64,000 nt of DNA. Source: Roseofilum halophilum BLCC-M91 (lineage in GTDB: Bacteria > Cyanobacteriota > Cyanobacteriia > Cyanobacteriales > Desertifilaceae). Positions within the stretch are counted from its first letter, which is position 1. Each line of letters starts with the position of its first letter. The translations under genes were made by a program, and so were the position numbers. Positions 1-64,000 of the stretch are shown piece after piece. The DNA is taken from NCBI RefSeq assembly GCF_030068445.1, contig NZ_JAQPOK010000150.1, positions 1 to 64,000 on the forward strand, given 5' to 3'. The notes beneath the pieces were generated by a model. The model saw only the letters and a list, made by a program, of their open reading frames with translations. It searched no databases and was not told the origin of the DNA.

Positions 1-189
1 GGCAGAAGGGTAATGGGTAATTGGTAATGGGAAAACCATTTTTCACGCTATAATCCCCATTTTTCAGGCTTTTCATGGGAAGGCACTCAACCCTTAAAAT
101 TTCGATAACTGTACCTCATAACATCGAAAAGCGCTGTATAGGGAGAGGGCATTTCCGATTGCACAACTCATTTAGACTAGCTATAGCTT
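1..189. repeat. Composite dispersed repeat upstream of cobL
   Basis: Bases 5-138 resemble, in inverted orientation, the sequence at about 38088-38216. Shared blocks include the ATGGTTTTCCCATTACC type segment, CATGAAAAGCCTGAA and CGATGTTATGAGGTACAGT. The end block ATAACATCGAAAAGCGCTGT (118-137) also occurs at 31237-31256. Bases 140-186 match the right end of a MITE-like element at 17160-17206, including GGGAGAGGGCATTTCC and the terminal GACTAGCTATA. No gene is seen here. It is probably two small non-autonomous elements side by side. Confidence 0.7.
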
Positions 190-199
190 AGGAGCAGTG

Positions 200-1459
200 A
201 TGCATCCAATTAATGTAGTAGGTATTGGCTTAGAGGGTGCGGCTGGACTGTCGGGTACAGTACAAGAGATCGTCGATCGCGCCACACTATTGGTAGGGAG
301 CGATCGCCACTTGGCCTATTTTCCCCAACACCCTGCCCAGCGCCTGACGTTAAATGATATCTCCCAAACCCTAAACCAGGTGAAAGAGCGACTCAGCTCA
401 GAAACCATCGTTATTCTGGTGTCCGGTGACCCCCTGTTTTTTGGTTTAGGGCGACTGCTGCTCACTTATTTTCCGCCAGAGCAGCTCTGTTTTCATCCCC
501 ATGTGAGTTCGGTGCAACTGGCCTTTAGTCGGGTGAAAGTGTCTTGGCAAGATGCCAAAATTATTAGCATCCATGGTCGAGACTTCGATGAATTGGTGAC
601 GGCGCTGCAAAAAGGCGCGTCTCCCATTGCCGTGTTAACCGATCCGCTCCATAGTCCAGGGGCGATCGCCCATTTACTCTTGAATCTAGATTTACCTACC
701 CATTATCAGTTCTGGGTGTGCGAAAACCTAGGGGGAACCGATGAGCTAATCCAAAGCTTATCTCCTCAAGACGCGCTGATGCGGACATTTGCCCCCCTGA
801 ATATTGTCATCTTGGTACACAAACCCCAAGATAGCTGCATTGATTTAAACTCCCTGCCTGCTCTCGGTATACCCGATCGCCAATTTTACAGTTTTGGCGA
901 TCGACCCGGTTTAATCACCAAGCGGGAGATCCGCCTCCTCATCCTGGGAGAACTGGGGCTACAACCCAAGCAAACCATCTGGGATATTGGTGCAGGAACC
1001 GGTTCCGTTTCCATGGAAATCGGCCGGTTAGTCCCCACTGCCCAAATTTATGCCATCGAAAAAACGGCGGCCGGAATTCAACTGATTCAAAAGAATGCCC
1101 GGCGCTTTCGGGTCTCCAATGTCATCTCCATTCAAGGCAAAGCCCCCGATATTCTCCGCCAAATTCCTGCCCCTCACCGGGTATTTATTGGCGGCACAGG
1201 GGAGGATTTGCAGGGAATTTTAGCCTGTTGTTTAGCCACCTTGTTACCCGGAGGTAAAATAGTGATGGCCCTGGCTACATTGGAGCATTGGCAAGAGGCG
1301 ATCGCCTGGATTCATCGCCATCAACTCACCTATCGGGTGCTACAAGTCCAGGTTTCCCGCTCTGTTCCTGTGGGTCGATTTACCCGCTTTTCGCCTCTTA
1401 ATCCAGTCACTCTGTTGACCATTGAACCGTTTAACTCAACGGCCAAAATTACCCATTAA
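200..1459 (+). CDS. cobL: Precorrin-6Y C5,15-methyltransferase (CbiE-CbiT fusion)
   Basis: This enzyme of cobalamin (pseudocobalamin) synthesis methylates precorrin at C5 and C15 and decarboxylates it in the cytoplasm. The N-terminal half (about 1-200) is a CbiE-type tetrapyrrole methylase starting INVVGIGLEG, with the SGDPLFFGLG glycine-rich loop. The C-terminal half (about 210-410) is CbiT, with the SAM-binding motif WDIGAGTGSVSMEI. The length of about 419 residues fits a fused CobL. A GTG lies at 197, but ATG at 200 follows TAGGAG at 189-194 with normal spacing and is preferred. The 3' end overlaps the convergent CPBP gene by 24 bp. The upstream region is made of dispersed repeats, so the native promoter may have been altered. 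Confidence 0.93.
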   Translation: MHPINVVGIGLEGAAGLSGTVQEIVDRATLLVGSDRHLAYFPQHPAQRLTLNDISQTLNQVKERLSSETIVILVSGDPLFFGLGRLLLTYFPPEQLCFHPHVSSVQLAFSRVKVSWQDAKIISIHGRDFDELVTALQKGASPIAVLTDPLHSPGAIAHLLLNLDLPTHYQFWVCENLGGTDELIQSLSPQDALMRTFAPLNIVILVHKPQDSCIDLNSLPALGIPDRQFYSFGDRPGLITKREIRLLILGELGLQPKQTIWDIGAGTGSVSMEIGRLVPTAQIYAIEKTAAGIQLIQKNARRFRVSNVISIQGKAPDILRQIPAPHRVFIGGTGEDLQGILACCLATLLPGGKIVMALATLEHWQEAIAWIHRHQLTYRVLQVQVSRSVPVGRFTRFSPLNPVTLLTIEPFNSTAKITH

Positions 1460-2302
1460 TCCCAGAATTAAACCCGTTATCCCCAAAATCAAAATCCCCA
1501 CCAGACCACTTAAGGGTTGTCCGTCGATACCGGTTACCCATTCGGGCCAGGGGCGATGGGAGTTGGGCCTTAAAATTTGGGTTGTATCTAAACTGATTAG
1601 CCCCCAGATCCAACCCCCATGAAGTCCCCAAGCTAATCCTAAACTTCCCCCATCGACCCAACGGGCCATTACTAAAATTAGGCCCATTAGGGCCAGGCCT
1701 GGCAGTTGGATTAAACTGCCCTTCACATCCCAAATCAGATGGGAAAGGGCAAAGATTAAACTCGAAAGAATAGCCGCCCAGATCTGACCCATGTCCCCTT
1801 GCAGTTCGGTCAGTAAAAATCCCCGAAATACACTTTCTTCTATGACACCGATCCACAGACTCAAGGCTAAAATTGACCCTAAAATCTGGAAAATCTGGGG
1901 GAAAGAAGAGTTGACTCCTTCCGGTTGCCATGTTAAGTTTCCCCAGGCGACTTGTACACCATAGGCAATAAATAGGGTCAGTAGGCCCAGAGCTAGACCC
2001 CCCATTAACGAGAGAAAAATGGGCAGATCTAGGCTCAGACCATAGTCAGAAATCGGTCGCTTTTCTATCCAAACCACTGCCCCTAACAGCAGGGGAACCA
2101 AAAGATATAGGGGCATCAGCAAGGACAGTTTTTGTTGGGGAGTTAAGGGATGGGGAGGATGCCATTGCAGACGGAGAGCTACAGGGATGGCGATCGGTAA
2201 CCACAGAACTACCCACAGGACAAAAAAGGCAAGACTGTTGAGAACTCCTGAACCGGGTAGACTGTTGTGAAATAGCCACCTAGAGATGAATACAGAAAAC
2301 AT
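1436..2302 (-). CDS. CPBP family intramembrane metalloprotease
   Basis: A polytopic membrane protein of the CPBP (CAAX protease and bacteriocin-processing, Abi) family. These are glutamate-type intramembrane endopeptidases. Seen directly: several hydrophobic helices across about 288 residues, the EESVFRGFL motif (EExxxR, about residues 155-160) and downstream histidines in FALSHLIWD and GLHGGW, which fit the metal-site motifs. Start ATG 2302 has a G-rich stretch just upstream. A TTG three codons earlier (2311) is the alternative. The gene converges on cobL with a 24-bp overlap. The substrate is unknown; cyanobacteria carry many paralogues. Confidence 0.88.
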   Translation of the reverse strand: MFSVFISRWLFHNSLPGSGVLNSLAFFVLWVVLWLPIAIPVALRLQWHPPHPLTPQQKLSLLMPLYLLVPLLLGAVVWIEKRPISDYGLSLDLPIFLSLMGGLALGLLTLFIAYGVQVAWGNLTWQPEGVNSSFPQIFQILGSILALSLWIGVIEESVFRGFLLTELQGDMGQIWAAILSSLIFALSHLIWDVKGSLIQLPGLALMGLILVMARWVDGGSLGLAWGLHGGWIWGLISLDTTQILRPNSHRPWPEWVTGIDGQPLSGLVGILILGITGLILGLMGNFGR

Positions 2303-2362
2303 AGCCCCCAATCCAGACGCAGATGCTCTCAGTGTAGTCTTTCGTCTGGACTTTGGCTAGGG

Positions 2363-2770
2363 TTAATCCGCTTCAGAGCCATTTTTATCATCCTCATCCA
2401 CTTGAATCAAGTGAATGTGTTTGTAGCCCAATTTAATCTCAAATTCATCCCCTTTCTTCAGCCCCATGGCTTCAGTATAGGTAGAACCAATCACAATTTG
2501 ACCATTTTTATGGACACTGACGCGGTACGTTGGCTCCCGTCCCCGGCCATCCTTAGATTTACCCGGCTCAAGCTCGATCCCTTTGGCTGCTAATACCGCA
2601 TCATAGAATTCAGCCAAGTTGACCCGGATCTCGTCTTCATCTTTTTTCGTATAGTAGCCACACTTTTTCGCCCTTTCTCTACGGGAGAGTTGGGAGAGTT
2701 CGTTGACTTTTTGAAGCAGGGCTTTCCCCGTTAAGGGTGCTTCAGGAAGTTGTAAATCCTTTTGGCTCAT
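2363..2770 (-). CDS. cyAbrB family transcriptional regulator
   Basis: A 135-residue member of the cyanobacterial AbrB-like family (cyAbrB, Sll0359/Sll0822 type). Known members bind DNA and balance carbon and nitrogen gene expression. The N-terminal half has a charged SQLSRREKAKKCGY-like segment typical of cyAbrB. The DNA-binding AbrB fold lies near the C-terminus (about 80-125: YRVSVHKNGQIVIGS, then KKGDEFEIKLGYKHIHL), the reverse of Bacillus AbrB. I cannot assign it to cyAbrB1 or cyAbrB2 from sequence alone. It is a single gene, divergent from sdhB across a 450-bp gap. Confidence 0.9.
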   Translation of the reverse strand: MSQKDLQLPEAPLTGKALLQKVNELSQLSRRERAKKCGYYTKKDEDEIRVNLAEFYDAVLAAKGIELEPGKSKDGRGREPTYRVSVHKNGQIVIGSTYTEAMGLKKGDEFEIKLGYKHIHLIQVDEDDKNGSEAD

Positions 2771-3223
2771 TTGAATACCCTAATTTTCGGTGGACTTGAA
2801 CAACACAGACAAAATTTTAGAGCTATAACTACACCACCCTGAAGAAACTTGCTTCAGAGTTGCTGGAGTTCACTCTTGGCGTGGTCTAAATCAGCTTTTT
2901 CCTGACAGACTTAACAATTATATTACACAATCATACTAAATTTTTGTAGTTTTTTTATTTTTTTTCAGGGTTTGGGTAAAGAATTCGTTTAGGCCTTCTT
3001 GAACCTTTTAGGATTATACTCCCTGTCCCTGTTGGTTAAACAGGAAAAAAGAGGGTTCAACGATAAGAAGATGGGATAAAACCCAAGTAGGATTAAATGG
3101 TCTCAAGCCCCATCGAGATCTATCGATCGCCCAACTCTCCCCCTTGTAAGTGCATCAGAATCCGGAAGCAAAGGTAGAATGATAAAGTCATGCCTTGACA
3201 TCCTCAGTCAAACCTCTAAAGTC
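2771..3223. other. Intergenic region between cyAbrB and sdhB
   Basis: This 450-bp gap separates divergent genes, so it should hold both promoters. It contains an AT-rich block at about 2915-2970 with T-runs. No RNA gene, strong hairpin or small ORF with a ribosome binding site was recognised. Confidence 0.5.
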
Positions 3224-4225
3224 ATGGAAGTTGTTTTTCAGATCATTCGCCAAGAGCAAAAGAGCGCCCCAAGGGTTCAACATTACACCTTGGATGTTGA
3301 TCCGAGCGAGACCATCTTAAGTTGCCTCAACCGGATTAAGTGGGAAGTTGATGGCACTCTCGCCTTCCGCAAAAATTGCCGCAATACCATCTGTGGCAGT
3401 TGTGGAATGCGGATTAATGGACGCTCTGCTCTGGCTTGTAAAGAAAATGTGGCCGGTGAACTCGAAGCCACTGCACCAGGGGAGTCCCCTGCTACCATTA
3501 CCATTGCTCCCTTGGGAAATTTTCCCGTGATTAAGGATTTGGTGGTGGATATGCAATCGTTCTGGGACAACTTAGAAAAGGTCGATCCCTATGTGAGTAC
3601 TGCCTCAAGATCCCTTCCGGAGCGGGAGTTCCTGCAATCGCCTGATGCGCGATCGCAATTGGAGAAAACGGGTAACTGTATTCTCTGCGGCGCTTGCTAC
3701 TCTGAATGTAATGCCGTAGAAGTGAACCCCGATTTTGTCGGCCCCCATGCCCTCGCTAAGGCCTATCGTATGGTGGCCGATACCCGCGATAGTCAGACTT
3801 CAGAGCGCTTAGATCAATATAATGATGCCACAGGTGGCGTTTGGGCCTGCACTCGATGCCTCTATTGTGATACCGTCTGTCCGATGGAGGTTGCTCCTTT
3901 AGAGCAAATTAGTCATATTAAAGGAGAAATTCTCGATCGCCATACGGCTGAATCTAGCCGCCCCATCCGCCATCGTAAGATTCTTCTCGATATGGTTCAA
4001 GAGGGCGGTTGGGTGGATGAACGTCAGTTTGCACTCAAGGTCGTGGGTAATGCCTTTCGAGATATTAAAGGCCTGTTGAGTCTCGCCCCCGTGGGGTTAC
4101 GATTGTTAGCACGGGGCAAGTTCCCCTTTACGTTTGAGCCTTCAGAAGGTACATCCGAAGTGCGATCGCTTATTGAAGCCGTTAAAACCCTAGAATCCTC
4201 CAAGGGAGTGGGGAGTGGGGAGTAG
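3224..4225 (+). CDS. sdhB: Succinate dehydrogenase/fumarate reductase iron-sulfur subunit
   Basis: The electron-transfer subunit of succinate dehydrogenase, which in cyanobacteria feeds the thylakoid plastoquinone pool. From ATG 3224 there is an N-terminal 2Fe-2S ferredoxin domain with CRNTICGSC (Cys 52, 57, 60, then 72). Two ferredoxin-like cysteine clusters follow: CILCGACYSEC (about 151) and CTRCLYCDTVCP (about 209). The open frame extends 15 codons upstream to 3179, but homologues start MEVVFQ-like. The length of 333 fits. The last residues (KGVGSGE) are coded by low-complexity GTGGGGAGTGGGGAGTAG that runs into an 8-bp tandem repeat, so the C-terminal tail may be repeat-derived. The flavoprotein gene is not adjacent, as is common in cyanobacteria. 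Confidence 0.92.
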   Translation: MEVVFQIIRQEQKSAPRVQHYTLDVDPSETILSCLNRIKWEVDGTLAFRKNCRNTICGSCGMRINGRSALACKENVAGELEATAPGESPATITIAPLGNFPVIKDLVVDMQSFWDNLEKVDPYVSTASRSLPEREFLQSPDARSQLEKTGNCILCGACYSECNAVEVNPDFVGPHALAKAYRMVADTRDSQTSERLDQYNDATGGVWACTRCLYCDTVCPMEVAPLEQISHIKGEILDRHTAESSRPIRHRKILLDMVQEGGWVDERQFALKVVGNAFRDIKGLLSLAPVGLRLLARGKFPFTFEPSEGTSEVRSLIEAVKTLESSKGVGSGE

Positions 4226-4236
4226 TCAGTAGGGAG

Positions 4237-4268
4237 GACACGGAGACACGGAGACACGGAGACGCGGA
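4237..4268. repeat. 8-bp tandem repeat (GACACGGA x4)
   Basis: Three exact GACACGGA units plus GACGCGGA directly follow sdhB. Similar low-complexity GGGGA/GACACGGGG sequence recurs at 4614-4680 between the HLIP gene and the TolB-like gene. These are short tandem repeats with no visible coding role. Confidence 0.85.
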
Positions 4269-4353
4269 GATGGGAGGATAGAGAAATGACCTTTTCTATT
4301 GCCTATTGCCTCCCCTAGCTTACAACCTTAACTTGTGACTATAGTCTATTACT

Positions 4354-4366
4354 AGCGCGAAGCGCT
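4354..4366. repeat. Short palindrome (AGCGCGAAGCGCT) upstream of hli
   Basis: A perfect hairpin, AGCGC-GAA-GCGCT, ends 8 bases before the hli start codon, where a ribosome binding site would be expected. Related palindromes sit at 5253, 6705, 24361, 31224, 36045, 38254 and 39849 (see findings). Confidence 0.8.
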
Positions 4367-4374
4367 TATAACTT

Positions 4375-4614
4375 ATGAGTCCTGACGAAATGCCTGAATC
4401 TACTCCTGAATTAACCCCTGAAACCCCAGAATCTAACCCTGAACCTACTCCTGAATCTGCCACACCAGAGTCTAACCCCTCCGAACCTTCCTTTGGCTGG
4501 ACAACCTATGCCGAACAACTCAATGGCCGCTTTGCCATGATCGGTATCATTATCCTCCTAATTCTAGAATTCGTCAGTCAACAAACCTTCTTTGAGTGGA
4601 TTGGCTGGCAGTAA
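4375..4614 (+). CDS. High-light-inducible protein (HLIP/SCP, one-helix CAB-like)
   Basis: A 79-residue single-helix chlorophyll-binding protein of the Lhc superfamily. HLIPs bind chlorophyll and carotenoid and protect photosystem assembly intermediates in the thylakoid. The C-terminal 40 residues carry the signature AEQLNGRFAMIGIIILLILEF (ExxNxR chlorophyll-binding helix). The first 38 residues are an unusual low-complexity Pro/Glu/Thr/Ser run built from PE(S/T)NPEPTPE-like units, longer than the tail of a minimal HLIP. No clear Shine-Dalgarno is visible because a palindromic repeat lies just upstream. The start ATG 4375 is otherwise unambiguous. Confidence 0.88.
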   Translation: MSPDEMPESTPELTPETPESNPEPTPESATPESNPSEPSFGWTTYAEQLNGRFAMIGIIILLILEFVSQQTFFEWIGWQ

Positions 4615-4699
4615 CGTGGAGGGAATGGGGAAATGGGGGGATGGGGAGATGGGGGGACACGGGGACGCGGGGAATTCCCCATTCCCTATTCCCCATTCC

Positions 4700-5218
4700 C
4701 TACTCAATCCTCTCTCCCTGACGGTTGTAGACAAAAATATCCCATTGCCCCTTGGCATTGGCTTCAAAGACGATTCGAGACCCATCCGCATTTAACATCG
4801 GATTCTGGACTTGTGTATTCAAATTACCCGTCAAATTCCGTAACTGACGCAAGGAGCGGTCATACAAATAAATATCCGTTTCCCCCTGACGGTTACCAGA
4901 AAATACGATATAACGACCATCTACCGAGATATCGGGATGGGAAGCAATCATATCTAAGGAATTGAGACCCGGTAGATCGATTAGGCGGCGATCGACTAAA
5001 TCATACAAATAAATATCTTGACTGAAACCGCGATCGGAAGCAAAAACTAGATAGCGACCTCCTACATGGGGGTCAGATTCGCTATAAGCACTATTGAGAC
5101 TTTTACCATTGGGATCGTAGGGTTCAGCCAGCACTTGAGGATAGCTACACCCCATCAAACTACCGAGAACCACCAGCATAGAGAACCAAAAAACAGTTGC
5201 CCGTTTCTTCTTATCCAT
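4700..5218 (-). CDS. TolB-like beta-propeller lipoprotein
   Basis: An exported lipoprotein of about 172 residues. From ATG 5218 (MDKKKRAT) a signal peptide leads to the lipobox LMGC near residue 24. The mature part has WD40-like/TolB propeller repeats of the form GRYLVFASDR..DIYLYDL, GRYIVFSGNR..DIYLYDR and GSRIVFEAN..WDIFVYNR, about three blades. A full propeller needs more blades, so it may pair with another copy. It lies 45 bp downstream of a paralogue on the same strand (5264-5797), and the two likely form an operon. The frame runs upstream to 5254, but those codons precede the signal peptide. Function is unknown; a periplasmic scaffold is likely. Confidence 0.8.
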   Translation of the reverse strand: MDKKKRATVFWFSMLVVLGSLMGCSYPQVLAEPYDPNGKSLNSAYSESDPHVGGRYLVFASDRGFSQDIYLYDLVDRRLIDLPGLNSLDMIASHPDISVDGRYIVFSGNRQGETDIYLYDRSLRQLRNLTGNLNTQVQNPMLNADGSRIVFEANAKGQWDIFVYNRQGERIE

Positions 5219-5252
5219 TACCCTTCTACCCTTCTGCCTATTACCCATTACC

Positions 5253-5265
5253 AACGCGAAGCGTT
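5253..5265. repeat. Short palindrome (AACGCGAAGCGTT)
   Basis: A perfect palindrome (AACGC-GAA-GCGTT) between the two TolB-like lipoprotein genes. It overlaps the stop codon of the upstream one (5264-5266) and belongs to the dispersed GCG-CTT-CGC palindrome family of this window. Confidence 0.75.
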
Positions 5266-5797
5266 ATACCGGCCCATCAGGAATATCGAGTTCAATATTC
5301 GGGCCGCGATCGATCACTTCAACATCCCATTGCCCCCGACGGTCAGTTTCAAATACCACATAGCGACCATCCGGGCTAATGCTGGGATTGCGTACCCAAC
5401 CGGGATAGGCCAAGGTTAACGCTTCCTGTCGTTTCGTGACCCGATCGTAAAGAATAATTTCCGGTTTGCCGCGAATACTACTCAGGTAGACAATGTAGCG
5501 GGCATTGTAGCTAATACTGGGAGATTCGATGATAGCGTTGGGTTGATTCAGCCGAGGGAGTTTGACAAATTGACGTTGGCTCAGATGATAGAGATAAATT
5601 TGCTGACGGCGATCGCGGTTAGACACAAACGCCACATACTGACCACTGCCACTCACCGCCGGTTGTTCATCCCGATAGCGACTATTAATGGCCTGGGGGC
5701 CGAGGGGAACCTCTACCTGGTTGCATCCCCCCAGAAGAACAGCCCAGACTCCTAAACTTAGCAGGATGACCTGGCTTAACCGAGAGCCACCGGCCAT
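5264..5797 (-). CDS. TolB-like beta-propeller lipoprotein
   Basis: A 177-residue paralogue of the 4700-5218 protein. It has a signal peptide with lipobox LLGGC (Cys about 25), followed by propeller repeats GQYVAFVSNRDRRQQIYLYHL, ARYIVYLSS..KPEIILYDR and GRYVVFETDRRGQWDVEVIDR-like strands. TolB-type repeats usually bind partner proteins, but no partner is visible here. It is the first gene of the pair and starts 14 bp after the stop of ycf66 (5812), so psbX, ycf66 and the two lipoprotein genes run in the same direction. Confidence 0.8.
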   Translation of the reverse strand: MAGGSRLSQVILLSLGVWAVLLGGCNQVEVPLGPQAINSRYRDEQPAVSGSGQYVAFVSNRDRRQQIYLYHLSQRQFVKLPRLNQPNAIIESPSISYNARYIVYLSSIRGKPEIILYDRVTKRQEALTLAYPGWVRNPSISPDGRYVVFETDRRGQWDVEVIDRGPNIELDIPDGPV

Positions 5798-5811
5798 AGT
5801 TGCTTCACTCC

Positions 5812-6675
5812 CTAATAATCAAAATTCCCCGGTCGATCGTTGGGGCGATCGCCACTTAAATCATCGAGTGGCTCAAAATCCACATAATCTTCCCTTGGCG
5901 GTTCCGGTTCGCCGCGATCGCCATACCCAACACGATCGCTCTCTGGAGGTCGAGGGCGACGGGGTTCAGAAGGAGGACTCGACTCTCGTGACTCTGGAGG
6001 ACGACCATAGGAGAGATCGTCATCCCTATCCATGGAGCCATAGGGATCTTCATAGCCCACCGAGCGATAGCTCGACGTTTCCCAATCCTCAGACCCTCTA
6101 CTCGTCGTTCCCGAAGGACGGCGCGGGGGTCTACGTCCTGAGCTAGAAGAAGCGGCCGAAGGGCGGGAACTGCTCCGTCTGCGGCTTGATGAAGAGCGTC
6201 GGGGATAATCCTCCTCATAGCGATCCTCATAGCGATCGCCTTGAGTATAGCGGTCTTCCTTCGTGCCAATCATCCGTCGGGGACGTGGCTCTTCCTCCGG
6301 TTCCAACTGATCCAACCGAGGATCGTAACCATCATACCCATCATAAGTATAGGCCCGGCTCACCGGCCGATCCTCATCCACAATCGGCGTATTTTGCTTC
6401 GCCCGCGAGGTCGCCAAACCCCTCAAGCGAATACTTTCCACCGCAAAAAAAATCGCCGATCCCGTCAATAAAAACTGACCAAACGTTAAAATGGGATCGA
6501 GTCGCCATCCTTGAAAAAACAGAATCCCACCACTGAGAACCGCCACCGCCATGAAAAAAATATCATGATCCCGTGCCAGTTCTGGGCGAACAGACCGAAG
6601 AAAATACAACCCAGCGCCCGCCCCAAACAGGACAACGCCCAACATTGCCCCTGGGTTGAGTCCAATATTGACCAT
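5812..6675 (-). CDS. ycf66: Ycf66 family protein
   Basis: A 287-residue protein of the Ycf66 family, found in cyanobacteria and some plastids; its function is not established. The N-terminal 85 residues form about three hydrophobic segments (GAMLGVVLFGAGAGLYFLRS, FFMAVAVLSGGILFFQGW, ILTFGQFLLTGSAIFFAVESIRLR), so it is probably a thylakoid or plasma membrane protein. The remaining 200 residues are a hydrophilic, disordered tail rich in Arg, Ser, Pro, Asp and Tyr, including SSSSRRRSSSRPSAASSSS-like stretches. It lies 171 bp downstream of psbX on the same strand. Confidence 0.88.
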   Translation of the reverse strand: MVNIGLNPGAMLGVVLFGAGAGLYFLRSVRPELARDHDIFFMAVAVLSGGILFFQGWRLDPILTFGQFLLTGSAIFFAVESIRLRGLATSRAKQNTPIVDEDRPVSRAYTYDGYDGYDPRLDQLEPEEEPRPRRMIGTKEDRYTQGDRYEDRYEEDYPRRSSSSRRRSSSRPSAASSSSGRRPPRRPSGTTSRGSEDWETSSYRSVGYEDPYGSMDRDDDLSYGRPPESRESSPPSEPRRPRPPESDRVGYGDRGEPEPPREDYVDFEPLDDLSGDRPNDRPGNFDY

Positions 6676-6846
6676 GACTTGCCTACTCCACGAAACTGAA
6701 CGATAGCGCTGTGCGCTGGTAATAGATCGATCAAGATCTCATCAGGATCTCAGATGTACTCCCTGCAAAAATTTTACCGCAAACCCTTGAGACTCAGTTA
6801 TGTAACCAAACCCAAGGATCTGCGGCTTAAAATCGGCTCTGATTCC

Positions 6847-6966
6847 TTAAGAGCGCTGGATTTTGTCCCGTTGACTAATAAAGATTAAAGCAACGGTTGC
6901 CGGAATGACCACAATTACGCCACCCCAGACCAGGCTCCACAAAAAATTGGCTAAAGAAGGAGTCAT
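6847..6966 (-). CDS. psbX: Photosystem II protein PsbX
   Basis: A 39-residue single-helix PSII subunit located near cytochrome b559 and the QB channel. Reading the minus strand from ATG 6966 gives [16 protein letters not shown], then [15 protein letters not shown] and a DKIQRS end. This matches PsbX almost residue for residue as I know the family. The stop is TAA at 6847-6849. It is upstream of ycf66 on the same strand. It is too short for most ORF cut-offs but clear by motif. Confidence 0.95.
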
Positions 6967-7411
6967 AGATCCTCACGCAAGATTACTAAAAGATTTACTT
7001 TTCGTCTAATTCTAACAGCAATGAGTTTACATGAGATAGAAAACAGGGCATGAAGACAGAGGGAAGGAGCATATAAGCTTCACTAGGAGGGGCTTTCATC
7101 GGAAGTAGGAAGAGCAAAGATCCTCGGCTACAGTTTGAGGTTGTTTTAGAGAGCGGCGGCTGGAGCTAGAGAGCCAGATGCTCCCACACCGAAACATCTC
7201 AGGTTTTTCCCCTCTCGTCCACAGCAGAAAACACAATTTTATAACAAACACATCAGGGAAAGTCCCATCCGATGGACTCTCTACTGTCCACTCTCAGCTA
7301 TCAACGGTACACTAAGAAGAGTGACCCAAGAGAACCCGTACTATCCTATAGAAGTCGATTCTCAAATCAACCGTTAATCTATTGGGCGATCGCACCACCG
7401 GATCTCACGCT
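6967..7411. other. Intergenic region between psbX and ftsH
   Basis: A 445-bp gap between divergent genes. It should hold the promoters of both psbX (minus) and ftsH (plus). I see no convincing RNA gene, hairpin or repeat. Two G-rich AGGAGGGG/GGAAGTAGGAAGAG stretches (about 7085-7112) are not followed by a usable start codon. Confidence 0.4.
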
Positions 7412-9313
7412 ATGAACAGTTCTCAATTCAAGACTATGGCTCAAACCTTCAAACGCAAAGGAATGTCCCTGGGCGCTACCTTAGCCCTGAGTAGTTCCCT
7501 GCTGTTCACTTGGAGTCTCTTAAATCGTCCAGTCCAGGCTCAGTCAAACAGCTTGAGTTATACCCAATTGTTGGAAAAAATTGAAGCGGGAGAAGTCAAG
7601 CACGTCGAAATTGACCCCACCAAAAACCGCGCTCAAGTGAAGTTAGAGGGATCGGAGACCGAGCAAGAAGTGGTCATTTTTGAGCGCAATCCCGAATTGA
7701 TTGAAGCCCTGAAAGCGAATAAAGTGGGCTTTGGGGAGCAGGCAAGCGCCGATAATCGCATGGTGTTCAGTAGTGTGGCCAACTTGTTGTTAATCCTGTT
7801 GGTGGTGATTGGGTTAATGATGATTATTAAGCGCTCTTCCCAGTCGGCTGGTAATGCGTTAAATTTTGGCAAGTCTAAGGCTAAATTCCAGATGGAGGCC
7901 AAAACTGGAGTGGTGTTTAACGATGTGGCTGGAGTGGAGGAAGCGAAGGAAGAGTTGCAAGAGGTGGTGACCTTCTTGAAACAACCGGATCGGTTTACGG
8001 CTATTGGGGCGAAAATCCCTAGAGGTGTGTTATTAGTAGGGCCGCCGGGAACCGGGAAAACCCTGATGGCCAAGGCGATCGCCGGTGAAGCAGGCGTTCC
8101 CTTTTTCAGCATCTCCGGTTCCGAGTTTGTGGAGATGTTTGTCGGTGTGGGGGCTTCGCGGGTTCGGGACTTGTTTAAGAAAGCCAAAGAAAACGCCCCC
8201 TGTTTAGTGTTTATCGATGAAATTGATGCCGTCGGTCGTCAACGGGGTACAGGTATTGGTGGCGGTAATGACGAACGGGAACAAACCCTGAACCAATTGT
8301 TGACGGAAATGGATGGGTTTGAAGGCAACAGTGGCATTATTGTGATTGCCGCCACCAACCGCCCCGATGTGCTGGATCAGGCCCTGTTGCGTCCCGGTCG
8401 CTTTGACCGTCAGGTGATGGTGGATTTGCCCACCTATAAGGGCCGGTTGGGGATTTTAGAGGTTCATGCTCGCGATAAGAAAGTGGGGGCGGATGTATCT
8501 TTAGAGGCGATCGCCCAACGCACCCCTGGCTTCTCTGGCGCAGATTTAGCCAACCTGCTCAATGAAGCCGCCATTCTCACCGCTAGACGGCGCAAGGAAG
8601 CCATTACTCCCCTAGAAGTCAATGATGCGATCGATCGCATCACCATCGGCCTCACCCTCAACCCCCTGCTCGACAGCAAAAAAAAGCGCCTCATTGCCTA
8701 CCATGAAACCGGCCATGCTCTCTTAATGACCCTACTCAAAAAGTCTGACCCCCTGAATAAAGTCACCATTATTCCCCGTTCCGGAGGCATTGGCGGCTTT
8801 GCCCAGCAAGTCTTCAATGAAGACATGATTGACAGTGGATTATATAGTCGCGCCTGGTTGCTCAATCAAATTACCATTTTGCTCGGTGGAAGAGCCGCCG
8901 AAGAAGAAGTTTTTGGCTACGCCGAAGTCACCAAAGGAGCCAGTGGCGATATTGAAAGTGTGGCTAAACTTGCTAGGGAAATGGTCACCCGCTATGGCAT
9001 GTCCGATCTGGGCCCCCTAGCCCTCGAAAGTGGCAATAGTGAAGTCTTTTTAGGCCGAGATTTAATGACTCGTTCCGAATATTCGGAGGAAGTTGCCACC
9101 CAAATCGATCGCCACGTGCGGGAAATTGCTGTCCGTTGCCACGAACAAGCTCGTAAACTGCTGCGGGAAAATCGCCCCTTAATGGATAAACTGGTGGATG
9201 TTTTATTAGACCAGGAAACTATCGAGGGCGACCAATTCCGAAAAATTGTCACCGACTACCAGAACAGTCAACCCAGCTCACCCGTTGATTTGGTCAAAGC
9301 TGGGAGCGCTTAA
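7412..9313 (+). CDS. ftsH: ATP-dependent zinc metalloprotease FtsH
   Basis: A membrane AAA+ protease for quality control of thylakoid or plasma membrane proteins. From ATG 7412 (MNSSQF) there are about 633 residues. An N-terminal hydrophobic segment (about 20-40, signal-anchor like, ending RPVQAQS) is followed by a lumenal or periplasmic domain and a second helix (about 125-145, [15 protein letters not shown]). Then come Walker A GPPGTGKT (about 210), Walker [14 protein letters not shown], the second region of homology with [18 protein letters not shown], and the zinc site HETGH (about 430). Among the four cyanobacterial FtsH types the N-terminus looks closest to the FtsH1/FtsH4 kind, but this is uncertain. 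A TTG at 7382 would add ten residues. Confidence 0.93.
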
Positions 9314-9320
9314 TTCTATA

Positions 9321-9490
9321 GTAGGGGCAGGTTTGAAACCTGCCCCTACACAAGAAGAGGAAACCTGCCCCTACACAAGAAGAGGAAACCTGCCCCTACA
9401 CAAGAAGAGGAAACCTGCCCCTACACAAGAAGAGGAAACCTGCCCCTACACAAGAAGAGGAAACCTGCCCCTACACAAGAAGAGGAAACC
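9321..9490. repeat. 25-bp tandem repeat array with leading palindrome
   Basis: Six exact head-to-tail copies of a 25-bp unit (AAACCTGCCCCTACACAAGA followed by AGAGG) fill 9336-9485, then a partial AAACC. The array starts inside a perfect inverted repeat with 14-bp arms (9321-9334 and 9336-9349, one-base loop) and is followed by AGGTTTCT. The unit is not a multiple of three and has no spacers, so it is neither coding nor CRISPR. It lies between ftsH and a convergent methyltransferase gene. Confidence 0.95.
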
Positions 9491-9514
9491 AGGTTTCTGC
9501 ATCCGGCAGGTGGA

Positions 9515-10255
9515 CTATTTTTCCTGTTTTTTCACCGATAATAGCAGGCTATGGCCGGTCTTTTCGCGAACATACCACAAGAGTTTGAGGCTGCTTAGAT
9601 CGAAATCTTCAGCCAGCGTGGACATCACCTCCAAATACAGGGGAAAGCGATCGTTAAATACCCGGTAAAAGAAGACAAACTCTCCCGAAGGCACTAAGAC
9701 CTTACCCACTTGTGCGATCGCCCGAAATACGAGATCGTCATTCCTGAGAATCCCCATCTCGTAAGAACTCGGATCGATGGGGCGATCGATAGATCGACTG
9801 GGAAAAGGCATAAAGACCAGATCGTAGGAATTCTCAGCTTCCCCTGCACACAAATCTTGGACTTTTACCCGATCCTGTTCCCGCATCAGAGCATTATTTT
9901 GCAAGGGTAGAACATTAGGGTGAAGGTCAGAAAAAACCACTTGAGAGCTGTCCTTAACAATACAGCACAACCCAATCACCCCACATCCACATCCGAGATC
10001 GAGAACTTTTTTACCCTTGACTAAAACATCTTCATTGAGGATACCACTCATGAACGCCTGGGCTGCAATGCCACCATAGGGGTTGAACACACCTTGGGGA
10101 ACGAGAACATCAAAAATGGGTTCATCTCGCAGTAATATCGCGATCTCCCGATCTTTGGACGATAGCTCTTGGTGGAATTCCAGATAGTTTTGGCGATCGT
10201 ATTTCAGGGTTTCGTCTTGTTTGAGAACAATTTTTACATCTTCTTGTTTAATCAT
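9515..10255 (-). CDS. Class I SAM-dependent methyltransferase (MTS/small-domain like)
   Basis: From ATG 10255 (MIKQEDVKIV), about 246 residues. The SAM motif is VLDLGCGCGVIGLCCIV, followed by acidic loop FSDLHPN and VKVQDLCAGE. The fold resembles the small methyltransferase (MTS) domain of RsmC/PrmC, but the catalytic NPPY/F position reads FMPFPSRS, so an N-methyltransferase of rRNA or protein glutamine is not assured. A TTG at 10300 gives a longer frame beginning two bases after the stop of the upstream methyltransferase gene (10303). The two genes look translationally coupled and co-transcribed. The substrate is unknown. Confidence 0.75.
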   Translation of the reverse strand: MIKQEDVKIVLKQDETLKYDRQNYLEFHQELSSKDREIAILLRDEPIFDVLVPQGVFNPYGGIAAQAFMSGILNEDVLVKGKKVLDLGCGCGVIGLCCIVKDSSQVVFSDLHPNVLPLQNNALMREQDRVKVQDLCAGEAENSYDLVFMPFPSRSIDRPIDPSSYEMGILRNDDLVFRAIAQVGKVLVPSGEFVFFYRVFNDRFPLYLEVMSTLAEDFDLSSLKLLWYVREKTGHSLLLSVKKQEK

Positions 10256-10302
10256 CTTCCTTGCCTCTGAATCTAGATTAATTAGTTTTACAGGTATCAA
10301 GC

Positions 10303-11103
10303 TTAAAGTTTTTTACATAAATAAAACCACCAAGCAATTTCTCCATTCACCACTGCCTGGCTCGTTTTTTGGTAACCTAGGCTGCGTTCGGCATCCCCTT
10401 GAAAGCGCTTCGATTGAATATCATAAAACTTTTTCATGTGTTGGCGTAAATCCAGCGAATCTAAAACTTCAAAACCCGCACGTCTTAAAGCATCCGCATA
10501 GGATTCTGGTGAAATAAAGCGACTCACATGCAACCGATTATAGACATAGTTTTGGGTGTCTTCAGTCGGACGATCGTGGAGGCTTACCAAGTCATCAAAG
10601 AGGAATATACCTTCTGGAGCTAAGAGTCGATGCGCTTCTTCTAAGACTAACTCTCGCTCGTGAATGTGGAGCAAGGTTCCTTGACTCCAGATATGGGTAA
10701 ATTCTCCATTAGAAAACGGTAAACTCGTGGCTGAAGCTTTGACAAAAGAGAGTTTTAATTGAGTAAACTTTTCCGCTTGCTTTTGGGCATTATCCACATG
10801 AATTTGACTGATATCGATGCCTACTACTTCGCACTGGGTTTGGTTGGCTAAATAGACTGCGGTGTGACCATTACCGCAACCAATATCCAGCACGCGAGAA
10901 TCGGCATTAATGCCACTTTTGCTCAACATATATTCGTTCCAACGGTTGCTGGCTCGAAATAGAGCTTCTTCCTCGTCAGGAACGTTTAAATCATCAAAGT
11001 ATCCCCAGTGTTTACTTCCGTCCGGGTTCCAAGGAATTTGATACTGAATTTCCACAGTATTATAGTAGTGTTCGGTCTCAGCATCAGTAAATTTTTTGCT
11101 CAT
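10303..11103 (-). CDS. Class I SAM-dependent methyltransferase (Methyltransf_11 type)
   Basis: A 266-residue enzyme with motif I VLDIGCGNGHTAVYLA, acidic motif VVGIDISQIHVDNA and post-motifs SFVKASATSLPFSNGEFTHIWS and LLAPEGIFLFDD, typical of small-molecule methyltransferases. The N-terminal YYNTVEIQYQ..SKHWGYFDD segment resembles tocopherol/amine/natural-product methyltransferases. It is first of a two-gene minus-strand unit with the 9515-10255 methyltransferase, and is divergent from the membrane protein at 11169. I cannot name the substrate. The nearby radical SAM genes make a shared secondary pathway possible but unproven. Confidence 0.8.
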   Translation of the reverse strand: MSKKFTDAETEHYYNTVEIQYQIPWNPDGSKHWGYFDDLNVPDEEEALFRASNRWNEYMLSKSGINADSRVLDIGCGNGHTAVYLANQTQCEVVGIDISQIHVDNAQKQAEKFTQLKLSFVKASATSLPFSNGEFTHIWSQGTLLHIHERELVLEEAHRLLAPEGIFLFDDLVSLHDRPTEDTQNYVYNRLHVSRFISPESYADALRRAGFEVLDSLDLRQHMKKFYDIQSKRFQGDAERSLGYQKTSQAVVNGEIAWWFYLCKKL

Positions 11104-11168
11104 TCTTGAAAATGGGTTAAACTCGGTAGATCAAGATTGAACAAGTTTAGCAGAGTTGAGTGAAATTT

Positions 11169-11807
11169 ATGCAATTTCATGTTTGGGGAGTTGTGAATGT
11201 AATCCTATTCCTTTTTACGGGGTATGGATTGTTTCATCAATTCAAAATTCTGCGCGATCGCCGCCTCATTGGACTGCAAGGCTATACCCGTCACTTGTCC
11301 GCCCAACAGTTTATCACCAGCTTTGCCGCTTTTTTCTCGATCTTCTTTTTAGGGTTAACCCGTCCTGAGTTAAATCATTATCTGGTGTGGACAAGGTTGA
11401 GCGCTTTATTACTGCTGATCGGCATACTTTGGGAAATCTACTTAGACCGCCACTCCCTTCCCAGTCTGATGAGTGTGATTTTAACGGCGATCGCCTTAAC
11501 AATCGGCTTAGTTTTGATTCTCTTAAGACCCTTACCCTTTGCCATCAACATTAGCGCCGATCTTCTGACCGTAATCATGGCCTTTATTCTCGCTTACGGA
11601 ACCATACATCAAATTCGCTTACTGACAACCGGCCAAAACATTCCCCTTTCCCAAACCCTACTCTTTAGCCTGTTGGTCAAAGATTGTGCCACCCTAGGAT
11701 TTGGCTTCACCATGCCCCTTGAAGTCGCTTGGTCTTTACTCTTTCTTAATGGTTCGAGTTTGATTCTGAAAAGTTATTTGTTAATCAAGCTGATGCGCGT
11801 TTCCTAG
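11169..11807 (+). CDS. Polytopic membrane protein of unknown function
   Basis: About 212 residues and six or seven hydrophobic helices. It is not recognised as a named family. Two segments look alike: GYGLFHQFKILRDRRLIG..HLSAQQFITSF near the N-terminus and AYGTIHQIRLLTTGQNIPLSQTLLFSL in the second half. Both have a helix followed by a Gln, basic residues and a Leu-Ser turn. This spacing recalls PQ-loop/SWEET-type transporters, but the Pro-Gln pair itself is missing. GTG 11160 is an alternative start three codons upstream. It is divergent from the methyltransferase pair and precedes the radical SAM genes by 300 bp. Confidence 0.6.
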   Translation: MQFHVWGVVNVILFLFTGYGLFHQFKILRDRRLIGLQGYTRHLSAQQFITSFAAFFSIFFLGLTRPELNHYLVWTRLSALLLLIGILWEIYLDRHSLPSLMSVILTAIALTIGLVLILLRPLPFAINISADLLTVIMAFILAYGTIHQIRLLTTGQNIPLSQTLLFSLLVKDCATLGFGFTMPLEVAWSLLFLNGSSLILKSYLLIKLMRVS

Positions 11808-12107
11808 ACATAATCCCGTTAAATTGTTAAGAAATATCACGAATTTGTAATATTGTAATATTTCTATATGGGATACAGAATGGATGGTTTTTAATCTAAA
11901 TTTGCCCTTGACAAGCTTGGTGGTCATCAATTAGAATCTCCCTATTATTCTATGAAAACAGAAAAGTTCTATCACTTCTCAAGTAAACAAATAGGTCAAG
12001 CTCGATAGAGCTTTTCAGACTCTGGGTGTTGTTTCTAGAGGGACAACAGCTTGATACAGACCGAATACAAGAGTTCAAACAAATCAATAACAGATAGGGG
12101 AGAAAGA
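11808..12107. other. Intergenic leader before the radical SAM pair
   Basis: A 300-bp AT-rich gap. An imperfect dyad of AGAAATA (11829-11835) with TATTTCT (about 11858-11864) encloses GTAATATTGTAATATTT, itself near-palindromic. It could be an operator or part of a terminator for the preceding membrane-protein gene. No RNA gene was recognised. Confidence 0.35.
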
Positions 12108-13664
12108 ATGACCATTGCCACAGATTGTCCTGCAATTGGGCTAGTAGAATTGCCTCAGTTAAAGCTATCCGATCCCGATGGCAACGACTTTTATTCCTTG
12201 CGGAAGTTTGAACCGATTATCAGCAAACAAGTATTAATCTCTAATCTGCAAGCGGGTGGATTTCAAACAAAATTCATTAATCTCCGAGATGGGGATTATA
12301 TCGAAAATTACGGGAAAGTGACGTGGAGAGGCATTGAACTGACCAAGAATTATGTGGGTCTGGATATCAAAAGTGTCGATCCAGAAAGTTGTGAGGTTTG
12401 GTGTATTACGGTTAACTTCACCCTCTACCGGGAAATTGCCCTGATGCTCCTTCAGCACTTGGCCAGTAAAGGCAAGCCCGTGGTTGTGGGGGGTTCCGAT
12501 CCCTTTGCTGCTCCCGAAGTTTATCTGGGCAATGGTGCGGCAGTGGTGGTTAAAGATAAATCAGGATCTGCCAATTGGCCCCTGTTCAATTATCTGTTAG
12601 GAAAGGGTTCAAAAGAAGAACTAAGCGGTGTGATTTTAGCCGATGGCACGGAATATCGCAGAAATAAGACTCCTCTGCATCCCGAAGAATGGCCCCTGCC
12701 CTCGGTAGAGGTGGCTAGAGAATGTCTGGGAACCCAATATTGGATGGACCCGTTCCCCGAAGAATTAAAACCCATTGGTGCTATATTCCCAGATATGGGT
12801 TGCGATCGCCACTGCGACTTCTGCCAAACCCCCACCTACGGCACGGGATATCGCCGGATGTCTCCTAAACGGGTGATGGAATGGCTCGACGTACTCTGTG
12901 AAGCGGGCGCAAAATCAGTCGTTAGCCTATCCGATCAATTTCTGGGACGGACGATTTTCCCTGAAGGGCGACAAGAAATTCTAGAGATTATGCAGGGAGT
13001 GCGCGATCGCAATTTAGCCGTTCTCTGGCCCAACGGTCTGGAACTGAGGAAAATGACCCTCGGACGGGGACACAGTGGCAAAAAAGAAGACTTAACCCCT
13101 GACGAAGAACTGATTCACGCCATCTATGATTGGGATGGTCGCAAAGGAACCCTCGCGGGTTACCTTCCTGCGGAACGACCGATTTTTGGCCGAGAATCCT
13201 ATGCCAAATTAGTCCCCTGGCAACAACATAAGCGTATTGTGCGAACCATTGTCGGAACGGGCGTTCCCATGATTAGCTATGGCGTAATTATTGGCTTGCC
13301 CGACGACGATAACGAAGCCTTATTGAGACTCGAAGAAGCCCTTTGGGAAGTCTATGAGGAAGTGAAAGCCATTAATCCATCGATCATCTTCCAAATCAGT
13401 CCCTTTGTCATTTCTCCCATATTGGGAACTCCGCAGGGCGAGATTATTCGTAAATCGGGTTTGCTGCAATTTGATGACCCAGCCCTGTTTGCCGGATTCT
13501 GGACAGCGAGCGTCAACACCAAATATCTGAGTTACGAGGAAGTGTCCGATTGGCAGTTCCGTCTGGCTCGCGTTGGCGACTCGAAAAACCTGCAAATTCC
13601 TCAACGATTCAGAACCTTGCCGGATGAAGCCAAGAATGGTGAACAGGCTGAAGTTGCAGCCTAG
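12108..13664 (+). CDS. Radical SAM protein with B12-binding-like N-terminus (copy 1)
   Basis: A 518-residue radical SAM enzyme. The 4Fe-4S site is CDRHCDFC (Cys 232, 236, 239; CxxxCxxC), followed by the barrel. The N-terminal about 190 residues look like a Rossmann-type cobalamin-binding region (KPVVVGGSDPFAAPEVYLGNGAAVVVKDKSG) as in B12-dependent radical SAM enzymes. The DxHxxG histidine loop of base-off cobalamin binding is not visible. Start ATG 12108 follows AGGGGAGA with good spacing; the frame upstream to 12051 lacks support. It is 84 bp ahead of a paralogue (13749-15287), and the two probably form one operon. The reaction is unknown. Confidence 0.82.
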   Translation: MTIATDCPAIGLVELPQLKLSDPDGNDFYSLRKFEPIISKQVLISNLQAGGFQTKFINLRDGDYIENYGKVTWRGIELTKNYVGLDIKSVDPESCEVWCITVNFTLYREIALMLLQHLASKGKPVVVGGSDPFAAPEVYLGNGAAVVVKDKSGSANWPLFNYLLGKGSKEELSGVILADGTEYRRNKTPLHPEEWPLPSVEVARECLGTQYWMDPFPEELKPIGAIFPDMGCDRHCDFCQTPTYGTGYRRMSPKRVMEWLDVLCEAGAKSVVSLSDQFLGRTIFPEGRQEILEIMQGVRDRNLAVLWPNGLELRKMTLGRGHSGKKEDLTPDEELIHAIYDWDGRKGTLAGYLPAERPIFGRESYAKLVPWQQHKRIVRTIVGTGVPMISYGVIIGLPDDDNEALLRLEEALWEVYEEVKAINPSIIFQISPFVISPILGTPQGEIIRKSGLLQFDDPALFAGFWTASVNTKYLSYEEVSDWQFRLARVGDSKNLQIPQRFRTLPDEAKNGEQAEVAA

Positions 13665-13748
13665 TCCGGGCAAGAAATTCAGGTGGGAAGGAAAAATATC
13701 TGAAAACACCGAGACATAAAGTCAAAACCAAATCAGGAGATCGAAAAA

Positions 13749-15287
13749 ATGACAAAAGCTCCCTCAATTGGATTGGTTGAAGTCCCAGAAGTGGATCTGC
13801 GCGCACCGAACGGAGTCAGTTGGCACAACTTGTCCCAGGGAATTCCGATGATTAGCAAGCAGATTCTCATCTCTCAATTGCGATCGGGTGGGTTTGACGC
13901 TCAACTGGTGAATCTCCGAGATGGAGATGAGGAAGAAGAATACGACCAAGTTGAATGGGGAGGTCAAACCCTTAAAAAAATCCTGGTCGGTAATAAAATA
14001 TCTAGCGTTGACCCAGATGCTTATGATGCCTGGGGAGTGACGATTAACTTTACCCGCCAGTGCGAATCAGCTTGTAAGACGATCGAGCATTTGGCAAGTA
14101 CAGGTAAGCCGGTAGTCGTCGGAGGTTCCGATGCGATTGGCAGACCGGATATCTATTTGCAAGCTGGTGCTACAGCCATTGTTAAAGATAAATCCGGGGG
14201 AGGGAATTGGGCAATATTCGATCGCCTGCTGGGAAGGCCAGAACGACAAAAGCTATCAGGCGTACTATTTCCTGATGGCACGGAATACCGAAAAGGTTTT
14301 CCTGGCCTGCATCCAGAAGACTGGCCTCTGCCATCTTTAGACCTGGTTAAGGCGTGTTTTGGAGACAAGCACACCTATAGCGATATGCCACTGCTCCCTC
14401 ATGGTTCGGTGTTCGTCGATATGGGTTGCGATCGCAAGTGCGACTTTTGCCAGACTCCAAGTTATCGTTTGGGATATCTGCGGATGTCGCCCGAAAAGTC
14501 CCTTAAATGGTTCGAGATCCAAAAAGAAGCAGGCGCTCGTGGGGTTCAAAGCTACTCAGATCAATTTCTGGGGCGGATCTTGTTTGAAGGCGGGCGACAA
14601 GAAATTCTGGATATTGTCAATGGACTCAGGGAGCGAGAAATCCCTATTGCCTGGTCAAATGGTTTGGAGCTAAAAAAGGCCACTTTGGGGCGAGCTATCC
14701 GTCCCGATGGAGACCTCACTCCTGATGAAGAACTGATACAAGCACTTTGGGGCTGGGATGGCAAGGTTGGCTGCTTCCACTCCTATATCCCTGCGGAACG
14801 ACCGTTAGTCGGCCGGGAGTCATATCACAAGCTGATGCCTTGGAAAGAACACTGCAACATCATACGAGCGATCGCCAGGACTGGAGTTCCTCGGATTGGT
14901 TATGGTGTGATTGTTGGGCTACCTGATGATGACCATGATAGTTTGCTCTTCCTGGAGGAGGCGATATTTAGGCTCTATCAAGACGTTAAAGCCATCAATC
15001 CCGAAATAGATTTTAAGATCAGGCCGGTTTCTATTAGTCCTTTCGCTGGCACTCCCCAAGACCAACAAATTCGGGATTTGGGACTGCTGGCCTTTGAAGA
15101 TCCAGCTATTTTAGGGGGATTTTGGACTCCCTGCGCTAATACCAAGTATATGAGCTATCTAGAGGTTTCAGAGTGGCAAATTCGTCTGATGAACCTTGCA
15201 GATCAGTACCATGTGTTTAACCTTACTCGCGAGAATGTCGAGAGGGAACATGCAAATTCCTCGCCGATTCAGAACCTTGCTCGATAA
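13749..15287 (+). CDS. Radical SAM protein, tandem paralogue (copy 2), tail out of frame
   Basis: A 512-residue paralogue of the preceding gene. It has cluster motif CDRKCDFC (Cys 227, 231, 234) and the same N-terminal SKQ(V/I)LIS..GGF..NLRDGD and VVGGSDA..GATAIVKDKSG features. ATG 13749 has AGGAGA seven bases upstream. The last 12-13 residues (ANSSPIQNLAR) do not match copy 1. In another frame, bases 15250-15324 code MQIPRRFRTLLDKAKKTQE followed by TAAVA, which matches the copy 1 tail LQIPQRFRTLPDEAKNGEQ at protein and DNA level. A small frameshift just upstream of 15250 therefore changed the C-terminus. The catalytic core is intact. Confidence 0.82.
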   Translation: MTKAPSIGLVEVPEVDLRAPNGVSWHNLSQGIPMISKQILISQLRSGGFDAQLVNLRDGDEEEEYDQVEWGGQTLKKILVGNKISSVDPDAYDAWGVTINFTRQCESACKTIEHLASTGKPVVVGGSDAIGRPDIYLQAGATAIVKDKSGGGNWAIFDRLLGRPERQKLSGVLFPDGTEYRKGFPGLHPEDWPLPSLDLVKACFGDKHTYSDMPLLPHGSVFVDMGCDRKCDFCQTPSYRLGYLRMSPEKSLKWFEIQKEAGARGVQSYSDQFLGRILFEGGRQEILDIVNGLREREIPIAWSNGLELKKATLGRAIRPDGDLTPDEELIQALWGWDGKVGCFHSYIPAERPLVGRESYHKLMPWKEHCNIIRAIARTGVPRIGYGVIVGLPDDDHDSLLFLEEAIFRLYQDVKAINPEIDFKIRPVSISPFAGTPQDQQIRDLGLLAFEDPAILGGFWTPCANTKYMSYLEVSEWQIRLMNLADQYHVFNLTRENVEREHANSSPIQNLAR

Positions 15288-15363
15288 AGCCAAAAAGACC
15301 CAAGAAACGGCGGCGGTAGCATAGCTAATATAACAGTCGATCGCTACTTGCCTCAATTTCCTT

Positions 15364-15395
15364 ACCCGTGCGCTAATTGTACGCACGGGTTCATT
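15364..15395. terminator. Bidirectional rho-independent terminator
   Basis: A perfect 9-bp stem, ACCCGTGCG (15364-15372) and CGCACGGGT (15382-15390), with a 9-base loop, is followed by TCATTTTT. It separates the radical SAM pair (plus) from the convergent aminomutase gene ending at 15404. It can serve the radical SAM operon, and less clearly the opposite strand. Confidence 0.85.
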
Positions 15396-15403
15396 TTTCT
15401 AGA

Positions 15404-16738
15404 TTAGACCTTCAGCGCCTTTCGGGTCAAAATCTCCTCAAGCTGACTTTCGTAGAAGAATTTATCCTCACCAAAAGCAGGTTTCAGGTCATTGAGCCAA
15501 GTGGCATCCGGATCGAAACGGGCAAAAAACGGTCGCTTGCACCAGTCCGGTTCGCGAGCTTGCAAAAACGACAGCACAAACACCTTCTCTCCGGCAATTT
15601 CGGCCACACCATCAATGACAACTTTCCCAGGCAAAGCCGACATCACCGGGCCCCTCGCTGTGCGTCCCAACCCGGACACTTGCTGTATGGCTTGTTGATA
15701 AATTTCCCAAGCCTTCACCAAAGGAATCCGAAAATACTCCTTCGCTCCAGTTTGCCGCTCCACAAACATATAGTAAGGAATACAACCTGCATGGACTTGC
15801 ATATTCCACATTTTCGCCCAAGTCTCTGCGGAATCATTGATATGACGAAGGACAGGCGCTTGGGTGCGAATTTGGGCCCCGGTGGAGCGGATGCGTCGGA
15901 TGGCTTCTTCGGCCACTGGAGTATCTAACTCTTGCCAATGCTCGTAGTGAGCCATAATGGCCAAATGCTTGCCTTGTTGGACGACTTTTTCAAATAGACG
16001 TAACAAGTCATCTGCATCGTCATCGGTGACATAACGATAGGGCCAGTAGGCGATCGATTTTGTGCCAATGCGAATGGTTTGAATATGGTCAAATTCTGGG
16101 GTCAGTAAGGGTTCAATATACAGAGCCAACTGGCGAGTTTTCATCGTCATCGGATCGCCACCCGTCAGCAATACATCGGTGATTCCCTGATGATGTTGCA
16201 GATAGTCTTGAAAGATACCCGACTCACGAGTGGCAAACCTTAAATCATCGAGGCCGACAAACTGAGGCCAGCGAAAACAGAAGGTACAGTAAGCATAGCA
16301 GGTTTGGCCGGCTGTGGGAAAAATTAAAACGGTTTGGTCATATTTATGCTGAATGCCAGGAACCGGTTCATCGTTAAAGGTGGGGACATTATACTGCTTC
16401 TGTCCGGCTGGATGGGGATTGAGTCCTCGCCGAATTTCGTTAGCAACCGCTTTGATCTCTGCTTTGGGAGCATTATTGCTTAAGAGATCCATCAGGCGAT
16501 CGCGCTCTTGAGTCGGTAACATTTCTGGATGAGGGAACGTTAAGCGAAAGATCGGATCATCGGGAATATTCTTCCAGTCGATCAGCTCTTCGACCACATA
16601 GTTATTTGTGCGGAAAGGCAAAACCTTCGCCACAGCTTTCATCCCTAGAATATCCTTCTCTTGCAGATCGGTTGACTGCAAAAGAGAATCGAGATCCTTA
16701 TCCTGGTAAAAGCGAATCGTTTTGGTTTTAATTTTCAT
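15404..16738 (-). CDS. KamA family radical SAM aminomutase (lysine 2,3-aminomutase-like)
   Basis: A 444-residue PLP- and SAM-dependent aminomutase-like protein. The cluster motif is CYAYCTFC (Cys 147, 151, 154). The barrel holds LLTGGDPMTM and IRIGTKSIAYWPYR. The C-terminal MSALPGKVVIDG has a lysine where KamA binds PLP. Lysine 2,3-aminomutase makes beta-lysine; related enzymes act on glutamate, and EpmB modifies EF-P. No beta-lysine acetyltransferase or EF-P gene is adjacent, so the substrate is open. The gene is convergent with the radical SAM pair and separated from it by a terminator, so co-regulation is not implied. Confidence 0.8.
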   Translation of the reverse strand: MKIKTKTIRFYQDKDLDSLLQSTDLQEKDILGMKAVAKVLPFRTNNYVVEELIDWKNIPDDPIFRLTFPHPEMLPTQERDRLMDLLSNNAPKAEIKAVANEIRRGLNPHPAGQKQYNVPTFNDEPVPGIQHKYDQTVLIFPTAGQTCYAYCTFCFRWPQFVGLDDLRFATRESGIFQDYLQHHQGITDVLLTGGDPMTMKTRQLALYIEPLLTPEFDHIQTIRIGTKSIAYWPYRYVTDDDADDLLRLFEKVVQQGKHLAIMAHYEHWQELDTPVAEEAIRRIRSTGAQIRTQAPVLRHINDSAETWAKMWNMQVHAGCIPYYMFVERQTGAKEYFRIPLVKAWEIYQQAIQQVSGLGRTARGPVMSALPGKVVIDGVAEIAGEKVFVLSFLQAREPDWCKRPFFARFDPDATWLNDLKPAFGEDKFFYESQLEEILTRKALKV

Positions 16739-17328
16739 GCTTGATTAAACTCATTAAAACTCAAAAGGTCAATTGATCTTAGGCATATCTTAGGCATAAA
16801 CGATAGCAATACACAGAATTCCATACAGAACCCATGATGCCTATGGTTTAATTCACAATTAATTTAATCCTGTGTTCAGGGGGTGTAATTACTTATTCTT
16901 AAGGAAATCCAAGACACTCAACCATCGTCATGAGTCATCCCAAACTATTATTGATTATTAAATTATCATATTCTTGACAATTTATCTCTCTTCTCTGGCG
17001 ATCGGTGGATTGAACTTAGCTCTATAGCAAACCTAAATGAGTTATGTAATGGCTGCCCCTCATCCCCCAGCCCCTTCTCCCGCAGGCGCTGCCCTGCTTG
17101 CCCTGAGCGTAGCCGAAGGGAGCGAAGTCGAAGGGAGAAGGGGAGCAGAAGTAGGGATTGAGGGAGAGGGCATTTCCAGTTGCACAACTCATTGAGACTA
17201 GCTATATACAAAACAACGGACGCTTCTGGTTCAGAAACGTCCTGCGGGTCGTTGAAATACAAAGGGCAAATATTTAGTGATGTCGATGGTTTTTATCTAT
17301 AGGGTCGTATAGATGATGTCTTGCCCTA
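16739..17328. other. 590-bp non-coding region
   Basis: This region has the aminomutase promoter (minus strand) at its left and a MITE-like element at 17023-17206. A tandem TCTTAGGCATA duplication lies at about 16778-16798. The open frames here lack ribosome binding sites and fall in repeats. Confidence 0.5.
17023..17206. mobile_element. MITE-like element (about 184 bp)
   Basis: The ends form imperfect terminal inverted repeats: TATAGCAAACCTAAATGAGTT (17023-17043, 21 bases) against the complement of 17186-17206 (TATAGCTAGTC then TCAATGAGTT). The interior has a second dyad, GCCCCTTCTCCC with GGGAGAAGGGGAGC, and a CCTGAGCGTAGCCGAAGGG segment that recurs at about 37480. The right end also occurs at 140-186. 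There is no ORF, so it is probably non-autonomous. Confidence 0.7.
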
Positions 17329-17529
17329 CTAGCTCATGGATGAACCACTGCGATCGTAAGCGTCACTAGCTCCACTAACGGGTTTCCCTTGGATGTTATT
17401 CCAGTAGTCACCAGTTTGATCGAGTCCAACTTCGGCTGCGGAGCGGTTGAGCATGGACTGTTGACGGTTTTTCACGAGGTGATGGTGGCGGTTCATTAAA
17501 GCGCGGGCTTGATCGTTAGTAGATAACAT
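17329..17529 (-). CDS. Small conserved-looking hypothetical protein (66 aa)
   Basis: A hydrophilic 66-residue protein beginning MLSTNDQARALMNRHHHLVKN, with a composition typical of a folded or nucleic-acid-associated small protein (basic N-terminal half, Gly/Ser-rich end). No family is recognised with confidence. A ribosome binding site GGAG sits eight bases before ATG 17529, which makes it a real gene. It stands alone between a MITE-like element and a divergent hydrolase gene. An N-terminal HHH run and conserved-looking NRSAAEVGLD could be checked for homologues. Confidence 0.65.
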   Translation of the reverse strand: MLSTNDQARALMNRHHHLVKNRQQSMLNRSAAEVGLDQTGDYWNNIQGKPVSGASDAYDRSGSSMS

Positions 17530-17731
17530 AATTGTTTCTCCAGTTGTTTAATTAAGTGTTTTTTTCCTTACAGTTCTAACTATAGCAAACTTTTTTGTAG
17601 TCACTGCTACAGAATGGGCAATTTTAACAAAAGTTAATGATTGTACTCAGGAAGCAGGGACTGTTCAGGGAGGTAAAAACCACGGTATGCTAACCCCGTC
17701 CCAGTGAAACAAAACGGAGCTAAGGAAAAGC

Positions 17732-18580
17732 GTGTCTATAGAGGAGAAGCAAATCGAAGTCGGTTCCCTAGAGTGGTTTTATCGAGAAGCGCAACCGATG
17801 CAAGCGACTGAGAAACCTCCGGTTTTATTGCTCCATGGGTTGCTTTCCCAAAGCTATAGTTGGCGGGAGGTTATGCCGTCTTTAGCGGAAAAAGGGTTTT
17901 GGGCGATCGCCCCCGACTGGATCGGTGCAGGGAAATCATCACTGCCAGAAAAACGGGACTTTGCCTATACTCCTGAAGCGTTTGCTCAAGCTTTAGGAGA
18001 CCTCATTGATAGCCTAGAATTGGAGCAAGTTTCCCTAGTGCTGCAAGGCTACACCAGTGTTCCTGGACTCCTCTATGCTCTGCAAAATGGCGATCGCATC
18101 CATCGCCTTAGCCTCATCAACATGCCCCTGAGCGCCAGTGCCAAATTACCCTGGAAAATCCAGCAATTTACCCTACCCCTAGCCGGAGAAATGATGACCC
18201 AAGATCCCCTGATTGTCGATCGCACCCTAGAAGGGGGATCGCCCTATCAAGTCGATGACAAAGACCTCAATGTTTATCGTCGTCCCTTTCTGGAAACTTC
18301 GGCTGCTGGACGCGCTCTGCTGGCAACCTTGCGAAATCTGAACCTGAAATCGAGTTTAGCCGAAATTAGCAGCACCCTCCCCCAATGGTCAAAACCCCTG
18401 CAAGTCATTTGGGGAGAAAACGATCCCTGGTTGTTACAATCGAGTGCTAAAGAAGCGATTTCTAGGGTATCCCAAGCCGAATTTATTGCCTTAGAAGAAG
18501 TTGGCCATTATGCTCAAGAAGACTGGCCGGAAAAAGTGTGCGAGGCTCTGATTCCATTTCTACGCAGACAAAGTGACTAG
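17732..18580 (+). CDS. Alpha/beta hydrolase fold protein, nucleophile not evident
   Basis: A 282-residue alpha/beta hydrolase. It has the oxyanion segment LLLHGLLSQSYSW, then APDWIGAGKS, the acid loop WGENDPW (about 230) and the C-terminal histidine EEVGHYAQED (about 260). The nucleophile elbow, which should read GxSxG or xDWG, reads LVLQGYTSVPG, so no Ser or Asp stands at the usual place. Either it uses an unusual residue or it is a non-hydrolytic member; some photosynthetic-lineage homologues are thought to share a QGY form. GTG 17732 follows AAGGAAA. It lies 12 bp upstream of the RuvC-like gene, probably one operon. Confidence 0.85.
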   Translation: MSIEEKQIEVGSLEWFYREAQPMQATEKPPVLLLHGLLSQSYSWREVMPSLAEKGFWAIAPDWIGAGKSSLPEKRDFAYTPEAFAQALGDLIDSLELEQVSLVLQGYTSVPGLLYALQNGDRIHRLSLINMPLSASAKLPWKIQQFTLPLAGEMMTQDPLIVDRTLEGGSPYQVDDKDLNVYRRPFLETSAAGRALLATLRNLNLKSSLAEISSTLPQWSKPLQVIWGENDPWLLQSSAKEAISRVSQAEFIALEEVGHYAQEDWPEKVCEALIPFLRRQSD

Positions 18581-18592
18581 AGTTGAAAGTTG

Positions 18593-18997
18593 ATGATTCT
18601 GGGATTCGATCCGGGTAAAGATAAGTGCGGCATTGCGGTGATGGGAGAAGATCGCCAGGTATTCGAGCATGAGGTGGTTGCTTCCGAGCAGGCGATCGCC
18701 ACCTTAAAGCGATGGTGCGAACAATATGGGATTTCCGTTTTGGTGATGGGAAATCAAACCACCTCGAAAGCATGGGAAGCGAAACTGAAACCGGAGTTTG
18801 CCGAAACGGTGGAGATTATCAAGGTCGATGAGAGATATTCTACCTTAGAAGCTCGCGATCGCTACTGGCAAATGTATCCCCCAAAAGGCTTAACTCGTCT
18901 GATTCCCCAAGGAATGCGCCAACCCCCCCGTCCCATCGATGATATTGTGGCGATTATCCTGATTGAACGCTATTTTGGTTCGTTCGAGAAATACTAG
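18593..18997 (+). CDS. RuvC/YqgF-like RNase H-fold protein
   Basis: A 134-residue protein with the RNase H-like fold of Holliday-junction resolvase-like nucleases. It has an N-terminal strand ILGFDPGKDKCGIAV (first catalytic Asp), middle VLVMGNQTTS, then VDERYSTLEAR, and the C-terminal acidic pair in RPIDDIVAIILIERY. These fit the RuvX/YqgF group, whose members process pre-16S rRNA. Cyanobacteria also have a more canonical YqgF, so this is probably a divergent paralogue. ATG 18593 is preferred over TTG 18590. The stop codon overlaps the left arm of an interrupted palindrome (18996-19061). Confidence 0.7.
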   Translation: MILGFDPGKDKCGIAVMGEDRQVFEHEVVASEQAIATLKRWCEQYGISVLVMGNQTTSKAWEAKLKPEFAETVEIIKVDERYSTLEARDRYWQMYPPKGLTRLIPQGMRQPPRPIDDIVAIILIERYFGSFEKY

Positions 18998-19061
18998 AAA
19001 CCGGGTTTGTGCGACAATTTTGGACTCTCAACCCAAATCTGGATTCAGAAACCCGGTTTCT
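18996..19061. repeat. Interrupted palindrome (AGAAACCGGGTTT / AAACCCGGTTTCT)
   Basis: Perfect 13-bp inverted arms at 18996-19008 and 19049-19061 are separated by 40 bases. The element sits directly at the stop codon of the RuvC-like gene and could act as a terminator. A partial GAAACCCGGTT also occurs at 34738. Confidence 0.75.
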
Positions 19062-19310
19062 CGGTTGGGGGCGATCGCTCCCTCCCTCCGAAAATTTTTA
19101 CGAAACTTCAGATTGGACGCGATCGATAAATCCGCTAAAACTCTATCCTAAAAAGGGCTTGAGGAAACATAGCTGAAATTGCTCCTCAGACAAAACATGA
19201 ATTTTTGTTACAAAGAACTCGATTTGGCATAAAAACACCCCCTAAAACCTGAGTACCTTATAGAGGCCTTAATTGCTTCTGACGATAAATTCATGTTTTG
19301 AGGAACCATA

Positions 19311-19445
19311 ATGCTCAGGATTTCTACCCAAACCTCGATCGCAGCAACTACATTAGGTATCGCGACTCTGGCGATCGCCCTTTCATGTCAGCGACAGCCG
19401 AAACCCCCCTGCTTTTTAAGGGGGTTTGGAGGATCTACAACTTAG
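19311..19445 (+). CDS. Possible small lipoprotein or remnant (44 aa)
   Basis: ATG 19311 follows TGAGGAACCATA and opens a 44-codon frame. Its first 26 residues (MLRISTQTSIAATTLGIATL then AIALSC) look like a lipoprotein signal peptide with a lipobox cysteine. The rest (QRQPKPPCFLRGFGG) is coded by a terminator-like inverted repeat at 19401-19427 and looks meaningless. It may be the 5' remnant of a lost lipoprotein gene. The frame ends in the stop of the convergent thf1 gene. Weak call. Confidence 0.3.
   Translation: MLRISTQTSIAATTLGIATLAIALSCQRQPKPPCFLRGFGGSTT
19401..19427. terminator. Terminator-like hairpin downstream of thf1
   Basis: AAACCCCC (19401-19408) pairs with GGGGGTTT (19420-19427) around an 11-base loop, just past the 3' end of thf1. 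On the minus strand the arm ends in TTT, so it could end the thf1 transcript. Confidence 0.5.
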
Positions 19446-20188
19446 TCTTCTTTTCTAGATTCGTCTGTAGCTTGCTCAGTTTCCTCAGTAGACGAAGACG
19501 CAGCAGCAGAAGCATCCTTCTCTAAGATTTGCTCTTGGCGCTTTTTGCGTTCAGCCTCCAAGATATCCTTCATCACTGCCTGAGCTTGCTTGAGCTTCTC
19601 TAAATTCGACCGATACAGCTCAATATCCTTGAGCAGTTTTTCCACAGAGATCCCTAACCCTTGGGCGATCTTTTCTAAAGCTTGGCTACGAGTCTCCTCA
19701 GTGTTCACTCGTTCGGGATCGACCGTAGACACTAGGGTATACAAACCAATGGCAAACAGACGGCTATATTTAAACTTAGGATTATTGGCGATCGCCTTCA
19801 ACCGCTCCCGCAGAGCATCCGCACCATCACCTTGATGCGGATCGGACAGCAGAGCCACCAAAGCCTCTCCAGACCAATCCTTCACCTGTTCCTTCACCTG
19901 TTGAGCATCGGCACGATAAACATTCGCGTCGCTCTCCAACGCTTGACACAAAGCCGTAAAAATAGACGCTTTGTCAGCCTCTGGTACATATCCCTCCATA
20001 AACTGGTCAAAGGACGAAACAACCCCAAGAGCATAAATGGGGTCATACTCAAAGTCCACATTGACCGACAGTAAATGCATCTCTACCATCAACTCCTCCA
20101 CCACACGGCGGTAGATAGAATTGATCGGCCGGGTGTGATGAGTATAAAACGCTCGCTTGGTATCTGAGACAGTGCGGACAGTATTCAC
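19442..20188 (-). CDS. thf1: Thylakoid formation protein Thf1/Psb29
   Basis: A protein of about 248 residues of the Psb29/THF1 family. It is needed for PSII biogenesis and repair, and in Synechocystis it associates with FtsH complexes. The N-terminus NTVRTVSDTKRAFYTHHTRPI is the family signature, and helical segments follow. The C-terminus is charged, with a coiled-coil (AEREKKRQEQILEKD-like) and an acidic Glu/Thr end. The frame extends to 20203, but homologues begin at NTVRTVSD, so GTG 20188 is the likely start. An ftsH gene lies 10 kb away in this window, but not in the same operon. Confidence 0.92.
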   Translation of the reverse strand: MNTVRTVSDTKRAFYTHHTRPINSIYRRVVEELMVEMHLLSVNVDFEYDPIYALGVVSSFDQFMEGYVPEADKASIFTALCQALESDANVYRADAQQVKEQVKDWSGEALVALLSDPHQGDGADALRERLKAIANNPKFKYSRLFAIGLYTLVSTVDPERVNTEETRSQALEKIAQGLGISVEKLLKDIELYRSNLEKLKQAQAVMKDILEAERKKRQEQILEKDASAAASSSTEETEQATDESRKED

Positions 20189-20366
20189 AGCTACAATTAT
20201 CAAGAGTGGGTCATCCCATTCTCGCCCCTAAAGGTCACTTTGCCAAGACTTTTCAGACAAACCAGAATCGAAACCCAGTTACTAGGAGCATAAGACGGCT
20301 GCTTGAATCAAGCCCACCGCCTCCTCTCCCGACCGCAAAACTTGTTTACGATGCTCTCGGCCAAAA

Positions 20367-20723
20367 TTATCCAGGTATTCTGGGAACCCCTTCTAGTGCA
20401 TCATTTTCCGTTTCAAAAATTTCAAATACAGAATCCATCATCGTCACTTCAAACACCAACTTGGCCTCTGGGTGAACATTACAGATCCGAAAACTGCCTT
20501 TGACTTTCTCCGCATCTCGCATCCCAGCCACCAAAGAGGTTAGACCTGAGCTATCAATAAAATTGACTTGACCCAGATTCACCACCACATGCCTACTGAG
20601 CTTGGAAATACATTCCTGTAGCTTCAAACGAAATTGCCAGGCTGTAGTGATATCCAAACGTCCGGTTGGCGTTAAAACTATCACCGTTGTTCCATCTTCA
20701 GTTTCGTGTGTTCTTTGCTCCAT
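20367..20723 (-). CDS. STAS-domain anti-sigma factor antagonist
   Basis: A 118-residue single STAS domain protein (SpoIIAA/RsbV type). Such proteins bind a switch kinase or anti-sigma factor when unphosphorylated. The signature loop NFIDSSGLTSLVAG holds the likely phospho-serine (Ser58 or Ser59 from ATG 20723). The N-terminal strand VIVLTPTGRLD is also typical. The frame upstream to 20819 has no support; an ATG at 20723 after CTACCTT...AAA is the natural start. No cognate kinase or phosphatase gene is adjacent. It is 180 bp upstream of thf1 on the same strand but is probably transcribed separately. Confidence 0.87.
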   Translation of the reverse strand: MEQRTHETEDGTTVIVLTPTGRLDITTAWQFRLKLQECISKLSRHVVVNLGQVNFIDSSGLTSLVAGMRDAEKVKGSFRICNVHPEAKLVFEVTMMDSVFEIFETENDALEGVPRIPG

Positions 20724-21082
20724 TTTGGCTCGTCTACCTTCTCTATAGGAATTGTGGACTTCTGGTGTTGATTGTAGTATCTCCAATCGACTTGGAACAA
20801 GCCTTAGACCCATAATCAATCAGACTTTCTGGATTTAACCCTCAACATTGAGATCCTCTGCACCCATTTTAGGGCACAACCGTACAACCTCTATGGCTCT
20901 AACACACAAAAACCGTTCTGAACTGAAATAATTCTTAATCCATCATCCGCAGATCTCACTGGCAATGTTAACCTAGCGTGAATGACCCACTCCCAGTTGA
21001 CATTAACCCTCCCCTAATCCTGCTCAAACCTAAACCGTGTCAATCATCCCTATTATTTTTTAGCGTGAGTATTGAATAGACA

Positions 21083-21607
21083 ATGCCAGATTTTTTGTCT
21101 AAGCTATTGGGTCGCAAAAGTCGTAAAGTTCGCTGTACCCTAGCCAAAACCTATCGTGTCATTAGTTCAGCGTCAGTCGATGATCTATGGCAAACCGTTG
21201 TTGATTTCGCGGATGTCTCTTGGCATCCCCTCTTAGCGCGAACGAATGTCCCCAGGGGTTTAGTCCCTAAACCTGGACTAATTTTTCGCGCTGTAACCAG
21301 GTTTTGCCCGATTCCGATTCGCATTTTTGTCGAACGAGTCAGACCCAGGGAACTCTTAAGCATTAGAATCCTTGCCATGCCCGGAATTGAAGAGCGGATC
21401 ATCTACCAAGTCGAGTCCACCGTTTGGGGAACGCGGATCTCCTATTCTGTTACCCTGCGAGGATGGCTCTCCCCTGTGATTTGGTCGTTTATTCGTCCCT
21501 ATACGGCTAAAGTGGCGGAAGCCCTGGCCAAGGCAGCAGAGAAGGCAGCCCAAGGAAGTTCAGGAAAGAAAACGCCCCCGGAAAACTCGGTGGATTTTGG
21601 ATTTTGA
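21083..21607 (+). CDS. SRPBCC (START-like) family protein
   Basis: A 174-residue protein with a polyketide-cyclase/START-like ligand-binding fold. Pattern seen: an N-terminal strand (AKTYRVISSASVDDLWQTVVDFADVSWHPLL), the middle IEERIIYQVESTVWGTRISYSVTLRGW and a C-terminal amphipathic helix (AKVAEALAKAAEKAAQG). Such proteins bind lipids or other hydrophobic ligands. The ligand is unknown. It is a single gene 92 bp before mrp, on the same strand. Confidence 0.7.
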   Translation: MPDFLSKLLGRKSRKVRCTLAKTYRVISSASVDDLWQTVVDFADVSWHPLLARTNVPRGLVPKPGLIFRAVTRFCPIPIRIFVERVRPRELLSIRILAMPGIEERIIYQVESTVWGTRISYSVTLRGWLSPVIWSFIRPYTAKVAEALAKAAEKAAQGSSGKKTPPENSVDFGF

Positions 21608-21699
21608 GTCCATGGGAATAAAAACCCATGAGAACTCCCCAAGAGCGTTAAAATTTTATGAGTAACACCGAAATTATCAACAGCGAATAGCTAATCATT

Positions 21700-22779
21700 A
21701 TGAATCTGACCCTCGATCGCCAATCCGTTTTGGAAGTCCTGAGACCTGTGGAAGACCCAGAACTGCGGAAAAGTTTGGTGGAACTGAATATGATTCGCCA
21801 GATTGAGATTGATACTCAGGGCAATGTGAATTTCACCTTGGTACTGACGACTCCAGCTTGTCCACTGCGGGAATTTATTGTGGAAGACTGTACGAAAGCG
21901 GTGAAACAGATCCCAGGGGTTCAAGCGGTGAATATTGAGGTGACAGCAGAAACGCCCCAAGCTAAGAATAGCTTACCCGATCGCCAAGGCATTGAAGGGG
22001 TGAAAAATATTATTGCTATCTCCAGTGGGAAAGGGGGCGTGGGCAAAAGTACGGTCGCGGTGAATGTGGCTGTCGCTTTAGCCCAAACTGGGGCCAAAGT
22101 AGGGTTAATTGATGCTGATATCTATGGCCCCAATGCTCCGACTATGTTGGGCTTGGACTCCGCTAAGGTGATGGTACAAGAAAGAGGAGGTCAAGAAGTC
22201 CTAGAACCTGCTTTTAATCACGGCGTGAAGCTGGTTTCCATGGGCTTTTTGATTGAAAAAGACCAACCGGTAGTCTGGCGCGGCCCCATGCTCAATGGGG
22301 TGATTCGCCAATTCCTCTATCAGGTGGACTGGGGTGAGTTGGATTATCTGATCGTGGATATGCCTCCCGGAACCGGAGATGCCCAATTAACCCTCACCCA
22401 AGCCGTTCCCATGGTGGGGGCCATAATTGTCACCACACCCCAAAATGTTGCCCTTCTTGACTCGCGCAAGGGTCTGAAAATGTTTGAACAGATGGGGGTT
22501 CCAGTGCTGGGAATTGTGGAAAATATGAGTTATTTTATTCCCCCGGATCTGCCCGATCGCCAGTATGACATCTTTGGTTCGGGAGGGGGCGCAAAAACCT
22601 CAGAAGAACTCGGTATTTCCCTGCTCGGTTGTATTCCCCTAGAAATGTCTTTACGCGAAGGTGGAGATTCAGGCTTGCCGATTGTGGTCAGCAACCCTGA
22701 ATCCGCCTCGGCTAAAGCTCTAGTTGAGGTAGCTAAGGCGATCGCCGCTAAAATCTCCGTCGCCGTCCTCGCCGGATAA
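21700..22779 (+). CDS. Mrp/ApbC family iron-sulfur cluster carrier ATPase
   Basis: A 359-residue P-loop ATPase that carries and transfers Fe-S clusters in the cytoplasm. It has an N-terminal DUF59/MIP18 domain (about 5-85), then the deviant Walker A SSGKGGVGKST (about 107-117), GLIDADIYGPNAPTMLG and the VDMPPGTGDAQLTL motif of Mrp/NBP35. The length is usual. The CxxC pair seen in many Mrp proteins near the C-terminus is not visible here: LGIVENMSYF is followed by IPPDLPDRQYDIFGSGG, where others often have CP..C. The gene is followed by a repeat-containing gap and rodA. Confidence 0.9.
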   Translation: MNLTLDRQSVLEVLRPVEDPELRKSLVELNMIRQIEIDTQGNVNFTLVLTTPACPLREFIVEDCTKAVKQIPGVQAVNIEVTAETPQAKNSLPDRQGIEGVKNIIAISSGKGGVGKSTVAVNVAVALAQTGAKVGLIDADIYGPNAPTMLGLDSAKVMVQERGGQEVLEPAFNHGVKLVSMGFLIEKDQPVVWRGPMLNGVIRQFLYQVDWGELDYLIVDMPPGTGDAQLTLTQAVPMVGAIIVTTPQNVALLDSRKGLKMFEQMGVPVLGIVENMSYFIPPDLPDRQYDIFGSGGGAKTSEELGISLLGCIPLEMSLREGGDSGLPIVVSNPESASAKALVEVAKAIAAKISVAVLAG

Positions 22780-22840
22780 ATTATCCTTTTGTCCAGGTAA
22801 TAGGGAATAGGGAATAGGAAAATAGTCTTAACTTGTCCCT

Positions 22841-22868
22841 ATTACCCATTACCCATTACCCATTACCC
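22841..22868. repeat. Heptamer tandem repeat (ATTACCC x4)
   Basis: Four exact ATTACCC units end six bases before the rodA start codon, where the ribosome binding site would be expected. The same heptamer runs seven times at 38197-38250. Confidence 0.9.
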
Positions 22869-22874
22869 ATTTTT

Positions 22875-24146
22875 ATGCGTAGATCTCTATTTCACTCGCC
22901 CAATGCTGTTTCTAGAATTCACTGGTTTTCCTTACTCAGTAGTTGGAAAAACTTAGATTGGTTCCTGCTGATCTTGGTGGTGGGACTTACCCTGTTTGGT
23001 GGGATCGTGATTCGCTCAACCCAGCTTAATCTCGAATACACCGATTGGGTGCAACATTGGATTATTGGGGGAATGGGTTGCATTCTAGCCCTATTTATTT
23101 CCCGTTGGCGCTACCAGCAACTCATCCAGTGGCAATGGATTATTTATGGGATTACTAACCTTTCCCTATTAGCGGTGATTTTTGTAGGGACAACGGCTTT
23201 AGGGGCGCAACGATGGATTACGATTGGGGGTTTTAATATTCAACCCTCTGAATTTGCTAAATTGGGGGTGATTATTACCTTAGCTTCTCTCTTGCACAGT
23301 AAGGGAGCTTCCACCCTATCGAGCTTGTTCAAAACCCTGGGTATTGTAGCTGTCCCCTGGGCTTTGGTGTTTCTGCAACCGGACTTAGGAACGTCTTTAG
23401 TATTTGGGGCGATCGCCTTGGGAATGCTTTACTGGGCCAATACAAATCCGGGTTGGTTGATTTTACTGATCTCTCCCCTAGTCTCGGCGATTCTATTTAA
23501 TATCTACCTTCCGGCCTGGTTTGCTTGGGCTGGTTTACTGGTTCTCTTAGCCTGGACTACTCTCCCTTGGCCGCGCATGGGAGCTGGGGTTACTCTTGCT
23601 CTGACGACAGCCTTCGGGTTTTTAGGAGAAGTCTTTTGGGGACTGCTCAAGGATTACCAAAAAGACCGGTTAATCCTATTTATCAATCCTGAAAAAGACC
23701 CCCTAGGGGGAGGATATCATTTAATTCAATCCCGGATTGCCATTGGTTCCGGACAACTCCATGGCACAGGATTACATCAGGGAACCCAAACCCAACTGCA
23801 TTTTATTCCCGAACAACATACGGATTTTATCTTTTCTGCTGTCGGTGAGGAGCTGGGATTTATTGGCGCGGCTATCCTGTTGGTGGTGTTCTGGTTAATC
23901 TGTTTGCGGTTGGTGATGATTGCCCAAAATGCTAAGGATAATTTCGGTTCCTTGCTGGCGATCGGGGTATTATCGATGATTGTGTTCCAGGTGATGGTGA
24001 ATATTGGTATGACGATTGGCCTTGCTCCGGTAACTGGAATTCCTCTACCCTGGATGAGTTATGGGCGATCGGCTCTGCTGACAAATTTTTTGGCGATCGG
24101 CTTGGTGGAAGCGGTCGCAAACCACCGACATCGGCTAAAGTTTTAA
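22875..24146 (+). CDS. rodA: Rod-shape/peptidoglycan glycosyltransferase RodA (SEDS)
   Basis: A 423-residue SEDS-family integral membrane protein with about ten hydrophobic helices. It polymerises peptidoglycan glycan strands during elongation. Motifs: QPSEFAKLGVI, QPDLGTSLVFGAIAL, the extracytoplasmic loop LHFIPEQHTDFIFSAVGEELGF and the end GMTIGLAPVTGIPLPWMSYGRSALL. This last motif and the LIQSRIAIGSG element point to RodA. ATG 22875 is used; upstream codons to TTG 22833 are made of heptamer repeat, and no clear ribosome binding site remains. It is followed 30 bp later by ndhS. Confidence 0.9.
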   Translation: MRRSLFHSPNAVSRIHWFSLLSSWKNLDWFLLILVVGLTLFGGIVIRSTQLNLEYTDWVQHWIIGGMGCILALFISRWRYQQLIQWQWIIYGITNLSLLAVIFVGTTALGAQRWITIGGFNIQPSEFAKLGVIITLASLLHSKGASTLSSLFKTLGIVAVPWALVFLQPDLGTSLVFGAIALGMLYWANTNPGWLILLISPLVSAILFNIYLPAWFAWAGLLVLLAWTTLPWPRMGAGVTLALTTAFGFLGEVFWGLLKDYQKDRLILFINPEKDPLGGGYHLIQSRIAIGSGQLHGTGLHQGTQTQLHFIPEQHTDFIFSAVGEELGFIGAAILLVVFWLICLRLVMIAQNAKDNFGSLLAIGVLSMIVFQVMVNIGMTIGLAPVTGIPLPWMSYGRSALLTNFLAIGLVEAVANHRHRLKF

Positions 24147-24176
24147 TGGATATTTTATAAATTGAGGTAAAAAAGG

Positions 24177-24362
24177 ATGATATTACCAGGTGTAGCAGTA
24201 CGAGTAAAAAATACTGGGGATACCTATTATGGCTTTACTGGCCAAGTACAACGGGTAACCGATGGCAAGGCTGCGGTACTGTTTGAGGGAGGAAATTGGG
24301 ATAAGTTGGTTACCTTCCGACTTTCAGAGTTGGAAATTGATGACCCCACGACGACAAAGTAG
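24177..24362 (+). CDS. ndhS: NAD(P)H-quinone oxidoreductase subunit NdhS
   Basis: A 61-residue SH3-like subunit of the NDH-1 complex that helps dock ferredoxin for cyclic electron flow at the thylakoid. The sequence [47 protein letters not shown] matches the NdhS family closely. ATG 24177 is preceded by GAGGTAAAAAAGG. The stop codon overlaps a short palindromic repeat (AGTGCTTTGCGCT at 24361). It lies 30 bp after rodA, perhaps co-transcribed. Confidence 0.92.
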
Positions 24363-24373
24363 TGCTTTGCGCT
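24361..24373. repeat. Short palindrome at the ndhS stop codon
   Basis: AGTGCTTTGCGCT (then GGTAATGGG) is a variant of the AGCGCTTCGCGCTGGTAAT element seen at 36045 and 6705. Confidence 0.6.
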
Positions 24374-24451
24374 GGTAATGGGTACTTGGGAAGAATAAAC
24401 CCATACCCTCATCCATCGATAATGCCCCATTTTAGCTGTTTTACGGCACTA

Positions 24452-24577
24452 CTGCCTTGACCGTGTTAAAGCCATCTTTGTAGTGCGATCATCTTGCTTG
24501 CTGTTGTGTGCCCTAGCGAGCAAGATGATCGCACTCCCCAGGATCTAATGCACTGATTTTAGAGCGGTCAAGGCACT
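24452..24577. repeat. Nested inverted repeat, MITE-like
   Basis: Inner arms GTGCGATCATCTTGCTTGCT (24483-24502) and AGCGAGCAAGATGATCGCAC (24515-24534) are complementary except at one position. Outer arms TGCCTTGACCG (about 24453-24463) and CGGTCAAGGCA (about 24566-24576) enclose them, with ACTAC-type flanks. It has no ORF. Related hairpin sequence occurs at 54961-55014. It lies between ndhS and a Uma2 gene. Confidence 0.75.
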
Positions 24578-24646
24578 ACAAAATTAAGCTTGTCAGTTCA
24601 CTACTGGCTTGTTTTTCACTCCCCATAAGCAGTTCTCTGTAAAGCC

Positions 24647-25444
24647 ATGATTCAACTGTATCCCTATCCCAAGCAGAAATCCCTGCCAACGATGTATGAT
24701 TTACCCAGTGAAGATCCGGAGGAACCTGGATTGCCTGATGAGTTTCACGATTACCAACCGGATTTATTAACTCAAACTTGTCAATCTCCCCACTACTCTG
24801 AGGAAGACTATTTTATTGCCAGCGATCTTAATCTCTACTATGACAGCCAGCATACCCTCTGGTACAAACGCCCGGATTGGTTTGTAGTTTTGGGAGCCAA
24901 GCGTAGTCACAACCAACAAGAGTTACGTCTGAGTTATGTGATCTGGCAAGAGCAAATCAGTCCGTTTTTGGTGATTGAGTTAGCGTCTCCAGGAACGGAA
25001 GATGAAGACTTAGGACGCACAGAACGCAAAGAGAAAAAGCCGCCAACCAAATGGGAAGTCTACGAGAAAATTTTACAGGTTCCCTATTATGTGATTTACG
25101 ATCGCTATCAGAATCAGTTGCGGGTGTTTGTCCTTAACTCTGGAAGGTACGAAAGGCTGGAGTTATCAGAGGAGAAAGTCTGGCTCGAACCATTAGGTCT
25201 AGGATTAGGGTTATGGCAAGGGGTGTACGAGGGAGTAGAAGGGCGATGGTTGCGCTTCTACGATCGAGATGGGGCGTGGATACCGACACCAAGTGAGCGG
25301 GCAGAGCAAGAACGGCAACGAGCCGAGCAAGCTGAGTCGGAATGCGATCGCCAACAACAACGTGCAGACCAAGCGGAGTTAGAGTTACAAAAATTACGCG
25401 AAAAGCTTCAACAACTCAATGTAGATCCCGATTCTCTGTCTTAG
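24647..25444 (+). CDS. Uma2 family (DUF820) putative restriction-endonuclease-fold protein
   Basis: A 265-residue protein of the Uma2 family, expanded in cyanobacteria. It has a PD-(D/E)xK-like fold and no settled role. The core has RPDWFVVLG, SPFLVIELASPGTEDEDLG (catalytic-like Asp...Glu), TKWEVYEKILQVPYYVIYDRYQNQLRVF and PLGLGLGLWQGVYEGVEGRWLRFYD. The last about 40 residues are a charged coiled coil rich in ERAEQERQRAEQAE heptads, as in the long Uma2 subtype. A nested inverted repeat lies upstream. It is followed after 8 bp by an unknown gene. Confidence 0.85.
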   Translation: MIQLYPYPKQKSLPTMYDLPSEDPEEPGLPDEFHDYQPDLLTQTCQSPHYSEEDYFIASDLNLYYDSQHTLWYKRPDWFVVLGAKRSHNQQELRLSYVIWQEQISPFLVIELASPGTEDEDLGRTERKEKKPPTKWEVYEKILQVPYYVIYDRYQNQLRVFVLNSGRYERLELSEEKVWLEPLGLGLGLWQGVYEGVEGRWLRFYDRDGAWIPTPSERAEQERQRAEQAESECDRQQQRADQAELELQKLREKLQQLNVDPDSLS

Positions 25445-25452
25445 TCATCCTC

Positions 25453-26133
25453 ATGCGCTTACCCTTAACTCAAACTTCCATCAACGATCGCCCCCAAAAC
25501 CACATCGCTGAGGTGATCGAAACGGCAACATCGGAGTTTTTAGCCCAATGTCTGGAACCCGAAGATCTCAGTTTTCCGATGATGCCAGCGTTTGGTTCCT
25601 TTGTGCGATCGCTCGGTGTCACTCCAGAAACTTCCCCAGTAACCGATGGCGGTTACTGGGTGTATGCGGTGGTTTATCATGCTACGACTACCCCCATTGA
25701 TTCGATCCATCGCGCTAGAGCCTTGGGACTCTCCCTAGAACAACTGCGATCGGAGCAACCGCAAATTTTCGCCATGCTGAAAACCGAGTTTCGAGCGGCG
25801 ATCGTCGGATTTGAAACTGTTGAATCCCGGAATTCTCGCTCTAGAATTTACCAGCATTTACCCCCCCGTCCCCCCCAAATTCACCAAGCGGTTTATCAAT
25901 GTCATCCCGATGAAGTGATTCGCTTTAGTGAGGAATTTGACTTTATTCGGATTTTACTGGAAATTCCCGGAACACCGGTTGATGCGCTGATTGCCGCTAC
26001 CCTAAGAAATATTTACCAACTGCGCCATACGGAACAATCTTGGTTAGTGCAAGCGGGGCGAAATTTGAGTCTTTTGCTCAAGGATGATTACGATCGCCTA
26101 CGCTATATTCTCAGCCAAGTTTATATCAATTAA
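25453..26133 (+). CDS. Conserved-looking hypothetical protein (226 aa)
   Basis: A 226-residue soluble protein with no family that I can name. The start is ATG 25453, eight bases after the Uma2 stop; upstream codons overlap the Uma2 gene in another frame. Features: LPLTQTSINDRPQNHIAEVIETATSEFLAQC at the start, a central PVTDGGYWVYAVVYHATTTPIDSIHRARALG, and YDRLRYILSQVYIN at the end. A domain after SRIYQHLPPRPPQIHQAVYQC has regular helices. The ORF ends inside a CAATTAA heptamer array, so its last codons are repeat-derived. It may form an operon with the Uma2 gene. Confidence 0.65.
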   Translation: MRLPLTQTSINDRPQNHIAEVIETATSEFLAQCLEPEDLSFPMMPAFGSFVRSLGVTPETSPVTDGGYWVYAVVYHATTTPIDSIHRARALGLSLEQLRSEQPQIFAMLKTEFRAAIVGFETVESRNSRSRIYQHLPPRPPQIHQAVYQCHPDEVIRFSEEFDFIRILLEIPGTPVDALIAATLRNIYQLRHTEQSWLVQAGRNLSLLLKDDYDRLRYILSQVYIN

Positions 26134-26182
26134 CAATTAACAATTAACAATTAACAATTAACAATTAACAATTAACAATTAA
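26127..26182. repeat. Heptamer tandem repeat (CAATTAA x8)
   Basis: Eight exact CAATTAA copies. The array supplies the stop codon of the upstream gene (26131-26133) and of the broken Uma2 gene on the other strand (26179-26181). Confidence 0.95.
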
Positions 26183-26702
26183 CTTTGTAAGGCTTGATGA
26201 TAGGCGCGAACCATTTGCGGTTCCTGTTCTGGATCGATAAATTGACAGAGGAGATCGAGGTCTAAATTGGGTAATAGTTGGCTGTGTTCAATTTCTTGAT
26301 AGCCTGTAGTAGAATTCACCAATTGATAGAGAATAAAACGGTCATCTTGCCAAAACAAAACTTCTCCAACTCCTAACCATCAGCTTCTAAACCCCTAGCA
26401 GCAGCTTGATTACGAAATGTGGTCGAACCATAGCTATAAAAATCGAGATTTTCCACCCAAGCATACGTTTCCAGAAGTCTTCTAATGAGACTTTTAATCC
26501 TTTCATGTTGCGAAGAAGTTGCCATGATTTCTAATAATCCTTTATTGTAACTCAGGCGCAAATTGCGGGAGGAAGAGAGCGTTGTCAACAGAGTTTCATA
26601 CTGTTGCCAAGAAATATTGTTCAAAGTAATGCGCGGCTCCGTTAGAGTGGGAGCCACTAACTGAGAGAGGGCGCTCGCTGGAATATCAACGGTAACTTTC
26701 AT
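26179..26702 (-). pseudogene. Broken Uma2 family gene (internal deletion and frameshift)
   Basis: The intact N-terminal part runs from ATG 26702 (MKVTVDIPASALSQL) through the Uma2 core lead LRLSYNKGLLEIMATSSQHE to GLEADG and stops at 26373. In a shifted frame, bases about 26179-26380 continue with LGVGEVLFWQDDRFILYQL, then YQEIEHSQLLPNLDLDLLCQF, which is a Uma2 C-terminus. The segment that normally links GLExD to LGVxEVW and carries the nuclease-like Asp/Glu residues is absent. An internal deletion of perhaps 40-60 codons with loss of frame is inferred. It lies 11 bp downstream of the HDAC-like gene on the same strand. Confidence 0.8.
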
Positions 26703-26713
26703 AAGATTTCATG

Positions 26714-27634
26714 CTATTTTTGCAAACAAGCGGCGATCGTTGCCATCACTGACTCGGATAAACTTGATAAATTATAACCTCCTTCCAAGCCAAACAGAAT
26801 TTTGGAGGTAAGTTGTAAACAAGCTTGGGTGAATGTGCCATAATCATCGGGAACCAAATGCATACTCGCTAAAGGATCGTCTTTCGTGGCATCATAACCA
26901 GCACTGACAATCAACAAATCGGGGTTAAACTGCTCTAAAAAGGGGATGGCTTGACTCTCAAAAGGGGGCCAATACTCAGATATTCCAGAGCCTGGAGGTA
27001 AAGGAATATTTAAAACATTTTTATACTCTCCCCGCTCTGTGGCTCTACCGGTTCCGGGATAAAAGGGAAACTGATGGAGAGAACAATAGGCAATTTGCCG
27101 ATGATGTTGAACGATCGCCTGAGTGCCATTGCCATGATGGACATCCCAATCTAGAATAGCGACTCGCTCGACTCCCGGTTGTGCTAAAGCATAGTGAGCG
27201 GCGATCGCCGCATTAGAAAACAAACAAAACCCCATCCCCCGTTCAGCTTCTGCATGATGTCCTGGAGGACGTGCCAACACAAATGCCGGATTGCCTGTTG
27301 CCAAAACCTGCTCTACACCATCGATCCAACCATTGACTGCCAATAGTGCCACGTCATAACTTTGAGCCGAAACCGGGGTATCACCATCGAGTAACCCCCC
27401 TCCTTTTTGGGCAATTTCTCGCACCCGTTGAATATGATCGTGGGTATGTACCTGTTCTATCCAGGGTAAAGCTGGACGCACCTCTATCGGAGTGGGGGTT
27501 TGCCAATCGAGAGATGCAGACCATGGACTGGATTTGAGGCGATCGGCGATCGCCTGAAGACGCTCCGCTCTCTCCGGATGTCGTCCCGTATCATGGCGCA
27601 AAAATTCCTCAGAATAAATAACTGGAAATAACAT
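26714..27634 (-). CDS. Histone deacetylase family (acetylpolyamine/acuC-like) hydrolase
   Basis: A 306-residue zinc-dependent amidohydrolase of the arginase-deacetylase fold. Bacterial members deacetylate polyamines, proteins or small molecules. Seen: RHPERAERLQAI, RPPGHHAEAERGMGFCLFSN (catalytic His pair), VAILDWDVHHGNGTQ (zinc Asp and His) and SAGYDATKDDPLASM (second zinc Asp). All key residues look intact, and the length is normal for the family. The 3' neighbour is the broken Uma2 gene, which suggests they were once co-transcribed. The substrate is not inferable. Confidence 0.9.
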   Translation of the reverse strand: MLFPVIYSEEFLRHDTGRHPERAERLQAIADRLKSSPWSASLDWQTPTPIEVRPALPWIEQVHTHDHIQRVREIAQKGGGLLDGDTPVSAQSYDVALLAVNGWIDGVEQVLATGNPAFVLARPPGHHAEAERGMGFCLFSNAAIAAHYALAQPGVERVAILDWDVHHGNGTQAIVQHHRQIAYCSLHQFPFYPGTGRATERGEYKNVLNIPLPPGSGISEYWPPFESQAIPFLEQFNPDLLIVSAGYDATKDDPLASMHLVPDDYGTFTQACLQLTSKILFGLEGGYNLSSLSESVMATIAACLQK

Positions 27635-27820
27635 AAAAACTCCTAATTTCTCAACTCCTTAATTTAGTCTCCATAACCCAATTTGTAAGCTTTTCTAAAG
27701 GATCGATGCAGTAGAAGCAACTGGTATTAAAATAAAAGCCAACCCCCTTCTGGGGAATTACGGGATTTTCTCTACCCGCCATTACTCTCGCAACCCAACA
27801 GAACACGACATTGGCTAATC

Positions 27821-28675
27821 ATGCTTTCTTTATCCTCTGCTCTACCGCAAATCACCAACGCAATCGAACGTCATCCCGAATCCCTGCGGATGAAAAAAAT
27901 GTTAGTCTGTGCCTGGCAAGATATTTGGGAAAATGATGCCAAACGCTTAAAAGCCGTGTCTTTACAGGCGCTCCTGGAATCAGTGATTGATAAATATCCT
28001 ACCCTAGACGATCTCAGTGAAGCCCTACAACGGATTGCGAGTACCCTGAACAAAAAACAAGAATATCAGGCGATCGCCAACAGTATTATTCTGATCTTAG
28101 GCAAAGGCTATCAGGATACAGAAGAAGCCACCCAAGTCTACACTGCTCCCCCAACCCATATTACCCTCGCCTCTAATGAACCTGTACCCAGTTCTGCTCC
28201 CGTTGTTGACCCCCCGGTAAACACTCAAATTCGCACCGGTTATGACCCCTTCAATCTCCGTTTAGAAGTGGTACGATATACCAATCCCCTCCGAGCTAAA
28301 ATCCTCTTATTTTCTGCCTTACACCAAAAATCCCGTTTACAAGAACAAGATTGGGTGAACCTGAAAACCGAAAACCTCGATAGCTTGCTCTATCGCATCT
28401 ACGAACAGTGTGAAACCTTTGCCCAATTAGAAGAGTGTCTTTGTACTACGGCCAACAACGTCCAAGAAGACCCCACAGAATGTAATCAAGCAGCCGGAGC
28501 TATCCTCCAATGTATGGGGCGGTTTTATCAAGATTGGGAACCGGGAATGGAAGATGCTGTACATCGAGCAAAGGCTGACCGTAATCCTGAGAAATTAACG
28601 GGTACAATGGTTCAAAATTCCTCTAATTCTAGCGATAAGGAATCCGAATCAACTCGTCGTATATTGCCTTCCTAG
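27821..28675 (+). CDS. Hypothetical protein with duplicated helical domain
   Basis: A 284-residue soluble protein of unknown family. Two halves look homologous. Residues about 40-102 read NDAKRLKAVSLQALLESVIDKYP..SEALQRIAST.., ending IANSIILILGKGYQ. Residues about 160-245 read NPLRAKILLFSALHQKSR..DSLLYRIYEQCETFAQLEECLCTTANNV.., ending AAGAILQCMGRFYQ. They are joined by a Pro/Val-rich linker (about 105-145) and end in a Ser/Asn-rich tail. The repeat of an LxxLLxxIYExx helix pattern suggests a small helical scaffold. It lies 70 bp upstream of the pentapeptide gene, perhaps co-transcribed. Confidence 0.6.
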   Translation: MLSLSSALPQITNAIERHPESLRMKKMLVCAWQDIWENDAKRLKAVSLQALLESVIDKYPTLDDLSEALQRIASTLNKKQEYQAIANSIILILGKGYQDTEEATQVYTAPPTHITLASNEPVPSSAPVVDPPVNTQIRTGYDPFNLRLEVVRYTNPLRAKILLFSALHQKSRLQEQDWVNLKTENLDSLLYRIYEQCETFAQLEECLCTTANNVQEDPTECNQAAGAILQCMGRFYQDWEPGMEDAVHRAKADRNPEKLTGTMVQNSSNSSDKESESTRRILPS

Positions 28676-28748
28676 GGGCAAAATATATTAGCAAAATCTA
28701 TTATGGGCATGATTGGCCAACTATCCATCAAGGGCATGAAGAGGACAT

Positions 28749-29741
28749 ATGAACGCTCAGGAACTGATTAAGCGCTATGAAGCCGGAGAACAAAAATTTG
28801 CGGGTGCAAAGCTCAATCGCGCCAATTTGAGAGGAGCAGATTTGATTGGTATTTACTTGTATCAAGCAGATTTACAAGGAGCCAACTTAATGTTTGCCTA
28901 TCTCAACCGAGCTAACTTAAATCGGGCGAATTTAATGGGAACTCAATTGGGAGGCGCGAATTTAACCCAAGCCAGTATGACTTCGGCAAAGTTACATGAT
29001 GCGGATTTACATGGCACAACGTTGCAAAAAGCCGATCTGCGGATGACGGATTTAACCTTGGCGAATTTGGTGGATGCCAATTTAATGGAAGTGGATTTGC
29101 GAGGGGCAGATTTAAGTGGGGCGAATTTAACGGGGGCTTGTTTGAGGGGGGCAAATTTACGGGAAGAGCGCCGGTCTTATATGTCTTTTTTGCGGGGAAC
29201 GACCTTGCATCGGGCAGATTTACGGGGGGTGAATTTGTCGGGGGCGGATTTGTCTAAGGTGGATCTCAGTGAGGCCAATTTAAGTGAGGCCACGTTGCGA
29301 GATGCAGATTTAACGGGGGCAAATTTACAGGGGGCAAATTTGCACGGAGCCTTTTTTACGGAAGCTCTGCTCAGTCAAGCAAATTTACGTTATGCCAATT
29401 TGACCGATGCGAAGATGGAACGGGTGAATTTGATTGATGCGGATTTAATGCGGGTGAATTTGCAGGGCGCTCTGTTGGCGGATGCGAAGATGAATCGGGT
29501 GAATCTGGATGAGTCGGATTTAACGATGGCCCGTTTGAATCGGGCGGATTTGAGTCGGGTAACGTTCCGCAATGCGATGTTGAAGCAAGTCGAATTGATT
29601 GATGCTTATTTGGGACGAGCGGATTTGAGTGGGGCGAATTTATCGGAGGCGAATTTGTTTAATGCGGAGTTGAGTAGTGCTAATTTGATGGGGGCAACGT
29701 TGCGGGGAGCAACGTTGCCGGATGGTTCGATTAACCGTTGA
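28749..29741 (+). CDS. Pentapeptide repeat protein
   Basis: A 330-residue right-handed quadrilateral beta-helix protein. From about residue 18 to the end nearly every five residues follow A(D/N)LxX, for example ANLRGADLIG, ADLSGANLTG and ANLSEANLFN. One break (EERRSYMSFLRGTTLH, about 139-154) interrupts the helix, perhaps a loop. The N-terminal cap MNAQELIKRYEAGEQKF is typical of the cyanobacterial group. Functions vary and are mostly unknown. No signal peptide is visible, so it is cytoplasmic. The DNA is repetitive and lacks HIP1 sites, which is normal for such genes. Confidence 0.93.
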   Translation: MNAQELIKRYEAGEQKFAGAKLNRANLRGADLIGIYLYQADLQGANLMFAYLNRANLNRANLMGTQLGGANLTQASMTSAKLHDADLHGTTLQKADLRMTDLTLANLVDANLMEVDLRGADLSGANLTGACLRGANLREERRSYMSFLRGTTLHRADLRGVNLSGADLSKVDLSEANLSEATLRDADLTGANLQGANLHGAFFTEALLSQANLRYANLTDAKMERVNLIDADLMRVNLQGALLADAKMNRVNLDESDLTMARLNRADLSRVTFRNAMLKQVELIDAYLGRADLSGANLSEANLFNAELSSANLMGATLRGATLPDGSINR

Positions 29742-29784
29742 TGAAAAGACCCGGTTAAATTAAATTGACCAGAGTTGGCGATAG

Positions 29785-31173
29785 ATGGGAGAATCGAAAG
29801 GGCCTATTGCGGCACTGTTCCCTCTTATCCCTCGCTGTCTTTTACAAAACATGGGCAGAACCTGGACTTACAATGAAGTGTTACTCCCCGGTCAGAGGGA
29901 ACCATTAGGTGTATTACAGACGTTAATTGAGTCTAGGCTCTTTTCTGAATACGGTGTGTATCAGAGTGGGGAAGTGGTACGGTTTGCGGGTAATCGGGCG
30001 ATCGCCGTTTCGGTGGATCTCCAGCAAGTGACGCTTCAAGGGCTGGTTGAGGATCGATATTTTCCTGGGGATGACCCGTTTAAGCAGGTGGAACAGGCGT
30101 TAGCTTCAATGCCTCTGGAGCAGTGGACGGCTTATGGTTATGTGAGTTTTGATTGTGTTCGCTATTATTATCCGTATCGGAAGGCGATCGCCAGCCCCCT
30201 ACTGTATTTTTTTGTGCCCGCGACGGAAGTCATTATTCAACCCGATCAGATTCTGGTGCGTACTTTGGACTCTCCGGAACCCGTCTGTACGTTATTACAG
30301 GAGTCAGGAGGGTTAAAACCTCAACGTTCGACCACTCCTGAACTCGAGTTTAGCGATCGAGATCGTTATCAAACTCAGGTAGAAGCCTTGCAAGGGGCGA
30401 TTCATCAAGGGGAATTACATAAGGCGATTCTGTCTCGCTCCGTGAAACTCAAGGGCAATTTAGATGTTTTAGGAACCTACATCCTGGGAAATCAACAGCA
30501 TCAGGCGCTTCGTTCCTATGGGTTGCACCTTCCTGGGATCAGAACGGTGGGGTTTAGTCCAGAAATTTTGATGCAATTATCCCACGATCGCTTAAAAGGA
30601 CGGAATTTAATGACCAATCCCGTAGCGGGAACTCGTCCGAGGGGAGACACTCCAGAAGCGGATGAACGACTCAAACGCCAGTTATTTGCGGATGCGAAGG
30701 AAGTTAAAGAACATGCCCTTTCCATTTGGTTGGTGCAGGATGAAATGCAGAAGGTTTGCACGCCGGGGACGGTGAAAGTGGTGGATTTTATGCAGGTGAA
30801 GCAGTATCAATGGGTGCAGCATTTATCGTCCCAAGTTCAAGGTCAATTGCGCTCTAATCAATCTCTCTGGGATGCGCTGAAGGTGTTGTTTCCGGGGGTG
30901 ACGGTTTCGGGAATAGAGAAGGAGGTGGCGATCGCCTGGATCGATCGTCTGGAAACCGAGCCACGAGGTATTTATGCGGGGGCGATCGGCTGGATTAATT
31001 CTCAAGAAGAGGTGGATTTAGCCATTCCCATTCGGTCAGCCTATCAATATGGAGAATGGATTTATCTCAATGCTGGCGCGGGAATTATGGCCGAATCTAT
31101 TGCCGAAAATGAGTATATTGAATCCGTGAATAAAATGAATACAATGTTAACCAATTTAGTTTTGGAATCTTGA
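29785..31173 (+). CDS. Chorismate-binding enzyme, salicylate synthase-like
   Basis: A 462-residue member of the anthranilate/isochorismate/salicylate synthase (MST) superfamily. Visible catalytic motifs: HKAILSRSVKL, VGFSPEILMQL, NPVAGTRPRGDTPEAD, AKEVKEHALSIWLVQDEM, FPGVTVSGIEKEVAIAWIDRLE and RGIYAGAIGWI. The metal-binding glutamates are present (KEVKEH and ENEYIE). The IEKE sequence and general layout are closer to the Irp9/MbtI-type salicylate synthases than to TrpE. No siderophore or NRPS gene is adjacent, so an isochorismate or other role is possible. A second ATG at 29851 (MGRTWTYNEV) fits homologue starts better. Confidence 0.75.
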   Translation: MGESKGPIAALFPLIPRCLLQNMGRTWTYNEVLLPGQREPLGVLQTLIESRLFSEYGVYQSGEVVRFAGNRAIAVSVDLQQVTLQGLVEDRYFPGDDPFKQVEQALASMPLEQWTAYGYVSFDCVRYYYPYRKAIASPLLYFFVPATEVIIQPDQILVRTLDSPEPVCTLLQESGGLKPQRSTTPELEFSDRDRYQTQVEALQGAIHQGELHKAILSRSVKLKGNLDVLGTYILGNQQHQALRSYGLHLPGIRTVGFSPEILMQLSHDRLKGRNLMTNPVAGTRPRGDTPEADERLKRQLFADAKEVKEHALSIWLVQDEMQKVCTPGTVKVVDFMQVKQYQWVQHLSSQVQGQLRSNQSLWDALKVLFPGVTVSGIEKEVAIAWIDRLETEPRGIYAGAIGWINSQEEVDLAIPIRSAYQYGEWIYLNAGAGIMAESIAENEYIESVNKMNTMLTNLVLES

Positions 31174-31223
31174 ACTCTCCATCTTCTACTCAACTCATCA
31201 CGCCTTGCATTTGGCCCCTTTAC

Positions 31224-31258
31224 AGCGCTTCGCGCTATAACATCGAAAAGCGCTGTAT
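31224..31258. repeat. Palindrome plus end of dispersed element A
   Basis: AGCGCTTCGCGCT (31224-31236) is joined to ATAACATCGAAAAGCGCTGT (31237-31256). The second part equals bases 118-137 of the repeat at the start of the window. Confidence 0.75.
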
Positions 31259-31268
31259 TGTAAACACC

Positions 31269-32402
31269 CTATCCCCCCAATTGGGGAACTCCCCGATCGC
31301 GTAGGGCTTGAATGATTTTCAGATTAGCTTTAGGAAAGGGAAATTGATCTAATTCTTCTAAGGTCACCCAACGAATTTCTTGACATTCTATGGCTTGAGG
31401 TGTACCCGAACAGTAACGACAATTATAGACATTTAAAGTTACTCGAAAATGGGTATAGGCATGGTCAATGGTAATCAGATGATCCCCCACTTCTATATCT
31501 ATGGCCAGTTCTTCTTGAATTTCCCGTTTAATACACTCTGGTAGGGTTTCCCCCGGTTCGAGTTTGCCACCAGGGAATTCCCACAAACCGCCGAGTAATC
31601 CTTTATCTAAGCGACGGTCGATGAGCAGTTGTCCTTGATGATTCCAGATGACGGCAACACCGATGGTTTTGTGGGGCCGAACAGGGGGAGTTTCACGCAT
31701 GGGCCAATAGGTAGGGGTTCGAGTTTGATAGGCGAGACAATGGGACATCCAGGGACAGCGATCGCACTTTGGCGCTCTCGGAGTACAAATTGTTGCTCCT
31801 AAGTCCATCAGCGCTTGATTAAAGTCTCTGGGATTCTCCCGATCCACCATAGCATCCGATAATTGCCAAAGCTGTTTCTGAGCTTTCCCTGGGGGCTTCG
31901 GTAGGGTTGTGAGTCTAGCGAAGATGCGTTTCACATTGCCATCTAATATAGAAATGGGTTGATTAAAGGCAGCGCTGAGAATGCCCCCAGCCGTGGTGCG
32001 GCCAATACCCGGTAAGCTTAAGACTTGTTCTAACTGTTGAGGAAAAATGCCCTGATGCTCTGCCATCACTTGCTGGGCTGCTCGATGGAGATTTCGCGCC
32101 CGGCTATAATAACCCAATCCTTCCCAGAGTTTTAGCACCTGTTGGAGGTCAGCTTGGGCTAAGGTTTCTAGGGTCGGAAAAGCTTGCAACCAGCGATCGT
32201 AATAGGATAAAACCGTCTTCACTTGGGTTTGCTGGAGCATAATCTCGGAAATCCAAATCCGGTAAGGGTCTTGCTCTTTTCGCCAAGGTAAGACCCGACC
32301 CGCATCATCATACCAGTGCAGTAGAGCCGCTCTCAGGGACTCCAGAACAGCAGGCTCAGGAAGCGTCCAAGGCGTTTGTGGGGATGGAGAAATTGAAGAC
32401 AC
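31269..32402 (-). CDS. mutY: A/G-specific adenine glycosylase MutY
   Basis: A 377-residue base-excision repair enzyme that removes adenine opposite 8-oxoguanine. Seen: the catalytic glutamate region ISEIMLQQTQVKTV, the HhH motif LPGIGRTTAGG, the catalytic Asp in ILDGNVKRIFAR, the 4Fe-4S loop CTPRAPKCDRCPWMSHC (Cx6Cx2Cx5C), and a C-terminal NUDIX-like 8-oxoG recognition domain with GGKLEPGETLPECIKREIQEEL. The length and order are canonical. It is a single gene. Confidence 0.94.
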   Translation of the reverse strand: MSSISPSPQTPWTLPEPAVLESLRAALLHWYDDAGRVLPWRKEQDPYRIWISEIMLQQTQVKTVLSYYDRWLQAFPTLETLAQADLQQVLKLWEGLGYYSRARNLHRAAQQVMAEHQGIFPQQLEQVLSLPGIGRTTAGGILSAAFNQPISILDGNVKRIFARLTTLPKPPGKAQKQLWQLSDAMVDRENPRDFNQALMDLGATICTPRAPKCDRCPWMSHCLAYQTRTPTYWPMRETPPVRPHKTIGVAVIWNHQGQLLIDRRLDKGLLGGLWEFPGGKLEPGETLPECIKREIQEELAIDIEVGDHLITIDHAYTHFRVTLNVYNCRYCSGTPQAIECQEIRWVTLEELDQFPFPKANLKIIQALRDRGVPQLGG

Positions 32403-32718
32403 CTGAAGCTGCTGAAAACTTGACTTGAGTGAACCTTACCAGAAAAATTGGCTCTAGAGCAACGCCCTTCCGGTGTGGCCGGCCATAATCGTTTACAATA
32501 GGATAGGACGTATCATCAGAATTTTGGGTCTGAAACTCCGTGCAAGATGTGACCAGACTTGGGGAGTCTACAAGGGAATAATCTTTTGACAAGAGGATTT
32601 TCAGTCCGAATCGCACGGAACTCCTTTCTATGGCACGATCCCCAATAGCAGTTTTTTGGGGTGATTTTATTGCGTTTACCCTGAATAGATTGGAAATAAC
32701 CCGAATCAAACAAGCTTG

Positions 32719-34586
32719 GTGAACAGTCCCTCAAACTCTTCAAACCGTTTACAACGCAACCTGAGCCGTTATTCTACGGCAGGGGTTTTTTGCGTCAGTT
32801 TAGTGGTGGCATTGGTCAGTGTCATTCCCCTCTACAACAAGCTGAAAACCGCTCAGGAGAAAGACCTCCAGGCTAAACTGAGTAACCGAACCTTAGCGGC
32901 TGAACAGGTGCGGCAAGGCAAGATTCAGGTTGCCGAACAGGTCACGAGCCGTACCTTTGCCCGACGGATACTTTCTGACTACGTTCGGGGCGAGGCAAGC
33001 TTGACTGAGTTGCAGGAACTGAGTTTGTTCGATCTAGAAGATGCGATCGATCAAAGCAAGTCATTGGTGGGGGTTAGTCGCTTCGATCGCACCAACCAAC
33101 TTCTGGTTCATGTCGGCGTTGACTCTCCTCTGGGCCTCTCAGACATTCTCCAAGGGGAAACGGATGAGTCCATCACAGTTGGCCCGCTCACGATTGATAA
33201 TCACCCCCATCTCTTGGTGAGTAGCCCCATTTTTTCTGAGCAGCAAGAGCGGATTGGCCGGGATATTGCTGTGTTTAGGATGCTCAACATGGAGAGGCTC
33301 GTTGCGGAATCTAGCGGACTGGGGGAGACGGGCGAGATGCTCTTGGCCCAAGAGAAGGGGGACACCTTAGCGTTGTTCTTTCCCTTGCGAAACGGTTCGC
33401 AGGTGCTGCCAGAACCCTTGGTTTCTGTACTCAAAGATGCGATCGCCCAAGATACAACGGGAATTGAACATTACGACGGTCAGGTCATTGCCTTTGGGAC
33501 CTTGCCGAATACGGACTGGGCCATTGCAGTGCAGATGGAGCGCCAGGAACTGTATGGTGCGGTGAACCGAGATTTGATTTTTGTCGGTCTGGCAGTCTTT
33601 GGGGTCAGCACGATCGCCACATTTGGTTTGGTTTTCGTGTTGCGTCCTCTGATTGGACGGGTTACGGATGCTGATGAGTTAGAGAAAGAGGTGCTTGCCA
33701 AAACAACAGCATTTGAAGAACTCAAGCAAACTCAAATCCATTTAGTGCAAGCCGAAAAAATGTCGAGCCTGGGTCAATTAGTGGCAGGCATTGCCCATGA
33801 GATCAATAACCCAGTGGGGTTCCTAAAAGGGAATATTCAACCCGCCCAAAACTATATAAAGGATCTACTCGGACTGATTGATTTGTATCAAGAAAAAATG
33901 CCTAACCCTGATACAGATATTGAAGATGAGATTGAAGAGATTGATTTAGAATTTGTGCGGAAAGATTTACCCAAGATTATCAACTCAATGAATGTAGGAG
34001 TAGACCGCATTCGCAATATCAGTGATGGTTTGCGTATCTTCTCTCGTCAGGATCGAGACCATAAGACAGCATTTAATATCCATGAAGGCATTGATAGCAC
34101 ACTACTAATCCTTACGCATCGAACCAAGGGCAATGAAAAGCGGCCAGCAGTTGAAGTTGTCAAGAACTATGGTGAGCTACCGGAAGTGCAATGTTTTCCA
34201 GGTCAGTTAAATCAGGTGTTTATGAACATCTTGGCCAATGCCATTGATGCCTTTGAGGAGGCGAATCAAGGCAAAACCTTCGAGGAGATTAAAGCTAATC
34301 CTAATATGATTACGATTACCACTTCAGTGGTTGATAAACAGGTGCAAATTCAGATCCAAGACAATGCCTGTGGAATGAAACTGGAAACGATCGAACGAAT
34401 GTTTGAGCAGGGGTTTACCACCAAAGAAGTTGGCAAAGGAACCGGTTTGGGGATGGCGAAAAGCCTTACGGCATAGCTTCGCTTACCGCGCATCAAATCA
34501 TCACGGAGAAGCATGGTGGCTCGATCGAATGCAGTTCAGAGCAAGGCATAGGAACAATCTTCGCGATCGCATTACCCATTGTCTAG
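32719..34586 (+). pseudogene. Sensor histidine kinase, frameshifted near the C-terminus
   Basis: A membrane sensor kinase of about 620 residues when joined. It has TM1 (about 22-42), an extracytoplasmic domain (45-280), TM2 (about 285-310), a short coiled region, HisKA with LGQLVAGIAHEINNPVGFLKG (His at about 356) and a HATPase with N-box FMNILANAIDAFEEA, DNACGM and GTGLGMA. After GMA the main frame runs KSLTA and stops at 34476. Another frame continues from 34488 with AHQIITEKHGGSIECSSEQG then IGTIFAIALPIV to TAG 34584. A net +26 bp (about 34459-34484, containing GCATAGCTTCGCTTACC) relative to the expected GMAIAHQII breaks the last 30 residues of the ATPase domain. It may be inactive. The start is GTG 32719. 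Confidence 0.8.
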
Positions 34587-34684
34587 ACATCACCATCCTC
34601 AGCACAACAGCAGAGAATCCTCGTAAAACCACGATCGCTCTTCATCCGTAAGATATAGCGCTTTCTGCTTCGCAGACATGAAAC

Positions 34685-34706
34685 GCGCGGCACAGTTGTG
34701 CCGCGC
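34685..34706. terminator. Hairpin between convergent genes
   Basis: GCGCGGCACA pairs exactly with TGTGCCGCGC around a GT loop. It separates the broken kinase and the M16 gene. No T-tract follows on either strand, so it may be a repeat rather than a true terminator. Confidence 0.45.
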
Positions 34707-34733
34707 CAATGGCTATATCCCGTCGTTGTCAAC

Positions 34734-36044
34734 CTAGAAACCCGGTTGCCTTTCACCGACGACTTCTTGGGGGCCGACAATCGACAGGCAGCCAGAGGTA
34801 AGATAGGTTTGGGAAATGTCCTGGGCTTGCTCAATACTCACCTGTGCAATGGCTTCTTGGAAGTGGCTATCAAATTCAATGCCTAACCCAATAGTTTCAT
34901 ACCATCCCAGAATGTGGGCAATCTGAGAGTTAGTTTGTTTACCTAACGCATACTGTCCCAGGAGTTTATTTTTATTAGTCGTCAATTCTTCCAGGGTTAG
35001 GGACATTTGACTCAGACGCTCGACTTCTTCTTGTAGGGAATGAATTGCAATGTCTGTATTGCTGGGAGCTGTTCCCATATATACCACAAACTGGGACAAA
35101 TCTTGACGAGTGGGATAAAAGGCAGAAACATCATAGGCTAATCCCCGTTTTTCCCGCAATTCCACAAACAAGCGGCTCGATAAGCCATTACCTAAGTAAG
35201 TATTGAGCAATTTCAACACGGGATAATCTGGACTCTTGACCGGCGCTCCAGGATAGCCGACCATGACAATGGATTGTTGGGTTTCCTGGGGTTGAATGAT
35301 AGGAGATAGCCCAAATCGGCGATCGAGATTGAACTGGGGAAAAGGCGCTTGAGGAATCGGCTTTTCTGGCGCTTGCCAATCCCCTAAGATATCCTCCACT
35401 AAGGACACAGCCTCAGATACCGTAATCCGTCCGCAGATGCTAATCACCAAGTTATCAGGACGAAAATAGGCTTGATGAAAGGCTTGTAGGTCGTTTTGGG
35501 TAATGGTTTCTACTGTTTCTAGGGTTCCGAGGGGCGATTTTCCGTAGGGATGATCCCCATACATGGCTTCGCGCAAGCCTTTGAAGGCTAAAGAAAAGGG
35601 CTGTTCTTGGGATTGGCGAATGCTTTGTAGAACCAGGCGTTTTTCTAATTGTATTTGCTCTAGGGGAAAAGTGGGCGATCGCATCAACTCAGCCACTAAC
35701 TTAAACAAAGGCACAAAATCCCCAGAGACAGTTTTCAGACTCATGAGAAAATAATCGGCTGCTGCATCTGCACCACAACTTGCCCCAACTGACTCAATTT
35801 GCTCGGCAATGTCTGACCATGAAAAGTTCGGTGTTCCTTTGGTGAGCAAGGAAGAGACCAAGTTAGCGATACCTGCTTTTTCTGGAGGATCGCAACTACA
35901 CCCAGAGCGCAAAAACCAACGACTTGAAACAATATCAGTGATGGGGTTTTCCACCACTAACAGCACAATACCATTGGTCAGTTGTAAGCGATGGGTCTGA
36001 TTCGATTGGAGTGAGCAGAGAAGACTAGCCGTCATGATGGTCAT
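34734..36044 (-). CDS. M16 peptidase family protein, zinc motif lost
   Basis: A 436-residue M16 (pitrilysin/processing-peptidase-like) protein. The LTNGIVLLVVENP opening, RSPTFPLEQIQLEKRLVLQSIRQSQEQP and AMYGDHPYGKSPLGTLETV match the family. Where the HxxEH zinc motif should be, it reads KAGIANLVSSLLTKGT, with neither His nor Glu. It is thus the non-catalytic partner of a two-subunit M16 protease. The HFLEH-bearing partner is encoded at 38352-39680 on the same strand, 2.3 kb upstream. A palindromic repeat (36045) lies directly before ATG 36044, so the ribosome binding site is unclear; ATG 36035 is an alternative. Confidence 0.87.
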   Translation of the reverse strand: MTIMTASLLCSLQSNQTHRLQLTNGIVLLVVENPITDIVSSRWFLRSGCSCDPPEKAGIANLVSSLLTKGTPNFSWSDIAEQIESVGASCGADAAADYFLMSLKTVSGDFVPLFKLVAELMRSPTFPLEQIQLEKRLVLQSIRQSQEQPFSLAFKGLREAMYGDHPYGKSPLGTLETVETITQNDLQAFHQAYFRPDNLVISICGRITVSEAVSLVEDILGDWQAPEKPIPQAPFPQFNLDRRFGLSPIIQPQETQQSIVMVGYPGAPVKSPDYPVLKLLNTYLGNGLSSRLFVELREKRGLAYDVSAFYPTRQDLSQFVVYMGTAPSNTDIAIHSLQEEVERLSQMSLTLEELTTNKNKLLGQYALGKQTNSQIAHILGWYETIGLGIEFDSHFQEAIAQVSIEQAQDISQTYLTSGCLSIVGPQEVVGERQPGF

Positions 36045-36057
36045 AGCGCTTCGCGCT
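36045..36057. repeat. Short palindrome (AGCGCTTCGCGCT) before M16 start
   Basis: It begins one base from the start codon of the M16 gene (36044). It is followed by GGTAATCGGTAAGG, as in the 6705 and 24361 copies. Confidence 0.75.
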
Positions 36058-36085
36058 GGTAATCGGTAAGGTGTAAGCAGCGTGG

Positions 36086-36247
36086 TCAAGGGCGATCGCA
36101 CTCCTTCCAAATATGATACAACACAACGATCGCGCTCAGGCTAAAGCCCAACGAAGCATCTAAGATAAACCCCACCAAATTGGGAAGCACCAATTCAGAA
36201 ATCAAAAGTACAATCTTTTGTTGTCGTTTTTGAGAACTCATAATCAT
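36086..36247 (-). CDS. Possible small membrane protein (53 aa)
   Basis: ATG 36247 (MIMSSQKRQQK) opens a 53-residue frame with a basic N-terminus and one or two hydrophobic segments (IVLLISELVLPNLVGFILDASLG and SLSAIVVLYHIW). The longer frame to 36475 runs through a repeat and is unlikely to be used. TAGGAAA precedes the start. No family is recognised. It lies between the M16 gene and repeats, so it may be spurious. Confidence 0.35.
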   Translation of the reverse strand: MIMSSQKRQQKIVLLISELVLPNLVGFILDASLGFSLSAIVVLYHIWKECDRP

Positions 36248-36351
36248 CAATTTCCTACGCTCATACTCCCGTTTTACTCCTCTATTTTTTATAAGAGAAT
36301 GCTCAGAAAATACAGAAAAATAAATCGCCCAAACTCCCCCCCAACCCCCGT

Positions 36352-36380
36352 AGGGTGCGTTAGCGAAGCGTAACGCACCG
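36352..36380. repeat. Inverted repeat GGTGCGTTA..TAACGCACC
   Basis: Arms GGTGCGTTA and TAACGCACC enclose GCGAAGCG. This is a common type of small palindrome in cyanobacterial genomes. It lies at the left edge of the island that splits the M16 pair. Confidence 0.8.
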
Positions 36381-36524
36381 CCTCTCATAATCCGCTTAAA
36401 ATCAACAAGAATAAGCCAAAATATAGAGAAATAAAACAAAATAAAACTCGCCAAAACCCTCTTTTCAAATGCCAACTTAACCTGCTATAGTAGAAAAATA
36501 AGTACAGCATGGTAGGGCAAAACC

Positions 36525-37394
36525 ATGGTCAATTCCCAACCGCAGACCTTGCAAGAACAATTTCTCTTGTACACGAAGCAACAACTTTTCACCCATAACC
36601 GCAATAGTGAAGCCCAGAAACTTTGCTTCTGGCATCGCTGGCATCCCGATAATGTGAACAAGGAACATCCAACCATTGCTTGTCAGATTAAAGATGACTT
36701 AAACGGTGGTTTTGAGCTGGCTAACATCAACGTTACTATTGGGGAAGTGATCAAGAAAATCAAGAAGACGCTTGGCGAACAAATGAAACTTGATGGGGTT
36801 AACCTTGAAGAGTTGCAGCCCAAGAAAGCTGGTGCGCCGGATGTTTCGCCCTGGCAAATTTGTTATCATTGGCTATGGGATAAAGCCTTTCCTCGGTGGA
36901 TGTTTGGGAAGTTGCAGAAACACGAAAAAGTGGTCTTAAACAACGGATGGTTAGAGTGTATGCCACTTAACGCAGACGACATCCGGCGACCCCGTGGCGC
37001 ACCCCAAGAACCCCCAACAGAATTAATCGCCGATTGGGGATATCAACTCCAATTACAAGTACCCTTTCCCAGGTATTTACTATTATTAAATCAGTCAACC
37101 GATGGGACTTACTCCCTTTGTCCCTCCTTGGGTGTTTGCAAAGAGTATGAGGTATCGCAGGCAGTCGAAACCATGCCCAAAAATGCTAAGTGGCCGGGTA
37201 TTTACTTTGATTCTGGAGAGGCAGAATTTTTGGCGATTGTTTTGCGCGACGGTTGGCCGTTTTCGGATTTTCCAGAGGACGAAATACCGGAATTAACGGG
37301 AGCGCAAATGGTCGAGGTGTGGGAGACATTGCAAAGGGTGGAATGGCAAGGATTTTATCGCCGCTATACGGTGGTGGATATGCCCTCTCCCTAA
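36525..37394 (+). CDS. Unknown protein, possible DUF4384-like segment
   Basis: A 289-residue soluble protein that I do not recognise. The N-terminus (MVNSQPQTLQEQFLLYTKQQ) is helical and holds a Trp/His/Cys-rich stretch (AQKLCFWHRWHPDN). The middle (about 180-215: YQLQLQVPFPRYLLLLNQST, then DGTYSLCPS) resembles the strand pattern of DUF4384 domains found in cyanobacterial effector and caspase-like proteins. This is a weak likeness. The C-terminus is rich in Trp and acidic residues. The last codons (MPSP-stop) lie at the start of a GGGAGAGGG repeat, so the tail may be altered. It sits in an island between repeats. Confidence 0.5.
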   Translation: MVNSQPQTLQEQFLLYTKQQLFTHNRNSEAQKLCFWHRWHPDNVNKEHPTIACQIKDDLNGGFELANINVTIGEVIKKIKKTLGEQMKLDGVNLEELQPKKAGAPDVSPWQICYHWLWDKAFPRWMFGKLQKHEKVVLNNGWLECMPLNADDIRRPRGAPQEPPTELIADWGYQLQLQVPFPRYLLLLNQSTDGTYSLCPSLGVCKEYEVSQAVETMPKNAKWPGIYFDSGEAEFLAIVLRDGWPFSDFPEDEIPELTGAQMVEVWETLQRVEWQGFYRRYTVVDMPSP

Positions 37395-37520
37395 ATCCCT
37401 CTCCCACGGGAGAGGGACTTTTCTCCCCTTCTCCCTTCGACTTCGCTCAGGACAGCGCCTGCGGGAGAAGCGCCGTCCTGAGCGTAGCCGAAGGAGGGTT
37501 GGGGGATGAGGGGCAAATGC
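37388..37520. repeat. MITE-like palindromic repeat
   Basis: Dense inverted repeats: CCCTCTCCC(ACGG)GAGAGGG, then TTCGACTTCGCTCAGGAC with its near-complement GTCCTGAGCGTAGCCGAA, and GCCTGCGGGAGAAG. It shares the CCTGAGCGTAGCCGAAGG segment with the MITE-like element at 17023-17206. It overlaps the stop codon of the preceding gene. Confidence 0.75.
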
Positions 37521-37738
37521 CAGGGGTAGGGGCGGGTTATACCCAAATCTAGGATACCTATCGATAACTTTGCTGAACCCGCCCCCCCCAACTGTTGGGC
37601 TAAATTGGATCAATTAACAATGAGCAAATTATCGTAGGGTGGGCAGGAGGATAAGCAAAATGATTCAAATCCTACAAGCATACCCTGCCAACCTTTGACT
37701 AAATTGGATAAAGTATTTTCAACCAGGAGGTAAGACCA

Positions 37739-38032
37739 TTGGTTAGTTCAATTAATATCGATTCTCTGATTACAACCGATCCTAAACTGCGTTCTGGGCG
37801 GCCGATTATTGCGGGGACTGGAACCTCGGTGCGTCGCGTGGCGGCTCTGTACAATCAAGGATATGGCGCGGAGGAAATTGGGCGACGATTGGATCATTTG
37901 ACGTTGACTCAAGTGTATGCGGCTCTGACTTATTATCATGCTAATCGGGAAGCGATGGATGGGGATTTGCAGGCAGAACAAGATGCCTATACTCAGTTGG
38001 CCCAACAGCACTATCAACAGAGAAAAGTATGA
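37739..38032 (+). CDS. DUF433 family antitoxin-like protein
   Basis: A 97-residue protein of the DUF433 family, commonly the antitoxin partner of a PIN-like DUF5615 toxin. Signature: ITTDPKLRSGRPIIAGTGTSVRRVAALYNQGYGAEEIGRRL..LTLTQVYAALTYYHAN, a helix-turn-helix-like fold. A strong Shine-Dalgarno AGGAGGT (37725-37731) sits eight bases before TTG 37739, which decides this uncommon start. The stop overlaps the ATG of a truncated toxin gene (ATGA at 38029). The pair normally autoregulates, but here the toxin is broken. Confidence 0.9.
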   Translation: MVSSINIDSLITTDPKLRSGRPIIAGTGTSVRRVAALYNQGYGAEEIGRRLDHLTLTQVYAALTYYHANREAMDGDLQAEQDAYTQLAQQHYQQRKV

Positions 38033-38112
38033 GTGTGATTCGTCTTTATCTGGATGAGGATAGTATGGATTCGGCCTTGAGGGAAGGGTTACAGCGTTTT
38101 TCGATGTTATGA
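38029..38112 (+). pseudogene. Truncated DUF5615 (PIN-like) toxin
   Basis: ATG 38029 overlaps the antitoxin stop (ATGA), the classical arrangement. The frame reads MSVIRLYLDEDSMDSALREG, the start of DUF5615 PIN-like toxins with the conserved acidic LDEDSMD. It then ends after 27 residues (LQRFSML-stop). The last codons fall exactly in dispersed element A (CGATGTTATGAGGTACAGT at 38101-38119). Insertion of that element, or deletion at its edge, removed the rest of the toxin. It is almost certainly inactive. Confidence 0.85.
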
Positions 38113-38250
38113 GGTACAGTAATCCAAATGTTCCTTGAGAGTGTTGTCCCATGAAAAGCCTGAAGAATGGGCACGCATAGCGTAAAAAATGGTTTTCCCA
38201 TTACCCATTACCCATTACCCATTACCCATTACCCATTACCCATTACCCAT
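38088..38250. repeat. Dispersed element A with ATTACCC heptamer array
   Basis: Bases about 38088-38216 are similar to the inverse of 5-138, roughly three-quarters identical by eye. Seven exact CCCATTA units run at 38197-38245, with a partial unit to 38250. The left end truncates the DUF5615 toxin gene. Confidence 0.75.
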
Positions 38251-38351
38251 AACAGCGCGAAGCTCTGTAACTCATTTAGGTTTGCTATATAAAGACAAAA
38301 AGGAGAGGGGTATACTAGATCGAAGTTCAAGGCAACCCCTACAAGGTTAGC

Positions 38352-39680
38352 TCACCACAGGGGTTTTAGCCGGGTGACCACATAGCGATCGGGGTGTAAA
38401 TATTTTCCAGCCACACGCTGAATTTCTTCAGGAGTCAAAGCTTGAATGCGATAGGGATAACTCACGGCTTGCCTAGCTTCGGCTACGGTATTGTAATACC
38501 CATACAATCCGGCCAATTGACTGGGAGTTTCCGTAGAGAAGGCATAATCATTACACAGTTGACGCTGGCACGATCGCAGTTCACTCTCCAAAATGGGGGT
38601 CGTGCGTAGGGTCTCCAGGCGATTTTGAATGACTGATTCTACATCGTCGAGATATTTCGGCTCTAGCCAAGCGGTAATCGTAAACAGGCTAGAATCCTGT
38701 TGCAGAGAAAAACTACTGCTAATCCCATAAACTAAACCCTGTTCTTCTTGTAATTCTCTCACGAGACGGGAGGTGCGTCCACTGGCCAAGAGTACAGAAA
38801 TTAAGTCTAAAGCATAAGCATCGCTGAGGCGATCGACTCCGGGCCCTAACCAGGCCATCATTAACCGAGCTTCTTCTAAACGAGGATACTTTAATTCCTT
38901 TCTGCGAATGGTTTCTAGAGGAAAAATAGGGGGTGTTTTGGAGGGGAGTTGGTGGGGTAATGATGCTCCCCATCGCTGCTGATGTTGACCATTTTCTCTC
39001 CCGTTCCTTTCCCTCGGTGGATCTTCAAAATGGACAAAACTTTGACTGACTAAATCAATGGCCTGAGTTTCACTAATATCTCCTACTAACACCACGGTCA
39101 TATTCTCCGGTTGATAACAGTGGTGATGAAATGCCTGCATTTGTTCTGGTGTATGGGTTAGGACTTGCCTTTGTGTCCCTAGTACGGAGCGACCATAGGG
39201 ATGATCGGGATATAAATGTTCCAACAAGGAGGAAAACCCTAACCAGTCTGGATCGTCTTGAGTTTGTCTTATTTCTGACATCACTACTTCTCGCTCTTGC
39301 AGAAATTCCTCTTTCGGAATCGCCGGATAGAGTAAAATTTGGGCTAAATAGGGCAGGGTATCCGCCAGGTGAGGAACCGCCGTATTGATGTAGAAATGGG
39401 CATAATCATAGCTGGTAGCCGCGTTACTGACTCCACCCCGATTTTCAATCACGCGATCGAATATTCCCGGCCCGATCTGATCGGTTCCTTTGAACACCAT
39501 ATGTTCTAGAAAATGGGCCAATCCTGGCAGTTCTTCCGGTTCATGCATTGCCCCGGCTCTCACCCACACATCCGCAGCCACTGCCGGAGTGGCTGACATT
39601 TGTTGATGGATTAGAGTTAAGCCACTGTCGAGTTTTAGGGTACGAGCTGGAAAATGGGGGAAAGATAATAATTTTGCCAA
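38352..39680 (-). CDS. M16 family zinc peptidase (catalytic subunit)
   Basis: A 442-residue M16 metalloprotease. It has the inverted zinc motif HFLEH within LPGLAHFLEHMVFKGT, with a downstream Glu region (REVVMSEIRQTQDDP), YPDHPYGRSVLGT, and a second half-domain with RLVRELQEEQGLVYGISSSF (Arg/Tyr substrate-binding pair). It is the likely active partner of the HxxEH-less protein at 34734-36044. In many cyanobacteria the two genes are adjacent; here 2.3 kb of accessory genes and repeats lie between. ATG 39680 is the first start. Confidence 0.9.
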   Translation of the reverse strand: MAKLLSFPHFPARTLKLDSGLTLIHQQMSATPAVAADVWVRAGAMHEPEELPGLAHFLEHMVFKGTDQIGPGIFDRVIENRGGVSNAATSYDYAHFYINTAVPHLADTLPYLAQILLYPAIPKEEFLQEREVVMSEIRQTQDDPDWLGFSSLLEHLYPDHPYGRSVLGTQRQVLTHTPEQMQAFHHHCYQPENMTVVLVGDISETQAIDLVSQSFVHFEDPPRERNGRENGQHQQRWGASLPHQLPSKTPPIFPLETIRRKELKYPRLEEARLMMAWLGPGVDRLSDAYALDLISVLLASGRTSRLVRELQEEQGLVYGISSSFSLQQDSSLFTITAWLEPKYLDDVESVIQNRLETLRTTPILESELRSCQRQLCNDYAFSTETPSQLAGLYGYYNTVAEARQAVSYPYRIQALTPEEIQRVAGKYLHPDRYVVTRLKPLW

Positions 39681-39848
39681 GGGTTTGACAGTTTATATTA
39701 TTTGCTGGCGGAATTGTATCGATTTTTATTCTGTTTTTTTGTAGCTCAGAATACAAAATTTGAGATTCTGGGGATTTTTCAGCCGATCACCCTTCGTAGG
39801 CACAACAGCGAGCAAGATGCCATTTTCCAGTATTTGTAAACACTATAG

Positions 39849-39859
39849 AGCGCAGCGCT
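39849..39859. repeat. Short palindrome (AGCGCAGCGCT)
   Basis: A perfect 11-bp palindrome downstream of a Uma2 gene. It is followed by ATATGACG. It is a member of the dispersed palindrome family described in findings. Confidence 0.6.
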
Positions 39860-39899
39860 ATATGACGTTAAGGTTGGGTTTCACTTCCCTCTACCCAAC

Positions 39900-40586
39900 C
39901 TACTTTTGCGACAAAACCTGCACGAATTCTTGATGCTCTTCTGTTGCTATTCCTGTTTGCAATACCTGCAAAACCCGCCCTAAATTACCACTCAACAGCG
40001 CCTCAACATCTAACCACAACCCCGGATAGACTTCACTGCGAATGATCCCCTCCTCATCAGCTTCCAATTTCTCAAATTGACCCGCTCTCAGGCGAAACCA
40101 ATCGATCGCCCGATCCTCAACCCGCCATACCAAATATTCTTGCACCTGATGGCGACAATACACCTGCAACTTATCTTGCATATCCAGAGAAACAGTCGAA
40201 GCAGAAATTTCTACCACTAACTCCGGCGCTCCCACCACATATCCCTCCTCATTGACGATAGACTGTCCTTCCCGCTCAACCCGGAGGAGGATATCGGGTT
40301 GGGGTTCGTTGTTGCTATCGAGAACCACTGTTGCATTATCGCCTCCTTGACACCCTGGAGTCATAGACGCATAAGCTCCCAACCAAGCGATCGCGTTAAA
40401 GTGAGGTTTACCATGTTGGTTAATGCGTAACGGTGATGCCATATAAACCACTCCTTCGATTAATTCCGCTTTCTTCAACTCCGGCATGTTAGAATAGCGG
40501 CGCTCAAATTCTGGGCGCGAAAGATGGTCTCCATTTTCTAATCGCGGAATATTGGGCGATCGAGTGATCATTGTATTCGTAACCAT
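39900..40586 (-). CDS. Uma2 family (DUF820) protein
   Basis: A 228-residue Uma2 protein. Family hallmarks: MPELKKAELIEGVVYMASPLR near the start, QPDILLRVE, APELVVEISASTVSLDMQDKLQVYCRHQVQEYLVWRVEDRAIDWF (Glu and Lys of the nuclease-like core) and LYPGLWLDVEALL-like PGLWLD. The core residues look intact, unlike the copy at 26179. The role is unknown. It is a single gene on the minus strand downstream of the atp operon terminator. Confidence 0.88.
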   Translation of the reverse strand: MVTNTMITRSPNIPRLENGDHLSRPEFERRYSNMPELKKAELIEGVVYMASPLRINQHGKPHFNAIAWLGAYASMTPGCQGGDNATVVLDSNNEPQPDILLRVEREGQSIVNEEGYVVGAPELVVEISASTVSLDMQDKLQVYCRHQVQEYLVWRVEDRAIDWFRLRAGQFEKLEADEEGIIRSEVYPGLWLDVEALLSGNLGRVLQVLQTGIATEEHQEFVQVLSQK

Positions 40587-40660
40587 AGTTATCTCTCCTT
40601 AGTTTTTGATGCTGAGGATTCATTAATTTGAATTTTAACGAAAAGCCAAAGAGGAATAAA

Positions 40661-40706
40661 TAAAAAAAATATCGGCACAGCCTATATCCTTTCAGGCTGC
40701 ACCGAT
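40661..40706 (-). terminator. Rho-independent terminator of the atp operon
   Basis: On the minus strand, ATCGGTGCAGCCT (40694-40706) pairs with AGGCTGTGCCGAT (40671-40683) with two G-U pairs and a ten-base loop. A T-rich run (A7 on plus, 40661-40669) follows. It lies 28 bp after the gamma-subunit stop codon. Confidence 0.85.
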
Positions 40707-40733
40707 TAACCCATTCATTGCCAGGGCATAGGG

Positions 40734-41684
40734 CTAATTCAACGCTTCTGCTCCACCAACCACTTCTAGCAGTTCTTGAGTAATGGCAGCTTGCCGAGCC
40801 TTGTTGTAAGACAGGGTAAGTGTGTTAATCATTTCACTGGCGTTATCCGAAGCACTACTCATTGCTGTCATCCGAGCAGCCAATTCACTGGCGGCAGATT
40901 CTTGCAGGGCCCGTAGGAATTGGTTTTTAATGAAGAGGGGTAACAGAGCCTCCAGGATTTGGGCGGGATCTTGTTCAAAGATCATATCTCTGGGGAAACC
41001 ACCTTCTTCTGGAGAGGCTACTTTTTCCCTGGAAACATTAAAGCTACCATTGGCTGTAGTTAAACGGAATACTTCATCGTCAACCACTTCTAACCCTTGG
41101 GGCGTTAAGGGGAGTAGGGTTTGAATAACAGGTCTGGAGCTAATCAAGGAGACGAATTTGGTATAAATCAGCTCTATCCGGTCTACTTTACCGGAGAGGA
41201 ACCATCCGAGAATGTTATCTACAATTTCGTCTGCTTCTTCGGCGCTCGGTATTTGGGCTAGTTCTGTACGGGTGGTGGCAATGGGGACTTCCCGACGCTG
41301 GAAGTATTGAACGGATTTACGGCCTAAGAGGGCATATTCGTAGTTGAGGCCGTCTTGTTCGAGTTCTTTGGCTCGAATTTCGGCGCGACGGATGACGTTA
41401 CTATTGTATGCGCCACAGAGGCCGCGATCGCCGGAAAAGACAATTAACCCAACGGTTTTGACTTCCCGATTTTTGAGCAGTTCGAGGTCAACATCTTCAA
41501 ACTGAAGGCGACTTTGCAGACGATACAGCACTTGAGCTAAACGGTCTGCAAAGGGACGGGTGGCTAAGACTTGTTCTTGGGCGCGACGCACTTTTGCTGC
41601 GGCCACCAAACGCATGGCTTCCGTAATTTTGCGAGTATTTTTAACGGATTTGATGCGATCGCGGATCGCTTTAAGATTTGCCAT
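40734..41684 (-). CDS. F-type ATP synthase gamma subunit
   Basis: The central rotor stalk of the F1 part, coupling proton flow to catalysis at the thylakoid. It has 316 residues. The N-terminus [36 protein letters not shown] and the C-terminus [41 protein letters not shown] are canonical. The cyanobacterial-type insertion (about 195-235, [28 protein letters not shown]) is present; it takes part in inhibition of ATP hydrolysis, as known for this group. It is the last gene of the operon, followed by a terminator. Called atpC in cyanobacterial naming, atpG elsewhere. Confidence 0.96.
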
Positions 41685-41791
41685 AGGAAAAACGAGGAGA
41701 TAGGGGACAGGGAAGAGTCAAATAGTGGATAGGGATGAACTATCCACTATCAATGCTGAGTTGAAGACCCTGGACTGAGCGCAGTCGAAGT

Positions 41792-43315
<1,524 letters not shown>

Positions 43316-43404
43316 TTATTTTTGGATGTAACAGGTGTGCTTAGGGGTCAACAGTTGTCAGATTTTGGCCAGTCCCCAGGGGGGAGACCCAAGGTTTACC
43401 AGCC

Positions 43405-43953
43405 CTAGGCTAGGGCTAGACCAATACGCCGCAGTTGGCCGCGCAGACTGGCATCAATGACTTGAGATCCCACTTGGATGATCACGCCACCAATCAGGTC
43501 TGGATCGATGCGAGCTTGCAGTTCCACATCTCTAGCGTTGGTCATTGCTTTTGTCCGTTCGGCGATCGCCCGGCCTTCCTCTTCCGTTAGTTCTACGGCT
43601 GAGGTGACCTGGGCCAAAACCGTTTGATTCAATTCCCGTAATCGGGTCAGATAGGATTGGCAAACCCCATCTAAAAATTGGATGCGTCCCCGATCCACCA
43701 GTAGGAATAGGAACCGTTGAACATAAGAGTCCATTTGATCTTGAGTAATTTGTCTGAGAACCCCTTTTTTCGCCTCTGGGTTAATCAGGGGATGACTCAG
43801 CAGTGAGCGCAGTTGCTCGCTACTCTCCCACATTTCTAGGATTATGCGGGCATCATCGCCAAACTTCTCCGTCAGGTCATTGCTTTGGGCGATGGACATT
43901 AGAGCTTCGGCGTAGGGTTCTACAATCGAACCGACAATTGAACTGTTTTTCAT
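43405..43953 (-). CDS. F-type ATP synthase delta subunit
   Basis: The 182-residue stator subunit (OSCP homologue) joining F1 alpha to the b/b' stalk. Seen: VEPYAEALMSIAQ near the start, LLSHPLINPEAKKGVLRQI and the C-terminal strand RIDPDLIGGVIIQVGSQVIDASLRGQLRRIGLAL. The start codon overlaps the stop of the upstream b gene by 4 bp (43950-43953), showing translational coupling. Called atpD in cyanobacteria or atpH in E. coli style. Confidence 0.95.
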   Translation of the reverse strand: MKNSSIVGSIVEPYAEALMSIAQSNDLTEKFGDDARIILEMWESSEQLRSLLSHPLINPEAKKGVLRQITQDQMDSYVQRFLFLLVDRGRIQFLDGVCQSYLTRLRELNQTVLAQVTSAVELTEEEGRAIAERTKAMTNARDVELQARIDPDLIGGVIIQVGSQVIDASLRGQLRRIGLALA

Positions 43954-44480
43954 CCGTTTCCTCCTACCCTAGCAATGCACCGCCCGATCAGTTGATGCTG
44001 AAGATCCTCGTTTAATTCATCTCTGATTTGGGATTCAACCCGTTGCATCGCTAAGGCAACAACCCGTTTCTTCAGTTCAGCAATCACTCGACTCTGTTCA
44101 GCTTCTAGATCTTGAGCGGCTGTGTCTTTTAGTCTTTGGATGTCTTCATCCGATTTGGCCAAGATGGCTGCTTTAGCCTCTGCCGCTCGCTCCACCGCCT
44201 GTTGACGGATTTTTTCAGCTTGAGCTTGAGCCTGAGCGAGATTTTGTTCTTGTTCTTTGAGTGCCGATGCCGCTTTTTGTTGTCGCTCTTCGGCATCTTT
44301 AATGGCGTTTTCGATTTCTTCGCGCCGAGCGGCTAGGGTTTTTCCCACCGCAGAGCGACCAAAGTACACCAGCACTCCGATGATAATAACGAGGTTAACG
44401 AGGTTCGTCTCAAGTACATCAAAATTGAGTCCGAACCCATGTTCTGTTGCTTCTGTTGCCAGCAACCAAAAATTACCCAT
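43950..44480 (-). CDS. atpF: F-type ATP synthase b subunit
   Basis: A stator subunit of about 176 residues. One N-terminal membrane helix (NLVNLVIIIGVLVYFG) is followed by a long charged coiled coil (ARREEIENAIKDAEERQQKA... to RVESQIRDELNEDLQ). The frame opens at ATG 44495, but MGNFWLLATEATEH from ATG 44480 matches the usual start. The 3' end overlaps the delta gene by 4 bp. It pairs with the b' subunit encoded 120 bp upstream. Confidence 0.93.
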   Translation of the reverse strand: MGNFWLLATEATEHGFGLNFDVLETNLVNLVIIIGVLVYFGRSAVGKTLAARREEIENAIKDAEERQQKAASALKEQEQNLAQAQAQAEKIRQQAVERAAEAKAAILAKSDEDIQRLKDTAAQDLEAEQSRVIAELKKRVVALAMQRVESQIRDELNEDLQHQLIGRCIARVGGNG

Positions 44481-44614
44481 GCTATGAAAGTCCATTTGAG
44501 CGCAGTTTTTCTACAGGTTTTCCTCGCTTCTGACCCAGGGTTGGGCCACACACGAAGTCCGAAACGTTCAGTTGGGTATCGAAGGGGCCAGAGAAGCTCC
44601 AGACAAGGAGGGGA

Positions 44615-45094
44615 TCAACTGGCTTGCAGGAGTTTATCTAGGATTTGGCGACTCAGTTGGTCTACCTGTCCTTCTAGGACTCCTAGGGTTTCCTGTTTTT
44701 GTTGATCGATTTCTTGTTGGGCTTGCTCCCGTTTGGCTTGCGCTTCTCGCTGGGCCTGAGCCATGTTCTGAGCTGCAATTTTATCGGCTTCAGCTTGAGC
44801 TTCGGCAATTACCGCTTGCGATTGTTTGCGAGCGCCTGCGAGTTCTTCTTCGTACTGTTGGGCGAGTCGTTCGGCTTTGGCTAAACGTTCGCGTGCTTCG
44901 GTTAAATTGGAACGGATATAGTTGCTCCGTTCGTCTATGGCATTACCCAGAGGCTTATAAAAAATCTGATTCAGTAGGGCGGCTAAGATCAGGAATTGGA
45001 TGGCCATTACCAGTAACGTACCATCTAGGTCAAAGAGACCTCCCCCTTCCTCCGCCGCAGCTTCTACTGCTAGAAGTATTGTCCAATCGATCAT
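44615..45094 (-). CDS. F-type ATP synthase b' subunit
   Basis: The 159-residue second b-type stator subunit, typical of photosynthetic ATP synthases. An N-terminal segment [22 protein letters not shown] precedes the membrane helix [25 protein letters not shown] coiled coil follows, rich in Ala, Gln and Glu ([22 protein letters not shown]). It lies between the c and b genes. Called atpG in cyanobacterial naming or atpF2. Confidence 0.93.
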
Positions 45095-45290
45095 TGGCGA
45101 TCGTCCCCAGTTTTTTAACGATTTGTTCTGGTTTTATAGTTTTCCTGGTCAAGAGAACAGGGTTTCCCTAGAGGTTCTAGGGAGTTGGCCCTCATCTGTA
45201 ACGGAACTGACAATCTAGACGATTGAGTTCAGTTAGATTAGGGTAGAGATAGAAAACTTTCCTATCTCTACTGTTCGTTAGCCCAATGGC

Positions 45291-45665
<375 letters not shown>

Positions 45666-46427
45666 CTAACTATGTTCTTCTTCGCCATGATGGGGATCTT
45701 CTAGAGCTTCCCCAATGTAGGTGGCGGCCAAGGTCGCAAAGATCAGGGCTTGAATGGCACTTAAGAATACTCCCAATGCCATTACGGGCAAGGGAATAAA
45801 CAAAGGAACCAGTAAAACTAATACCCCAACCACCAATTCATCAGCCAGAATGTTACCAAATAGACGGAAGCTCAGGGAAAGAGGCTTAGTAAAGTCTTCA
45901 ATTACCTTGAAGGGGAGCATGAAGGGTACTGGCTCAACGTAGTGAGCGAAGTATCCTAAGCCCAGTTTTTTGATTCCGGCGTAAAAATACGCTAGGGAGG
46001 TCAAAAGGGCTAGGGCGACCGTGGTATTGATATCGCTGGTTGGTGCGGCTAGTTCACCTGCTGGCAAATGGATAATTTTCCAGGGAACTAAGGCCCCTGA
46101 CCAATTTGACACAAAGATGAACAAAAATAAAGTACCGACGAAGGGAACCCAGGGTCGATATTCTTTTTCACCCATGGCATTTTTGGCCAGGTCTCGAATA
46201 AATTCCAAAGCGTACTCCATGAAGTTTTGCATTCCGCTGGGGACTCTTTGGACGTTTCGAGTGGCGGCGACCGAGGCAATCACAAGCAGTCCAATCACAA
46301 ACCAGGAGGTGATTATGACTTGCCCATGAACTTTGAGATTACCGATTTCCCAATAGAGATGCTTACCGACTTCAAGCTCGGCGAACGGGAGGCTATGATA
46401 AGCGTCCAGGAAGTTAAGCATATCCAT
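45666..46427 (-). CDS. atpB: F-type ATP synthase a subunit
   Basis: The 253-residue membrane stator subunit forming the proton half-channels. Key segment: [28 protein letters not shown], with the essential Arg in FRLFGN. The C-terminal [19 protein letters not shown] holds the conserved Gln-Glu region. About five to six helices. ATG 46427 ([10 protein letters not shown]) is the first start. Called atpI in some cyanobacterial annotations. Confidence 0.96.
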
Positions 46428-46605
46428 TATTAAAGAGGGTTCAGAGTTAGGAGTCCGATCGAAGTGGCTTCGACCTATACTCGAACGGTGAGGTTAAGTA
46501 TGGGTCGCTCATCAAGGTCTGGCCGCTAAGACCAAAGGTTATGATGAGGGGGGCTTGCCTTTTTACGAGATTCCACCTGAATTCCATGGGGCGATCGCTC
46601 GCCAA

Positions 46606-47040
46606 TTATGGAGTTAAGGTTGTTCTAAGAACATAAGCGATGATCGCAGCTTTATAGGTTAAAAACCCCAAAAAGATAGGCACGATTTCTAGCTGTTTCC
46701 ATTGGAAGGCGACAATCATCACGCCAATGAATACGGCTAAACCGGTGTTACCGAGTCTTTGTTTTTCTCGTCCGATTCCTTCTACGTTTTTGGCCAACAG
46801 TCTGAGGTAAACTACCCCGGCACACGAGCCGATCAAATAGCTGAGGGCGGTTGTGAGGCTATAGAAAAACCAGACTGATAGGAAGGCAATTCCTGTCATA
46901 CCCAAAGCCCAGAGGTACAACTCTTTTTGGAGTTGGTAATACTCATCCATTGCGCCAGCCGAAGCGGGCTGGAGAGGAGCTTGGGGCAGGTTTTCTGCTG
47001 TTGGCGTTGGCGTTTTTGGAGATTCGTCGGAGGTGTTCAC
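46606..47040 (-). CDS. ATP synthase subunit I (Atp1)
   Basis: The 144-residue membrane protein at the head of the atp operon. It has four hydrophobic segments and a Pro-rich cytoplasmic N-terminus (SPKTPTPTAENLPQAPLQPASAG). In bacteria the I protein helps assemble the c-ring. The pattern LYLWALGMTGIAFLSVWFFYSLTTALSYLIGSCAGVVYLRLLA is the cyanobacterial Atp1 signature. It is 180 bp upstream of the a subunit gene on the same strand. The promoter is expected in 47041-47309. Confidence 0.85.
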   Translation of the reverse strand: MNTSDESPKTPTPTAENLPQAPLQPASAGAMDEYYQLQKELYLWALGMTGIAFLSVWFFYSLTTALSYLIGSCAGVVYLRLLAKNVEGIGREKQRLGNTGLAVFIGVMIVAFQWKQLEIVPIFLGFLTYKAAIIAYVLRTTLTP

Positions 47041-47309
47041 TTCGACTGGTTAACCCTAAATTGTTGGTGTGCGTTTTCTCATCACCGGATTAGGTAAAAA
47101 GGTAACATTCCTTTGCAGGAAACAAGGATTCTGTGGGGGTTGCTCTCTTTAGGAGCGCCACAGAGGATTGAGCCAAACTTTCTTTCAGGTGACCCTGAGA
47201 GGTCTGTTCGTAGACTCCCTGGCAATCATATCACGGACAGGGGTCAGTTTCTGAAGAAAGTGTTAATGTTTTGAGGCAATTAGGGAATGGGGAATTAGGG
47301 AATGGGGAA
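47041..47309. other. Intergenic leader of the atp operon
   Basis: A 270-bp gap upstream of atp1 that should contain the operon promoter. At 47278-47307 two exact AATTAGGGAATGGGG copies form a 15-bp tandem repeat next to the stop codon of the methyltransferase gene. No clear -10/-35 is assigned. Confidence 0.4.
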
Positions 47310-48509
47310 TTAGCGATCGCCCTCTTTGGTGGTAGGGGTAAGAAGGAGCAAGTTTTGTCTCAGAAGCGATCGCATTTCCTCTAGTCCCTGTTGGGTTTGC
47401 GCCAGGATCTCGCCAACGGTTTGTTGTCCATCACACCCTTGCAGCAATTGAAATTCTTCTTCCGATAGGCTAACCGGTTGATAGTCCGGGTTCAGAATGC
47501 TTTGGGACGGCCAACCATGGAGACAGGGATTGGGTTCGGGGATGGCTGCGGCTAGGAGCCGATCCTCAGACCAGTCGCAGTAATCCAGGGGAGGACGAGC
47601 GAGGAAGAATTCGTAGTGAGTCAGTTCTGGGTCGAGCAGTTCAATCAAGCGATAGCGCTGGCGATCGCTCAGATTTTCGACCCGTTCCATCAGTTCGGGA
47701 GCTTGGCCGAGGAGACGTTCAATCGTCCAATACTGGGGATTAGAAAAGCCGACAAAGGCTAATCCGGAAGCCTCGATCAACTCAAACAGGGTATCAATGG
47801 TGTAATCAATTTCCTGGGGATGAACGTACATATCCGCAAAGCATTCATCCCGGTGATTTTCCAGGGCCCAGCGCCGTTTGTCTTCGCGCACGATGCGATT
47901 ATCTTCGGGCAACACGGAAAAAAGTTTACGGCCGATTTTTACTCCATCTTGATAATCTCCCCGATGTTCTCCTTGGAGCAGGGAGATCGCCTGTTGCATG
48001 AGCTGAATTTCAAAGCGTCCCAATTGGGCATAGACAAAAATATGCAATAGTCCCCCTGGAGCTAACTTACAAGCCAGGGATTGAATACCGCGAATCGGAT
48101 CGGGAAGGTGGTGTAATACGCCCACACAGTTAATCAGTTCAAACTGTCCAGGAATTTGTCCCACATCATACAAACTGAGGTGATGAAATTCTACTCGGTC
48201 GGCCCCCGATCGCTGACAACGCTCCTGAGCCACTGAGATCGCTCCAGCACTCAAATCCATGCCCACCACAGAAGCTTGGGGATTCAGATGAACTAAGTAT
48301 TCAGTGCCTACCCCAGTTCCACATCCGGCATCGAGAATCCGGATATCTTGACGAGGGGGCTTACGTCCCGTGCAGAACTGGTAAGCCGCCAACCAATTCC
48401 AGCGCCAGTTGTATCCCGGAGGGGGTTCATCAAGCAAAGGTTCTGGAGGAAAGGGGTAGGTATCGTAAAGTTTGGCTACAGCGTGACTAATAGCTTGAGC
48501 TTCGGACAT
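47310..48509 (-). CDS. Class I SAM-dependent methyltransferase
   Basis: A protein of about 399 residues. The family-like N-terminus is SEAQAISHAVAKLYDTYPFPPEPL, then PPPGYNWRWN. The SAM site is RILDAGCGTGVGTEYLVHLN with VVGMDLSAGAISVAQERC, and the next motif is LINCVGVLHHLPDP. The C-terminal 160 residues hold a HYEFFLARPP segment and an acidic/Gln-rich end. The frame opens at 48551, but ATG 48509 matches the conserved start. The substrate is unknown. It is probably not functionally linked to the atp operon downstream. Confidence 0.82.
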   Translation of the reverse strand: MSEAQAISHAVAKLYDTYPFPPEPLLDEPPPGYNWRWNWLAAYQFCTGRKPPRQDIRILDAGCGTGVGTEYLVHLNPQASVVGMDLSAGAISVAQERCQRSGADRVEFHHLSLYDVGQIPGQFELINCVGVLHHLPDPIRGIQSLACKLAPGGLLHIFVYAQLGRFEIQLMQQAISLLQGEHRGDYQDGVKIGRKLFSVLPEDNRIVREDKRRWALENHRDECFADMYVHPQEIDYTIDTLFELIEASGLAFVGFSNPQYWTIERLLGQAPELMERVENLSDRQRYRLIELLDPELTHYEFFLARPPLDYCDWSEDRLLAAAIPEPNPCLHGWPSQSILNPDYQPVSLSEEEFQLLQGCDGQQTVGEILAQTQQGLEEMRSLLRQNLLLLTPTTKEGDR

Positions 48510-51567
<3,058 letters not shown>

Positions 51568-52077
51568 AGGTTATATCCGTTAAAATTTGAGAGCGATCGC
51601 CGCTAGTCGGCGAGAGTAGAGTCCATTAGGGGAGGTGCAAACTGCCATCCCTAATGGATTTTGTTGTGCATTGGAAAATCATTGGAAAAAATGTGAACAG
51701 TTGTAACGAGCCGGAAAAGTGCAAATAAATGGTCTTAAATACTTATGCTGACAGGCTTAGAGAAGCGCTCAAAATGAGGAAAAATGTAAAAAAATGTTAA
51801 GAAGTGATTTAGGATGTGAACTCCATGCCTGACAATGAGTTCGGACGGATATAAAACCAATGAAAAATATTCAGAGGTTAAGTATCCGGCGATCGCTGAG
51901 TCAAACCCTATGTTTTTAAGCTAATCCCCTTGAGCTATGCCAAGGTTCCTTAAAACGGCAAACGGCAAATTCATTAACTCAACGAAGTTGCTACGGCGCT
52001 AGACTCAGACCCTTTGGCGCAAGCCATCTCTATAAAACCAAATTGGTGACATTTTCTATTCTGGAGGACTCCACAAC
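51568..52077. other. Intergenic region between apcE and apcA
   Basis: A 510-bp gap with a hairpin near its start (51622-51658) and an AT-rich run at about 51790-51850. The apcA promoter is expected here because apcAB is usually expressed far above apcE. GGAGGACTC precedes ATG 52078. No other gene was seen. Confidence 0.55.
51622..51668 (+). terminator. Hairpin downstream of apcE
   Basis: TCCATTAGGG (51622-51631) pairs exactly with CCCTAATGGA (51649-51658) around a 17-base loop. TTTTGTTGT follows. It is a good candidate for a partial terminator between apcE and apcAB. Confidence 0.75.
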
Positions 52078-52563
52078 ATGAGTATCGTCACGAAATCCAT
52101 CGTGAATGCTGATGCTGAAGCTCGTTATCTCAGCCCAGGTGAACTGGATCGGATCAAAGCTTTTGTAACATCTGGTGAGCAACGTTTACGGATTGCCCAA
52201 ATCCTCACCGACTCTCGCGAGCGCATTGTTAAGGAAGCAGGCGATCAACTCTTCCAAAAACGCCCTGATGTGGTTGCTCCTGGTGGAAATGCCTATGGCG
52301 ATGAAATGACCGCAACCTGTCTACGGGACATGGACTATTACCTGCGTCTGATTACTTATGGAATCGTGGCCGGTGATGTAACCCCCATCGAAGAAATCGG
52401 TTTGGTTGGTGCAAAAGAGATGTACAAATCTCTGGGCACTTCCCTGGATGCAGTGGCCGAAAGTGTTAGTTGCATGAAAGCTGTAGCCACTTCCCTGATG
52501 TCAGGTGAAGATGCGGCTGAAGCCGGTTCTTACTTCGATTATGTCAAAGGTGGTCTTTCCTAG
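52078..52563 (+). CDS. apcA: Allophycocyanin alpha subunit
   Basis: The 161-residue phycobiliprotein of the phycobilisome core. The phycocyanobilin-binding Cys81 lies in [18 protein letters not shown]. The start [23 protein letters not shown] is the family N-terminus. The ribosome binding site GGAGGA is eight bases upstream. It is 85 bp before apcB and forms the APC heterodimer with it. Confidence 0.98.
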
Positions 52564-52648
52564 ACTGACCTAAGTTTTAGCCAAGGCTCAAGGTTTGAGC
52601 ATTAACTACAACTGACCATTTTTAAGTAACTTCATCAAGAACACAACC

Positions 52649-53134
52649 ATGCAAGACGCAATTACTGCTGTTATCAATTCTTCTGACGTTCAAGGTAAGT
52701 ACCTTGATTCTGCTGCTCTGGACAAGCTCAAAGGCTACTTCGGAACCGGCGCTCTGCGGGTTCGTGCAGCTACAGCCATTAGCGCCAATGCTTCTACCAT
52801 TGTGAAAGAAGCAGTGGCTAAAGCTCTGCTGTACTCCGATGTCACCCGTCCTGGTGGAAATATGTACACCACCCGTCGCTACGCTGCTTGTATCCGTGAT
52901 TTGGATTACTACCTGCGTTATGCGACCTATGCGATGTTGGCTGGAGATCCTTCCATCTTAGATGAGCGGGTTCTCAACGGCTTAAAAGAAACCTATAACT
53001 CTCTGGGTGTTCCCATCGGTTCCACCGTTCAAGCAATCCAAGCGATGAAAGCAGTAACTGCTAGCTTGGTGGGCGAAGCGGCTGGTAAAGAAATGGGTGT
53101 GTACTTCGATTACATCTCCTCTGGCTTAAGCTAG
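52649..53134 (+). CDS. apcB: Allophycocyanin beta subunit
   Basis: A 161-residue core phycobiliprotein. The bilin-binding Cys81 is in [20 protein letters not shown]. The Asn71 in [11 protein letters not shown] is the position methylated in beta phycobiliproteins. The start is [20 protein letters not shown]. It partners ApcA in trimers within the core cylinders. Confidence 0.98.
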
Positions 53135-53396
53135 ACTAAGTGCTTCAACTGAAGGTAGTGCTTTATAAACGCCCTTCAGAAGTAGAGTCTGGGAAGTCTA
53201 GGGTAAGTCCTAGACCGTTACAAGCCTAATCGCGAGAAAGGGTTTGTTTCGGGGGTTGAACTGTCAGATGATAGAGCAATAACCGATCGCAATGGTCTAG
53301 AATTGGCTCTTGACTCCCAGACTGGGGAGGGTAAAGTAAAAAAGTTTTGATAGCATTTTTTCTGAATTTTTGGATCGCAATAGGAGAAATTAGCCC
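53135..53396. other. Intergenic region between apcB and apcC
   Basis: A 260-bp gap. A small dyad GTCTAGG (53196-53202) and CCTAGAC (53209-53215) may attenuate the transcript. TAGGAGAAATTAGCCC sits before ATG 53397. Confidence 0.5.
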
Positions 53397-53600
53397 ATGC
53401 GGATGTTTAAGGTAACAGCTTGTGTGCCGAGTTTAAGCAGAATTCGGACGCAACGAGAACTCCAAAATACTTACTTCACGAAGTTAGTGCCCTATGATAA
53501 TTGGTTTCGTGAGCAACAGCGAATTATGAAAATGGGTGGCAAAATCGTTAAGGTGGAGTTGGCCACTGGTAAGGTGGGAACCAACGCTGGTTTACTCTAA
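53397..53600 (+). CDS. apcC: Phycobilisome core small linker ApcC (LC)
   Basis: The 67-residue small core linker of the allophycocyanin cylinders. The sequence MRMFKVTACVPSLSRIRTQRELQNTYFTKLVPYDNWFREQQRI is the CpcD-like linker signature. It caps APC trimers. AGGAGAAAT lies 11 bases upstream. It closes the apc locus. Confidence 0.97.
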   Translation: MRMFKVTACVPSLSRIRTQRELQNTYFTKLVPYDNWFREQQRIMKMGGKIVKVELATGKVGTNAGLL

Positions 53601-53750
53601 TGTATATCGATTGCGCTCTGGATGCGGGTTGGCCCCACTGATAGAGCGATTCAAAGAGTTTTCTAACAGAGCAAGAGTAAGGGTTTAAGCTTTACTTTTG
53701 CTTTGTTTTTTGTTAGAGTCCATAGAGAATTCAGTAAATTATCATACTCA

Positions 53751-54926
53751 TTGAAGCTTCAACAGTTAATCCCTTGGATCGATCCCTCTGTCAAGGAATG
53801 GGCCATGGAGGCGCGACTATTGCGATGGTTAACCTTCCTGTGGTTATCAGTTGGGCTGGTGATTTTGTTTTCGGCCTCCTATCCTTTGGCTAATTCCCAT
53901 GGGGATGGGCTTTATTATGTGAAGCGACAAATGGCTTGGGCGTTCTTGGGCTGTGTGGGATTTAATGTGATGGTGCATACGCCGTTAAAATCCCTGATGA
54001 GAGTATCCCAATGGGTTCTGCTGTTATTGCTGGGGTTGATTGGTGTGACGGTGATTCCGGGATTAGGGACAACGATTAATGGTGCGACTCGTTGGTTGTC
54101 TTTAGGGGGGTTGCCGTTACAACCGTCGGAGTTAATTAAGCCGTTTTTGGTGTTGCAAGGGGCCCAAGTGTTTGGATGGTGGCCGTCTTTAAGACCGATA
54201 ATTCGCTGGCGATGGTTGGCAATTTTTGGGGCGGTGTTGGTGGGGATTTTGCTGCAACCGAATCTGAGTACGGCGACGTTTTGCGGGATGACGCTGTTTG
54301 CGATCGCCGTGGCTTCGGGTTTGCCCTATCGCTTGTTGTTAACCACGGGGGGAGTGGGATTGGGTTTAGGGATGTTGAGCTTAAGTATCAATGAGTATCA
54401 ACGGCGGCGGATTATGACGTTTTTAGACCCTTGGGCCGATCCCGTTAACGATGGCTATCAATTGATCCAAAGTTTATTGGCGATCGGCTCAGGGGGCTTT
54501 TGGGGCACAGGTTTGGGACTCTCGCAACAAAAATGGTTCCATTTACCGATTCACTACACGGATTTTATTTTTGCGGTTTATGCGGAAGAGTTTGGCTTTG
54601 TTGGCAGTCTGCTGTTGTTATTGATGTTGGGGGTATATGCCACCTTGGGGTTAATGGTGGCGCTGAAATCGACGGATAAGCTGCATCGTTTAATTGCGAT
54701 CGGGGCTACTTTTTTGTTGGTGGGGCAATCGTTGATTAATATTGGGGTGGCCACTGGAGCGCTGCCAACGACGGGTTTACCCTTCCCTATGTTTAGCTAT
54801 GGGGGCAATTCAATGATTGCTAGTTTGTTGTCTGCGGGCTTGTTGGTGCGAGTGGCTAGGGAGAGTCGTCAAGCGGCGGTGGTTTCTCTGGAGGAGCGCC
54901 GGAGTCGGGTTTCCAACTCTGGGTAG
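53751..54926 (+). CDS. ftsW: Cell division peptidoglycan polymerase FtsW
   Basis: A SEDS-family membrane protein of about 391 residues, for septal peptidoglycan synthesis. About ten hydrophobic helices. Motifs: ARLLRWLTFLWLSVGLVILFSASYPLA, QPSELIKPFLV, the loop FHLPIHYTDFIFAVYAEEFGF and GALPTTGLPFPMFSYGGNSMIA. The SYGGNS ending and early FSASYP separate it from RodA. The start is unclear: TTG 53751 (LKLQQLIPWIDPSVKEWAMEA) fits homologues with a similar N-terminus, TTG 53703 is also open, and ATG 53805 would cut into the conserved part. Confidence 0.85.
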   Translation: MKLQQLIPWIDPSVKEWAMEARLLRWLTFLWLSVGLVILFSASYPLANSHGDGLYYVKRQMAWAFLGCVGFNVMVHTPLKSLMRVSQWVLLLLLGLIGVTVIPGLGTTINGATRWLSLGGLPLQPSELIKPFLVLQGAQVFGWWPSLRPIIRWRWLAIFGAVLVGILLQPNLSTATFCGMTLFAIAVASGLPYRLLLTTGGVGLGLGMLSLSINEYQRRRIMTFLDPWADPVNDGYQLIQSLLAIGSGGFWGTGLGLSQQKWFHLPIHYTDFIFAVYAEEFGFVGSLLLLLMLGVYATLGLMVALKSTDKLHRLIAIGATFLLVGQSLINIGVATGALPTTGLPFPMFSYGGNSMIASLLSAGLLVRVARESRQAAVVSLEERRSRVSNSG

Positions 54927-54960
54927 GGGTTATATCAATTAATTGGATTCAAGAAGTGGG

Positions 54961-55014
54961 CAAGATGCCCGCACTCCTCGAATTCTTTGATCTGACTGGA
55001 GTGGGAGCATCTTG
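54961..55014. repeat. Inverted repeat with CAAGATG-type arms
   Basis: CAAGATGCCCGCACTCC (54961-54977) pairs with GGAGTGGGAGCATCTTG (54998-55014) with two mismatches. It shares AAGATG..CGCACTCC with the hairpin at 24483-24534. It lies between convergent ftsW and the giant kinase gene and could serve as a terminator. Confidence 0.7.
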
Positions 55015-55074
55015 CTCCCTAGATTTTTAATTAGGGTATTTCCGCTTTGCAGACATGAATAAGCAGACTTGATA

Positions 55075-58000
55075 TTACTTTGAGGTCAGAAATGGGGCGA
55101 TCGCCTCACAAATGGTTTCAAACTCAAACTGATTAACCCGCTCTATCAGCCATTGGGCGATTTCTGGAGGGTCAATCTCTTGACTCAGGTCGAGAATCGA
55201 TTCATGATCGGCTTCAATGGCTCTTTGATGGAGGGCCGATAGACAATCCAAAGATAAGGTTTCCCAGGGTAAATCGCCCTTAGACTGAACGTTCTGGGCA
55301 GTCTCCAGACTAGAGGTGAGGTCAACGGTTGGCTCCAGGGAGCAGGTTTCATAGAGATAACGAACGCCCAAATGTTGGGCAATTTTGTCGAGCAGTACGG
55401 TTTGCTGAAAGGGTTTGCTGATATAGTCATCACATCCAGCCCCTAAAACCTGTTGTCGATCTTCCTCAAAGACATGGGCGGTGACGGCGATAATGACGGT
55501 TGCTTGACCTTGAATGCTGGCCTTAATCTGTTGGGTGGCTTCTAACCCGTTAACCACGGGCATCCGCATATCCATGAGGATCAGATGGGGTTGCCAGCTT
55601 TGCCAGAGGGCGATCGCCTCTTGGCCATTTTCGGCAGTGTGAACTTCAAACCCCACATGATTTAACAGATGCAACAGGAGTAAGCGCTGCTCCCGTTCAT
55701 CATCAACGACTAGGATGCGATAGGTGGGCTGATCGGGAGCTAATCCGGCGATCGGTTGTAGGGGGCGATCGGTTGCAATGGATTGAGCTTGTCCCAACTC
55801 TAAGGGAAGATCGAAAAAGAAGCGACTCCCCAAACCCACTGTAGAGTCTACCCTTAATTGACCTCCCATTAACTCAACGAAATGTTGGCTAATGGCTAAT
55901 CCTAGTCCCGTTCCTTCTTCGTCATTTTGCCAGCCATGGGCGACTCCTAATGCCTGACTTTGAACAAAGGGTTGAAACAACAAGTCTCTATTTTCCGGGG
56001 CAATACCGATGCCGGTATCAGAGACGATAAACCGAATATAATGGCGATCGCGATCGGTTGCAGGGGTAGGGGATGGGATGACTTCGAGGGTAACACAACC
56101 CTGGGACGTGAATTTAATCCCATTATCCACCAGGTTAAGCAGAACTTGCCTTAACTTTTTTTCATCTCCATAGACATATTGAGGAACGCGATCGTCAACC
56201 TTGATTTTTAGGGCTAACCCTTTCAAACGAGCTTTGAGCTGTAATAGGCTTTTGAGATTCTCTAAAATTTTGAGTAAATCAAAATCTGTGGCATTCAAGC
56301 TCACTTTGCCCGACTCGATTTTCGACATTTCTAGAACATCATTGATTAAATTGAGCAAATGTTCGCCACTTTGATTAATGATTTTCAGTTGTTCTTGCTG
56401 CGTCGAAGACAAGGAGCCATCTCGCCCCATCACTTGGGCAAAGCCTAAAATTGCATTCAAAGGAGTCCGAAATTCATGACTCATTTTCGCTAAAAATTCA
56501 CTCTTAGCTCGATTAGAAGCATCGGCATTTTCTTTGGCAACTTTCAACTCTTCCGATTGGGTTTGGATGGCTTCAATTAATTTAGACTGCTGAATAGAAA
56601 CACTGAGATTATTACTGACATCAATCGCCATTTTAATTTCATCTTCTTGCCATTTACGAGCCGCTCCATTTTGATAAATACCCAATAATCCCCAGAGTTG
56701 ATTGGAGCAAAAAAGAGGGAGCATTAAGTAAGATCTCGCCTGAATTGTTTCGATAAACTTCAAATACTCCACTTCAAAGCCCGCTTGATAAACATCGGTC
56801 ATGCAGAGATATTGATAGGCATGAAAGGAAACGGATTCCGCCGTCATAGACAAGACAGAAGAAGAACGCTGATTCGGGGTATCAATCCAACTTTTTAGGG
56901 CACAACTTTCATCCGTAATCAGTTCTGGAGAAAACACACAATCGATATCGAATAAAGAGCGCCAACCCGGAGCCACAGAATCCGTGATAAATTCACCGCT
57001 CCAATCTGAGTTTAAGCGATAAATCGCCACGCGATCGCTCTCAAACAATTCTCGAATTTCATGGGTTGTGACTGCCAAAATAGTTTCTACATTTAAGGCT
57101 TGTTGCATCTGGGCGAGAATCTTGGCAATCGCCCGTTCTTGTTGAGCTATTTTTTTCAGTTTTTCTTCGGAAGTTTTTCGTTCTATTTCGGCTTCAGATC
57201 GTGCCACAAAGACATCTAATATTGCTCTTTTTTCTTCATTCACCTCCAGTGGCTTAACATCCAAAATAGCAATATAGCCAATCACTGTGTGTGAACTGTT
57301 TTTCAAGGGGAGTCCTAGGTAGCTTTGGATATTCAAGCTTTGAATCAATGGATACTTGCCAAACTCCTCTTGGCAGCGATCGGAATAATAAACTTCTTGT
57401 CCTGATAAAATGGGATAGCAGGGTGCGTCCAGCACATCTAGTTGAGAAAGTTTTTGGATTTCTGTACCATTCCAAAAGGCTAAAACATCAACTTGTCGGA
57501 GTTCGCGATCTCGCACTTTGGCAATCAAAGCATAGGGAACTTGAAGAAGATTGGCTAAATATTGAGTGCAACTTTCAAAAAAATCATCTCCTGTCGAGGT
57601 TCCGATCCCTTGAGAGAGTAACTTAAAAGCTAATTCTCGTTGTTTTTGGGCAGTAATATCAACACCAAATGATTGAATATCCACCAAGGTTCCACTCCGA
57701 TCGAGAATGGGTTGATTCGTCCAACGTAACCATCGAGATTGTCCTGTCCCAGAGCGATATTCATATTCCCAACTTTGTGGAGTTAAGGTTTTTAATAAAT
57801 GGATAATCTGGTTTTGAATTTCTAGACGATCATTGGGATTGACTAAAAAGGAATTTAGAGACCGATCGATGAGCTGAGTTTTGGTTTGATTAAAGAATTG
57901 ACAAAAATATTGATTGACGAAGGTCAGTTGAGTATTGGGTTGCCAGCGACAAATCAACACATCTTCTTGGACTTCGATCAGTTCTCGATAGCGAGTCTCA

Positions 58001-60282
58001 CTTTCTTTGAGTTCTAATTCAATGCGATGGCGTTCGGTGATATCTTCGACCATGCCCAAGATGAATTCGATTTTTTGGTTTTCTTGAAGGGCAGAAATGG
58101 TGACTCTTCCCCAGCGAATGGTTCCACTGTTGTGAACATAGCGTTGTTCGATTTGATAGGATTGAGTTTGAGCGAGTAGCAGATGTTGAAAGTGGGTATC
58201 ATGGGCACTCCGGTCTTCGGCATAAATTAGATGGGATGATGGGATGGATTGCAATTGTTCTGGGGAATAACCAATGAAGGATTGAAAGGCAGCATTGGTT
58301 TGCACAAACTGACCATCTAAGGTGGTAATGTAAATGCCAATCCCGGCTTGTTCAAAAACGGCCTGAAATCGAGCTTCGCTGTGTTGGAGGGCAGTGGTTG
58401 CCGTTTCTAAGGCTGTGATGTCTCGAATTACGAATAGGGCAGTTCGATCGGATAAAGGGGAGACTTTGGCGGAAAACCACATGCGTTGTTCTTCGATGGT
58501 GAGGTGATATTGCAGGGTTTGGGTGTCTCCGGTGACGATCGCCTGTTCAATGGCTCTTAACTGCTCATGGGCTTGGGCTTCGGGTAAACAATCATACAGG
58601 GTTGTGGATAACTGGTTTTCAGGAGGTTCCCGCAAAAATTGGGGATTATTGGTCATAAATTTTAGACAAACCCCCTCCTGGTTATAGACGACGATCGCGT
58701 CATCCATGGCCATTAACATGGCTCTTTGTTCAGCCTCCACCTGTTTTTGCCGTAGCACCGTTCCTAATTGGGAGGCGATCGCCGAAGCAAACGCTAATAA
58801 TTGATCGCCTCGATGGTGAAATTCTAAGGTCGAAATTCCCGATAGAAACAGCACCAACACCGCGACCACCTGTTCCTGCTGTTGCTCTCCTGGACGCGAT
58901 AAAATCGGAATCCACAACCCTTTCTGAATATGGCACAGAGCCGCTAAATCCGGTTGTTGGCAAATTTCCGGCGATCGCTGGGGCACATCCGGCACATACT
59001 CAGCCTTTCCAGTGACCCACACTTTCCCCAGCAAACCACTCCCACTACTCCAGATCTGGCTTTGACGACCGAAACGAAACCGCTCTAAATGGCTCAAGAC
59101 CTCTGGCGGTTCCTGCTTATGACAATGCCAAACCGGACTGAGGCTTAAGACCCGACCCTCATCACTCGGTAGCCACACCTCACCATAGCTCCAACCACTC
59201 GCTTCACACAGGTGTTCCAGAGCCGTATAGAGAGCCGTATAGAAATCTGGCGATCGGCTAATCTCTTGAGTCACCTTCAGTAACCATTGGGTCTGCTCTT
59301 CCGCCTGTTGGCGTTTCAGAGCCGTTTGCCGAATACCAATCCACTTACCCAAACTTTGAGCCATCAGCTCTAAAATTTCCTGAGCTTGAGTATCAAAACG
59401 CTCCCCCTGCTCATGGGTTGAACCAAACCCTAACACACCATAAAATTCATCCTCGACCCAAATCGGTGTGCCCATAAACGTCTCCAAAGTATAGCGCCCT
59501 AAATTCAAGGGTTTGACCGGTCTAGAACCGCGATCGCCTTGTTCGTGGGTAATCGTTTTTTGTCGGCGCATCACCCAATCCAAATAAGTATCCTTAAAAT
59601 CCAGTTGCCTGGATGCATTGATAAACTCAAGGGTTGACTCCACCCCATCAATCACATACCTGTCCTCTTCCACATGACCAATCAAGCCAACCGAACACCC
59701 TAAAATCGAACAACCCGTTTGTAGATAATCCCGAAATAAAGCTTCGATTGTCCGATAATGGGACGTACTTAAACGATGGATCTGTTTAAGATGGAAGCTA
59801 AAACGCTCCAACTTCTCTTCCATCAACCGACGATATTCAATTTCTTCTTGGAGACGGAAATTTTGGGTGAGGAGTTGTTTTTGGGTCTGAGAGGCTCGAA
59901 TATGATAGTCAATCCGGGCCAGCACCTCGGATTTGAGAAACGGTTTAGTCACATAATCGACTGCTCCCACTTCAAAGGCTCTCACCTTATCAATTTCTTC
60001 TCCTAGGGCACTAATAAAAATAATTGGGATATCCTCAGTTAAGGGATCGGCTTTGAGTAAGGAGCAAACTTGATAACCATCAAGTTCTGGCATTAAAATA
60101 TCTAGTAAAATCAAGTCAGGGGGCATGGCCTTAGCGCCCGATATTGCCAATGCACCTGTGACTGCCGATCGCACCTTATAGCCTTCTCGACTGAGCATCT
60201 TAGCAAACATATGCAAATTGGCTGGGATATCATCAACCACAAGGATATTGGGTTTAACTGGGACTGGTTCCTGCTTAATCAT
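55075..60282 (-). CDS. Giant hybrid sensor histidine kinase (REC-GAF-PAS-HisKA-HATPase-REC)
   Basis: A 1735-residue soluble hybrid kinase. Domains in order: REC (about 10-130; phospho-Asp in LILLDILMPELDGYQ); GAF (about 170-320); GAF (about 345-520); PAS-like (about 535-640); PAS (about 645-770; RFQAVFEQAGIGIYI); PAS (about 775-900); GAF (about 910-1050); GAF (about 1075-1250); HisKA (SEFLAKMSHEFRTPLNAILGF, about 1300); HATPase (LRQVLLNLVDNGIKFT, DTGIGIAPE, GTGLGLAIS); and REC (LILMDMRMPVVNGL, about 1590). No transmembrane segment was found. None of the GAF domains shows an obvious bilin Cys by eye. It is divergent from the next kinase, 230 bp away. Confidence 0.9.
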   Translation of the reverse strand: MIKQEPVPVKPNILVVDDIPANLHMFAKMLSREGYKVRSAVTGALAISGAKAMPPDLILLDILMPELDGYQVCSLLKADPLTEDIPIIFISALGEEIDKVRAFEVGAVDYVTKPFLKSEVLARIDYHIRASQTQKQLLTQNFRLQEEIEYRRLMEEKLERFSFHLKQIHRLSTSHYRTIEALFRDYLQTGCSILGCSVGLIGHVEEDRYVIDGVESTLEFINASRQLDFKDTYLDWVMRRQKTITHEQGDRGSRPVKPLNLGRYTLETFMGTPIWVEDEFYGVLGFGSTHEQGERFDTQAQEILELMAQSLGKWIGIRQTALKRQQAEEQTQWLLKVTQEISRSPDFYTALYTALEHLCEASGWSYGEVWLPSDEGRVLSLSPVWHCHKQEPPEVLSHLERFRFGRQSQIWSSGSGLLGKVWVTGKAEYVPDVPQRSPEICQQPDLAALCHIQKGLWIPILSRPGEQQQEQVVAVLVLFLSGISTLEFHHRGDQLLAFASAIASQLGTVLRQKQVEAEQRAMLMAMDDAIVVYNQEGVCLKFMTNNPQFLREPPENQLSTTLYDCLPEAQAHEQLRAIEQAIVTGDTQTLQYHLTIEEQRMWFSAKVSPLSDRTALFVIRDITALETATTALQHSEARFQAVFEQAGIGIYITTLDGQFVQTNAAFQSFIGYSPEQLQSIPSSHLIYAEDRSAHDTHFQHLLLAQTQSYQIEQRYVHNSGTIRWGRVTISALQENQKIEFILGMVEDITERHRIELELKESETRYRELIEVQEDVLICRWQPNTQLTFVNQYFCQFFNQTKTQLIDRSLNSFLVNPNDRLEIQNQIIHLLKTLTPQSWEYEYRSGTGQSRWLRWTNQPILDRSGTLVDIQSFGVDITAQKQRELAFKLLSQGIGTSTGDDFFESCTQYLANLLQVPYALIAKVRDRELRQVDVLAFWNGTEIQKLSQLDVLDAPCYPILSGQEVYYSDRCQEEFGKYPLIQSLNIQSYLGLPLKNSSHTVIGYIAILDVKPLEVNEEKRAILDVFVARSEAEIERKTSEEKLKKIAQQERAIAKILAQMQQALNVETILAVTTHEIRELFESDRVAIYRLNSDWSGEFITDSVAPGWRSLFDIDCVFSPELITDESCALKSWIDTPNQRSSSVLSMTAESVSFHAYQYLCMTDVYQAGFEVEYLKFIETIQARSYLMLPLFCSNQLWGLLGIYQNGAARKWQEDEIKMAIDVSNNLSVSIQQSKLIEAIQTQSEELKVAKENADASNRAKSEFLAKMSHEFRTPLNAILGFAQVMGRDGSLSSTQQEQLKIINQSGEHLLNLINDVLEMSKIESGKVSLNATDFDLLKILENLKSLLQLKARLKGLALKIKVDDRVPQYVYGDEKKLRQVLLNLVDNGIKFTSQGCVTLEVIPSPTPATDRDRHYIRFIVSDTGIGIAPENRDLLFQPFVQSQALGVAHGWQNDEEGTGLGLAISQHFVELMGGQLRVDSTVGLGSRFFFDLPLELGQAQSIATDRPLQPIAGLAPDQPTYRILVVDDEREQRLLLLHLLNHVGFEVHTAENGQEAIALWQSWQPHLILMDMRMPVVNGLEATQQIKASIQGQATVIIAVTAHVFEEDRQQVLGAGCDDYISKPFQQTVLLDKIAQHLGVRYLYETCSLEPTVDLTSSLETAQNVQSKGDLPWETLSLDCLSALHQRAIEADHESILDLSQEIDPPEIAQWLIERVNQFEFETICEAIAPFLTSK

Positions 60283-60515
60283 TAGTGATGGGTCAGATAT
60301 ATGAATGCAAAATGGGAAGTAGGTTGGAGACAGACCAGTAGAGCCAGGGGAAATTCAAAGTATTTTTTGATTCATTATAGCTCTGTGATTATTCTTTATT
60401 GTAAGTCTCTATGGATGTTTTTGCCATAAAGGGGGTTGTTTCGGGGTGAGTATATAGAAATTCTGCCCTAGAGACTCTATTGTTTTAAGATGAAGATTCA
60501 TTGAGGGCGAAACGG
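60283..60515. other. Divergent promoter region of the kinase cluster
   Basis: A 230-bp AT-rich gap between the giant kinase (minus) and the kinase operon (plus). It should hold both promoters. No hairpin or small ORF was seen. Confidence 0.45.
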
Positions 60516-62498
60516 ATGTCTTCTAAGCGAGCCATACTCTGTGTTGATGATAACCCAATTATTTTAGATAGCTTAAAGCGACAACTCAAGGCTTGGTTGA
60601 CTTCGAGCTATTTGATTGAGCAAGCAGAAAGTGGTATTGAAGCCTTGGAAATTGCCCAGGATTTGATTGCCGATCGGATAGATATTGCCCTGATTATTTC
60701 CGATCATATGATGCCGGGAATGTCCGGGGATGAACTTTTGATTAAAGTGCATGACTTATCCTCAAAAACCCTAAAAATATTACTGACGGGTCAAGCCAGT
60801 GCAGATGTGGTTGGGCGAGTCGTTAATCATGCCAAGTTGTATCGTTATATTGCTAAACCTTGGGATGAAGAAGATTTGAAATTAACAGTAACTGAAGCCT
60901 TACGCAGTTACGATCAAGACCAGAAATTAGCCCAACAAAATAAAAAATTACAACTCATCAATGCTGAACTGACGGAATTGAATCAAGATTTAGAGAAAAA
61001 AGTTTCTCAAAGAACCCAGGAATTAGAACAAGCCAAGCAAACCGCAGAATTAGCGAATCGGGCTAAAAGTGAGTTTTTAGCCAACATGAGTCATGAGCTG
61101 CGATCGCCTCTAAATGTGATTTTGGGATTTTGTCAATTAATGGGGCGTTCGTCTTCGTTGCCCGCAGAACATCAAGAAAATCTTCGCATTATGAATCGTA
61201 GTGGACAACATTTATTGACATTGATTAACAATGTTTTAGATTTGTCAAAAATTGAAGCCGGTCGCATCACTTTAGATGAAAGTTGTTTTGATTTTATGAG
61301 GTTAATCGATGACTTAGAAGGAATGTTTAAGCTGAAAGCAAAACAGAAAAATATAGAATTGTTTTTTGATATCTCTCCTAAAGTACCTTACTATATTTGT
61401 ACCGATCAAGTCAAATTACGTCAAATTTTAATTAACCTGCTCAATAATAGCCTAAAATTCACCGAAGAAGGTCATGTAAGTCTGAGGATTTCAACCGTTA
61501 ATCCCCAGGTCGATCCATCCAGTCATAAGGTGGTTTTACAAGTTGAAGTCGAAGATACTGGGCCGGGCATTGCTCCAGAAGAGCAGCAGAAATTATTTGA
61601 AGCTTTTGTGCAAAGTAAAAGACGAAAAGTGTCTCAGGAAGGAACGGGTTTAGGCTTGACCATTGCCCAAAAATTTGTGCAGTTAATGCAGGGCACAATC
61701 ACTTTAGAAAGTCAAGTCGGTTATGGCAGTAAATTTCAGTTTACCATTGAAGTGTTCAGAGTCAGTTCCGATCGCGTGCTGCCCACCCATTCGAGTCATA
61801 GAGTCGTGGGTTTAGCTCCAGAGCAACCCGTATACCGGATTCTGATTGTGGACGATCAGTGGGAAAATCGGCAACTTTTGTTACAATTTCTAGAGCCAAT
61901 TGGTTTTGAAGTGAAATTGGCCGAAAATGGACACGAGGCGATCGCCCTTTGGGAAACTTGGAAACCTCACTTAATTTGGATGGACATCCGAATGCCAGTC
62001 ATGAACGGCGATCTCGTCACCGAATATATCATAGCCAATACCCCAGCAACCGAGCCAGCCCCAATTATTATTGCCTTAACAGCCAGCATCTTAGAAGAAG
62101 AACTCGATCGTATTTTGAGTGTCGGATGTCATGACTGCGTACTCAAGCCCTTCACAGAAGACCTGATCTTTGAAAAGATAGCTGAATATCTAGGTGTACG
62201 TTATATTTATGATCATCATTCACAAGAACTCCAGGAAAAATCCCTTACCTCTTCCCCTTCTGCATTTAGTCTCACATCCAATAGCCTCAAAGTTATGCCC
62301 CATCAGTGGCTTCAGCAACTCTATCAGGCAGCAGATGCCATTGATGACGATCGACTGTTACAGTTGATTGACCAAATTCCCGATCGATACTCAACTCTTG
62401 CACAATCCCTAACGGATTTAGTCAAAACCTTTCGCTGCGATCAAATTTTAAGTTTGATCGAAGATACCCAAATGGATAATTTTAATGCCGATCGCTAG
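60516..62498 (+). CDS. Hybrid response regulator/histidine kinase (REC-HisKA-HATPase-REC)
   Basis: A 660-residue protein. Order: N-terminal REC (AILCVDDNPIILDSLKRQL; phospho-Asp in LIISDHMMPGMSG), a coiled coil (TELNQDLEKKVSQRTQELEQA), HisKA (SEFLANMSHELRSPLNVILGF, about 200), HATPase (LRQILINLLNNSLKFT, DTGPGIAPEE, GTGLGLTIAQ) and a C-terminal REC (LIWMDIRMPVMNGD, about 490). The LRSPLN in the H-box replaces the usual LRTPLN. ATG 60516 follows GAGGGCGAAACG; a TTG 15 bases earlier is in frame. It is followed 15 bp later by another kinase gene, so the two form an operon. Confidence 0.9.
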   Translation: MSSKRAILCVDDNPIILDSLKRQLKAWLTSSYLIEQAESGIEALEIAQDLIADRIDIALIISDHMMPGMSGDELLIKVHDLSSKTLKILLTGQASADVVGRVVNHAKLYRYIAKPWDEEDLKLTVTEALRSYDQDQKLAQQNKKLQLINAELTELNQDLEKKVSQRTQELEQAKQTAELANRAKSEFLANMSHELRSPLNVILGFCQLMGRSSSLPAEHQENLRIMNRSGQHLLTLINNVLDLSKIEAGRITLDESCFDFMRLIDDLEGMFKLKAKQKNIELFFDISPKVPYYICTDQVKLRQILINLLNNSLKFTEEGHVSLRISTVNPQVDPSSHKVVLQVEVEDTGPGIAPEEQQKLFEAFVQSKRRKVSQEGTGLGLTIAQKFVQLMQGTITLESQVGYGSKFQFTIEVFRVSSDRVLPTHSSHRVVGLAPEQPVYRILIVDDQWENRQLLLQFLEPIGFEVKLAENGHEAIALWETWKPHLIWMDIRMPVMNGDLVTEYIIANTPATEPAPIIIALTASILEEELDRILSVGCHDCVLKPFTEDLIFEKIAEYLGVRYIYDHHSQELQEKSLTSSPSAFSLTSNSLKVMPHQWLQQLYQAADAIDDDRLLQLIDQIPDRYSTLAQSLTDLVKTFRCDQILSLIEDTQMDNFNADR

Positions 62499-62513
62499 AG
62501 AACCAAACAACTG

Positions 62514-64000
62514 TGGATACTTATAAAGGGAATATTCTCATTGTTGACGATCAACTGGAAAATCTCCAGGTCTTATCTCAAACCTTGTCAGAGGCTGGCT
62601 ATAAAGTTAAGGGAGCCGTTAAAGGAGAGATGGCTCTGAGAGCTTCTCGATCCGGAAATCTCGATCTGATTCTGTTAGATATCAAATTACCTGACATGAG
62701 TGGGTATGAGATTTGCCAACAACTGAAGCAGGAGGAAAAGACCCAGAATATTCCCATTGTATTTTTAAGCGCTTTAGATGAAGTTCTAGATAAAGTCAGA
62801 GCATTTAAGGTTGGAGGGGTCGATTATATTACCAAACCTTTCCAAGTGGAAGAAGTGTTAGCTCGGATTGAGCATCAATTAACCATTCGACGACTGCAAA
62901 ACCAACTGCAAGCGCAAAATAAAACCCTGCAACAAGAAATTCAAGAACGAAAAAAAGCGGAAGAAGAGGCCGAAGCTGCTTCTAAGGCCAAAAGCCAATT
63001 TTTAGCCAATATGAGTCATGAACTCAGGACTCCTTTAAACTCTATTTTAGGCTTTACTCAAGTGATGCTTCGGGATGGTCAGTCCACCGATGAACAGCAA
63101 GAATACTTAGAGATTATTAATCGCAGTGGAGAACATTTATTAGATTTGATTGATGATATTTTGGATTTATCCAAGATTGAAGCCGGTATTATTCAATTAA
63201 ATGAAAAAGACTTAGATCTCTACTATTTATTAGACAGCTTGGAAGATTTATTTAGGATCAAGGCGGAATCCAAAAACAATATCCTCAAGTTTAATGTCGA
63301 TCCCCAAGTGCCCCAATATATTAAAACCGATGAGCAAAAGCTGCGAAGTTGCTTGATTAATCTCTTGGGAAATGCAATGAAATTTACCCAACTGGGTCAG
63401 GTAGAACTGAGGGTGAAGTTACATCCAGAGGCAGATCCGGCAAATATTGAATTTCAGGTGAGTGATACAGGGCCAGGGATTGCACTGGAAGAACAACCGG
63501 ATTTGTTTCAGGCTTTTGTACAAACGTCCACAGGAAGGCAATCTGCACAAGGGACGGGTTTGGGTTTATCAATTACCCATAAGTTTGTGCGGTTGATGGG
63601 GGGAGAAATTTCTGTTAGTAGTGAAGTGGGTAAAGGTACTGTTTTTGTGTTTGATATTCCGTTTCAACCCGGTGATGCATCTTTATCTTCAGCCCAAGAT
63701 TCTCAACAAGTTATCCACTTAAAACCAGATCAAAAAGCCTATCGTATTTTAGTGGTGGATGATACGCCGGAAAATCGCAAGCTGTTGATGGAGTTGCTCT
63801 CTCCCGTGGGGTTTGACGTGAGGGAAGCGAGCAATGGTCAAGACGCGATCGCTATCTGGGAAAGTTGGCAACCGGATTTGATTTTCATGGATACTCGGAT
63901 GCCGGTGATTGATGGTTTGGTTGCTACCCGCATGATTCGAGAACAAGAAAAGCAGAAGGGCCTAAACCCAACGGTGATTATTGCTCTCACTGCGAGTGCT
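62514..64000 (+). CDS. Hybrid histidine kinase REC-HisKA-HATPase-REC, partial at window end
   Basis: GTG 62514 opens a frame that runs off the window. It starts 15 bp after the preceding kinase stop, so the two are probably co-transcribed. Order: REC (NILIVDDQLENLQVL; phospho-Asp in LILLDIKLPDMSGY), coiled coil (QQEIQERKKAEEEAEAASKA), HisKA (SQFLANMSHELRTPLNSILGF), HATPase (LRSCLINLLGNAMKFT, DTGPGIALEE, GTGLGLSIT) and the start of a second REC (ILVVDDTPENRKLLMEL; LIFMDTRMPVIDGL). No upstream AGGAGG is clear, so the start is provisional. At least 495 codons lie in the window. Confidence 0.88.

Follow-up and report, generated by a model that had tools for sequence, protein, structure and literature searches.

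A cyanobacterial gene cassette with two radical SAM proteins of predicted B12-binding-like fold and a possible role in making betaines

The window analysed here is a stretch of 64,000 nucleotides from Roseofilum halophilum BLCC-M91 (contig NZ_JAQPOK010000150.1, positions 1 to 64,000). It encodes two radical SAM proteins in head-to-tail open reading frames on the forward strand, protein 1 (12108-13664, ATG start, 518 residues) and protein 2 (13749-15287, ATG start, 512 residues), which are separated by 84 bp and share 52% identity. For the first frame, a TTG start at 12051, upstream of the ATG at 12108, is also listed. Both genes are preceded by a purine-rich, ribosome-binding-like sequence, GGGGAGAAAGA ahead of 12108 and AGGAGATCGAAAAA ahead of 13749. 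The CxxxCxxC motif of the radical SAM superfamily, invariant in all 68 rows of the family alignment, is at Cys 232/236/239 in protein 1 and Cys 227/231/234 in protein 2, and GGSD and KDKSG are found in both. An earlier sequence-only reading had described two head-to-tail frames of about 515 residues with these cysteines, a GGSD...KDKSG N-terminal region and a ribosome binding site for each gene, and all of this was recovered on re-reading. The two proteins score 28.4 and 27.1 bits with the Pfam Radical_SAM model, just under its cut-off of 29.5. The end of the protein 2 gene carries a relic of the 3' end of a subfamily I-A gene (15247-15296, forward strand, out of frame, 86% identical to 13587-13636), which in another frame reads NMQIPRRFRTLLDKAKK; judged from the reading frames, this relic now provides the last residues of protein 2. 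A promoter-like TTGACA-N18-TAGAAT site lies 5' of the protein 1 gene (11908-11937, forward strand, 11 of 12 matches), and it is weak because the region has 13 such sites where 10.9 are expected.

Upstream of the pair are two methyltransferase genes on the reverse strand. The first, c7, has an MTS fold (Pfam MTS, 32.1 bits) and occupies 9515-10255; its frame is listed to 10300, the start was placed by homologues beginning MI[KR]QEDV, and the searches used 9518-10225, short of the first residues. The second, c10 (10303-11103), is related to sarcosine/dimethylglycine N-methyltransferases: its best NCBIfam match is NF041675, at 104.7 bits against a cut-off of 550, and other methyltransferase families score nearly as high. 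A membrane protein, c27 (11160-11807, forward strand), judged polytopic from its sequence, matches no Pfam or NCBIfam family above cut-off. On the other side, c11 (15404-16738, reverse strand) is convergent with the protein 2 gene and encodes a homologue of the KamA-like radical SAM aminomutases (TIGR00238, 142.5 bits, cut-off 199.2; PDB 2a5h, 72.7 bits) that matches six NCBIfam models, each below its cut-off. These neighbours are as the sequence-only reading described them. Between the convergent genes is a possible terminator (15365-15389), read from the letters as a perfect 8-bp inverted repeat with a loop of 9 and a T-rich stretch after it; a scan for terminators, limited to loops of 3-8, does not report it. 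Rfam at the gathering threshold gave no structured RNA in the window.

The KamA-like protein shares with lysine 2,3-aminomutase (LAM) the cluster cysteines (Cys147/151/154), the carboxylate Arg (Arg156, LAM Arg134) and the Lys that binds PLP (Lys372, LAM Lys337), none of which varies among 17 full-length relatives, but it differs at the two positions, Asp293 and Asp330, by which LAM holds the lysine side chain. The first is Arg328 in all 17 relatives; the second, residue 365 of c11, is Val, Leu or Ile (residues 365 and 372, which lie beyond the alignment, were positioned by equal spacing). Glutamate aminomutase has a Lys at the Asp293 position, and our literature search found no paper on such a rule.

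AlphaFold models of the two radical SAM proteins, built from 8-sequence alignments (pLDDT 73.5 and 73.1), both have a predicted N-terminal Rossmann fold that is B12-binding-like at the fold level, in agreement with what had been proposed from the letters. For both, the top fold match is AprD4 (PDB 6fd2), a radical SAM 1,2-diol dehydratase whose B12-binding domain is cobalamin-free; it aligns along almost the entire chain (Z 24.9 with an rmsd of 3.6 across 411 residues for one model, Z 25.1 with an rmsd of 3.4 across 416 for the other). The structural alignments have just 14-16% identity, however; the family profile does not match 6fd2 at E 10 in the PDB, and the neighbours scanned here include no aminoglycoside genes. 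Next in rank come the cobalamin-dependent enzymes OxsB, MgmA, CysS and TsrM, which also combine a B12-binding-like domain with a radical SAM barrel and align to both models across almost the full length (best rows Z 18.5 to 22.6); Foldseek ranks OxsB level with AprD4. Mmp10 gives only a weak row, with the second model (Z 11.1). Unlike the members of this cobalamin-dependent group, the window proteins attain no curated family.

The sequence searches found no clear match to a characterised family. Pfam B12-binding has no match at E 1, and the NCBIfam matches to B12-domain models are weak and far under cut-off, with neither protein reaching any curated NCBIfam cut-off. The top one is TIGR04013 (B12-binding/radical SAM, MJ_1487), at 23.4 bits for protein 1 and 16.7 for protein 2 against a cut-off of 251. 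HpnR and HpnJ were rejected for protein 1 (20.9 and 12.8 bits, cut-offs 650 and 577.6) and are unlisted for protein 2, as are, at E 1, the ladderane-type TIGR04072, PhpK and ApyD, which protein 1 matches far under their cut-offs. The PDB sequence search gave no convincing match. Membership of the SPASM/Twitch families was rejected, because only Cys203, 227, 231 and 234 are invariant (68 of 68 rows), with no auxiliary cysteines, and the Pfam and NCBIfam SPASM models have no match at E 1. The sequence-only reading had also remarked on a missing DxHxxG loop. This loop is a feature of mutases and methionine synthase, so its absence is no argument against a B12-type radical SAM enzyme. It had known of no characterised pathway with this gene set, and in the open-access literature we found no paper that names the family or the cassette in its title or the opening of its abstract.

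Of the 388 genomes in the sample from this order, 56 carry the radical SAM family. Its genes form arrays with as many as six copies, and its subfamilies differ in their partner genes. A scan of genome contigs with one protein returned four loci. Proteins 1 and 2 belong to separate subfamilies (I-A and I-B) with different neighbours elsewhere, and hence are not simply a pair. Subfamily I-A was found in 10 sampled genomes, 8 of which, across four families, also have c7, c10 and the KamA-like gene; the other two have a lone I-A gene (G481) or a truncated one (G551). Gene order varies among the eight. In seven of them no more than 5.2 kb separates the KamA-like gene from a radical SAM gene; in G613 the KamA-like gene is on a separate contig. 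All eight have c7 (in a search limited to 36 chosen genomes), and c10 orthologues (57-66% identity) occur only in the seven other cluster genomes of the 388 searched; both genes are broken in G629. Of the neighbours, the membrane protein is conserved least: 3 of the 8 genomes of window type have it, and among the loci read its only orthologues are those of L078 and L087. The linkage once suggested from proximity is thus backed by conservation for c7, c10 and the KamA-like gene, and does not extend to c27, an optional part. Two genomes (G405 and G651) have c7 without radical SAM genes.

The cassette is gained and lost as a block. The congener G213 lacks the segment 9316-17209, and with it the entire cassette, and has instead 259 bp, 34 bp of which match window positions 17210-17243; with blastn, window positions 7382-9315 and 17329-18585 adjoin in L150 (91% and 90% identity). 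Another congener has scraps of the cassette left. In a related genus that includes both G486 and G504, a block of 7.45 kb present in G486 is cleanly missing from G504 (c10, a third methyltransferase gene and three radical SAM genes), and the c7 of G504 has a stop at codon 192, a decay accompanying the loss of the adjoining radical SAM block. Carriage by phages or plasmids was rejected because protein 2 has no match in the phage and plasmid collections; the family profile found no relative in viral contigs. Anti-phage defence was rejected too, as PADLOC has no match for the radical SAM proteins and gives only generic methyltransferase matches, mad2 (c7, c10) and MTase_II (c10).

The KamA-like gene stays intact in G504 despite the loss of the block and the decay of c7, and it occurs in 13 genomes that lack the radical SAM family, which means that its function is not bound to this family. 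These cases would fit a bystander with its own function, in which case the true cassette would consist of c7, c10 and the radical SAM genes. Against this stands the gene's presence, mostly at short distance and in varied gene orders, in all 8 sampled genomes that combine I-A, c7 and c10, and we regard a bystander as unlikely.

The genes near other family members are often linked to betaines. Genes similar to gamma-butyrobetaine dioxygenase lie close to them in L078, L085 and L092; the window has no BBOX-like gene. Near group IV members, EgtB- or EgtD-like genes occur in 15 of 38 genomes, and 11 of 38 have betaine ABC transporters there, in two domain orders. EgtB and EgtD, the cyanobacterial ergothioneine genes, adjoin these relatives elsewhere and are not part of the window. 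EgtD is in 355 of the 388 genomes, so only its adjacency is informative, and its mere presence says nothing about a dependence of the family on EgtD. An ergothioneine-specific transporter is unsupported: the permease-OpuAC protein of L034 scores up to 239 bits with nicotine/acetylcholine-sensor and choline/betaine binders versus up to 165 bits with EgtUC. Among the neighbours scanned in the eight cassette genomes, no betaine-transporter or Egt cluster lies beside the cassette. Relatives of c10 (43-51% identity) adjoin a PanD-like aspartate decarboxylase gene at three of the four loci examined, of 32 such matches, and two of these loci also have a BBOX/TauD-like dioxygenase; the relative in L143 is without PanD. 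Among relatives elsewhere there are a cupin matching Pfam DMSP_lyase at or just under cut-off and a CoA-transferase III protein, and one subfamily is located in a YcaO/ThcOx/subtilase RiPP-type cluster.

We propose, tentatively and at somewhat less than an even chance, that the window holds a small cassette making and tailoring an N-methylated amino acid, i.e., a betaine. Gene content, predicted fold, co-conservation and gain and loss as a block are directly supported; the reactions, the substrate and the order of the steps are what we infer from them. In the first step, the KamA-like PLP/radical SAM enzyme would convert a non-lysine amino acid, perhaps glutamate or another acidic one, into its beta isomer by shifting the amino group from the alpha carbon. 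The beta-amino group would then be methylated by c10, probably with c7, to give a beta-amino acid betaine. Both radical SAM enzymes would cleave SAM and remove a hydrogen from the carbon backbone of either the betaine or its precursor, leading either to an AprD4-like elimination without cobalamin or to a cobalamin-assisted C-methylation or rearrangement, and the product might be handled by c27. In favour of this proposal are the co-occurrence of c7, c10 and the KamA-like gene with subfamily I-A, the block-like loss, the betaine-linked partners, the PanD neighbours of c10 relatives and the active-site residues of the KamA-like enzyme. Observations counted against a betaine cassette are the two I-A genomes without partners, the KamA-like and c7 genes found apart from the family, the lack of adjoining transporter/Egt clusters, the L143 locus, the BBOX-like genes being outside the window and, from a passage of a review, NMR evidence that excluded an aminomutase route to beta-glutamate in methanogens.

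The radical SAM proteins might instead depend on cobalamin and C-methylate, or form rings in, a natural product such as a peptide or a lipid, which the methyltransferases would decorate as well, with the betaine links incidental. The weak matches to TIGR04013, HpnR and other B12-radical SAM families, the fold matches to OxsB, MgmA, CysS and TsrM and the RiPP-type cluster speak for such a role, which we consider improbable, since the recurrent partners of other subfamilies are mostly betaine-linked and those of window type showed, without a dedicated search, no precursor peptide, NRPS or PKS. Still less probable are cobalamin-free lyases eliminating water, ammonia or trimethylamine from betaines for osmolyte breakdown or salvage, to which the AprD4 match, the cupin and CoA-transferase III proteins and the transporters near group IV point, whereas the methyltransferases and the aminomutase look anabolic, EgtB and EgtD are biosynthetic and Pfam and NCBIfam scans of six window genes include no AprD3-like reductase.

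Extended from the proposed betaine cassette to the whole family, the argument becomes more doubtful, and we put it forward only as a conjecture: this unnamed cyanobacterial family of B12-fold radical SAM proteins may use radical chemistry to turn quaternary-ammonium amino acids into new betaines. Hercynine or ergothioneine would be the substrate of some subfamilies and a beta-amino acid betaine that of the window's, and the family could account genetically for orphan betaines observed by mass spectrometry. To our knowledge, betaine-class protective metabolites are made by methyltransferases and oxygenases; if true, the conjecture would add radical chemistry to this class. Should the fold match to AprD4 prove reliable, the family could also reveal a B12-binding domain working without B12. 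Baran et al. (2013, PMC3826126) describe hercynine from nine of ten cyanobacterial strains, together with unidentified betaines that include a pair, one sulfur atom apart, seen only in Leptolyngbya sp. PCC 7376. A radical SAM family next to genes that make or move betaines would supply candidate genes for these cyanobacterial betaines without a structure.

The two radical SAM genes of the window (12108-13664 and 13749-15287, both on the plus strand) encode proteins of 518 and 512 amino acids that share 52% identity. A search of the cyanobacterial genome that carries them (G000; 4.85 Mb in 169 contigs, completeness ~95%) recovered these two copies and no third. Both proteins have the CxxxCxxC cluster at the positions given by the sequence-only reading, and a ribosome-binding-like sequence is present at each ORF, as that reading had stated. 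In Pfam, at an E-value of 1, Radical_SAM is the sole match for both, slightly below the cut-off, and the top NCBIfam match, TIGR04013, scores 23.4 bits (protein 1) and 16.7 bits (protein 2) against a cut-off of 251. The two proteins belong to a radical SAM family that has no curated model here and whose neighbourhood is conserved and block-like.

The family occurs in 21 of 386 genomes in a phylum-wide search, every one within the order of the window, and in 56 of 388 genomes taken from that order in a profile search that scored no more than the three best candidates from each genome, so that copy numbers are lower bounds. No member was found in the plasmid, phage and viral-contig collections. 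We inferred a tree of 68 sequences with a quick method, omitting ORFs of at most 400 residues, locus L087, and locus L047 (a duplicate of L094). It places protein 1 in subfamily I-A (15 sequences) and protein 2 in I-B (4 sequences), so that the window paralogues represent different subfamilies. The tree also holds a large group IV (39 sequences), a RiPP-associated pair, six copies from genome G480, and a long-branched pair. Fragments were nearest to I-A (L086 in G551, L087 in G629), to group IV (L062, L113, L114), or to the RiPP pair and I-B (L115). In G480, six diverged family copies stand in tandem (L083, contig C129, 6457-16241) and adjoin an amine oxidase, an Orn/Lys/Arg-decarboxylase-like protein, a DUF3326 protein, and a betaine-binding (OpuAC) protein. 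In the window, the final residues of protein 2 are supplied by an out-of-frame relic of an I-A 3' end (15247-15296, 86% identical to 13587-13636); an older I-A copy was apparently overwritten in part through recombination within the array.

Ten sampled genomes carry I-A, eight by the tree (G000, G320, G438, G452, G481, G486, G528, G613) and two by fragments (G551, G629). The methyltransferases c7 (9515-10255, minus strand) and c10 (10303-11103, minus strand) and the convergent KamA-like gene (15404-16738, minus strand) are all present in eight of the ten, the exceptions being G481 and G551, and these eight span four families (f1, f6, f10, f17). The sequence-only reading had asked whether the methyltransferases or the membrane protein (11160-11807, plus strand) stay with the radical SAM genes: the former do in eight of the ten I-A genomes, and the latter occurs in only three of those eight. 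The KamA-like gene lies at most 5.2 kb from a radical SAM gene in seven of the eight, in varying orders and orientations, and on a separate short contig in G613. The cluster has decayed in G629, with stops in the c7, c10, and radical SAM genes; in G481, an intact I-A gene stands by itself, and G551 has a truncated one without the three partners. A third methyltransferase is found in G452 and G486. Orthologues of c10 (57-66% identity) are restricted to those eight genomes among the 388, the next relatives being at 43-51%, and c7 occurs in 11 of 36 chosen genomes (the eight plus G504, G405, and G651). The KamA-like protein, at 61% identity or more, is found in 22 of 388 genomes (four as fragments only), 13 of which lack the radical SAM family altogether, and is less tied to this family than c7 and c10.

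A natural deletion provides additional information. Two loci of one genus (L081 in G486 and L129 in G504) have flanks that are 93-97% identical, but G504 lacks a 7.45-kb block comprising c10, a third methyltransferase, and three radical SAM genes; there, the adjacent c7 is stopped at codon 192 and the KamA-like gene is intact. This links c7, c10, and the radical SAM genes, and sets the KamA-like gene slightly apart. Against a strict rule, G405 has an intact c7 next to the KamA-like gene, and no family member was found in it.

In the five congeners sampled, neither the radical SAM family nor the KamA-like gene nor c10 is present. The site is readable across in two of them (G213 and G414), the flanks lying on different contigs in the other three. 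In G213, the flanking genes are adjacent: window positions 7382-9315 and 17329-18585 match at 91% and 90%, with 259 bp between. At the same site, G414 has three other ORFs (L151, 3324-7406), which encode one methyltransferase, another whose N-terminal part matches the cysteine-dioxygenase model of Pfam (24.0 bits against a cut-off of 23), and a MurL-like protein that shares 26-29% identity with those beside group IV, together with scraps of the window cassette (11091-11270, 95% identical; 9520-9606, 85%). The empty site in G213 and the different cassette with scraps in G414 indicate that the site swaps small metabolic cassettes; that of the window was formerly present in a sister lineage or exchanged with it. 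Directly downstream of the ftsH-like gene, where the island has its left edge, a 25-bp unit is repeated perfectly in tandem (9335-9490, 6.2 copies).

Neighbours of group IV were read over at most ~9 kb on either side and clustered by blastp (39 sequences in 38 genomes, excluding G626 and fragments). An EgtB-like or EgtD-like gene lies nearby in 15 of the 38 genomes (EgtB-like in 14, EgtD-like in 12); at L034, the former protein scores above the cut-off of TIGR04344 (OvoA N-terminal) and below that of EgtB, and the latter above that of TIGR03438. Since almost every genome has EgtD (355 of 388), only its adjacency to group IV is informative, and we estimate that random placement would put an Egt gene there in well under 1% of cases per genome. 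G000 has two EgtD-like matches elsewhere in its genome. Other neighbours are a DUF427 protein (12 of 38), a betaine ABC transporter in one of two domain orders (11 of 38), and a MurL-like protein (9 of 38); at least 17 of the 38 genomes have none of the neighbour clusters. In L078, L085, and L092, family members have butyrobetaine-dioxygenase-like genes nearby, below the NCBIfam cut-off where scanned, and in L092 (G609, 7003-13044) two BBOX-like dioxygenase genes flank one I-B gene. One subfamily is clustered with a YcaO protein, a ThcOx-type oxidase, a subtilase, and a second radical SAM protein; this cluster, with its HemN-like member (L024, L025, and the corresponding locus in Desmonostoc, L046), resembles a RiPP pathway.

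The KamA-like protein can be aligned to lysine 2,3-aminomutase (2a5h). All 17 full-length relatives retain the cysteines of the cluster, the arginine equivalent to Arg134 (Arg156 in the window protein), and the PLP lysine (Lys372), but they have Arg328 in place of Asp293, and Val (14), Leu (2), or Ile (1) in place of Asp330, assignments past residue 350 (Lys372, 365) being placed by equal spacing. We take Asp293 and Asp330 to bind the side chain of lysine, and the Asp293 position is presumably Lys in glutamate aminomutase; Arg328 would then point to an acidic substrate, which is a guess. Four loci were inspected among the 32 matches to c10 at 43-51%. A PanD-like aspartate decarboxylase lies beside the c10 relative in three (L141, L142, L144), two of which (L142, L144) also have a BBOX/TauD-like dioxygenase; class III aminotransferases are found at the fourth. 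At L142 and L144, the PanD match is above the cut-off of NCBIfam; at L141, where the start of the ORF is short, it exceeds that of Pfam alone. In these three candidate beta-alanine betaine loci, the PanD-like gene adjoins a sarcosine/dimethylglycine-type methyltransferase, with tandem domains in L141 and L144. Because the product of PanD is beta-alanine, the c10 relatives plausibly methylate beta-amino acids, the kind of product that would come from an aminomutase in the window.

AlphaFold models of the two proteins, built on alignments of just 8 sequences, have mean pLDDT of 73.5 and 73.1, with values below 50 in the cluster-cysteine stretch of both. Their best structural match is AprD4 (Z 24.9, rmsd 3.6, 411 residues for protein 1; Z 25.1, rmsd 3.4, 416 residues for protein 2), the best OxsB, MgmA, CysS, and TsrM matches having Z of 18.5 to 22.6; Foldseek places AprD4 first, yet level with OxsB (E 1.6e-11 vs 1.9e-11). 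The N-terminal domain of the protein 2 model matches the corrinoid-binding protein 1y80 (Z 10.1, 24% identity). AprD4 itself has a B12-like domain and is not known to bind cobalamin. It is described as a radical SAM diol dehydratase with a partner reductase, AprD3 (PMC5461906). Membership of the SPASM/Twitch families, which the sequence-only reading had raised, is not borne out: just four cysteines (Cys203, 227, 231, and 234) are invariant across the 68 members longer than 400 residues, leaving no room for such clusters. For the radical step (elimination, C-methylation, or rearrangement), the predicted fold would lean towards AprD4, although similarity of fold does not demonstrate function.

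The known beta-amino acid solutes described in one review include beta-glutamate and N-acetyl-beta-lysine; the latter derives from a lysine aminomutase, and an aminomutase route to the former is given there as ruled out by early NMR evidence (PMC1224877). Cyanobacteria are described as containing unidentified betaines (PMC3826126). At the level of the pathway, we tentatively infer that the window may contain a betaine cassette, a reading we consider possible but somewhat short of probable, in which the aminomutase would act first, the N-methyltransferases would follow, and radical SAM tailoring would come last.
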